The translations under genes were made by a program, and so were the position numbers. Source: Acidaminococcaceae bacterium (lineage in GTDB: Bacteria > Bacillota > Negativicutes > Acidaminococcales > Acidaminococcaceae). From it: a DNA stretch of 38,348 bases. Below, piece by piece: positions 1-38,348 of this stretch; the first letter of the stretch is position 1; every line of letters begins with the position of its first letter. Where the stretch lies: assembly GCA_022484685.1 (NCBI GenBank), contig JAKVKY010000011.1:1-38348 (forward strand), in the 5' to 3' direction. A model generated the notes under the pieces. The model was not told the origin of the DNA, did not search any database, and saw only the letters and a list, made by a program, of their open reading frames with translations.

Positions 1-110
1 TGGCGATAGCTAAGGGGTTCCACCTGTTCCCATTCCGAACACAGTAGTTAAGCCCTTATACGTCGAAAGTACTTGGCTGGAAGCGGCCTGGGAGGATAGA
101 GCGTTGCCGG
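1..110 (+). rRNA. rrf: 5S ribosomal RNA, possibly missing a few 5' bases
   Basis: The conserved 5S core is present, including CCTGTTCCCATTCCGAACAC at about 23-42 and the following AGTTAAGCC. The 5' end (TGGCGA) pairs with the 3' end (about TTGCCG), closing helix I. The helix starts at the first base of the window, so one or a few 5' bases may be cut off. A terminator follows at once. This is the last gene of an rRNA operon whose 16S and 23S genes lie upstream of the window. Confidence 0.93.
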
Positions 111-112
111 TT

Positions 113-149
113 AAATAACCTGCATCTAGTGATGCAGGTTATTTTTTTC
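113..149 (+). terminator. Rho-independent terminator of the rRNA operon
   Basis: A perfect 14-bp stem (113-126 with 131-144) has a TAGT loop and is followed by a run of T. It sits directly after the 5S gene and ends the upstream rRNA operon. Confidence 0.95.
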
Positions 150-235
150 AATCATTTGTAATATAAGCATTTACAATCAGAGAAAACATTTTGTGAACTA
201 GCATGGAAAACTTCAAGAAGTTACTAAAATTCTAT

Positions 236-264
236 TTGTATTCTCTGCAACAATATAGTATAAT
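236..264 (+). promoter_or_regulatory. Sigma-A promoter of yebC
   Basis: A perfect TATAAT at 259-264 lies 17 bp after a weak -35 (TTGTAT, 236-241). The GGAGGAG ribosome-binding site at 297-303 and the yebC ATG at 311 follow. The surroundings are AT-rich and free of genes. Confidence 0.65.
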
Positions 265-310
265 AGTACAGTCAGATTCAAACTAAGCAAGCAAATGGAG
301 GAGTTATATC

Positions 311-1057
311 ATGTCCGGACATTCAAAATGGGCGAATATTAAACATAAAAAAGGTAAGGCGGATGCGGCTAGAGGTAAGATAACCACTAAGATTGGCCGC
401 GAGATTACTATCGCTGTCAGAATGGGTGGTCCTGACCCGATTGGCAATATGCGTCTTAAATTGGCGCTGAGCAAGGCCAGAGCTAATAACATTCCTAAGG
501 ATAACATTAAGCGCGCCATCGCCAAAGGTGCTGGTGAAGCCGGTGGCGCCAGCTATGAAGAAATAAGCTACGAAGGTTACGGTCCCGCAGGCGTGGCTAT
601 CATGGTTACCTGCCTGACAGATAATAAGAACCGTACAGCCTCCGATGTAAGACATGCTTTTTCTAAGCATGGCGGCAACATGGGCGAGACCGGCTGTGTA
701 GGCTGGATGTTCAAACGTAAAGGTGTCTTTGCGATTGATGCAGAAGCCGGTTATAAAGAAGACGACATCATGATGGTTGCTCTGGATGCCGGTGCTGAGG
801 ATATTAAGTCTTCTGAAGATGGCTTTGAAGTCATCACTCAACCTGAAGATTTTGATGCGGTAGAAAAAGCTCTGGCAGAGCATAACATTGCCACTGTGGC
901 TGCAGAAATCAACATGGTTCCTGATACCATGGTTTCTCTGCAAGGTGAAGATGCAGAGAAGGTTCAAAGGACGATTGATGAATTAGAAGACCTGGATGAT
1001 GTTCAGGATGTCTTTTCTAATGCAGACTTGCCGGATTTACCGGATGAGGAAGATTAA
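311..1057 (+). CDS. yebC: YebC/PmpR family protein
   Basis: The 248-residue protein opens with the family signature MSGHSKWANIKHKKG and has the usual family length and acidic C-terminus. YebC proteins are cytoplasmic. They were first described as transcription regulators, and several have more recently been linked to relief of ribosome stalling at proline-rich sequences; which role applies here cannot be told from sequence. The ATG has an excellent GGAGGAG site 7 bp upstream. A promoter precedes it and a short terminator-like hairpin follows. yebC next to ruvCAB is a very common bacterial arrangement, which supports the call. Confidence 0.96.
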   Translation: MSGHSKWANIKHKKGKADAARGKITTKIGREITIAVRMGGPDPIGNMRLKLALSKARANNIPKDNIKRAIAKGAGEAGGASYEEISYEGYGPAGVAIMVTCLTDNKNRTASDVRHAFSKHGGNMGETGCVGWMFKRKGVFAIDAEAGYKEDDIMMVALDAGAEDIKSSEDGFEVITQPEDFDAVEKALAEHNIATVAAEINMVPDTMVSLQGEDAEKVQRTIDELEDLDDVQDVFSNADLPDLPDEED

Positions 1058-1073
1058 GTATTGTAGGATGATG

Positions 1074-1099
1074 AGGCAGGCTGATAAGCCTGCCTTTTT
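1074..1099 (+). terminator. Short terminator-like hairpin between yebC and ruvC
   Basis: An 8-bp stem AGGCAGGC/GCCTGCCT (1074-1081 with 1088-1095) with a 6-nt loop is followed by TTTTC. The T run is short. No separate ruvC promoter is obvious, so it may only reduce read-through rather than end the transcript. Confidence 0.6.
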
Positions 1100-1117
1100 C
1101 ATAAGTGGGGCAGCAGC

Positions 1118-1615
1118 ATGATCGCATTAGGCATTGACCCGGGTACGGCTATCTGTGGCTATGGGGTTGTAGAACAGGTGGGCAGCCGTTTAACACCACT
1201 TTATTATGGTGCAGTCATAACCACCAAGGATATGGCGCCGGAAATGCGCTTAAAAAAAATATTTGATGACCTTTCCCAGTTGATTCAGCACTTCCATCCG
1301 GATGTCATGTCGGTAGAAAAATTGTTCTTTAACCGAAATGTGACAACGGCTATCCCTGTGGGACAGGCCCGGGGCGTCGTGCTTCTGGCCGCAGCCATGC
1401 AGAATTTACCCATCCTGGAATTTACACCGATGCAGATTAAGTTGGCCGTGGTTGGTTATGGCAAAGCTGATAAGGAACAGGTTACTTTTATGGTGCAACA
1501 TATCCTGAACATCAAGGAGAAACCAAGGCCTGATGATGTGGCGGATGCTTTAGCGATGGCTATTTGCGGCCTGCATACGGCTTCATCTCCTCGCTGGCAG
1601 TTGAACAAAAGATAA
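1118..1615 (+). CDS. ruvC: Holliday junction resolvase RuvC
   Basis: This 165-residue endonuclease cuts Holliday junctions symmetrically, working with RuvA and RuvB. The acidic active site is visible: Asp7 in GIDPGT, Glu67 in SVEKLF, and Asp140 and Asp143 in RPDDVADALA. The length is normal for the family. The start is the ATG after GTGGGG. It is the first gene of a ruvC-ruvA-ruvB run, with 24 bp to ruvA. Confidence 0.97.
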   Translation: MIALGIDPGTAICGYGVVEQVGSRLTPLYYGAVITTKDMAPEMRLKKIFDDLSQLIQHFHPDVMSVEKLFFNRNVTTAIPVGQARGVVLLAAAMQNLPILEFTPMQIKLAVVGYGKADKEQVTFMVQHILNIKEKPRPDDVADALAMAICGLHTASSPRWQLNKR

Positions 1616-1639
1616 GAGTAGGTAGGGGAGGTAGAGAAC

Positions 1640-2254
1640 ATGATTGGGTCTGTAACCGGACAGGTAGCTTATGTAAGCAGTGATTATTGTTTGGTAGAAA
1701 CCTCAGGCGGGGTAGGCTATAGGATCTTTATGCCGGCCACTCAATTAACATCTCTAACCGTGGGACAAGAAGTTAAAGTTTTGACTTCGACCATCGTCCG
1801 TGAGGATGCTATCTTGCTGTATGGCTTTTTAACGAGAGAATATTATAATCTATTTACCTTACTGTTGACCGTCAATGGCATTGGACCTAAGGGTGCCCGC
1901 GGCATCTTGTCCGCCGTGAAACCGGATGCTTTTTACCTGGCGATTCAGAGCCGGGATGTGAAAGCGCTGACCAAACTTCCCGGTATAGGTAAGAAAACAG
2001 CCGAAAGAATGGTCCTGGAATTAAAGGATAAGGTGGGCGGCCTTACAGGCAGTGAGACAGAAGGTACAGATGTTGCAGCGGCGTTTGGCGCAGCAGAGGG
2101 GTCACCGGTGAATGAGGCGTTAGAGGTCCTGACTTCCCTTGGCTATACGAACTCGGAAATTTTACCGGCTTTGCAAAAGATTCCTGGTTATGAAAAATTA
2201 TCAGCCGAAGATTTGACCAGGCAGGTCTTAAAGATTTTTGGTGGGAGAAAATAA
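1640..2254 (+). CDS. ruvA: Holliday junction DNA helicase subunit RuvA
   Basis: RuvA (204 residues) is the tetrameric protein that holds the junction and loads the RuvB motor. The N-terminal OB fold begins [12 protein letters not shown]. Two helix-hairpin-helix motifs follow, [13 protein letters not shown] (about 78-90) and [12 protein letters not shown] (about 113-124). A C-terminal RuvB-contacting domain covers about 155-204. Its TAA stop shares one base with the ruvB ATG (TAATG), so the two are probably translationally coupled. Confidence 0.97.
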
Positions 2255-3312
2255 TGGAATTTGATGATCGCATCATAGCGGGACATGAAAAAGAGAGCGA
2301 TACCTGGCAGTATAGTCTGCGCCCCAGGTTGCTGTCCGAGTACATTGGCCAAAAGAAAATTAAAGATAATTTGTCCGTCTTTATCAAGGCGGCGGCGGAA
2401 CGCAAGGAAGCCCTGGATCATGTGCTTCTTTTTGGCCCTCCCGGTTTGGGTAAGACCACGCTGGCCAATATTATTGCCAACGAGCTGAATGTGAATATCC
2501 GGGTTACGTCCGGACCGGCTATTGAAAGGCAGGGCGATTTGGCCGCTATCTTAACCAACCTTGGCGACAACGATGTCCTTTTCATCGATGAGATTCACCG
2601 GCTCTCCAAGACGGTAGAGGAGATACTCTATTCAGCCATGGAGGATTATGCCCTGGATATCATTATTGGCAAGGGACCCAGCGCCAGATCTATGCGCCTG
2701 GATTTGCCTAAGTTCACATTGATAGGCGCTACCACCAGGCTGGGTGCAATCTCTGCGCCGCTCAGGGATCGTTTTGGCGTGCAGTGCCGGCTGGAATTTT
2801 ATCGGCCGGAAGATTTAGCTTTTATCATTACTAGGGCGGCGGAGATTCTAAAGGTACAAATTAATCCGGACGGGGCTTTGGAGATCGCACGCCGGTCCCG
2901 GGGAACGCCTCGTGTTGCCAACCGCCTCTTAAAGAGGGTGCGTGACTTTGCCCAGGTACAGAAAGCAAACCTTATCGATGTCCAGGTAGCCAAGGATGCG
3001 CTGGCTAAGTTAGAGGTAGACAGCAATGGCCTGGATAAAAACGATTATCGTATCTTAAATACGCTGGTACGTACTTTTAGCGGTGGACCGGTAGGCGTAG
3101 AAACTCTGGCTGCGGCCGTGAGTGAAGAAGTAGAAACTATTGAGGATGTCATCGAACCTTATTTGATGCAGCTGGGGCTTTTGCAACGTACGCCACGGGG
3201 CAGGGTGGCCACCAGGACAACCTATGAATACTTGGGTGTACCATGGAACCCGGACGGAAAAACTGGAACGGCGGACAAGCAGGAGCAACCGTTGTTTGGA
3301 GATAAATCATGA
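2254..3312 (+). CDS. ruvB: Holliday junction branch migration ATPase RuvB
   Basis: RuvB (352 residues) is the AAA+ hexameric motor of branch migration. It has Walker [10 protein letters not shown] (61-69), Walker B LFIDEIHR (about 109-116), the sensor segment GATTRLGA and the arginine-finger region APLRDRFG, followed by the winged-helix C-terminus. It overlaps ruvA by one base and queH by four (ATGA), placing queH in the same transcript. Confidence 0.98.
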
Positions 3313-3905
3313 AGCTGTTATTACATGCCTGCTGTGCTCCCTGCGCCTGCTATCCTACGGAGCAGTTAACCGGTCAGGGGATAGATTTTACCATCCTTTT
3401 TTATAATCCTAATATTCATCCTTTTAAAGAATTTAAGCATCGTTTAGAGACGCTGCGGGAATTTGTTACCAAAAAAGATTACAAGCTTCTCATTGATAAG
3501 AGCTACCCTTTAGAGGAATGTATCAGGGGCATGCTGGCTGAAAAAGAAGTGCGTTGTGCGTATTGTTACCGCATGCGGTTGCGTTATGTGGCGGCTTATG
3601 CGAAAAAGCATGGCTTTGATGCTTTTAGCACCACGCTTTTAGTGAGCCCGTATCAAAAGCATGATTTAATCAAGCGTGAGGCCGAAGCTGCGGCCAAAGA
3701 ATTTGCCATTCCTTTTTATTACGAAGATTATCGTGCAGGTTATGAGCGCGGCGTGCAGATTAGTTTAGACCTGGGTTTGTACCGCCAGCCCTATTGTGGC
3801 TGTGTGTTTAGTGAACGGGACAGATATTATCAGCCCTGGCACTACGAACATCAAGATACGGGATCCCTGGTGCAAATTACTAAAAATATTGCGGAGATTA
3901 GATAA
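3309..3905 (+). CDS. queH: Epoxyqueuosine reductase QueH
   Basis: QueH (DUF208) is the iron-sulfur enzyme that reduces epoxyqueuosine to queuosine in tRNA; it is unrelated to QueG. All signature cysteines are visible: Cys8-Cys9 in HACCAPC, Cys12, Cys83 and Cys86 in RCAYCYRMR, and Cys163 and Cys165 in [12 protein letters not shown]. The length of 198 residues is normal. It overlaps ruvB by ATGA. queA and tgt, which carry out earlier steps, follow two and three genes downstream, so three steps of Q modification lie together. No queC, queD, queE or queF is present here. Confidence 0.93.
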
Positions 3906-3919
3906 GAAAGAGGCAGCTG

Positions 3920-5215
3920 ATGAAAAAATTTTGGGCACTGCTGGCCTGGTTGCTTTTCCTGCCCTTAAATTTTAGCAGTGCTGCGGAACCTGATATTGCC
4001 ATTGGCCTGGTTCAAAACCAGTTTTCGGCGGAAGTGGTAGCTGCAGGTGATTTTGTGGTTACCGATAGTGCCGGCACGTTCCTGTCATCTTTGCCTAGAG
4101 GCAAGTATTTTTTGAATGCCGCTAATGGGAAGATAAATATTGGCACGCGCAGTTTTAGCCAGGATCTTATTTTGCGGGAAAAAGATGCGCAAAAGATGTT
4201 TGCCGTGAATAAGCAGACCTACCGCGGCCGGGTCCAAATTTTGCTGGATAGCGGGAAAAAGTTACAGGTGAATAACCTGGTGCCGTTAGAAAGCTATGTC
4301 CAGTCGGTGCTGGGACCTAAGTCTTCCCCTATCTGGCCGGATGAGGCTATTAAAGCTCAGGCCGTGGCAGTCAGATCTTTTGCATATGCCAGGATGCAGG
4401 CCTCTGACCAGGCTTATGCCTTAAAGGCCAGCGACCAGGATATGTATTATGGCGGCAGCAGTACTGAAAATACTTTAATTAGTAAGCTGGCGGCTACTAC
4501 CAGAGGCGAAGTTTTATATTATGATGCTACGCCGGCCCTGGCTTATACTACGGAAAGTTCCGGCGGCAAAACAGAAAGCGCCGCCGTGGCTTTAGGAAAA
4601 TCTATTCCTTATCTTGTTTCTGTGCAGGATTATGATGAGGACAGTCCGTCTTTTAAATGGACCAAAACTATCAGCGTGGCAGATGTGGAACGTATCCTGG
4701 CACAGAACGGCCATAATCTGGGCAAGTTAAAAAGTTACCGTTTGTCACCTTTAAAGGAGCCTTATGGCGAAGATCGTTCTGCTACCGGCAGGGTGCTGAC
4801 CATGTATCTGAAAGGTAATGCCGGCGACGCGCTGCTTACCGGAACCGAACTGGCGGCTATTCTGAATCTGAACAGCACGCTCTTTGATGTGAGTGCTACC
4901 AGGGTAATACCTGCGAAGATTGATATTCCCATTGAAAATCCTTACGGGATGGAGATTGGCCGTAAAGAAGTTCCCATCAAGGTGAACGGCGATGATGAAC
5001 CGCGCTGGAAACAAGTTCTGCCCGGCTATGTCCTTTTAAACGGCACCCCGGATGAAACCCTGGTTTTTAACGGCCGCGGGTACGGCAGCGGCCTTGGTTT
5101 AAGCAAGTGGGGTGCGCGGGGCATGGCGAATAGCGCCGCCGCCGACCAAAAAGATTATTACAAGGTTATCCTGGAACATTATTTCCCCGGGACGTATCTG
5201 GTAAAATTATATTAA
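3920..5215 (+). CDS. SpoIID/LytB-domain secreted protein, catalytic residues altered
   Basis: The 431-residue protein has a signal peptide (about 1-22, cut near SSA-AEP) and a SpoIID domain recognised by WPDEAIKAQAVAVRSFA (139-155) and GYGSGLGLSKWGA (387-399). SpoIID enzymes are lytic transglycosylases that act on peptidoglycan strands lacking stem peptides. Two signatures are changed. The usual EMP segment holding the catalytic Glu reads PKSSP, with Lys134 at the Glu position. The usual GHG...SQ reads GSG...SK, with Ser390 and Lys396. It may therefore bind glycan without cutting it. It lies between queH and queA, 14 and 24 bp away, so it is probably co-transcribed. Family membership is firm; the role is not known. 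Confidence 0.85.
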   Translation: MKKFWALLAWLLFLPLNFSSAAEPDIAIGLVQNQFSAEVVAAGDFVVTDSAGTFLSSLPRGKYFLNAANGKINIGTRSFSQDLILREKDAQKMFAVNKQTYRGRVQILLDSGKKLQVNNLVPLESYVQSVLGPKSSPIWPDEAIKAQAVAVRSFAYARMQASDQAYALKASDQDMYYGGSSTENTLISKLAATTRGEVLYYDATPALAYTTESSGGKTESAAVALGKSIPYLVSVQDYDEDSPSFKWTKTISVADVERILAQNGHNLGKLKSYRLSPLKEPYGEDRSATGRVLTMYLKGNAGDALLTGTELAAILNLNSTLFDVSATRVIPAKIDIPIENPYGMEIGRKEVPIKVNGDDEPRWKQVLPGYVLLNGTPDETLVFNGRGYGSGLGLSKWGARGMANSAAADQKDYYKVILEHYFPGTYLVKLY

Positions 5216-5239
5216 TAATGAATAAAGGAAGTAGAAGAG

Positions 5240-7413
<2,174 letters not shown>

Positions 7414-7490
7414 CTGCCCGGCAGTTAAAAAAGGATTTGCTAAAAGGGCAGAGAATATAAAGAAGTATAATACTTGGAGGAGGTGTGTCT

Positions 7491-7796
7491 ATGCCTAGCG
7501 GAGATATTATGAATATGGTGAACGCTGTCTGGCCTTTTATACTGATGGCAGCTATTTTCTATTTCTTGTTATGGAGACCTCAGAAGAAAGAACAACAGAG
7601 GCATCAAAGGATGCTGGACGCTCTGAAGAAGGGCGACAAGGTGATAACCATTGGCGGTATCTACGGTGTGGTTACCACGGTAGGTGAAAAAAAGATTACC
7701 CTGGAAGTTGCGCCGGGGGTGATCCTGGATTTCTCCAGGAGTGCGATTAACGGTTTTCAGGATGCCACTAAACAGGAACTGACGGAGAATGCTTGA
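7491..7796 (+). CDS. yajC: Preprotein translocase accessory subunit YajC
   Basis: The 101-residue protein has one N-terminal membrane helix (about 9-27), then the typical cytoplasmic start LLWRPQKKEQQRHQRML and GDKVITIGGIYGVV. YajC associates with SecDF at the SecYEG channel. The ATG at 7491 is chosen because the perfect GGAGGAGG site (7476-7483) lies 7 bp away. An in-frame GTG at 7485 lies only 1 bp from that site and is rejected. It overlaps the next gene by 8 bp. Confidence 0.95.
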   Translation: MPSGDIMNMVNAVWPFILMAAIFYFLLWRPQKKEQQRHQRMLDALKKGDKVITIGGIYGVVTTVGEKKITLEVAPGVILDFSRSAINGFQDATKQELTENA

Positions 7797-8364
7797 GAAA
7801 AAACAAGTGCGGCAGGAACTTTTACAGATCCGTAAAAGTTTTTCTCCACAAGAGGTAGAAGCGAAAAGTGCGGCTGTCTGCCAACATATTTTAGGTTCCA
7901 CCGCGTACCGGCAGGCACACTGTATCATGGCTTTTTTAGCCTTTGGTCAGGAAATTTCCGTCGATAGGGTCTTGCAGGATGCCTTGAATAGTAATAAAAT
8001 TATTGCCGTACCCTATGTGTTGTCGAAGACGGAATTTAAAGCGGTCCGTTTTCAAAGTTTCAGGGACCTGGAGTTGGACCGTTATGGTATCAGGTCTGTG
8101 AAACCGCCCGTACAGGAAGTGCACCCGGAAGCTTTTGATCTTTTACTGGTACCCGGGGTCGGCTTTTCCAGGCAGGGGCAGCGGATGGGGATGGGAGCAG
8201 GCTATTATGACCGATTCTTAGCCTTGACATCGGGATTCAAACTGGGCGTGACCTGTACAGCTTTACTTACCGGCGCAGCATTGCCGGTGGACAGGTTTGA
8301 CCAGGATGTGGATGCACTGGTGACGGAAAAGGGCATTAGTATATGTTCACAGGCAGGTAAATAA
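7789..8364 (+). CDS. 5-formyltetrahydrofolate cyclo-ligase
   Basis: This 191-residue enzyme (also called 5,10-methenyltetrahydrofolate synthetase; YgfA/MTHFS family) converts 5-formyl-THF to 5,10-methenyl-THF using ATP. The N-terminal basic nucleotide-binding segment KKQVRQELLQIRKSF and the C-terminal glycine loop GQRMGMGAGYYDRFL are clear. It starts inside the end of yajC (8-bp overlap) and ends 23 bp before secD, so a folate enzyme is embedded in a Sec accessory operon. The link looks like shared transcription rather than shared function. Confidence 0.92.
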   Translation: MLEKKQVRQELLQIRKSFSPQEVEAKSAAVCQHILGSTAYRQAHCIMAFLAFGQEISVDRVLQDALNSNKIIAVPYVLSKTEFKAVRFQSFRDLELDRYGIRSVKPPVQEVHPEAFDLLLVPGVGFSRQGQRMGMGAGYYDRFLALTSGFKLGVTCTALLTGAALPVDRFDQDVDALVTEKGISICSQAGK

Positions 8365-8387
8365 ACCAGGGAAAGGGGTTAGAAATT

Positions 8388-9623
8388 TTGAGATGGAATG
8401 AGATGGGCAAATTCATCGTGATTGCCTTAGCAATTATCGGTGGTTTTTGCATGTACGTCAGGCCGCTATCGAACAGCGTTAGACAAGGCCTGGATTTACA
8501 GGGAGGTACCCACGTGGTACTGCAGGCTGTTGATACGCCTGAGTTTAAGGTAGATGATGACGCTGTCAATCGTTCAGTAAAGATTATTGAACGCCGTGTG
8601 AATGAGCTGGGTTTAACCGAACCGGTTATCCAGCGTCAGGGCAAAGACCGTATTATCGTGGAACTGCCCGGTGTTAAGGATCCGGAAAAAGCTATCGGCA
8701 TGCTGGGACGTACCGCCCTTTTGGAATTTAAGGATATGAGCGGTAAGACAGTGATGACCGGTTCTGATTTAAAAGATGCCAAGGCGCAGATTGCTCAGAA
8801 CAATCAGGCCGTGGTTTCCATGGAATTTACCACGGAGGGCGGCAAAAAGTTTGCTGATATCACGGCCCGCAATGTAGGTAAACAAATTTCTATCGCCCTG
8901 GATGGAGAAATCCTTACCAGTCCGGTAGTACAGGAAGCCATCACGGGCGGCCACGCCCAGATTACCGGTTCCCGGAATATGGAAGATGCTGAGCATCTGG
9001 CTATTTTGCTCCGCAGCGGTTCCCTGCCGGTCAAACTGGAAATCCTGGAAAACCGTACGGTTGGTCCTACCCTGGGACAAGATTCCAAGGAAAAGAGTGT
9101 GAAAGCATTTACCATCGGTGTTATCGGTGTCTTCGCCTTCATGCTGATTTTCTACAGACTGTCCGGCGTGGTAGCAGATATTGCTTTACTGCTGTATGTC
9201 ATGTTGCTGCTTTTAATCATGAAATATTTAAATGCTACCCTGACCCTGCCGGGTATTGCGGGCATCATCTTGTCCATAGGCATGGCCGTAGATGGCAACG
9301 TCTTGATTTTCGAGCACTTTAAAGAAGAAGTTATACATGGCAAGAGTTTGCGTAACGCCATGGATTCTGGTTTCTCCAGAGCACTGGTTACGATCCTGGA
9401 TTCCAATATCACGACCCTGATCGCCTGCGCCGTTTTGTTCTACCTGGGCACCGGTCCTATCAGAGGCTTCGCAGTTACCCTGGCTCTGGGCGTTATCTTA
9501 AGTATGTTCAGTGCCGTAACGGTAACTAAATTCTTGCTAAAGTTCCTGATTAACGCTAACTTTACCAAGAGTCCTACCATTTTTGGCATCTCTGCTCCTA
9601 AGGCTAAGGAGGTGTCCAAATGA
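8388..9623 (+). CDS. secD: Protein translocase subunit SecD
   Basis: SecD (411 residues) uses the proton motive force to assist late steps of export. It has a first membrane helix (about 9-24), the family motif RQGLDLQGGTHVVLQ (about 33-47), a large periplasmic domain and a C-terminal cluster of about five helices starting near 240, including GIAGIILSIGMAVDGNVLIFE. The start is TTG at 8388, 9 bp after an AAAGGGG site; the in-frame ATG at 8403 is badly spaced. secF overlaps it by ATGA. Confidence 0.96.
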   Translation: MRWNEMGKFIVIALAIIGGFCMYVRPLSNSVRQGLDLQGGTHVVLQAVDTPEFKVDDDAVNRSVKIIERRVNELGLTEPVIQRQGKDRIIVELPGVKDPEKAIGMLGRTALLEFKDMSGKTVMTGSDLKDAKAQIAQNNQAVVSMEFTTEGGKKFADITARNVGKQISIALDGEILTSPVVQEAITGGHAQITGSRNMEDAEHLAILLRSGSLPVKLEILENRTVGPTLGQDSKEKSVKAFTIGVIGVFAFMLIFYRLSGVVADIALLLYVMLLLLIMKYLNATLTLPGIAGIILSIGMAVDGNVLIFEHFKEEVIHGKSLRNAMDSGFSRALVTILDSNITTLIACAVLFYLGTGPIRGFAVTLALGVILSMFSAVTVTKFLLKFLINANFTKSPTIFGISAPKAKEVSK

Positions 9624-10516
9624 GATTAGCGGATTGCAAGTTTTCTTTTGTTAAGCACTATAAGATTTTCTTTGCCATCAGCATTATCTTTTTACTGATT
9701 GGCTTAGGTTCCATGATTGTCAAGGGCTTTAACCTGGGTATTGATTATACCGGCGGCAGCCTGATGGATGTGCAGTTCAGCAAACCGGTAACGGTAACTC
9801 AGGTGCGTGACACCTTGAAAAAGCATGATCTGGGCAACGCCATCATTCAGCTGGAAAGTGCTGACGCACAGGTCAGCGAAGCTACCGGCGTCTTAATCCG
9901 TACCTCCATTATTAATGATGAGACCAGACGTGCGGTCATGAATGATCTGACCAAAGATTTAGGCGAGTACAAGGTAAACCGCGTGGAGAACGTAGGTGCT
10001 ACCGTGGGCGGCGAGTTGATTCAACAGGCAATCCTGGCCATTGTCATTTCCTGGATCCTGATGATCATCTACATTACCGTCCGCTTCCAGTTCAAGTTTG
10101 CCATTGCGGCGATTATCGCCCTGGTGATCGATGTCCTGGTTACGGTAAGTTATTTCTCGCTCCTGCATCTGGAAATTGATTCTACCTTCGTGGCGGCGCT
10201 TTTGACCGTCGTAGGTTATTCCATTAACGGCACGATTGTAATTTTCGACCGTATCCGGGAAAATTTAAAGATGCACCGGCGCAGTGAGACCATGACTGAC
10301 CTGGTAGATCACAGTATCTGGGCTACTATGACCAGAACCATGTATACGAACGGCACTTCTATTTTTGCCGTACTGGCCATCTTCGTCTTTGGCGGCGAGA
10401 CCATTCATAATTTCTCTTTCGCCATGTTGGTAGGTTTCTGCAGCGGCTGCTATACTTCTATCTTCCTGTCCGGTCCGTTGTGGTTATTCCTTTCCGGTCA
10501 TAAGGCTGGAGAATAG
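9620..10516 (+). CDS. secF: Protein translocase subunit SecF
   Basis: SecF (298 residues) pairs with SecD. The family pattern GFNLGIDYTGGSLMDVQF-like segment near 33-51 and the helix VVGYSINGTIVIFDRIREN near 202-220 identify it. Six membrane segments are expected and can be seen. It overlaps secD by 4 bp and is followed 14 bp later by a strong terminator, closing the yajC-secDF transcript. Confidence 0.97.
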   Translation: MRLADCKFSFVKHYKIFFAISIIFLLIGLGSMIVKGFNLGIDYTGGSLMDVQFSKPVTVTQVRDTLKKHDLGNAIIQLESADAQVSEATGVLIRTSIINDETRRAVMNDLTKDLGEYKVNRVENVGATVGGELIQQAILAIVISWILMIIYITVRFQFKFAIAAIIALVIDVLVTVSYFSLLHLEIDSTFVAALLTVVGYSINGTIVIFDRIRENLKMHRRSETMTDLVDHSIWATMTRTMYTNGTSIFAVLAIFVFGGETIHNFSFAMLVGFCSGCYTSIFLSGPLWLFLSGHKAGE

Positions 10517-10530
10517 TTTGACAGTTGTGC

Positions 10531-10560
10531 AAGCTCCCGTTTAGTACGGGAGCTTTTTTT
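10531..10560 (+). terminator. Rho-independent terminator after secF
   Basis: A 10-bp perfect stem (10531-10540 with 10546-10555) with loop TTAGT runs into a T tract. It ends the yajC-secF transcript. Confidence 0.93.
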
Positions 10561-10627
10561 GGTCTGGAACTTAAACTAAAGATAATTTGCGCGAAAATTA
10601 AAATTACTAACCAAATTGCCAAAAAAG

Positions 10628-10636
10628 TGTTATACT
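10628..10636 (+). promoter_or_regulatory. Extended -10 promoter of the secreted-protein gene
   Basis: TGTTATACT gives TG-n plus a near-consensus -10 (TATACT, 10631-10636) in an AT-rich gap. No good -35 lies at 16-18 bp, as is usual when the extended element is present. The next gene starts at 10676 after a GGGGAGG site. Confidence 0.55.
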
Positions 10637-10675
10637 TAAAAGGTAACAAATAATATTTTAGGGGAGGCTTTATCA

Positions 10676-11548
10676 ATGAAAATGAAAACAGCTGCAGTTG
10701 CGGTCATGACAGGTTGCGTGCTTTTTGCTTCGGCTGCGGTGCAGGCGGCACCTATAGATGACCTGCGGGCAGCTCTGAACCGGAAGCATGACCCGGTGGG
10801 TACTTATACCCTGCAGTTAACCATTCCTTTTAAGACCTTGAAAACCATGGAAAGTAAGACTATTTTGGACCTGCAGACTTCTCCGTATTGTGCTAAGGCC
10901 GTGACGACTACTTCTCTGGGTGGGGAAAATCCGGAAAGCAGCACCATTTATGATACGATTGAAGGTAACAGGACCAAGACTTACTCTCAGAAGATTCTCC
11001 ATAAGGGTGATAAGGAGAAATCCTGGGTTTATAAATATACTCCTATTGAAGGCAGCACCAACGTGGTAGATAGCATCAGACCGGATTCTTTCCTGGGCTC
11101 CGTTAAGAATGTGGAACAGGTAAGTAATAGCAGCGGCGTGGAGCATTTACGCGTAGTCTTTGATAGTAATAAATTATATAGCGGTTTTGGTGTGAAGCAT
11201 GCCTTAAAATCTGCCACCACGGAAGATGCTCAAACCGAGGCTGATTTTGATAAGGAATTTGAAAAGCTGCGTAAGGGTGGCGACAGCTATGGCGATGTCT
11301 ATATTACCAACGGTAATATTACCAAGTTCACGGCTGATATCACGAAACCCGTGAAGGCTTTTGAAAATGTCATCATCAAGGGCGTCAGCAGAAAGAGCCA
11401 CACCGGTGCCATGGGCGACTGGATTTTAAAGATGCTGCTCCGGACCGGCGATTCCAATATGACCATTGATTGTGCTCCGCTGAGCGGCCGGGTTTATATT
11501 CCGTCTGCAGTTGTGAATGCGGCTGTACCTGATCCTGATCAAAAGTAG
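10676..11548 (+). CDS. Secreted protein of unknown function
   Basis: I do not recognise this 290-residue protein. It has a clear signal peptide (MKMKTAAVAVMTGCVLFASAAVQA, cut near AQA-A or QAA-P), no lipobox cysteine at the cut site and no further membrane segment, so it should be released outside the inner membrane. The mature part begins IDDLRAALNRKHDPVGTY and contains alternating hydrophobic stretches rich in Thr, Ser and Lys, which suggests beta strands. A LolA/LppX-like lipid-carrier fold is possible, but I see no decisive motif. It stands alone with its own promoter, between the secDF terminator and a hydrolase gene. Confidence 0.85.
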   Translation: MKMKTAAVAVMTGCVLFASAAVQAAPIDDLRAALNRKHDPVGTYTLQLTIPFKTLKTMESKTILDLQTSPYCAKAVTTTSLGGENPESSTIYDTIEGNRTKTYSQKILHKGDKEKSWVYKYTPIEGSTNVVDSIRPDSFLGSVKNVEQVSNSSGVEHLRVVFDSNKLYSGFGVKHALKSATTEDAQTEADFDKEFEKLRKGGDSYGDVYITNGNITKFTADITKPVKAFENVIIKGVSRKSHTGAMGDWILKMLLRTGDSNMTIDCAPLSGRVYIPSAVVNAAVPDPDQK

Positions 11549-11577
11549 TAGACTTATGTTTTCAGACCTGTTATAGT
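11549..11577 (+). promoter_or_regulatory. Probable promoter of the hydrolase gene
   Basis: TAGACT (11549-11554, four of six -35 bases) is separated by 17 bp from TATAGT (11572-11577), which carries a TG-n extension (TGTTATAGT). The same extended -10 occurs at ppsA. Transcription would begin near 11584 and give a leader of about 67 nt. The -10 overlaps the left arm of the hairpin described separately. Confidence 0.5.
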
Positions 11578-11636
11578 GGTAAAGTGTACCGGTGCTGCTA
11601 AGCAGCGGTGGGCTTTGTCCTGTGACAGGTCTTTTA
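11564..11636 (+). terminator. Long stem-loop with T-rich tail; terminator or leader structure
   Basis: AGACCTGT (11564-11571) pairs exactly with ACAGGTCT (11625-11632), enclosing a second hairpin GCTGC-TAA-GCAGC (11594-11606), and TTTTATTT follows. It can end the upstream secreted-protein transcript. If the promoter inside its left arm is used, the right half becomes part of the hydrolase leader, where CCTG-TGA-CAGG plus the T tail could act as a weak attenuator. Confidence 0.55.
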
Positions 11637-11650
11637 TTTAAAGGGATGAT

Positions 11651-12439
11651 ATGATGGCGGATGTTTTTGTTAAGGAGCAGCTGGTTCCCGGATGTGAAGA
11701 ATTTAATCTGCAGGGGCCGTACGGGAATCTGTATGGAATTATCAATCACTGCCGGCGTGCAGAAAATGCCGGCAAGGTCCTGGTTATCGCTCACGGGTTT
11801 CGCGGTTCCCTGGAAGGCGGGGGCCGGGCTACCAAACTGGCGGCCCAGGCGGCGGAGTTGTGTCAGGTGGTGCGTTTTAATTTTTCGGAGTGTCAGTTGC
11901 TGAGTAAACAGGTCCGGGAACTGGAATGTGTCTTGCAGTTTGTTCAGTCCCGGCTGGCACCGCAAAAAGTCTGTCTGTTAGGGCGGAGCCTGGGTGGTGC
12001 AACCTCAATCCTGGTAGCGGGCCGGCGCAAGCCGGAGACTAAGCCGCAGCTGGACGGTCTGGCTTTGTGGTCTACGCCCAGTGATCTACCGGCTACGTTT
12101 AAAAATGTCCTGGGTCCGGCTAATTTCCAAAAATTAAGCGGCGGCCAGGATTTATGGCTGGAAGATGAACGGGGCAAAGTTTTAATTCAGGCGGCGTTTG
12201 TGCAGGAAATTCTGCAGTGTGCTTTGCCTCCGGTTTTAAAGCAGTGGCGGGGCAAACCCCTTTTAATTTTGCACGGTACAGACGACCAGGTCGTGGCGCC
12301 GGCGCAGGCACAGCAAAATTTTGCTGCGGCGGGGGAACCTAAACAACTGGTCTATATCCCCGGCGGCAATCATAGTTTTACTACTCAGGGGGAGGTGGCA
12401 GCTGCCACAGTTTTGCAGTGGTTGCGGTCCTGGCTGTAA
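11651..12439 (+). CDS. Alpha/beta hydrolase, serine esterase/peptidase type
   Basis: The 262-residue cytoplasmic protein has an oxyanion segment AHGFRGS (48-54), nucleophile Ser113 in GRSLGG, acid Asp211 or Asp212 in LHGTDDQV, and His241 in GGNHSF. All triad members are in the right order for an active enzyme. It resembles short-chain acyl hydrolases of the serine aminopeptidase/FrsA-like group, but the substrate cannot be told. The start is the first of two consecutive ATG codons after AAAGGGATG. It appears to be a single-gene unit with its own leader. Confidence 0.85.
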   Translation: MMADVFVKEQLVPGCEEFNLQGPYGNLYGIINHCRRAENAGKVLVIAHGFRGSLEGGGRATKLAAQAAELCQVVRFNFSECQLLSKQVRELECVLQFVQSRLAPQKVCLLGRSLGGATSILVAGRRKPETKPQLDGLALWSTPSDLPATFKNVLGPANFQKLSGGQDLWLEDERGKVLIQAAFVQEILQCALPPVLKQWRGKPLLILHGTDDQVVAPAQAQQNFAAAGEPKQLVYIPGGNHSFTTQGEVAAATVLQWLRSWL

Positions 12440-12485
12440 AAAACAATGTTTCTTTACGAGTTCTTAATGCAAATTTGCAGGGATT

Positions 12486-12494
12486 TGTTATAAT
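12486..12494 (+). promoter_or_regulatory. Extended -10 promoter of the cyclophilin gene
   Basis: TGTTATAAT joins a TG-n extension to a perfect TATAAT (12489-12494). No convincing -35 is present. An AAAGGAG site and the ATG at 12532 follow. Confidence 0.65.
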
Positions 12495-12531
12495 ATAAGT
12501 AGTAGTTTAGATAAAGGAGTGGCATACGCGT

Positions 12532-13095
12532 ATGAAAAAGATTTTCTTGATCTGTTTCCTGCTCCTGGCAGGATTAACCGCCAGTGCCTGCGGCAGTGAT
12601 AAGGAAGCTGCCAAGCCGGCGCTGAAACCGGCCACGGCGGTCTTTGAAACCTCCATGGGTAATTTTGAATGTACCTTAGCTACGGACTTGGCACCGGAAA
12701 CTTGTAAAAATTTTATCACCCTGGTACAAAAGGGTTTCTATAACGGCTTGACCTTTCACCGGGTGATTGACAATTTTATGATTCAGGGCGGCGATCCCAA
12801 GGGAGACGGTACCGGTGGACCCGGGTATGCGATTAAAGATGAGTTTACGTCTAAGCTGACGCACAACAGCGCCGGCATCCTGTCCATGGCCAACGCTGGT
12901 CCTAATACCGGTGGCAGTCAGTTCTTTATCACGTTGAAAGATACGCCGTGGCTGGATGGTAAGCATGCAGTATTCGGCAAGGTCACTAAAGGTCTGGATG
13001 TGGTTCTGAAGATTGGCAAGGTTAAAACAGATGCTAACGACAGACCGCTGCAACCGGTGACGATTAAAAAAATTACGATCGTGGAAGGTAAATAA
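12532..13095 (+). CDS. Cyclophilin-type peptidyl-prolyl isomerase, probable lipoprotein
   Basis: The 187-residue protein catalyses cis-trans isomerisation at proline. The cyclophilin core shows NFITLVQKGFYNGLTFHRVI, FMIQGGDPKGDGTGGPGY and SMANAGPNTGGSQFFITL. A hydrophobic N-terminus ends LTASAC-GS with Cys20. This fits a lipoprotein signal, though Ala rather than Leu or Val at position -3 makes the lipobox imperfect. The lysine/alanine stretch after the cysteine looks like a lipoprotein tether. It probably assists folding of exported proteins at the membrane surface. It has its own promoter. Confidence 0.93.
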   Translation: MKKIFLICFLLLAGLTASACGSDKEAAKPALKPATAVFETSMGNFECTLATDLAPETCKNFITLVQKGFYNGLTFHRVIDNFMIQGGDPKGDGTGGPGYAIKDEFTSKLTHNSAGILSMANAGPNTGGSQFFITLKDTPWLDGKHAVFGKVTKGLDVVLKIGKVKTDANDRPLQPVTIKKITIVEGK

Positions 13096-13115
13096 GTGAA
13101 CGCAGAAAGGCGGGT

Positions 13116-14117
13116 GTGACTTTGTCCTTCTTGTTAGGTGAGCATATCATTGAAACGAAAGACCAGCAGGAAATGGTGGGAATCCTGGGCCGTAATGACG
13201 AATTCTTACGTATCATCCAGGGACTTTATCCGGAGACAACGATGGTAGCACGGGGCACCAAAGTTGTTTTCAGCGGAGAAGACCGGGATGTGGAAGAATT
13301 GGAACAACTTTTTGGAGAATTGCTGTTCCTGTATCGCCAGGGACTGCCGTTGACTACGCATGACGTGCGTTACAGTGTCTACATGGTGAAAAATAAAAGC
13401 CTGGACCGGCTGCATGACATGTACGCTGATACGATCATCGTCACGCATCATGGACGGCGCGTGAATGCCAAGACGCTGGGTCAGTGGGATTATGTGCAGA
13501 CTATCAGGAAGAACTTTATCACTTTTGGTATCGGACCCGCCGGTACCGGCAAAACTTATCTGGCGGTGGCACTGGCGGTTACCGCCCTCAAGAACCGGGA
13601 TGTGGAAAGAATTATCCTGACCCGTCCGGCGGTGGAAGCCGGGGAAAAGCTGGGCTTTTTACCGGGCGATTTGCAGGAAAAGGTAGATCCGTATCTGCGG
13701 CCTTTGTATGATGCCTTGTATGATATGCTGGGCAGTGAGACAGTGCAGAAATTCCTGGATAAAGGGACCATCGAAGTAGCACCGCTGGCATATATGCGCG
13801 GCCGGACCCTGAATGATTCTTTTATCATTTTGGATGAGGCTCAGAACTCTACGCCGGAACAGATGAAGATGATCTTAACCCGTTTCGGGTTCGGTTCCAA
13901 GATGGTAGTGACCGGCGACGTGACTCAGATAGATTTGCCCAGCGGCAAGAATAGCGGTTTGCGTGAAGCCTCTCAAATCTTGAAACTGGTTCCGGGCATC
14001 GGTATGATTACCTTTGATGAGAAAGATGTGGTGCGTCACGAGATTGTGGCCTCCATCATCAAAGCTTACGAAAAATATGAACAAGGTACGGGCAAGGGTA
14101 TAGGAGCAAGAAGATGA
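13116..14117 (+). CDS. phoH: PhoH family ATPase
   Basis: The 333-residue PhoH protein has Walker A GPAGTGKT (140-147) and Walker B FIILDEAQN (236-244), with the family segment TRPAVEAGEKLGFLPGDL between them. PhoH-family proteins are ATPases thought to act on RNA, and their genes usually sit next to ybeY and era, as here. The start is taken as GTG at 13116, 5 bp after AAAGG; a TTG at 13122 is possible. The N-terminal region is of normal length. It overlaps the next gene by ATGA. Confidence 0.95.
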   Translation: MTLSFLLGEHIIETKDQQEMVGILGRNDEFLRIIQGLYPETTMVARGTKVVFSGEDRDVEELEQLFGELLFLYRQGLPLTTHDVRYSVYMVKNKSLDRLHDMYADTIIVTHHGRRVNAKTLGQWDYVQTIRKNFITFGIGPAGTGKTYLAVALAVTALKNRDVERIILTRPAVEAGEKLGFLPGDLQEKVDPYLRPLYDALYDMLGSETVQKFLDKGTIEVAPLAYMRGRTLNDSFIILDEAQNSTPEQMKMILTRFGFGSKMVVTGDVTQIDLPSGKNSGLREASQILKLVPGIGMITFDEKDVVRHEIVASIIKAYEKYEQGTGKGIGARR

Positions 14118-15010
14118 ATATTACCTATAATGACGAGCAGCGCCGGATAAAAGTTCCGGCCGCCGCCAAGAAATTATTACGGGAGGCTTTGCAGGCAGTA
14201 GCAGAACTGCACGCCTTACCGGATAACACGGAAGTGGATATTACCATCGTGGATGATAAGGCCATCCACCAGATTAACAAGGAATACCGGCAGGTAGACA
14301 GACCTACCGATGTCCTATCGTTTGCTTTTGATGAGAGCGCAGATGAGGAACCGGAAATTCATGATAACCCGGAGGCACATCTGCTGGGGAATATTATCAT
14401 CTCAGCCGAAACGGCAAGGCGCCAGGGTCAGGAATATGGCCACGGGTTTAACCGGGAACTGGCTTACCTGGCCGTGCATGGCTGTCTGCATCTTTTAGGC
14501 TACGATCATATGCAGCCCAAGGAAAAAGCCGTGATGCGCGCGGAAGAAGAAAAGGCGCTGCAGAAAATTCAATTGTCTCAGCAGGACCTGGCTGCGGCAG
14601 CGGTAGATGCTAAAACTGTAAAGAAGTTAGTGCGCCTGGCTAAAAAAGCCAGGGAAAATGCGTACACACCCTACTCCAAATTTAAGGTGGGGGCAGCAGT
14701 ACTCACGCACAGTGGTACAACTTTTACCGGCTGCAACGTGGAAAATTCTTCGTACGGGTTGACCTGTTGCGCGGAACGCAATGCCATTTTTAACGCCGTG
14801 GGTGCCGGAGCCCAGGATTTATACTGCTTATGCGTCCTGGCAGAGACCAAGGAACCGGTAGCTCCCTGCGGCGCCTGCCGCCAGGTGATGAGCGAGTTCG
14901 GCGTGGAGTGGGTCATCATGGCTAACACGGCCGGTGCCACCAAGATCGTGCCTTTGGCGGATTTATTACCGTATGGTTTTACCAAACAAGCTTTAAAAAA
15001 AGTTAGATAA
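14114..15010 (+). CDS. ybeY: Fused YbeY endoribonuclease and cytidine deaminase
   Basis: One uninterrupted 298-codon frame holds two enzymes. Residues 1 to about 150 are YbeY, the zinc RNase of 16S rRNA 3'-end maturation and ribosome quality control, with His122, His126 and His132 in HGCLHLLGYDH. Residues about 167-298 are a cytidine deaminase (Cdd type, pyrimidine salvage) with Cys219-Ala-Glu221 in CCAERNA and Cys252/Cys255 in PCGACRQ. The linker (about 150-166) is rich in Gln and Ala. Both zinc sites are intact. In many Firmicutes ybeY, dgkA and cdd are separate neighbours before era; here dgkA is absent and the outer two are joined. The ATG overlaps phoH by 4 bp. Confidence 0.95.
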   Translation: MNITYNDEQRRIKVPAAAKKLLREALQAVAELHALPDNTEVDITIVDDKAIHQINKEYRQVDRPTDVLSFAFDESADEEPEIHDNPEAHLLGNIIISAETARRQGQEYGHGFNRELAYLAVHGCLHLLGYDHMQPKEKAVMRAEEEKALQKIQLSQQDLAAAAVDAKTVKKLVRLAKKARENAYTPYSKFKVGAAVLTHSGTTFTGCNVENSSYGLTCCAERNAIFNAVGAGAQDLYCLCVLAETKEPVAPCGACRQVMSEFGVEWVIMANTAGATKIVPLADLLPYGFTKQALKKVR

Positions 15011-15025
15011 GGAGTAATAATCATA
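15011..15025 (+). other. Ribosome-binding site and possible AUA start of era
   Basis: GGAG (15011-15014) lies 8 bp before an in-frame ATA at 15023 but 17 bp before the first ATG at 15032, too far for normal initiation. Starting at ATA would add three residues (Ile/fMet-Glu-Asn) and give Era the usual N-terminal length. The sequence ATCATAGA here recurs at the same distance from the ribosome-binding site of the next gene. Confidence 0.45.
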
Positions 15026-15031
15026 GAAAAC

Positions 15032-15928
15032 ATGGAACATGTAGCAGGGTTTATCGCCTTGATCGGCAGGCCCAGCGTCGGCAAATCGACATTGATGAAT
15101 AAGCTGGTGGGGGAGAAAATCGCCATCATGAGCGAACGCCCCCAGACCACCAGGAATAAGATTATGTGTATCCTGAACACGCCTCAGGCGCAGTTAATCT
15201 TTTTGGATACCCCGGGTGTGCATAAGCCGCACCATAAATTAGGCGAGTACATGGTGAAGGTAGCAGAAGACACCATGAAAAGCGTGGACGTGGTCTTGAT
15301 GATCGTGGACGCCACCAGAGCTAAGGGAGAAGAGGAAGAAGCTATCCTGGCCCAGCTGAAAAAGTTGACGGTACCGGCGGTCCTGGTTCTGAACAAGATT
15401 GATAAGCTGAGAGATAAAAGTGCCTTGCTCGGCGTGACGGATTATTATGCCAAGACGGGTTGCTTTAAGGCTATCCTGCCTTTGTCAGCGCTGGAGGATA
15501 CGGATTTTTCCAGTTTGACCACGGAATTAAGCCGCAACCTGCCGGCCAGTCCTGACCTTTTCCCGGAAGATATGCTTACGGACCAGCCGGAAAAAGTTTT
15601 GGCAGGCGAACTGGTGCGGGAAAAGCTGCTGCAGGCCACCCGGGAGGAAGTGCCCCATGCCCTGGCAGTGGAAGTTGATACTTTTAAAGAACGGGAAAAC
15701 GGTGTAATCTACATTCACGCCACTATTTTTGTGGAACGTGATTCCCAGAAGGGCATCGTCATCGGTGCCAAGGGCAGCCTGCTGAAGAAAGTGGGTCAGG
15801 AAGCCAGGAAAGATATTGAGGCTTTGCTGGACACGCGGGTGTTCCTGGAACTGAAAGTTAAGGTTAGACCTGATTGGCGTAATCATGCCAAAGATTTGCA
15901 AGAGTTTGGTTATAGTAGTCCCAAGTAA
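15032..15928 (+). CDS. era: GTPase Era, ribosome assembly factor
   Basis: Era (298 residues from this ATG) binds near the 16S rRNA 3' end in small-subunit assembly. The G domain has GRPSVGKST (12-20; the family usually has Asn where Ser15 stands), LDTPGVHK as G3 and LNKIDK as G4. A C-terminal KH RNA-binding domain follows (GIVIGAKGSLLKKVGQEARK region). The ATG is given as the safe start, but an in-frame ATA at 15023 fits the ribosome-binding site better. It lies downstream of the YbeY-Cdd gene, another 16S maturation factor. Confidence 0.95.
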   Translation: MEHVAGFIALIGRPSVGKSTLMNKLVGEKIAIMSERPQTTRNKIMCILNTPQAQLIFLDTPGVHKPHHKLGEYMVKVAEDTMKSVDVVLMIVDATRAKGEEEEAILAQLKKLTVPAVLVLNKIDKLRDKSALLGVTDYYAKTGCFKAILPLSALEDTDFSSLTTELSRNLPASPDLFPEDMLTDQPEKVLAGELVREKLLQATREEVPHALAVEVDTFKERENGVIYIHATIFVERDSQKGIVIGAKGSLLKKVGQEARKDIEALLDTRVFLELKVKVRPDWRNHAKDLQEFGYSSPK

Positions 15929-15941
15929 GGACGAAGCAGTT

Positions 15942-15960
15942 AAAGGAGAGATGCATCATA
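15942..15960 (+). other. Ribosome-binding site and possible AUA start of the CNNM/CBS gene
   Basis: AAAGGAG (15942-15948) lies 9 bp before an in-frame ATA at 15958. The only in-frame standard start nearby is GTG at 16000, which has no ribosome-binding site. The ATG at 15951 is in another frame and stops after seven codons. An ATA start would add 14 residues ahead of the first membrane helix. Confidence 0.45.
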
Positions 15961-15999
15961 GACGCGGGGCCTGAAATATTTTCGTATATCTATCAAGTA

Positions 16000-17298
16000 G
16001 TGATAGCTTTAGTGATCATAGGACTGAATGCCTTTTTTGTCCTGGCGGAATTTTCCCTGGTACGGATTCGCAAAAGCCGTCTGGAGGATTTAATTGCCCA
16101 GGGCCGGAGTAAGGCTGCTTTAGTCCTGGAAATCAGCGAGCACCTGGATACTTATCTCAGTGCCTGCCAGATTGGTGTTACCGTGGCGTCACTTTTATTG
16201 GGCTGGTTCTGCGGGCCGCTGCTGGCCGAGTTCATCGTACGTTGTCTGGGCGGAGAAATGTCTGCCTGGATTACGCCGACTATAAGCGTGGTGGCAGCTT
16301 TTGTATGCATCGTGTTCCTGCATGTGGTATTAGGAGGACTGGTGCCCAGGTCGGTTGCCCTGGCCAAGGTGGAAGAAGCCGCAATGTTTGTGGCGGCGCC
16401 TTTGCAGTATTTCCATTATGTCTTATATCCGGTGGTGCTGTGCACTAATTTTGTTTCCCGGGGCGTGCTGAAAGTTTTGGGCTTCAAGACGGTTCCCCAT
16501 GAGGATATCGCCAAAAGTGAAGATGAACTGCGCATGATTGTCAGCGCCAGTGAACGGGGCGGCGAACTGGATAAGGTGGAAAGCCGTCTGATAGATAACG
16601 TGTTTGATTTCTCCGACCGGGTGGCCAAGGAAATCATGGTACCCCGGCAGGATACGGTGTGCCTGTATGCAGATAAAAGTCTGCAGGAAAATTTACAGAC
16701 GGTGCGGGAAAGCAATCACACCCGTTATCCGTTGTGCCTGGAAGATAAAGACCATATGCTGGGCATGATCCATGTGCGGGATTTGATGAACGTGGATAGG
16801 ACCGCTACCAAGTTTGACCTGCGTACCATCATGCGGGAAATCATGGTGGTACCGGAAAGCATGAGCACGGGAAAAATCTTGCAGCTCATGCAGCATAAGC
16901 ATTTACAAATCGCGGTGGTCATTGATGAATACGGCGGCACTGCCGGCCTGCTGACCCTGGAAGACCTGGTCGAGGAAATCGTGGGCGACATCCAGGATGA
17001 ACACGACAAGGCCAAGGTGGCGGATATCGTCAAGCTGCCTCAGGACGAATATGAATTTGACGGCCTGGTACTCCTGGATGAGGTGGCAGAACTGCTGAAC
17101 CTTGATTTTGAAGAACCGGAAGAAGATACCATCGGTGGTTATATCTTCGGCCTGCTGGGCAGGAAACCTGAATGTGGGGATGCCATCGTTTCCCACGGGT
17201 ACCGGTTCGAAGTCTTGGCGGCGGCAGGTTTTAGGATCCTGCGGGTTAAGGCGGAACCGGTGCACCTGGAAGTGCAAAAAAAAGATGAATCAAAATAG
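16000..17298 (+). CDS. CNNM/DUF21 and CBS-domain membrane protein (HlyC/CorC type)
   Basis: From the GTG start the 432-residue protein has an N-terminal DUF21 membrane domain (about 1-190, three to four helices), a CBS pair (about 210-330, with GMIHVRDLM and VVIDEYGGTAGLLTLEDLVEEIVGDI) and a C-terminal CorC/HlyC domain (about 345-422). Relatives have been linked to Mg2+ or other cation export; the old haemolysin name is misleading. The usual GELVPK of DUF21 reads GGLVPR here (Gly113, Arg117), so transport activity is uncertain. The gene lies between era and recO, which are often close together. The true start is probably upstream (ATA at 15958). Confidence 0.88.
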   Translation: MIALVIIGLNAFFVLAEFSLVRIRKSRLEDLIAQGRSKAALVLEISEHLDTYLSACQIGVTVASLLLGWFCGPLLAEFIVRCLGGEMSAWITPTISVVAAFVCIVFLHVVLGGLVPRSVALAKVEEAAMFVAAPLQYFHYVLYPVVLCTNFVSRGVLKVLGFKTVPHEDIAKSEDELRMIVSASERGGELDKVESRLIDNVFDFSDRVAKEIMVPRQDTVCLYADKSLQENLQTVRESNHTRYPLCLEDKDHMLGMIHVRDLMNVDRTATKFDLRTIMREIMVVPESMSTGKILQLMQHKHLQIAVVIDEYGGTAGLLTLEDLVEEIVGDIQDEHDKAKVADIVKLPQDEYEFDGLVLLDEVAELLNLDFEEPEEDTIGGYIFGLLGRKPECGDAIVSHGYRFEVLAAAGFRILRVKAEPVHLEVQKKDESK

Positions 17299-18022
17299 TT
17301 TTAGTGATGAAGTAATCATCCTTAGTGCGAAAGACTGGCAGACCGTGGATAAATACGTGGTCTGTTTTTCCCGGAGCCACGGTAAGATTATTTTTATGGC
17401 TTACGGGGCTAAATATCCCAAGAGTCTGGCCGGACGGTTGGTGCAGCCATTTGCGGTGCTGAATGCGGAGTTTTACGAGGGCACGCGCCTGGCTAAGCTT
17501 AAATCCTGCTCCCTGGTTCAGGCCGCGCCGGCCTACGAGATCAAGGAGCTGGCATATGGTTCGCTTATTTTGGAAGCTACGGAGCTTTTAACGGAAGATA
17601 GCGACCCCAAGGAAGAAATTTATGTGCTGCTGGAGCAGTGCCTGCCTTTATTGAAAAAGCATAACCCGCGTCTGGTGGCCTTGGCGTATTTAGTAAAACT
17701 GTTAGAGCTGGCAGGAGTCGGACCGGTGCGGGACACTTGTGTTATCTGTGGCCGTACACCGGAGGACGCAGCCGGTTTTAGCAACGAGCAGGGCGGGCTG
17801 ATCTGCCGGGAATGTGGTCCTGCCTACGGGGAACTGCAACCATTTCATGGGGAGACCAGACAGTTGTGGCAGCAGCTTTTACAACTGGATTTTCAGCAGC
17901 CGGCGGCTTTTAAGGTCAAAGGCGGCGCCCTGATGGAACTGGAGCAGATCGTGAACGGCTTTATCACCTATCAGGCGGATCAGCCGTTAAAATGTCTGGC
18001 GTTCCTGGCCCAGTTAAGCTGA
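17285..18022 (+). CDS. recO: DNA repair protein RecO
   Basis: RecO (245 residues) works with RecR to load RecA on single-stranded DNA. It has an N-terminal OB fold (about 8-85), a helical middle with YVLLEQCLPLLKK and LVALAYLVKLLELAG, and a zinc ribbon at Cys152, Cys155, Cys174 and Cys177 (CVIC...CREC). The ATG at 17285 overlaps the end of the preceding gene by 14 bp. The frame stays open to 17102, but that added stretch is basic, lacks RecO similarity and lies inside the upstream gene, so it is excluded. Confidence 0.93.
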   Translation: MNQNSFSDEVIILSAKDWQTVDKYVVCFSRSHGKIIFMAYGAKYPKSLAGRLVQPFAVLNAEFYEGTRLAKLKSCSLVQAAPAYEIKELAYGSLILEATELLTEDSDPKEEIYVLLEQCLPLLKKHNPRLVALAYLVKLLELAGVGPVRDTCVICGRTPEDAAGFSNEQGGLICRECGPAYGELQPFHGETRQLWQQLLQLDFQQPAAFKVKGGALMELEQIVNGFITYQADQPLKCLAFLAQLS

Positions 18023-18031
18023 ACCCTTTTA

Positions 18032-18060
18032 TTGACAAATGCGGGAGCAGAAACTATAAT
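18032..18060 (+). promoter_or_regulatory. Consensus sigma-A promoter of the glyQS operon
   Basis: A perfect TTGACA (18032-18037) and a perfect TATAAT (18055-18060) are 17 bp apart, starting 9 bp after the recO stop. This exact consensus suggests strong constitutive initiation, with control left to the T-box downstream. Confidence 0.93.
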
Positions 18061-18067
18061 CTTAAGT

Positions 18068-18260
18068 GTGATGAAGGACAAGAGTACGCTGCTATCTCAG
18101 CGAGCCGGGAGAGTGCAAGCCGGCATCTGGCAGAAGAAGGCGGTCCGGAGCGAAAAAAATATGTTGAGGCGGGCTGCATGAGCAGCCAAGCAGGGTGGAA
18201 CCGCGGATGATACTCCGTCCCTGTAACAGAAAATGTTACAAGGACGGAGTTCTTGTTTTT
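18068..18260 (+). promoter_or_regulatory. Glycine T-box riboswitch with terminator
   Basis: The leader has the T-box core AGGGTGGAACCGCGG (18192-18206). Stem I is closed by GGAC/GTCC (18076-18079 with 18143-18146), with a specifier loop holding GGC at 18139-18141, which pairs with the GCC anticodon of tRNA-Gly. A terminator hairpin pairs ACTCCGTCC (18212-18220) with GGACGGAGT (18242-18250) and ends in a T run. Uncharged tRNA-Gly would favour the antiterminator and turn on glyQ and glyS. Confidence 0.93.
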
Positions 18261-18285
18261 GTAACGAACTTGGAGGAGGAGCAGT

Positions 18286-19164
18286 ATGGATTTTCAAAAA
18301 ATTATTTTAACCTTACAAAATTACTGGTCGGAGCAGAAGTGTATCCTGGGCTTGCCCTACGATATTGAGAAAGGCGCCGGCACCATGAACCCTTCTACTT
18401 TTTTACGTGTCCTGGGACCGGAACCCTGGCGGGTGGCTTACGTGGAACCTTCACGTCGTCCTGCGGACGGCAGGTATGGCGACAACCCCAACCGTTTGTT
18501 CCAGCACCATCAGTTCCAGGTCATCATTAAACCGTCTCCGGAAAATATCCAGGAATTATATTTAAAGAGCCTGGCCGCTTTAGGCATCCATGAGGAAGAA
18601 CACGATATCCGTTTCGTGGAAGATAACTGGGAATCACCAACCCTGGGCGCCTGGGGGATCGGCTGGGAAGTCTGGCTGGACGGCATGGAAATTACCCAGT
18701 TCACTTATTTCCAGCAGGTGGGCGGCCTGGACATTAAGCCGGTAGCCGTGGAAATCACGTACGGCTTGGAACGCCTGGCCATGTACATCCAGGGCGTGGA
18801 AAATGTTTACGACGTGCAGTGGGTGGATAATATTACCTACGGTGATGTCTTCTATACCAACGAGGTAGAGCAGTCTTATTATAATTTTCAGATTGCGGAT
18901 ACCAAGCTGCTCTTTGATCTGTTCGAGAAATATGAAAACGAAGCCAAGCGGGTCATTGCCACCGGCAATATCAGACCGGCTTATGATTATGTCTTAAAAT
19001 GTTCGCATACCTTCAACCTGCTGGACAGCAGGGGCGCCATCAGCGTCAGCGAACGTACGGCTTATATCGGCAGGGTCAGGGCTCTGGCCAGGCTGTGCGC
19101 CAAGGCGTATGTGGCACAACGTAAGGAAATGGGATTTCCTTTATTGAAGGGAGAGGCGAAATAA
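18286..19164 (+). CDS. glyQ: Glycyl-tRNA synthetase alpha subunit
   Basis: GlyQ (292 residues) carries the class II active site of the alpha2-beta2 enzyme that charges tRNA-Gly. It is recognised by [19 protein letters not shown] near the N-terminus, [17 protein letters not shown] (about 55-71) and [22 protein letters not shown] near 146-167. The ATG follows GGAGGAG. Its stop shares one base with the glyS start (TAATG). Expression is governed by the T-box leader. Confidence 0.98.
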
Positions 19165-21227
19165 TGAAAAAATTACTTTTTGAAATCGGCACGGAAGAAA
19201 TGCCGGCTAACTATATGCCCGGAATCTTAACTCAATTACAGGAACTGGCCACGAAAAAGCTGCAGGCCCTGGCAATTCCCTTCCAAAGCATTAAGGTGTA
19301 CGGTACTCCCAGACGGATGGCTTTTTTAGCAGACGGGGTGGCTGAGGCTCAACCGGATAGCAAGACGGAATTCAAGGGACCCTCAGCTAAGATTGCCTTT
19401 GGACCTGATGGTAAGCCCAGCAAGGCCGCCTTGGGTTTTGCCCGTGGTAAAGGCATAGCTGCCGAGGACCTGGTGGTACGCGATAACTATGTATATGCCG
19501 TGAAGCAGGTGAAGGGTGCAGCCGTGGCGGACCTGCTGCCGGGTTTGTTACAGGATATCTTAACGTCTATCAGTTTCCCTACCAAAAATATGCGCTGGGC
19601 GGATTTTGATTTCCATTTTATCCGTCCTATCCGCTGGCTGGTGGCTTTATTTGGCGCCGACGTGGTGCCGGTGGCTATCACCGATGTGAAGTCGGACCGC
19701 TATACCCTGGGGCACCGTTTCTTGAGTAAAGGTAAGCTGGAACTTAAAGAAGCAGGCGACTATGTGCAGGTGTTAAATGACAATTTTGTCATGGTGGACC
19801 AGGATGCCCGCCGTGCCCTCATCAAGAAACAGGTGGAGGAACTGGCAGCCAAGGAAGGCGGCCGGGCAGAAATTCCTGCCGACCTGCTGGAAGAAGTAAA
19901 CTACCTGGTAGAATATCCTACGGCTTTGTGCGGTAAGTTTGACGCTAAATTTTTAGGGCTGCCCAAGGCCGCGGTCATCACGCCCATGCGCGATCATCAG
20001 CGCTATTTCCCCGTGGTAGCGGTCGACGGCAAACTGTTGCCTAAATTCATCACGGTCCGCAACGGCGGGACAGAACATCTGGAAACGGTAGCTAACGGTA
20101 ATGCCAGGGTTTTAAAGGCCCGTCTCAGTGATGCGGAATTTTTCTTTAACGAAGACCGAAAGATTAAACTGGAGGGCCGTCTGGAAAAGATTAAGAAAGT
20201 GGTATTCCAGGAAGGTATGGGCAACATGTATGACAAGTCCCTGCGCCTTGTTAATATCGTGGGCTTGCTCAACACGGAGCTCAATCTGCCGCTGACGGCC
20301 ACGGATCTGGAACGCGCTGCTTATTTAAGCAAGGCTGACCTGGTTACCGGCATGGTTACGGAATTTACGGAACTGCAGGGTACCATGGGCAAGGAGTACG
20401 CCTTGCTGGACGGAGAGAAACCTGAGGTAGCTCAGGCCATCGAGGAACAATATCTGCCCCGCTTTGCCGGTGACAATCTGCCGCAATCCCCAATGGGAAG
20501 CATCCTCAGCATCGCCGATAAGCTGGACAATATCGCCGCTACTTTTGGCCGCGGCATGGCGCCTACCGGTTCCCAGGATCCGTTTGCCCTGCGCCGCCAG
20601 GCTCTGGGTATCATCAATATCGTCCTGGACAATCATTATCACCTGAGCCTGAAAAAGATCCTGAGCGGGATTTTTGCTTTGCTAAAACTGGAAGACCAGC
20701 AGCAGCCGCAACTGTTAACGCAGATCCTGGATTTTATCAACCTGCGCTTTAAGAACATGTTGCTGGATCAGGGCGTACGTTATGATGTGATTGATGCGGT
20801 CCTGCAAAATAAAGAAGCCGGCGACGACCTGTACGACCTGTATCTGAAGATAGTGGCCCTCAAAGACTTCGTGGCACAACCGGAAGCTGCAGCTCTGGTT
20901 CAGGCTTCGGTCCGGGTTAATAACCTGTGCTCCAAGATTGAAAAAGAAACCATCATCAGCGAAAGACTGCTCACAGAAGCTGCCGAAAAAGAGCTGTATA
21001 AACAGACAGCCACCGTGGATAAGGACATTATCCCGGCACTGGTTAAATATGATTATGCCGCCGTGCTGAAGCTGGCTGAAAAGTTAACGGCACCGATTAA
21101 TAAGTTCTTTGACGATGTCATGGTCATGGATAAAGATGAGGCGGTAAAAAATAACCGTCTGGCTTTGTTGGACCAGGTACGCAGTATTATCAACGCGGTA
21201 GGCAACCTGTCGCTCCTGGTGGATTAA
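19164..21227 (+). CDS. glyS: Glycyl-tRNA synthetase beta subunit
   Basis: GlyS (687 residues) provides tRNA recognition. It begins LLFEIGTEEMPANYMP, the typical opening, and shows VYGTPRRMAF near 48 and NGNARVLKARLSDAEFFFNEDRK near 310. The C-terminal HD-like and anticodon-binding regions include FFDDVMVMDKD. It overlaps glyQ by one base. No clear terminator follows, and the ppsA promoter begins 27 bp after the stop. Confidence 0.98.
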   Translation: MKKLLFEIGTEEMPANYMPGILTQLQELATKKLQALAIPFQSIKVYGTPRRMAFLADGVAEAQPDSKTEFKGPSAKIAFGPDGKPSKAALGFARGKGIAAEDLVVRDNYVYAVKQVKGAAVADLLPGLLQDILTSISFPTKNMRWADFDFHFIRPIRWLVALFGADVVPVAITDVKSDRYTLGHRFLSKGKLELKEAGDYVQVLNDNFVMVDQDARRALIKKQVEELAAKEGGRAEIPADLLEEVNYLVEYPTALCGKFDAKFLGLPKAAVITPMRDHQRYFPVVAVDGKLLPKFITVRNGGTEHLETVANGNARVLKARLSDAEFFFNEDRKIKLEGRLEKIKKVVFQEGMGNMYDKSLRLVNIVGLLNTELNLPLTATDLERAAYLSKADLVTGMVTEFTELQGTMGKEYALLDGEKPEVAQAIEEQYLPRFAGDNLPQSPMGSILSIADKLDNIAATFGRGMAPTGSQDPFALRRQALGIINIVLDNHYHLSLKKILSGIFALLKLEDQQQPQLLTQILDFINLRFKNMLLDQGVRYDVIDAVLQNKEAGDDLYDLYLKIVALKDFVAQPEAAALVQASVRVNNLCSKIEKETIISERLLTEAAEKELYKQTATVDKDIIPALVKYDYAAVLKLAEKLTAPINKFFDDVMVMDKDEAVKNNRLALLDQVRSIINAVGNLSLLVD

Positions 21228-21254
21228 GCTTTCACGAAATCTTTATGCAGGGGG

Positions 21255-21293
21255 TTGCAGTATACTCGTGAATATGTTATAGTATATACTATA
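21255..21293 (+). promoter_or_regulatory. ppsA promoter with overlapping palindromes
   Basis: TTGCAG (21255-21260) and TATAGT (21278-21283) are spaced 17 bp, with a TG-n extension at 21275-21277. A perfect 16-bp palindrome TATAGTATATACTATA (21278-21293) covers the -10 and the bases after it. A smaller palindrome AGTATACT (21259-21266) lies at the -35 and spacer. Their position suits a repressor operator, though AT-rich palindromes can arise by chance. Confidence 0.6.
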
Positions 21294-21339
21294 TTGAGTA
21301 ATGAAAACCTTTTAGCGTATCGCAAAGGAGAGCTGAAAC

Positions 21340-23718
21340 ATGCAAAAAGACAAAGAATTTTTACTCTGGTTTGAGCAACTGGAAAGAAAAGATGTACCTA
21401 TCGTTGGCGGCAAGTCCTCGTCTTTAGGTGAAATGACATCCAAGACGGATGTGCCCGTTCCGTACGGGTTTGCTACTACGGCCTATGCTTATAGGTACTT
21501 TATGGAGAAGACCGGCCTGAAAGAGAAGCTGACTACTTTGTTAAGGGACCTGACGGATGTGGAAAACAGTGATCTGCTCCGGACAGTATGCGCCAAGGTA
21601 CGTAAAGCCATCATGGCGGAAGAGATGCCTGAGGATTTACAGAAGGCTATCGCCGACGCTTATGCCAAACTGGCTAAGAAAGTAGGGGAAAAGGCTCCCT
21701 ACGTGGCCGTACGTTCCAGTGCCACGGCCGAAGATTTACCCGATGCCAGTTTTGCGGGCCAGCAGGATACGTATTTAAATATCCAGGGTGCTGACAATGT
21801 GATTGCTCGGGTCAAGGAATGCTATGCTTCCTGTTTTACCGACCGCGCCGTATATTATCGTGAAAAACAAGGCTTTGACCATCTGGAACTGGCGTTAAGT
21901 GCCGTGATTCAGATGATGGTCTTTTCCAAGGCTGCCGGCGTTATGTTCACGGTGGATGTGGCTACCGGTAATGATGCCAACATCATTATCGAAGGCGCTT
22001 TCGGTTTAGGCGAATATGTGGTGCAGGGCACAGTTACCCCCGACCATTATGCTGTTTCCAAGGCCGATATGAAGATCGTGGACAAAGAAATTTACGAACA
22101 GGATGTGATGTTCGTCCGTAAAGAAGGCGGCGATTGCGAGGAACAACCGGTGCCTGCCGACAAACGCAAGGCTCAGACTTTGACGGATGCACAAATCCTG
22201 GAACTGGCCGGTTATGCGAAGAAGATTGAAGCCCATTACGGCTGCTATATGGATATTGAATGGGGTATTGACAGCAGGACCAATAAGGTCTGGATCCTGC
22301 AGGCCCGTCCGGAGACGGTCTGGTCTCGCAGAAAGAAAGAGGGTAAGACTTTGAACGCCAGCAGCACTGCAACTACCACGGACAGGAAAGTCATCGTGAA
22401 AGGTGCTCCTGCCAGCCCGGGACAAGTTTCCGGCAAAGTACATGTCATCCTTGATCCTTCCCGGATTGATGAGTTTAAGAACGGCGAGATCCTGGTAACT
22501 GAGATGACGGCTCCGGACTGGGTTCCGGCTATGAAAAAAGCTAAAGCCATCGTTACGGACAGCGGCGGCATGACCTGTCATGCCTCTATCGTCAGCCGTG
22601 AACTGGGCATTCCTTGTATCGTAGGCACCAAGAGCCGTGGCACAGCTGCTACGACTGCCATTAAAGATGGTGCGGAAGTTACGGTAGATGCTACCCATGG
22701 CGTAGTGTACGAAGGTATCCTGGAAGAAGCCAAACCGGCAGCGGCAGCAGCCACTACGGTAACCGCTGAATTCTTTGCGCCTACCGGCACCAAGGTTTAT
22801 ATGAACCTGGGCGATCCGGAACTGGCGGAGAAATATAGTTCCTTGCCTTGCGACGGCATCGGCCTTATGCGTGAGGAATTTATCTGGACTACCTATATTC
22901 ACGAACATCCGCTGTATCTGATTAAGACCGGCCATCCGGAAAAGGTGGTTGAGGAACTGGCTGAAGGCATCCGCAAAGTTTGCCAGGCTCTGGCTCCCAG
23001 ACCGGTAACCTTACGGTTCAGCGATTTTAAGTCCAGCGAATACCGTGACTTAAAGGGCGGCGACGAGTTTGAACCCTACGAGCCTTCCGCTTTGTTAGGC
23101 TGGCGCGGTGCTTCCCGTTACTATGACCCCAAGTATATTGAGGGCTTTAAGCTGGAATGCCAGGCTGTGAAGAAAGTGCGCGAAGAGTTCGGCTTGAAGA
23201 ACCTGAACGTGATGATTCCTTTCTGCCGCAGCGTGACGGAATGTGAAAAAGTTACGGCGATTATGGCCAGCCAGGGTCTGGTACGCAACGCCGATTTCAA
23301 AGTCTGGCTGATGGCGGAGATCCCGTCCAACATTATCCTGGCGGATCAGTTCAACAAATTCGTGGATGGTTATTCTATCGGTTCTAACGATCTGACGATG
23401 CTGGTGCTGGGTTGTGACCGTGATAACGATACGGTTTCCCATATTTATGACGAGAGAAACTTAGCGGTGAAACGTGCCGTAAGGCATTTGATCGAAGTCG
23501 CTCATAAGGATGGCAAGACCGTTTCTATCTGTGGCCAGGCTCCCAGTGTTTACCCGGATTTCTGCGAGTTCCTGATTAAGAGCGGTATCGACAGCCTGTC
23601 TGTGAACCCGGATACGGTAAAATTTACCAAGAAACTGGTGGCGCAGGTAGAGCAGCGTCTGATCATGGATTCCCTGACCGGTAAAGGCCGTCAGGAAGTA
23701 GAAGATCTGCACTGGTAA
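21340..23718 (+). CDS. ppsA: Phosphoenolpyruvate synthase
   Basis: The 792-residue enzyme turns pyruvate and ATP into PEP, AMP and phosphate for gluconeogenesis. The N-terminal ATP-grasp domain shows VGGKSSSLGEM and RSSATAEDLPDASFAGQQ. The swivelling domain has the phosphohistidine His414 in GGMTCHASIVSREL. The C-terminal PEP/pyruvate barrel ends with Cys731 in ICGQAPSVYP. The architecture is that of PEP synthase rather than pyruvate phosphate dikinase, which is longer. The ATG follows AAAGGAGAG. It is monocistronic, with its own promoter and a strong terminator. Confidence 0.95.
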   Translation: MQKDKEFLLWFEQLERKDVPIVGGKSSSLGEMTSKTDVPVPYGFATTAYAYRYFMEKTGLKEKLTTLLRDLTDVENSDLLRTVCAKVRKAIMAEEMPEDLQKAIADAYAKLAKKVGEKAPYVAVRSSATAEDLPDASFAGQQDTYLNIQGADNVIARVKECYASCFTDRAVYYREKQGFDHLELALSAVIQMMVFSKAAGVMFTVDVATGNDANIIIEGAFGLGEYVVQGTVTPDHYAVSKADMKIVDKEIYEQDVMFVRKEGGDCEEQPVPADKRKAQTLTDAQILELAGYAKKIEAHYGCYMDIEWGIDSRTNKVWILQARPETVWSRRKKEGKTLNASSTATTTDRKVIVKGAPASPGQVSGKVHVILDPSRIDEFKNGEILVTEMTAPDWVPAMKKAKAIVTDSGGMTCHASIVSRELGIPCIVGTKSRGTAATTAIKDGAEVTVDATHGVVYEGILEEAKPAAAAATTVTAEFFAPTGTKVYMNLGDPELAEKYSSLPCDGIGLMREEFIWTTYIHEHPLYLIKTGHPEKVVEELAEGIRKVCQALAPRPVTLRFSDFKSSEYRDLKGGDEFEPYEPSALLGWRGASRYYDPKYIEGFKLECQAVKKVREEFGLKNLNVMIPFCRSVTECEKVTAIMASQGLVRNADFKVWLMAEIPSNIILADQFNKFVDGYSIGSNDLTMLVLGCDRDNDTVSHIYDERNLAVKRAVRHLIEVAHKDGKTVSICGQAPSVYPDFCEFLIKSGIDSLSVNPDTVKFTKKLVAQVEQRLIMDSLTGKGRQEVEDLHW

Positions 23719-23735
23719 GTTTACAGGTAATTTAC

Positions 23736-23766
23736 ATCCCCAAACCTTGTGTTTGGGGATTTTTTT
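23736..23766 (+). terminator. Rho-independent terminator after ppsA
   Basis: A perfect 10-bp stem ATCCCCAAAC/GTTTGGGGAT (23736-23745 with 23751-23760) with a CTTGT loop is followed by six or more T. Confidence 0.95.
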
Positions 23767-23819
23767 ATGGGAAGTAGGGGTGCATAAGTTCAAAATATCT
23801 ATATTTAGCTGACATTTTA

Positions 23820-23828
23820 TGTTATAAT
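23820..23828 (+). promoter_or_regulatory. Extended -10 promoter of pilD
   Basis: TGTTATAAT (TG-n with perfect TATAAT at 23823-23828) lies just before the GGGGAGG site and TTG start of the prepilin peptidase gene. No clear -35 is present. Confidence 0.6.
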
Positions 23829-23854
23829 AATCAAAATAGGGGAGGTGTAATTTT

Positions 23855-24604
23855 TTGTATCTCTTGTTCTTTGCTTATTTCGTCATTGGAGCTGTCATTG
23901 GCAGTTTCCTGAATGTCTGTATATATCGTTTGCCGGCAGGTAAGTCTATCGTGACCCCGCCGTCAGCCTGCGGCAGTTGCGGGCACAGGCTGGGCGCCCT
24001 GGATATGATCCCGGTATTCAGCTATATTTTCTTAAGGGGCAGATGCCGCTACTGTGGCGCGCCTTATAGCTGTCGTTATGCCATCATCGAATTTCTGACC
24101 GGGTTGTTGTTCATGTCCTGCGGCTTATATTATTTTCCCGGTCTCAATATGGTACTGGCCTGGATTTTTATTGCCTGTCTGGTTGTGGAAGCCTTTATCG
24201 ACCTGGACCACCAGATCATCCTGGATGAGATTTTGCTCCTGATGGTACCGCTGGGCCTTGTTTATGCCTACTTTAACTATCCTTCCCTGAAAGAGTCTTT
24301 GTACGGTGCGCTGTTTGCCGGCGGCTTGATGCTGATTATCTTTTTAGTCAGCCGGGGCGGCATGGGGGCAGGAGATGTGAAGCTGGCCTGCGTCCTCGGT
24401 CTCTGGCTCGGCTTAAAAGCAGCCATTGTCTGTATCTTCCTGGCCTTTATCCTGGGCGGGATTATCGGGGTGGGACTGCTGGTAACCAAGCTTAAAACGC
24501 GCAAAGATCCTATTCCTTTTGGACCGTTCTTATGTTTCAGTGCTTATATCTCTTTGTTATTTTCTCCGTATCTGATTTATTTTTATTGGAGTTTATTCGC
24601 ATAA
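23855..24604 (+). CDS. pilD: Type IV prepilin peptidase / N-methyltransferase
   Basis: This 249-residue inner-membrane aspartyl protease cuts and methylates prepilins or type II secretion pseudopilins. Zinc cysteines Cys39/Cys42 (CGSC) and Cys64/Cys67 (CRYC) sit in the cytoplasmic loop with PVFSYIFLRGRCRYCG. The catalytic aspartates are in FIDLDHQIILDE (Asp116 or Asp118) and GAGDVKLA (Asp174). About seven hydrophobic segments are visible. The start is TTG after GGGGAGGTG. The pilus assembly genes pilM, pilN and pilO follow, from a separate putative promoter. Confidence 0.93.
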   Translation: MYLLFFAYFVIGAVIGSFLNVCIYRLPAGKSIVTPPSACGSCGHRLGALDMIPVFSYIFLRGRCRYCGAPYSCRYAIIEFLTGLLFMSCGLYYFPGLNMVLAWIFIACLVVEAFIDLDHQIILDEILLLMVPLGLVYAYFNYPSLKESLYGALFAGGLMLIIFLVSRGGMGAGDVKLACVLGLWLGLKAAIVCIFLAFILGGIIGVGLLVTKLKTRKDPIPFGPFLCFSAYISLLFSPYLIYFYWSLFA

Positions 24605-24617
24605 AAAAGGTTATTTA

Positions 24618-24626
24618 TGGTATAAT
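24618..24626 (+). promoter_or_regulatory. Extended -10 promoter of pilMNO
   Basis: TGGTATAAT gives TG-n plus a perfect TATAAT (24621-24626) in the gap after pilD. TTCGCA at 24596-24601 is a poor -35 at 19 bp. Transcription would start about 60 bp before pilM. Confidence 0.5.
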
Positions 24627-24694
24627 GATTACATATATGTGTGATTTTCTTCCTTACATCTTAGCCGCTATACTTGGGGAAAGTAGGTATACTC

Positions 24695-25768
24695 ATGGAT
24701 TTAAAGAAAACAGTTACCAAATTTTTTGAAGACGTACCTAAGAGTGTTATCGGTATCGATATCGGCTCTGGTAATATCAAAATTGCCCAGGTGGACCTGA
24801 GCGGAAAAAGGCCGATGGTGACTAATGCTGCCAGTGCAGAACTGCCGGTGGACATGGTCAACAATGGTTTTATCCGCATGGCAGCGCAAATGACCGGTTT
24901 CCTGAAAAAAATGATTGAGAAAAATGGTTTTTCGGCCAAGTACGTAGTCTTTTCTATCGGCGGCCGGAATGCGTTCGTGCGTGAGATTACCGTACCGCCC
25001 ATGCCTGATGAGGAAATGCGGCAGGCGGCTATCTGGGATGCAGGGCAGTATGTGCCTTACGAAGCCAACAGTTACTATACGGACGCGGCTAAGTTCGGTA
25101 AACCGGATGAAGCTGGCCAGCAGCCCATGCTCCTGGTGGCAGCACCTAAAGAACTGGTGGATACGATGCTGGAAATCGGCGATGGTCTGGGCCTGATTCC
25201 TCTTTCGGTGGATATCGAGGTGCTTTCCTGTTACCGGGTGCTGAAAGAACAACTAACAGATTTTGTGCTCCTGGATATCGGCAGGGGTTATTCTTTGATT
25301 ACGATTTTCCAGGGTGGAGCGCCGGTGGCGCAGAGAAGTATTCCCCACGGCAGCCAGATGTTTGATTCGGCTATTGCCGATAGCGTGGGCTGTTCCCTGG
25401 AGGAAGCGGAGCAGACTAAGAAAGAGACCAATATCCTGGGCGCGGAAGACGAAGCGGTGCATGAAAAGTATAAGGCACTGTTTGACGCCGTGGATAACAT
25501 GGATAAAGAAGTACACCGTACATGTGAATATTACCGTATCAATAAGAAAGAGGCTGTGTTTACCGATTTGATCCTGGCTGGCGGCGGTGCGGCCATGCAG
25601 GGACTGGAGAAATATCTGAACCGGAATAATGATTTAAAGGTTTCCACCCTGGATGTACGGGCGGTCGTTGATTTTTCGGGCAAGATTCCTCAGGAAAAAC
25701 GTAAGGAACTGGCTTCTATTTGCGCGGTAGCCATTGGCGCTGCCTTAGCAGGAGGTGAAGCCAAATGA
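24695..25768 (+). CDS. pilM: Type IV pilus assembly actin-like ATPase PilM
   Basis: The 357-residue cytoplasmic protein has the actin-like/FtsA fold: VIGIDIGSGNIKIAQVDL at about 18-35 (phosphate 1), LLDIGRGYSLITIF (phosphate 2) and LILAGGGAAMQGLEKYL (adenosine motif). PilM binds the N-terminus of PilN and anchors the alignment complex of the pilus machine. The ATG at 24695 is preferred over an in-frame TTG at 24674, which has no ribosome-binding site. It overlaps pilN by ATGA. Confidence 0.92.
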   Translation: MDLKKTVTKFFEDVPKSVIGIDIGSGNIKIAQVDLSGKRPMVTNAASAELPVDMVNNGFIRMAAQMTGFLKKMIEKNGFSAKYVVFSIGGRNAFVREITVPPMPDEEMRQAAIWDAGQYVPYEANSYYTDAAKFGKPDEAGQQPMLLVAAPKELVDTMLEIGDGLGLIPLSVDIEVLSCYRVLKEQLTDFVLLDIGRGYSLITIFQGGAPVAQRSIPHGSQMFDSAIADSVGCSLEEAEQTKKETNILGAEDEAVHEKYKALFDAVDNMDKEVHRTCEYYRINKKEAVFTDLILAGGGAAMQGLEKYLNRNNDLKVSTLDVRAVVDFSGKIPQEKRKELASICAVAIGAALAGGEAK

Positions 25769-26319
25769 TCAAGATTAACCTGTTACCTGCGGAACGGCAG
25801 AAACGGGAATTCCCGTTGTGGAAAGTCTATCGTTTCTGTACCTATATCTTTTTAGGGTTAACCCTGTTATTGTGGGCTTACAATCTGGGTATGTATAAGT
25901 ATATCAACTCCAAGATCACGGACGTGGACAGCCAGATTGCCCAGGTTAAAGTCTGGGAGGACCGCTATAATAAGGCCCAGACCGAAAATGCCGATATCAG
26001 GAAACGTGATTCTATGTTAGCGGAACTGAGCAAGAACCGGATCATGTGGAGCCGTTTTGTAGCGGAGCTGGGGAATGTGACCCCGGCAGGCTGCTGGCTG
26101 GATAATATTAAGCAGACCGCCACCAAGACCGGCGATAGCCTGACCATCAAGGGCGGAGCCATGAATATGGATACCGTGCTTGATTATACGTCCAGGCTGC
26201 AATCACTGCCTAATGTTACGGATGTACAGATCGTGGATACGGCACAAGCGAAAAAGAATAATGTGCCTTATATTAATTACACCTTACAGTTACAGAGAAG
26301 CGGGGTGGCTAAAAAATGA
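25765..26319 (+). CDS. pilN: Type IV pilus inner-membrane protein PilN
   Basis: PilN (184 residues) opens with the PilM-binding signature MIKINLLPAERQK, followed by one membrane helix (about 23-43) and a coiled-coil plus ferredoxin-like periplasmic domain. VTPAGCWLDNIKQTA and TVLDYTSRLQSLPNVTDVQI are typical. It lies between pilM and pilO with ATGA overlaps on both sides, so expression is probably coupled. Confidence 0.92.
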   Translation: MIKINLLPAERQKREFPLWKVYRFCTYIFLGLTLLLWAYNLGMYKYINSKITDVDSQIAQVKVWEDRYNKAQTENADIRKRDSMLAELSKNRIMWSRFVAELGNVTPAGCWLDNIKQTATKTGDSLTIKGGAMNMDTVLDYTSRLQSLPNVTDVQIVDTAQAKKNNVPYINYTLQLQRSGVAKK

Positions 26320-26990
26320 AATTAAATTTTAAACAGCCGGCCTTATCACAAAACAGCAAATACTCTCTGTTCCTGTTAGGCTCCTTTGTGCTTTTCATCC
26401 TGGTGCTGCTCTTTGCGGTGTCGCCGTTGTATCAGGATAACCAGAAGAATAGTCTGGTCCTGACGAGTAAGCGGCAAAAACTGGCGGCATATCAGACTTT
26501 TGCCCAACAGAATAAGGACTATGAGACTTTTGCCACTACTCAGAGAGTTAAACTGCAGGAAGCGCAGAAGCATATTCCGGATCAGGTTTCTATCCCGGAT
26601 GTCCTGCGTGATTATTCCGGCAAGGCGGAACATACGGGAGTTTTCATCACTAATATCAAGACGCCGGCTCCGGCAGAGGTGGTCAAGGAAGGCAATGCTT
26701 TTGCCGTACCTTTGAAAGTAAAATTAACCGGCAATTATTATAAGATCGTGGATTTCCTGCAGCAGGTGGAAGCGGGCGACCGTTATGCCAAGCTGCAGCA
26801 GGTGGGCATTACTGGCAACGAGGCCAACGGGGACTTGACCATGGACACGCAGCTCACGGTCTATGCCCTGAAGAAGGAACTGAAAGGCACGCCGACGCTG
26901 CCTGTGGAACAAAAGAGCGAGGCTACAGGACTGGAAAGAGTACGGGAAAGAGATAAGGCCAACATGGAAGCTCTCTCCGGTAATAAGTGA
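26316..26990 (+). CDS. pilO: Type IV pilus inner-membrane protein PilO
   Basis: PilO (224 residues) has one membrane helix (about 17-36), a coiled coil (about 40-90) and a C-terminal ferredoxin-like domain with LTGNYYKIVDFLQQVEAGDRY. It forms a heterodimer with PilN in the alignment complex. The tail (about 190-224) is charged and probably disordered. It is the last gene of this transcript: a terminator follows, and no pilP or pilQ is present. Confidence 0.9.
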   Translation: MKLNFKQPALSQNSKYSLFLLGSFVLFILVLLFAVSPLYQDNQKNSLVLTSKRQKLAAYQTFAQQNKDYETFATTQRVKLQEAQKHIPDQVSIPDVLRDYSGKAEHTGVFITNIKTPAPAEVVKEGNAFAVPLKVKLTGNYYKIVDFLQQVEAGDRYAKLQQVGITGNEANGDLTMDTQLTVYALKKELKGTPTLPVEQKSEATGLERVRERDKANMEALSGNK

Positions 26991-26999
26991 TGTGTATCT

Positions 27000-27036
27000 A
27001 AAAACTGCAGGCGCAAGTTTCGCTTTGCAGTTTTTT
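27000..27036 (+). terminator. Rho-independent terminator after pilO
   Basis: AAAACTGCA (27001-27009) pairs with TGCAGTTTT (27026-27034), with a GC-rich inner part, and runs into T. It separates pilMNO from the lar genes and shows that the open frame reaching back to 26992 is not the true larB start. Confidence 0.88.
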
Positions 27037-27087
27037 GTACATCAGCTTCCTCTTGTAGTGAAAAGTTTAAAGAGTGTAGGGAGTATT

Positions 27088-27846
27088 ATGCAGACCAAAT
27101 ATGAGAAGGCCATCTTAGAAATTTTACAGGACTATCAGGCGCACAAGCTTACGGAGACGGAAGCCGTCGCCAGCGTGAAAGCCCTTAATGTGCTGGATTT
27201 GGGTTTTGCCACCCTGGATCAGAGCCGTTCCCTGCGGCAGGGTTTCCCGGAAGTTGTGTACTGTGCGGGGAAGACTATCGAGCAGGTGGTCCTCATCATG
27301 GAAAAACTGTTAGAGCAGCATGATAATGTGCTGGGGACCAGGGCTACGGCCGCTATGTATGCGGCAGTTAAAGCCAAGGTACCGGATGCGGTTTATGATG
27401 AGATGGCCAGGATGATCATGGTGGAACGGCAGCCGCTGCCCCAGGATGCCGACAGGGTTATCGCCGTGGTCACGGCTGGCACCAGTGATATTCCGGTGGC
27501 CGAAGAAGCGGCTTTGACGGCTGCCATCATGGGCAATAAGGTCCAGCGGATTTATGATGTGGGCGTGGCAGGATTAAACAGGCTGCTGGCACGGGTGGAG
27601 GATTTGCGCAAAGCCAATGTCATTATCGTGATTGCCGGGATGGAAGGCGCGTTAGCCAGTGTGGTAGGCGGCCTGGTAGCTAAACCGGTGCTGGCGGTAC
27701 CGACCAGCGTAGGCTATGGTGCTAATTTTCAGGGTATGTCCGCACTTTTGGGCATGCTGAACAGTTGCAGCGGCGTGGCCGTGGTCAATATTGATAATGG
27801 TTTTGGTGCCGGCCGGATCGCCAGCATCATCAATCATCTGAGGTGA
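27088..27846 (+). CDS. larB: LarB, P2CMN synthase of the nickel-pincer cofactor
   Basis: LarB (252 residues) carboxylates nicotinic acid adenine dinucleotide to pyridinium-3,5-biscarboxylic acid mononucleotide, the first step to the NPN cofactor of lactate racemase. The C-terminal half is the PurE-like AIRC domain: VVTAGTSDIPVAEEAALTA and NVIIVIAGMEGALASVVGGL. The start is ATG at 27088, 4 bp after AGGGAG; this gives the usual family length. larC follows 4 bp downstream. No larE or larA is in the window. Confidence 0.93.
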   Translation: MQTKYEKAILEILQDYQAHKLTETEAVASVKALNVLDLGFATLDQSRSLRQGFPEVVYCAGKTIEQVVLIMEKLLEQHDNVLGTRATAAMYAAVKAKVPDAVYDEMARMIMVERQPLPQDADRVIAVVTAGTSDIPVAEEAALTAAIMGNKVQRIYDVGVAGLNRLLARVEDLRKANVIIVIAGMEGALASVVGGLVAKPVLAVPTSVGYGANFQGMSALLGMLNSCSGVAVVNIDNGFGAGRIASIINHLR

Positions 27847-27850
27847 AATC

Positions 27851-29182
27851 GTGAAGACACTTTACATTGAAGCTTTTGCCGGGATCAGCGGCAACATGCT
27901 TGTGGGAGCTTTGCTGGATTTAGGTTTTCCCTTTGCCGTTTTGCAGCAGGAAGTGGCCAAGCTCCATTTAGGTGCGTATCGGTTAATCCTGGAAAAAGTT
28001 ACGAAATGCGGGATTGCCGCTACCTACTTTAACGTGCAGCTGCCAGAGGAACATGAACACGAACCTGGTCACGAGCATGCACATGGACACGAACACGAAC
28101 ATGAACACGAACATGAGCACGAGCACGAACATGGTCACGAACATGGGCCTGCATATGAGCAGCAAATTACCGCGGCGACAATAGCACCGCACCATGAGCA
28201 TCGCAATTATGCGGATATCCTGCATATCCTGCAGGCTTCCGACTTGGAGGTTAAGGTACAGCAAGAGGCGGCAGCAGTTTTTAAGGCCATCGCCGTGGCG
28301 GAAGCCAAGGTGCATGGCACGACCATAGAAAAAATTCATTTCCATGAAGTCGGCGCTATTGATACCATCATTGATGTGGTTGGTTGTATCTTAGGTTTGC
28401 ACTATCTGCACATTGAAAAAATTTATATCTCTACCGTTACCACGGGACAAGGATTTGTCCAGTGCGCCCACGGTTTGATGCCGGTACCGGCGCCGGCGAC
28501 GGCGGAACTTTTACAGGGACTGCGGACCCAAAAAGGCAGCGAGTCCAGGGAAATGACTACGCCTACAGGGGCGGCCCTGGCCAGGACGCTGATGACGCAG
28601 GTCGCGGAGATACCGGCGGCGTTTACCTCCCGGCAGATTGGTTATGGCGCCGGAACCTGGGAACTTAAGCTGCCCAACGTTTTGCGGGTCACTTTAGGCG
28701 ACAGTGCGGACGCGGCGCCGGATACGGCCACACAAACGCTGCATATCTTAGCTTGCAACGTGGATAATCTTAATCCGGAAATTTATCCCTATGTGCTGGA
28801 ACGCGCTTTGCAATTAGGGGCCCTGGATGCCTGGACTACGCCTATCGTCATGAAAAAAGGCCGCCCGGCCCAGGAACTGTCGCTTTTGACCACGGCGCAG
28901 CATATCCTGCCTTTGCAAAAACTATTATTTACGGAAACTACGACCCTGGGTATCCGGGATACGGTTGTACAAAGGACGTCCTTGACCAGGAAACTGGTGC
29001 CGGTCGCCACCCGTTGGGGAAAAATACAGGTCAAGGTGGCGGCTTTGGCGCAGACCGTGGTCAACGTGGCTCCGGAATTTGAAGAGTGCAAGGCCGTGGC
29101 ACAAAAAGAGGGCCTGCCTTTAAAGCAGGTGATGGCGGTAGTTTTACAAAACTACTATCAGGGCCGGAACGATGAAGATTGA
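27851..29182 (+). CDS. larC: LarC, nickel insertion enzyme of the nickel-pincer cofactor
   Basis: LarC (443 residues) is the CTP-dependent cyclometallase that puts nickel into the pincer cofactor. The N-terminus TLYIEAFAGISGNMLVGALLDLG and the segment KIHFHEVGAIDTIIDVVG are hallmarks. Residues 66-98 are almost pure His and Glu with a few Gly, encoded by a GARCAY-type hexanucleotide repeat, and probably store or deliver nickel. The frame is continuous, unlike Lactobacillus plantarum, where LarC1 and LarC2 are joined by frameshifting. The start is GTG at 27851 after AGGTGA. It overlaps rnhC by 11 bp. Confidence 0.93.
   Translation: MKTLYIEAFAGISGNMLVGALLDLGFPFAVLQQEVAKLHLGAYRLILEKVTKCGIAATYFNVQLPEEHEHEPGHEHAHGHEHEHEHEHEHEHEHGHEHGPAYEQQITAATIAPHHEHRNYADILHILQASDLEVKVQQEAAAVFKAIAVAEAKVHGTTIEKIHFHEVGAIDTIIDVVGCILGLHYLHIEKIYISTVTTGQGFVQCAHGLMPVPAPATAELLQGLRTQKGSESREMTTPTGAALARTLMTQVAEIPAAFTSRQIGYGAGTWELKLPNVLRVTLGDSADAAPDTATQTLHILACNVDNLNPEIYPYVLERALQLGALDAWTTPIVMKKGRPAQELSLLTTAQHILPLQKLLFTETTTLGIRDTVVQRTSLTRKLVPVATRWGKIQVKVAALAQTVVNVAPEFEECKAVAQKEGLPLKQVMAVVLQNYYQGRNDED
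28046..28144 (+). repeat. Hexanucleotide repeat encoding a His-Glu tract in LarC
   Basis: About 100 bp of degenerate GA(A/G)CA(T/C) units encode Glu-His dipeptides (residues 66-98 of LarC). Third positions vary, so the tract is maintained as protein sequence rather than being a freshly expanded exact repeat. Confidence 0.85.
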
Positions 29183-30122
29183 GCTGGAAAGTTATCTAAA
29201 GCAGCTTAAAGAAAGTCTGGCCGCCAGTGGCGCCCAGCTGACGGAAAAACCTTTGAATTACGGCCGTCAGCTGATTTTAACCAGGGGCGCGGAGAAAGTG
29301 GTCCTGTGTGTCTATAACGGCAAGAAGGGACTGAAACTTGTCTGGAGCCAGCCGGACAATACTTTAAAGCAAAATTGTCAGGCACTCCTGGCTGAAGAAA
29401 CAGTGGCTGTACCTGCACAGACTAGTACCGGTCCGGGCGTCCTCTTTGCCGGGGAGCCGGGATTTGAGGACTGGTGGGCGGGCAGCGATGAATCGGGCAA
29501 GGGCGATTATTTCGGGCCGCTGGTAGTGGCTGCGGTCTGTCTGCAAAAAACAGCAGCCGCAGTTTTAATAGCTGCCGGCGTGCGCGATTGTAAGGAATTA
29601 ACCGATAAGAAGATCCTGGCCCTGGCAGAATTAATTAAACAGACCACACCGTTTTATGCGGTCCTGGTCCTGAAACCCGCGGCGTACAATAAACGTTACG
29701 CAGAGGTAAAGGCCCAGGGGCTTAACCTGAACGCGCTGCTGGCCAGCGGACATTATCAGGCGCTAAGCCAGGTGCTGCATAAACAGCAGCGCTGCCAGTG
29801 GGTCTTGATTGATCAGTTTACACCGTCTCTAACGCTGGTACGGCGTCTGCAGCAGGATTTTCCCGGTTTGCAAACCGTACGGCAGCAACCCAAAGCTGAG
29901 GCGGATATCGCGGTGGCTGCAGCATCCGTGTTAGCCCGGGCCGCTTTTTTGCAGGGCTTGCAGGAACTGGCACAGGCGGCAGGTGTGGCTGAACTGCCCA
30001 AGGGGGCAGGCCCCCTGGTAACAGAGCAGGCCTCCCACTTGGTTAAGGAGTTAGGCAGAGAGGCACTGGTCAACTTTGTGAAGGTACATTTTAACAATAC
30101 TCGGGCTTTAATGCTGGATTAA
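29172..30122 (+). CDS. rnhC: Ribonuclease HIII
   Basis: The 316-residue enzyme cuts the RNA strand of RNA-DNA hybrids. The N-terminal TBP-like substrate-binding domain covers about 1-90 (YGRQLILTRGAEKVVLCVYNGKKG region). The catalytic domain begins with GSDESGKGDYFGPLVV (Asp106, Glu107), which is the HIII/HII signature, and continues with the LIDQF acidic segment. The length and N-terminal domain favour HIII over HII. It starts within the end of larC. Confidence 0.92.
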   Translation: MKIELESYLKQLKESLAASGAQLTEKPLNYGRQLILTRGAEKVVLCVYNGKKGLKLVWSQPDNTLKQNCQALLAEETVAVPAQTSTGPGVLFAGEPGFEDWWAGSDESGKGDYFGPLVVAAVCLQKTAAAVLIAAGVRDCKELTDKKILALAELIKQTTPFYAVLVLKPAAYNKRYAEVKAQGLNLNALLASGHYQALSQVLHKQQRCQWVLIDQFTPSLTLVRRLQQDFPGLQTVRQQPKAEADIAVAAASVLARAAFLQGLQELAQAAGVAELPKGAGPLVTEQASHLVKELGREALVNFVKVHFNNTRALMLD

Positions 30123-30160
30123 TCTGGACGGTGTAGCCTGAACTGTTAGAGGAGAAACTT

Positions 30161-31018
30161 GTGAAAGCACTAATTGTCAATGCGGATGACTTTGGTTTGG
30201 CAGAATCTATTAATAGGGGTATAATTAAAGGTCATAGGGAGGGATTTATCACCAGCACCTCCCTTATGTGCAGCGCGCCCGCTTTTAAAGACGCGGTAGC
30301 ACTGGCCCAAGAGAATCTCCGGCTGGGGGTAGGTATCCATCTGACCCTGGTAGGCGGCGTGGCCCCGGTCCTGCCGCCGGAACAGGTGCCGACCCTGGTG
30401 GATGCCAGAGGCGTCTTTCCGGAGAACTATGTGCTTTTTGCCAAAAAGCTTTACACGGGCGGCGTTAAGCTCTCTGAGTTAAAAGCGGAACTCACGGCGC
30501 AGATCAGCCGTGGTTTAGCGACAGGTCTTCCTTTTACACACTTAGACAGTCACCAGCATCTGCATGTTTTACCGGGAGTAAGTGCGGTGGTCCTGCAGTT
30601 ATGCCGGGAATTTAAGTTTAAGGCGGTACGCGTTCCCGGAGAAGCTTATCTGTGGAACGGCGGTTTTAAGAGCGGTCCGGTGCGGATCCTGGGCAAGTGC
30701 GGCTTAACCTTTTGTGCTTCCCTGTTTCGGCAGCAGCTATCCGCTTATGGGCTGGTGGCGCCGGATCATTTCTTCGGCATGCTGGCCGGCGGCAACCTGG
30801 ATGAACGGCTGGTGGGCAATATCCTGACAGGTTTACCGGACGGGGTCAGCGAGATCATGACCCATCCCGGTCTGGATGCGGCCAGCCTGGCTCAGAAATT
30901 TACCTGGGGTTACCATTGGGAACAGGAGTTACAGGCTTTTCTTGCCCCGGCGAACAAAGAGAAGCTGACGGCAAATAAAATACAGTTAATGAATTTTGGT
31001 GATTTGACTAATGCCTAG
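30161..31018 (+). CDS. YdjC/ChbG family carbohydrate deacetylase (HpnK-like)
   Basis: The 285-residue protein has the YdjC fold and metal site: NADDFG (Asp9/Asp10), His60 in VGIHLTLVGG, and His131/His133 in HLDSHQHLHVLPG. Family members remove acetyl groups from N-acetylated sugars: ChbG acts on chitobiose and HpnK on GlcNAc-hopanoid. No signal peptide is seen, so it should act in the cytosol on a soluble or lipid-linked sugar. The start is GTG at 30161 after GAGGAG. It overlaps the next gene by 8 bp and heads a four-gene envelope module. Confidence 0.88.
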   Translation: MKALIVNADDFGLAESINRGIIKGHREGFITSTSLMCSAPAFKDAVALAQENLRLGVGIHLTLVGGVAPVLPPEQVPTLVDARGVFPENYVLFAKKLYTGGVKLSELKAELTAQISRGLATGLPFTHLDSHQHLHVLPGVSAVVLQLCREFKFKAVRVPGEAYLWNGGFKSGPVRILGKCGLTFCASLFRQQLSAYGLVAPDHFFGMLAGGNLDERLVGNILTGLPDGVSEIMTHPGLDAASLAQKFTWGYHWEQELQAFLAPANKEKLTANKIQLMNFGDLTNA

Positions 31019-32006
31019 AAAAGTATTATACAGGTTCATAGCTCTCTTTATCTTTGTAGTAGCTATTTCTGTAGGTGTAATTTATTTTACATTTGATATA
31101 CGGGCTTTGGAGTATTTGACCATGTTTGAACCATGGTCTATTCTGCTTGCCCTGGGCTGTCTGTTTATCGGCTTATTCTTTGACGCCCTGCGCCTGGTTA
31201 CCCTGACGAAGATCACGGGAGAAAAATTGCCGGCCCTGGATGTGATTAAGGTGGTCCTGAGTAATTACTTCCTGGCTCTGGTAACGCCGGGAGCAACAGG
31301 CGGCGCGGTAGCCCAGATCATGTTTATGAAAAAAGCCGGCATTCCGGTAGCAAAATCCACGGTGGTCATCTTTGTCCGTACCATCATGTCCATCTTGTTC
31401 TTAATTATCGTAGTGCCTTTTTTCCTGAATGTGGACAGCGCCGCAAAAGGCTGGGTCCCTATGTATGTGGTCGTGACGGTGTCGTTGATGTTTACGGCCA
31501 TGCCGATTGCGGCGGTGTATTTAATGCATACCCAGTATCCCCAGCGCATCATCTATTCCTGCACCAGACATGTTTCCCACGAACTGCGCCGCAAATGTTT
31601 TTTATGGTACAGCGACTTTAAGGAAGCCTCTTTTATCATGGGGCAGCGGCCGGGGATGGTGCTCAGGGCCTTTCTGGAATCGGGCTTAAGCCTGGTCTTT
31701 ATCTATGCCACGGTGCCGGCTTATTTTACCGGCCTGCATTTTGATTTTAACTTATTACAGGTTATGGGCAGGATGCTGCTCTTGAACCTGGTCCTGTATT
31801 TTTCACCCACCCCGGGTGGTTCCGGGATTGCGGAAGCCGGTTTCGTCGTGCTGTTCACGAAACTGGTTCCCAGCGGTACGGTGGGCATCTTAGCGGTCTT
31901 ATGGCGTTTTACCGCGGAGTATATTCCGTTTTTCCTGGGTGCCGTGATTACTTTGCGTACTTTCGGGTCCAGCATCTTATCCATAACTGAAGGGAGAGGC
32001 AAATAA
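31011..32006 (+). CDS. UPF0104 / lysylphosphatidylglycerol synthase TM-type membrane protein
   Basis: The 331-residue protein has about eight membrane segments and the family pattern: VVLSNYFLALVTPGATGGAVAQ near 85-106, and STPGGSG-like FSPTPGGSGIAEAGF near 263-277. This family includes the membrane part of MprF and HpnL, which move lipids or lipid-linked sugars across the membrane. It has no cytosolic lysyl-transfer domain, so flipping is the more likely job. It lies between a deacetylase and an epimerase gene, with an 8-bp overlap upstream. Confidence 0.87.
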   Translation: MPRKVLYRFIALFIFVVAISVGVIYFTFDIRALEYLTMFEPWSILLALGCLFIGLFFDALRLVTLTKITGEKLPALDVIKVVLSNYFLALVTPGATGGAVAQIMFMKKAGIPVAKSTVVIFVRTIMSILFLIIVVPFFLNVDSAAKGWVPMYVVVTVSLMFTAMPIAAVYLMHTQYPQRIIYSCTRHVSHELRRKCFLWYSDFKEASFIMGQRPGMVLRAFLESGLSLVFIYATVPAYFTGLHFDFNLLQVMGRMLLLNLVLYFSPTPGGSGIAEAGFVVLFTKLVPSGTVGILAVLWRFTAEYIPFFLGAVITLRTFGSSILSITEGRGK

Positions 32007-32010
32007 ACTC

Positions 32011-32940
32011 ATGAAGATTTTGATCACAGGCGGCGCCGGTTTTATCGGCTCCCATTTATTACAGCGCTTGCATGGTAAACCCGGCTTACAGCTGACGGTG
32101 GTGGATAATTTGGATACCGGTTGCCGGGACTATGTGCCGGCCGATGTGGAATTTATCAAGGCCGATATCCGTTCTCAGGAACTAGCCCACTGTTTTGCCA
32201 GTCACCATTTCGACGCGGTTGTGCATCTGGCCGCTCAGACCATGGTGCCTTTTTCTATGGACCATCCCCGGGAGGATTGTGACGTCAACCTGCTGGGACT
32301 GATTAATGTCCTGGAATGCTGCCGGAAATATCAGGTAGGGTCTATCACCTTTTCGTCCAGCGCGGCGGTGTACGGGGATAATGAGCATGTACCCTTACGG
32401 GAAACAGAGCCGCTTGTGCCCACTTCTTTTTACGGGATTACCAAGATGACCACGGAACATTATCTGCGCGTCTATCATGAAGTATATGGCCTTAACACCA
32501 CGGTCTTCCGTTTTGCCAATGTGTACGGGGAACGGCAGGGCGCCGGCGGTGAAGGCGGCGTGGTCAGCATCTTCTGCAAATTATTAGCGGAGGACAAGCC
32601 GGTGACGATTTACGGTGACGGGGAACAGACCCGGGACTTTGTTTATGCGGGGGACATTGCCAGGGCCCTGGAAGCCAGTTTGTCCTTGCAGGGCTTCCAT
32701 GTGCTGAATGTGTCCACGACTCAGGAAACTTCTATTAACCAGCTGGTGGCGTATTTTGAAAAGGCGGCCGGCAAGAAACTGGTCGTCCGGTATGCCGCTA
32801 AACGGGAAGGCGATATTTACAGGTCGTTCCTGGATAACCGGGAGCTGCTGAAGGTATTGCAACTGCAACCGGAGATGGCTTTGCCCCAGGGCATACTGCA
32901 GACTTATAACTGGTACAGGCAGGAGAAGGGTGGTCACTGA
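32011..32940 (+). CDS. NAD-dependent nucleotide-sugar epimerase/dehydratase (extended SDR)
   Basis: The 309-residue protein has the Rossmann motif TGGAGFIG (6-13) and the catalytic Tyr141-x3-Lys145 (YGITK), with the Ser-rich FSSSAAVYG near 114-122. It is closest in pattern to UDP-glucose 4-epimerase-like enzymes. The exact sugar cannot be read from sequence; TRDFVYAGDIARA near 207-219 is typical of GalE and UDP-glucuronate decarboxylase relatives. Its stop shares one base with the next gene (TGATG). Confidence 0.9.
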   Translation: MKILITGGAGFIGSHLLQRLHGKPGLQLTVVDNLDTGCRDYVPADVEFIKADIRSQELAHCFASHHFDAVVHLAAQTMVPFSMDHPREDCDVNLLGLINVLECCRKYQVGSITFSSSAAVYGDNEHVPLRETEPLVPTSFYGITKMTTEHYLRVYHEVYGLNTTVFRFANVYGERQGAGGEGGVVSIFCKLLAEDKPVTIYGDGEQTRDFVYAGDIARALEASLSLQGFHVLNVSTTQETSINQLVAYFEKAAGKKLVVRYAAKREGDIYRSFLDNRELLKVLQLQPEMALPQGILQTYNWYRQEKGGH

Positions 32941-34496
32941 TGCATAACAATATTACCAGGAATGCTTTTTTTGTCCTCCTGATAATCGTAGGTTTTAATA
33001 TTCTTTTCGGGATTGGCGGTTTCCCGCTGACCGATCCCGATGAACCGGCTTATGCGGAAACGGCCAGGGAGATGCTGGTCTTTAAAGATTATCTTTCACC
33101 CAGGATCTTTAACGAATTCTGGTATGATAAGCCGCCCATGTATTACTGGCTGGTAGCGGCCGCTTTTAAAATTTTTGGTATCAGTGAGTTTGCCGCCCGT
33201 TTACCGGCGGCGCTGATGGGTATTTTCACGGTGCTGGCCGTGTATTTTTCCACGACCAAGTTATTTAATGAACGGGCCGGCTTCTGGGCCGGTATCGTGC
33301 TGGGCACCTGCATCAATCTTTTTTATATGGGGAAGGCCTCAGTCACGGATACGACCCTGCTCTTTTTTATGACCAGCGCCTTGCTCTGTTTCCTGCACGA
33401 GCAGTACTGGGTCATGTATATCTGCATGGGCCTGGCCACTTTGACCAAGGGACCTATCGGGATTGTTTTCCCCGGCGCTATCATTTTCCTCTACCTGGTG
33501 TGCCGCGGCGAATGGCGCCGTCTGCTGAAGATGCACATCCTGCCCGGTATCATCCTCTGCCTTTTGGTCACGGGACCCTGGTATTATTTTATGTACCAGA
33601 TCCACGGGATGGATTTCATCAACACCTTCCTGGGTTTCCATAATTTAACCCGTTTTACCACTCCGGAGCATCCAACCCGGGTGCTGTGGTATTACTATTT
33701 ACCGGTGATCGTCTTAGGTATTTTCCCCTGGACGGGTATCTTGCTGCAGTCCATTAAGGCTACGGTTACGGACAGCCGCAGCAGCGATTTACGCTACCTG
33801 GTCTTCATGCAGGTCTGGTGGATCTTCGTCCTGGTGTTCTTTACTATTTCCAAGACTAAGCTGATCTCGTATATCTTACCGCTCTTCCCGGCGCTGGCCA
33901 TCATGATCGGCTGGAACATCGACCGGATGATGCGGGAAAACGGCGGCCGCTATTTAAGCTGGGCGGTTGGCAGCGGTCTCATGTTCCTGGTGCTGGGTAT
34001 CGGCTGGATGGTAGGCGGACGCTACGTGCCGGAGTTAACCTTTGGCGGTTATATCTTAGGCGGTCTGACCTTATTGCTGGGCCTGGCCATCGTGGTGGCC
34101 CTGGTCGTGTACAGGGATGCCTCCCTGGGAGCCTGGCTCCATGTGGCTACCGGCGTGCTGACCATGTTTATCGCGTTAGCGTTCCTGTTTCCCAATATTC
34201 AGGACGATTTTAGCGTCCGGACGATTGCCAGGGCTTTTGTCTCTCAGGGTTTAACAGGACGTACTTTGTACGTGGATAAGTTTTTGCGGCCGGGCTTTAT
34301 GTTTTATGCCCATGTTCCGGGTATCGAAGTTACCACGGCCGATGACAAGACTATTGCAGCCCTCAGGAACGATACGGGGCCGAAATACGCGGTGATGCGC
34401 CGCTCCCTGTATAACCGGGCCAAAGAAGACATGAACGCCGGCGACTGGCAGGTGCTGGCCGAAACTAAGGAAATTTGTATTTACGGTACCAAATAA
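32940..34496 (+). CDS. ArnT-like GT83 glycosyltransferase
   Basis: The 518-residue protein has about twelve membrane segments and the ArnT/PMT features: DPDEPAYAETAREML (32-46, acidic catalytic pair region) and FWYDKPPMYYWL (60-71). ArnT takes a sugar from undecaprenyl phosphate and puts it on lipid A at the periplasmic face. The acceptor here is unknown; lipid A or another outer-envelope glycan is plausible in a diderm Firmicute. It is the last gene of the module and ends at a shared terminator. No arnC-like undecaprenyl-phosphate sugar transferase is in the window. Confidence 0.88.
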   Translation: MHNNITRNAFFVLLIIVGFNILFGIGGFPLTDPDEPAYAETAREMLVFKDYLSPRIFNEFWYDKPPMYYWLVAAAFKIFGISEFAARLPAALMGIFTVLAVYFSTTKLFNERAGFWAGIVLGTCINLFYMGKASVTDTTLLFFMTSALLCFLHEQYWVMYICMGLATLTKGPIGIVFPGAIIFLYLVCRGEWRRLLKMHILPGIILCLLVTGPWYYFMYQIHGMDFINTFLGFHNLTRFTTPEHPTRVLWYYYLPVIVLGIFPWTGILLQSIKATVTDSRSSDLRYLVFMQVWWIFVLVFFTISKTKLISYILPLFPALAIMIGWNIDRMMRENGGRYLSWAVGSGLMFLVLGIGWMVGGRYVPELTFGGYILGGLTLLLGLAIVVALVVYRDASLGAWLHVATGVLTMFIALAFLFPNIQDDFSVRTIARAFVSQGLTGRTLYVDKFLRPGFMFYAHVPGIEVTTADDKTIAALRNDTGPKYAVMRRSLYNRAKEDMNAGDWQVLAETKEICIYGTK

Positions 34497-34553
34497 AAAA
34501 TCCCTCCGTCAGGAAAGTCTGCAGCTGCAGCTTGAGGCGGAGGGATTTTTACA
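34492..34553. terminator. Bidirectional terminator between the GT83 gene and pepF
   Basis: TCCCTCCG (34501-34508) pairs with CGGAGGGA (34538-34545). A tracts on the left and T tracts on the right make it work for both strands. Inside is a 12-bp palindrome CTGCAGCTGCAG (34519-34530). It serves convergent genes. Confidence 0.9.
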
Positions 34554-34559
34554 TTGTTA

Positions 34560-36371
34560 TTAGCGTTCCAGGAGTTTGGTTAATTCCTGTAACTTGGCGG
34601 CAAAGTTCTCCAGGGTGATCTCTAAGGGGCGGGTGGTGTTAAAATCAACGCCGGCCTGCTGCAACAGGTTCAGCGGATAATCGCTGGCGCCGCTGTGCAG
34701 GAAGGTCAGATATTTTTCCACGGCACCCGGCTGCTGTTCCAGGATGGAACGGGCAAAAGCGGTGGCGGCGGCGTAACCGGTGGCGTATTTATAGACATAG
34801 ATAGGCGTATAGAAATGGGGAATCCGGGACCACTCAGCGGCCAGGTCCTGGTCCGTGGTCAGGGCCGGTCCGTAATAGGTAGCGTTGTTCTTGAGCCAGT
34901 ACGTATCCAGATCCTGCGCCTGTAAAGATTCTCCCTGGCCAATCTTGGTATGGATATATTTTTCAAATTCTGCAAACTGCAGCTGCCGGTAAACCGTGGT
35001 CCGGATGTTTTCCAGGATCTGGTTGAGCAGGAACAGTTTCTGGTCCGGGTCAGCCTGGGCCAGCGCATATTCAGACAGCAGGATTTCGTTGGTGGTGGAA
35101 GCAATCTCAGCGCAGAAAATAGTATAGTCCGAGGTGGCGTAAGGCTGGGTCTGGTTGGTGAAATAACTGTGCAGGGAATGACCCAGCTCGTGGGCGATGG
35201 TAGACATGCTCCGGTAGCCGGGCTGATAACTCATGAGCACGTAGGGGTGCAGGCCGTAGATGCCCCAGGAATAAGCGCCGGAACGTTTGCCCCGGTTTTC
35301 GTAACGGTCAATCCAGCGGTGGGTGAAGGCATGTTGCAAGACCTGACCGTAGGTTGCTCCTAAAGGTGCCAGCGCTTTGCTGATAAAGTCGCAGGCTTCG
35401 GTAAACGTAAATTTATAGGTATCAGTAGCCTGGGAGATAGGGATGTATAAGTCGTAGGCATGTAATTCCGGCACCTGCAGGGCCTTTTGTTTCAGGGTCA
35501 GATAGCGGTGCAGGGCCGGCAGGTGTTTATGCACGGTGCTAAGCAGGCTGTCATAAAAAGCCACGGGAATATTGTCTTCGTCTAAGGCGGCGGCGATGAC
35601 CCCGGGGTAGCGGTGGGCGGTGGCGTCAAAATGTGCTTTGCGGCAGGCGCCGGTTAAAGTTGCAGCCAGGGTGTTGCCGTACTGATGGTAGGAACTCATC
35701 AAAGCATGGTAGGCGTGCTGCCGGAGCGTCCGGTCCGGGGAGGTCATGTGTACCAGGTAGGTACCTTCGCTGACGTCTACATTGCGTCCGTCCTGAGTCA
35801 GGGCTTGCGGGAACTGCAGGTCGGCGCTGACCAGGGCGCGAAAAGCTGCCGCTCCGGTATCCGTGGCCAGCTGGCTTTTGCTTAAAAGGGCTTCCTCCGC
35901 CGGCGGTAAAACATGTTTTGCCTTACGCAGCAAATTTTGCAGGTTAAAATGATAAGCGGCAAAGCGCGGGTCCTTGAGGATTTGTTCCTGTATGGCGGCA
36001 GGGAGAGCCAGGATTCCCGGCTCTAAAAAACTAAACGTTTCCGTGAACAGGGCCAGCAGGTTTTCCGCTTTGCCTACCAGGGCTTGCAGATGCGCATTGC
36101 CGTTCTCGGCATCCTGCTGCAAACGGGCATAGGCATAAACTTTCTCGACCTGCTGCGCCAGCTGGTCCTGCTTGTGCAGCAATGCCAACAGTGCGTTTGT
36201 ATCGTCCAGTGCAGGGGACGTGGTTTGTATATGGGCCAGTTCTTGTTTGAGCTGGGCGCAAGCTGCCTCCCAGGCAGGTTCAGCGGTAAAGATATCCTCA
36301 ATCCGCCAGGTATAGGCTGCAGGTATTTCTGCACGTGGCACCTGGCTGCCGTAGTGAAAATTTTCTTTCAT
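34560..36371 (-). CDS. pepF: Oligoendopeptidase F (M3B zinc metallopeptidase)
   Basis: The 603-residue cytosolic peptidase degrades short peptides. The zinc site is HELGH (His394, His398) with Glu422 in FCAEIASTTNE. The N-terminal oligo_endo_F domain and the M3 catalytic domain are both complete. No signal peptide is present. The ATG follows AAGGAGTC on the minus strand. It is the only minus-strand gene of the window, opposed to the direction of the flanking rRNA operons, and stands alone between the bidirectional terminator and a divergent gene. Confidence 0.95.
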   Translation of the reverse strand: MKENFHYGSQVPRAEIPAAYTWRIEDIFTAEPAWEAACAQLKQELAHIQTTSPALDDTNALLALLHKQDQLAQQVEKVYAYARLQQDAENGNAHLQALVGKAENLLALFTETFSFLEPGILALPAAIQEQILKDPRFAAYHFNLQNLLRKAKHVLPPAEEALLSKSQLATDTGAAAFRALVSADLQFPQALTQDGRNVDVSEGTYLVHMTSPDRTLRQHAYHALMSSYHQYGNTLAATLTGACRKAHFDATAHRYPGVIAAALDEDNIPVAFYDSLLSTVHKHLPALHRYLTLKQKALQVPELHAYDLYIPISQATDTYKFTFTEACDFISKALAPLGATYGQVLQHAFTHRWIDRYENRGKRSGAYSWGIYGLHPYVLMSYQPGYRSMSTIAHELGHSLHSYFTNQTQPYATSDYTIFCAEIASTTNEILLSEYALAQADPDQKLFLLNQILENIRTTVYRQLQFAEFEKYIHTKIGQGESLQAQDLDTYWLKNNATYYGPALTTDQDLAAEWSRIPHFYTPIYVYKYATGYAAATAFARSILEQQPGAVEKYLTFLHSGASDYPLNLLQQAGVDFNTTRPLEITLENFAAKLQELTKLLER

Positions 36372-36433
36372 GGTCTAAGACTCCTTTGCAAGTGATTCAG
36401 CCGTAGCTTTTTTTAAAGCCGGCGGGCTTGTCT

Positions 36434-36461
36434 TTGTTATTTTACCACATGGTGTTATAAT
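36434..36461 (+). promoter_or_regulatory. Promoter of the radical SAM gene
   Basis: TTGTTA (36434-36439) and TATAAT (36456-36461) are 16 bp apart, with a TG-n extension (TGTTATAAT). A TGAGGAG site and the ATG at 36489 follow. The pepF start lies on the other side of this 117-bp gap. Confidence 0.7.
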
Positions 36462-36488
36462 TAGGAAAACTTTTCTTGAGGAGCAGTC

Positions 36489-38183
36489 ATGAAAACATTA
36501 CTCGTTGGTATTAACAGCAAATATATCCATACGGCCTTAGGCGTGCGTTCCCTGGCCGCCACGTGCCGGGAGCAGGGACGGGACGTACAGATTTTAGAAG
36601 ACAGTATTAATACGCCTATCTTGCAGACTTTGATCAAGATTACCGAGTTTAAACCGCAGGTGGTAGGTTTTTCCGTGCATATCTGGAATAAACCCTATGT
36701 TTATCAGCTGCTGGGCCTGGTGCGGCAGGTTTTACCGGAGGCGCTGCTGCTGGTGGGCGGGCCGGAAGTAATGTTTGCGCCGGAAAAGGTGCGGGAGGAA
36801 GCACCGGCGGTGAACTATGTGCTGTGCGGCGAAGGCGAAGTATGTCTGAACGAACTTTTGGTAAAGCTGGAACACGGCGCTGGTTCGGTGACGGATTTTG
36901 TGATCCTGGGGCGTACGGAACAGGGCACGCCGGTAGTTTTAGAAGATTTGAGCCGGCTGGTTTTTCCCTATCCTGATCTGGACCAGGTGGTGAAGGAACA
37001 TAAGATTTGTTATTACGAATGTACCCGGGGCTGTCCTTTTCAGTGTACGTATTGTCTGTCCGGGATTTCCCACAGCGTGCGCCGGAAACCTTTGGCCCAG
37101 GTACTGGCAGATTTGCAGCGGTTCCTGGACGCCGGCGCTCCGCTGGTGAAGTTTGTGGACCGGACTTATAACCTGGATGAAGATTATTATTTGCCCATCC
37201 TGGAATATCTGGCGAAGGCCGAGACCAGGGCTACCTTTCATCTGGAAATCAAGGCGGATTTGTTGTCGCCGCGGGCCCTGGCCTTTTTTAAGACGGCGCC
37301 CCGGGGACGTTTTCAGATGGAGATAGGCGTCCAGACCACCAATCCTGCTACCTTGCAGGCTATCGGCCGGGATAATGACTGGCCGCAGCTGTCTGCGAAT
37401 GTACGCACGCTGCTGGCCCAGAAGAACATGCATCTGCATCTGGACTTGATTGCCGGTTTACCTTATGAAGATCTAGCCAGCTTTGGCCGTTCCTTTAATG
37501 CTGTGTATGCCTTGCAGCCGCACATGTTGCAGCTGGGTTTTTTAAAAGTTTTGCCGGGGACGAGGATGGCACAGAAAACGGCCGAATATGGTCTGGTCTA
37601 TATGCCGCAGCCTCCCTACGAAATTTTGGCTACTAAGTATCTGGGGACAGAGGCACTGATGCAGCTCAAAATTTTGAGCGATGTCTTTGACTTGACGTAT
37701 AACAGCGGCTGCTTCCCCCAGATTTTGCAGTTTCTCGTAGCCAGGGAACCGGCAGGCGCCTTTACCTTTTACCAGAAACTGACCCGGTGGTGGCGGGAAC
37801 AGGGCCTTTTTGGCAGCGGTCACAGCGCCGCCCATACCACGGCCCTCTTATATCAGTTTGTCCAGGCGGTTTATCCGCAGCTTACAGCAGCGGTGCGGGA
37901 AGTTTTGCGTTATGACGTCCTGGTGCTGCAAAAAGGCTGGCAGCCGGAGTGGCTGCAGTGGCAGAGCGCTAAAAATTATGAGCTGAGCACGGCTTTCTGG
38001 CGGGATGCAACCAGGGTGCAGCACTATCTGCCGGATTATAAATTTAAAAACTGGCGCTTACTTAAGCAACAATATGCCTTAGAGGAATTTAGTTTTAATC
38101 CGCTGAGTTTTCAACCGGAAAAATGTTGGATTTTGGTAGATTATGCGCATTTTAAAACTCAAAAAATTAATCTAATTTCTTGA
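36489..38183 (+). CDS. B12-binding radical SAM protein, DUF4080 type
   Basis: The 564-residue protein has an N-terminal cobalamin-binding-like domain (about 1-140; VVGFSVHIWN, LLLVGGPEVMF) and a radical SAM core with Cys182, Cys186 and Cys189 in GCPFQCTYC. A C-terminal region (about 370-564) resembles DUF4080. The classical DxHxxG cobalamin motif is not seen, so B12 binding is uncertain. Family function is unknown; relatives of this build often methylate or rearrange unactivated carbons. It is a single gene with its own promoter. Its stop is only 10 bp before the -35 of the next rRNA promoter and no terminator separates them. Confidence 0.88.
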   Translation: MKTLLVGINSKYIHTALGVRSLAATCREQGRDVQILEDSINTPILQTLIKITEFKPQVVGFSVHIWNKPYVYQLLGLVRQVLPEALLLVGGPEVMFAPEKVREEAPAVNYVLCGEGEVCLNELLVKLEHGAGSVTDFVILGRTEQGTPVVLEDLSRLVFPYPDLDQVVKEHKICYYECTRGCPFQCTYCLSGISHSVRRKPLAQVLADLQRFLDAGAPLVKFVDRTYNLDEDYYLPILEYLAKAETRATFHLEIKADLLSPRALAFFKTAPRGRFQMEIGVQTTNPATLQAIGRDNDWPQLSANVRTLLAQKNMHLHLDLIAGLPYEDLASFGRSFNAVYALQPHMLQLGFLKVLPGTRMAQKTAEYGLVYMPQPPYEILATKYLGTEALMQLKILSDVFDLTYNSGCFPQILQFLVAREPAGAFTFYQKLTRWWREQGLFGSGHSAAHTTALLYQFVQAVYPQLTAAVREVLRYDVLVLQKGWQPEWLQWQSAKNYELSTAFWRDATRVQHYLPDYKFKNWRLLKQQYALEEFSFNPLSFQPEKCWILVDYAHFKTQKINLIS

Positions 38184-38193
38184 GAAAACTGTC

Positions 38194-38223
38194 TTGACAA
38201 AAATATGCATCTAATGCTATCAT
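38194..38223 (+). promoter_or_regulatory. Promoter of the downstream rRNA operon
   Basis: A perfect TTGACA (38194-38199) and TATCAT (38218-38223) are 18 bp apart. The 40 bp before the -35 are A/T tracts that could serve as an UP element, lying within the last codons of the radical SAM gene. Confidence 0.8.
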
Positions 38224-38229
38224 ATAGAA

Positions 38230-38348
38230 GTCGCCTGAAGCGACGGAACCTTGAAAACTGAATAACAAACCAGATGGATGTGCGGGTCGCACACCTTCCT
38301 TGGAAGGTGATGCAACCAAACAAAAGTCAAACAAATAATTCTTTAATC
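38230..38348 (+). other. rRNA operon leader with boxA-like sequence, before 16S rRNA
   Basis: The segment has a hairpin GTCGC/GCGAC (38230-38244), a boxA-like antitermination sequence CCTTGAAAACTGAATA (about 38249-38264), a hairpin GTGCG/CGCAC (38280-38292) and a hairpin CACCTTCC/GGAAGGTG (38292-38309). It ends in TTCTTTAATC, which commonly comes just before the 16S start. No 16S sequence is inside the window. Confidence 0.75.

Follow-up and report, generated by a model that had tools for sequence, protein, structure and literature searches.

A conserved Acidaminococcaceae gene cluster that probably equips the periplasmic face of the inner membrane with a free-amine hexosamine

Introduction

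Pathways that modify lipid A with hexosamine have been described in Francisella and Bordetella. The Francisella FlmF2-NaxD-FlmK pathway, which places GalN on lipid A, comprises a YdjC-superfamily deacetylase, an ArnC-like GT2 and an ArnT-like transferase according to published descriptions (PMC11279074, PMC8149597, PMC5377068), and its YdjC-superfamily member, NaxD, uses Und-P-GalNAc as substrate (PMC11279074). ArnT-family proteins are responsible for the addition of GalN in Francisella and of GlcN in Bordetella (PMC5377068), and the presence of GlcN on B. pertussis lipid A requires lgmA, lgmB and lgmC (PMC4993483). The Bordetella lgmD gene was reported not to be essential. The Bordetella Lgm set includes a GT2, an ArnT-like protein and a deacetylase. 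To our knowledge no protein has been identified for the flipping step of either the Francisella or the Bordetella pathway.

GpgDF is a known example of a UPF0104 flippase that works alongside a deacetylase (PMC12713373). The Pseudomonas aeruginosa GpgSDF and C. difficile HexSDF systems combine a hexosamine deacetylase with a UPF0104/MprF-like flippase in the production of phosphatidylglycerol or diradylglycerol glycolipids. An ArnT-like last step and a polyprenyl-linked sugar are also found in the enterobacterial arnBCADTEF (Ara4N) pathway. Here we describe a gene cluster whose direct precedents, judged by family composition, appear to be two hexosamine pathways, NaxD/FlmF2/FlmK of Francisella and LgmABC of Bordetella, and not hopanoid clusters. 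It differs from the Francisella system in its host, a Negativicute, in an unlinked GT2 gene and in an operon that also holds an epimerase gene and a gene for a UPF0104 flippase-like protein.

Results

Organization and conservation of the locus

The cluster lies in a stretch of 38,348 nucleotides (the window) from an Acidaminococcaceae bacterium, a Gram-negative Firmicute of gut type, whose genome (G000) is 81.6% complete. Four open reading frames follow one another on the + strand: a ydjC/hpnK-type (NaxD-like) gene for a putative N-acetylhexosamine deacetylase (30161-31018, 285 aa, GTG start); flp, encoding a UPF0104/PF03706 membrane protein and candidate flippase for a lipid-linked sugar (31011-32006, 331 aa); epi, encoding a nucleotide-sugar 4-epimerase of the short GalE type (32011-32940, 309 aa); and an arnT-like gene for a GT83/PMT_2 polyprenyl-phosphate-sugar transferase (32940-34496, 518 aa). 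The ydjC and flp genes overlap by 8 bp, flp and epi are separated by 4 bp, and epi and the arnT-like gene overlap by 1 bp. The ORF calls matched exactly the genes, coordinates and junctions given in an earlier note on this DNA. The space that separates the arnT-like gene from the convergent pepF gene holds a perfect 13-base inverted repeat with a T run at its end (AAAAATCCCTCCG ... CGGAGGGATTTTT, 34496-34550), which is a likely two-way terminator; the repeat was read directly from the sequence, its loop exceeding the range of the automatic terminator scan. Directly upstream on the same strand are larB, larC and rnhC (26992-30122, with starts at 26992, 27851 and 29172), and the gap between rnhC and ydjC is 38 bp. 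Promoter-like matches numbered 7, against 7.1 expected by chance.

The order ydjC-flp-(epi)-arnT-like recurs across other Acidaminococcaceae genera at approximately 50-65% protein identity and is also kept in Pelosinus (locus L148), and ydjC is located directly 5' of flp in 58 of the 85 Negativicutes genomes that carry both genes. Given this conservation, the arrangement is more than chance. The extended order larB-larC-rnhC-ydjC-flp-epi-arnT is likewise present in other genera of the family. Because larB, larC and rnhC lie directly upstream on the same strand and recur along with the four genes, the transcription unit may exceed the four genes and probably includes all three, which are functionally unrelated to the envelope module. 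Conservation of the four-gene order, raised in the earlier note, was borne out in part: the genes are often together, as in the genera above, but in family group g2 ydjC, flp-epi and the arnT-like genes are separated from one another, ydjC is absent from group g15 and from nearly all g17 genomes, and the epimerase gene is missing from several otherwise intact units.

Properties of the four encoded proteins

The YdjC protein matched PF04794 (230 bits), and its solved relatives are 2i5i, 8jqe and 7vi8. The metal and catalytic motif is intact (DDFG, H60, HLDSHQHLH), residues D9, D10, H60, H127, D129, H131, H133 and H135 are invariant among 12 relatives, and the protein has no clear membrane helix, consistent with a cytoplasmic location. 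It passes the HpnK model TIGR03473 narrowly (237.2 bits, cut-off 232.6); this label misleads in Acidaminococcaceae, as no squalene-hopene cyclase was found above cut-off in 59 family genomes and the context does not fit the name.

The Flp protein matched LPG_synthase_TM (PF03706, 123 bits); a search of the PDB by sequence profile gave no match. The predicted model (mean pLDDT 81.7) aligned with the flippase region of six MprF structures over 264-289 residues (Z 20.1-22.5, rmsd 3.9-5.2), the next best, unrelated match having a Z of 6.0, and on this model Flp is predicted to have the MprF flippase fold. Its score against the GpgF GlcN-PG flippase model NF053789 was 42.9 bits, below the cut-off of 320.

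The epi product matched the Epimerase family (PF01370, 197 bits), with UDP-glucose 4-epimerase (4zrm) as its best PDB match and further matches to 6wjb and 6wj9. GGAGFIG and YGITK motifs are present, and the Ser of GDIYRS, the gatekeeper residue, would fit UDP-Glc as well as UDP-GlcNAc. The epi gene is accessory and is missing from some units. A separate, regular GalE-type gene is present elsewhere in the genome (G000:C15).

The arnT-like product matched PMT_2 (PF13231, 80 bits), and its sole PDB match was ArnT (5ezm, E 8.5e-44; family profile E 3.1e-54), which upholds the earlier assignment of the last gene as ArnT-like. The residues essential in B. cenocepacia ArnT are Y43, K69, R254 and E493 (PMC5377068); Y38, K64 and R238 of the protein align with essential ArnT residues, and a counterpart of the C-terminal E493 could not be placed. 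The score against the ArnT equivalog NF009784 was 155.2 bits, far under the cut-off of 567. A second, solitary ArnT-like paralogue is encoded at G000:C8:39551.

An unlinked GT2 and evidence for lipid A

The earlier note had proposed that a priming transferase lay elsewhere, and an ArnC/GtrB-type GT2 was found on a different contig (G000:C21:12427-13356), the only one of its type found in the genome. Against the PDB it scored 269 bits with GtrB and 190 bits with ArnC. It has two C-terminal hydrophobic stretches and shares 57% identity with the GT2 of a Propionispora operon (ydjC-GT2-epi-arnT-arnT) and 56% with that of a Selenomonas operon (arnT-GT2-ydjC). Of 120 Negativicutes genomes, 19 have a GT2 of this type adjoining ydjC, and the two genes are also neighbours in loci titled Acidobacteria, Aminicenantes and Elusimicrobia. 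Among the 120 Negativicutes genomes, 97 had both ydjC and a GT2 orthologue, six had ydjC only, four had the GT2 alone (none of these more than 84% complete) and 13 had neither, a co-occurrence that is not phylogenetically independent because both genes are widespread in the class. The GT2 and ydjC are both lacking from group g15 and nearly always from group g17, in which the arnT orthologue adjoins a different GT2. An LpxC homologue is encoded at G000:C33 (330 bits), so the organism is predicted to make lipid A.

Discussion

From the families, motifs, conservation, linkage and co-occurrence of these genes we infer a probable NaxD/Lgm-type pathway that would display a free-amine hexosamine on the periplasmic side of the inner membrane by means of a dedicated MprF/GpgF-like flippase, with a lipid A phosphate as the most likely acceptor. 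In such a pathway, the epimerase would set the sugar at C4 (UDP-GlcNAc/UDP-GalNAc), a step dispensable in some relatives, and the unlinked GT2 would join the N-acetylhexosamine to undecaprenyl phosphate. The acetyl group would then be removed by the cytoplasmic YdjC enzyme, MprF-like Flp would flip Und-P-hexosamine to the periplasmic side, and the ArnT-like transferase would pass the hexosamine on to an acceptor at the surface, most probably a phosphate of lipid A, with negative charge lowered as a result, the principle by which Francisella and Bordetella render their surfaces less anionic. The identity of the sugar, lipid A as acceptor and an effect on polymyxin are likewise what we infer. 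The earlier note's core idea, an undecaprenyl-linked amino-sugar unit, was largely right and is supported by the GT2, the ArnT-like gene and LpxC; it had missed the closest precedents, and its comparison with HpnA and HpnL failed.

The same pathway could instead serve another acceptor, with the amino sugar put on a protein, core or capsule glycan in a PgfS/PgfM- or PMT-like manner. The GT2 has as its best NCBIfam model PgfS, a protein-glycosylation-associated transferase, the PMT_2 family is broad, and the ArnT equivalog cut-off is not reached; however, the PgfS score (280 bits) is itself below its cut-off of 500, the only solved relative found for the transferase is the lipid A ArnT, and the essential Y, K and R are conserved, leaving a non-lipid-A acceptor unlikely. 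We regard as improbable a scheme in which the substrate of YdjC and Flp is a phospholipid or glycolipid of the membrane, either GlcN-phosphatidylglycerol (the GpgSDF case) or an aminoglycolipid (the HexSDF case), and the arnT-like gene belongs to a separate pathway sharing the operon. GpgDF and HexDF likewise combine a deacetylase with a UPF0104/MprF-like flippase (PMC12713373, PMC10128005), the predicted fold of Flp would fit, and there are Negativicutes, Veillonella among them, in which no arnT-like gene adjoins ydjC-flp. Against this, GpgD is described in its paper as COG3233, outside the YdjC family, and the GpgSDF/HexSDF systems use other deacetylase families and operons without an ArnT-like transferase. 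Flp scores poorly with the GlcN-PG flippase model, and the recurrent partners of ydjC are arnT-like genes and ArnC/GtrB-type GT2s, for which polyprenyl phosphate is the known acceptor.

Similarity to ArnT also raised the question of a true Ara4N pathway ending in Ara4N on lipid A, which was rejected as very unlikely: the window's genome (81.6% complete), all nine g2 genomes and 37 of 59 family genomes, including the 100%-complete module-bearing genomes G011 and G057, lack an ArnB-type (PF01041) aminotransferase. The ArnD deacetylase belongs to a different family from YdjC, and the ArnEF flippase is of a different type from Flp. A hopanoid-modification cluster (HpnK, HpnL, HpnA), the types to which the earlier note had likened the first three genes, can be virtually dismissed. 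The narrow pass of the HpnK model is the one likeness that stood; the epimerase scored 43.3 bits with the HpnA model TIGR03466 (cut-off 367.65), Flp gave no match to the HpnL model, and none of 59 family genomes has a squalene-hopene cyclase above cut-off, the note having seen none at this locus.

If the proposed NaxD/Lgm-type pathway is correct, Negativicutes such as Phascolarctobacterium, Veillonella, Selenomonas and their relatives, common gut and oral bacteria of Gram-negative type, would gain a predicted amino-sugar modification of lipid A, which would bear on intrinsic resistance to polymyxin and host peptides and on TLR4 recognition. A literature search for lipid A amino sugars in Negativicutes, Pectinatus and Phascolarctobacterium returned nothing usable. 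A likely misannotation would also be corrected, these genes otherwise being named 'HpnK, hopanoid biosynthesis' in bacteria without a hopanoid cyclase. MprF-like Flp would be a concrete candidate for moving a lipid-linked hexosamine. A broader proposal, which we offer only tentatively and consider doubtful, is that Flp is a flippase dedicated to undecaprenyl-phosphate hexosamine and that a NaxD-type pathway is a trait of the whole class Negativicutes, with ydjC-flp as its most widely kept core, such that many gut and oral members would constitutively bear free-amine hexosamine on lipid A. Since flp is retained in the g15 and g17 genomes that are without ydjC, the link between Flp and a deacetylated sugar is not a strict one.

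Gene layout and host

The four genes lie on the + strand as ydjC (30161-31018), flp (31011-32006), epi (32011-32940) and an arnT-like gene (32940-34496), and ORFs and sequence confirmed the positions, 8-bp overlap, 4-bp gap and 1-bp overlap read in the earlier note. Profile matches place their products in the YdjC (PF04794), LPG_synthase_TM/UPF0104 (PF03706), Epimerase (PF01370) and PMT_2 (PF13231) families, respectively. 3' of the arnT-like gene is an inverted repeat, 13 bases long and free of mismatches, accompanied by a T run, whilst larB, larC and rnhC (RNase HIII) are immediately 5' of ydjC on the same strand, the rnhC-ydjC gap being 38 bp. As promoter-like matches showed no excess over chance level in a scan, the transcription unit may begin further upstream. 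The window is an entire contig of a 1.72 Mb, 81.6% complete genome (G000). Records of its close relatives, where named, belong to Phascolarctobacterium and other Acidaminococcaceae. LpxC was found in this genome, indicating that this Negativicute host makes lipid A.

Predicted pathway

The earlier interpretation as an undecaprenyl-linked amino sugar unit was largely right, but by analogy its closest precedents are Francisella NaxD/FlmF2/FlmK and Bordetella LgmABC. YdjC retains its motif residues (DDFG, H60, HLDSHQHLH) and has no clear membrane helix, only one borderline stretch, suggesting that it would act at the cytoplasmic face before flipping. It shares a superfamily with NaxD, the likeness being at that level; NaxD removes the acetyl group from Und-P-GalNAc in Francisella (PMC11279074) and in Acinetobacter has a part in the addition of GalN to lipid A (PMC6635527). 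The sole solved relative of the arnT-like protein in a PDB search was ArnT, and Y38, K64 and R238 align with three of four ArnT essential residues. Its score of 155 bits is below the ArnT equivalog cut-off of 567, thus the claim is limited to a protein that works like ArnT/FlmK. ArnT-family proteins add GalN in Francisella and GlcN in Bordetella (PMC5377068). The acceptor here could be a glycan other than lipid A. Because another GalE-type gene is present elsewhere in the genome, the epimerase of the operon is unlikely to be the housekeeping one.

The predicted structure of Flp matched six MprF structures over their flippase region (Z 20.1-22.5; next chain Z 6.0), making it a candidate MprF-like flippase, a fold that alone does not establish function. 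In GpgD-GpgF and HexD-HexF a hexosamine-lipid deacetylase is paired with a UPF0104 or MprF-like protein, the flippase role of GpgF and HexF themselves being still unproven (PMC12713373, PMC10128005). Flp may also handle acetylated sugars, since flp persists without ydjC in genome groups g15 and g17. In lineages where ydjC-flp has no arnT-like gene beside it, the pair could act on a phospholipid.

A hopanoid cluster was rejected: the absence of squalene-hopene cyclase noted earlier extended to all 59 Acidaminococcaceae genomes (none above cut-off), and of the HpnK, HpnL and HpnA types named there only HpnK passed, by a narrow margin, HpnA reaching 43 of 368 bits. An Ara4N pathway was likewise rejected as a general reading, an ArnB-type aminotransferase being absent from G000 and 37/59 family genomes. 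New here are a putative dedicated MprF-like flippase, an unlinked candidate priming transferase and the occurrence of the pathway type, as predicted from sequence, across Negativicutes.

Candidate priming transferase

The enzyme expected to lie elsewhere has a match in an ArnC/GtrB-type GT2 at G000:C21:12427-13356, the only one of four GT2-family genes in the genome noted as polyprenyl-phosphate type. Its best solved relatives are GtrB (5ekp, 269 bits) and ArnC (9hwj, 190 bits), and the protein has two hydrophobic stretches at its C-terminus. By eye, the gene stands alone next to one for a likely cell-wall hydrolase. Its orthologues do not all stand alone: the protein shares 57% identity with the GT2 of a ydjC-GT2-epi-arnT-arnT locus in Propionispora sp. 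2/2-37 and 56% with that of a Selenomonas arnT-GT2-ydjC locus. Among 120 Negativicutes genomes, ydjC adjoins the GT2 orthologue in nine and a paralogue in ten, and presence of orthologue and ydjC is concordant in 110; the four genomes with GT2 but without ydjC are all ≤84% complete. The sample covers 31 families, and the Fisher p of 6e-10 for co-occurrence overstates independence because the genomes are related. In the genome collection such a GT2 lay within three genes, same strand, at 15/72 ydjC loci, including ones titled Acidobacteria, Aminicenantes, Elusimicrobia and Magnetococcales. At these loci flp was near ydjC at 11/72 and together with GT2 at 0/72, which fits the earlier note, where a flippase-like gene but no priming enzyme was seen.

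Conservation

In Acidaminococcaceae, arnT-like orthologues (at least 51% identity) occur in 41/59 genomes, ydjC relatives in 41/59 and flp relatives in 53/59, and fetched neighbourhoods of several genera share the order larB-larC-rnhC-ydjC-flp-epi-arnT. Across Negativicutes ydjC was present in 103/120 genomes, flp in 95/120 and both in 85/120; ydjC is directly 5' of flp, same strand, in 58 of these 85, with 48 of the 58 adjacencies outside Acidaminococcaceae. Pelosinus carries ydjC-flp-epi-arnT shortly downstream of larB-larC, and Propionispira ydjC-flp-arnT. Conservation of the four-gene order, the check suggested earlier, held in part: the ydjC-flp pair is common and the full unit recurs in Pelosinus, but g2 genomes carry ydjC, flp-epi and the arnT-like genes at separate places, and elsewhere epi or ydjC is missing. 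epi is accessory, since some units that are intact in other respects (L040, L049, L050) do without it; it is also absent from L054, whose contig begins at flp. Loss of ydjC was seen in g15 and every g17 genome but one.

Where ydjC is gone from g17/g15 genomes, flp is followed by an arnT-like gene that is shortened (229-249 aa; L132, L133, L134) or no longer encodes the DPDE and YDKPP motifs (L055, L072), as if decaying while flp remains intact. In three g17 loci (L041, L042, L046) an arnT orthologue outside the lar operon adjoins another ArnC/GtrB-type GT2, which shares about 37% identity with the GT2 of G000.

Other features

A second, solitary ArnT-like paralogue in G000 (contig C8; L033 6510-8123, +) shows about 40% identity across its N-terminal half and has DNVES rather than DPDEP; a similar protein is encoded by the final gene of the Propionispora operon. 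Within the window, larC (27851-29182, +) is one ORF with no frameshift, and its long His/Glu-rich tract HEHEHEHEHEHEHEHGHEHG is possibly a nickel-binding stretch. Immediately 5' of larB, prepilin peptidase and PilM/PilN/PilO-like genes were read by eye (23855-26990, +). YbeY and cytidine deaminase are generally encoded by separate adjacent genes; a 298-aa ORF at 14114-15010 (+), assigned by eye, reads as their in-frame fusion.
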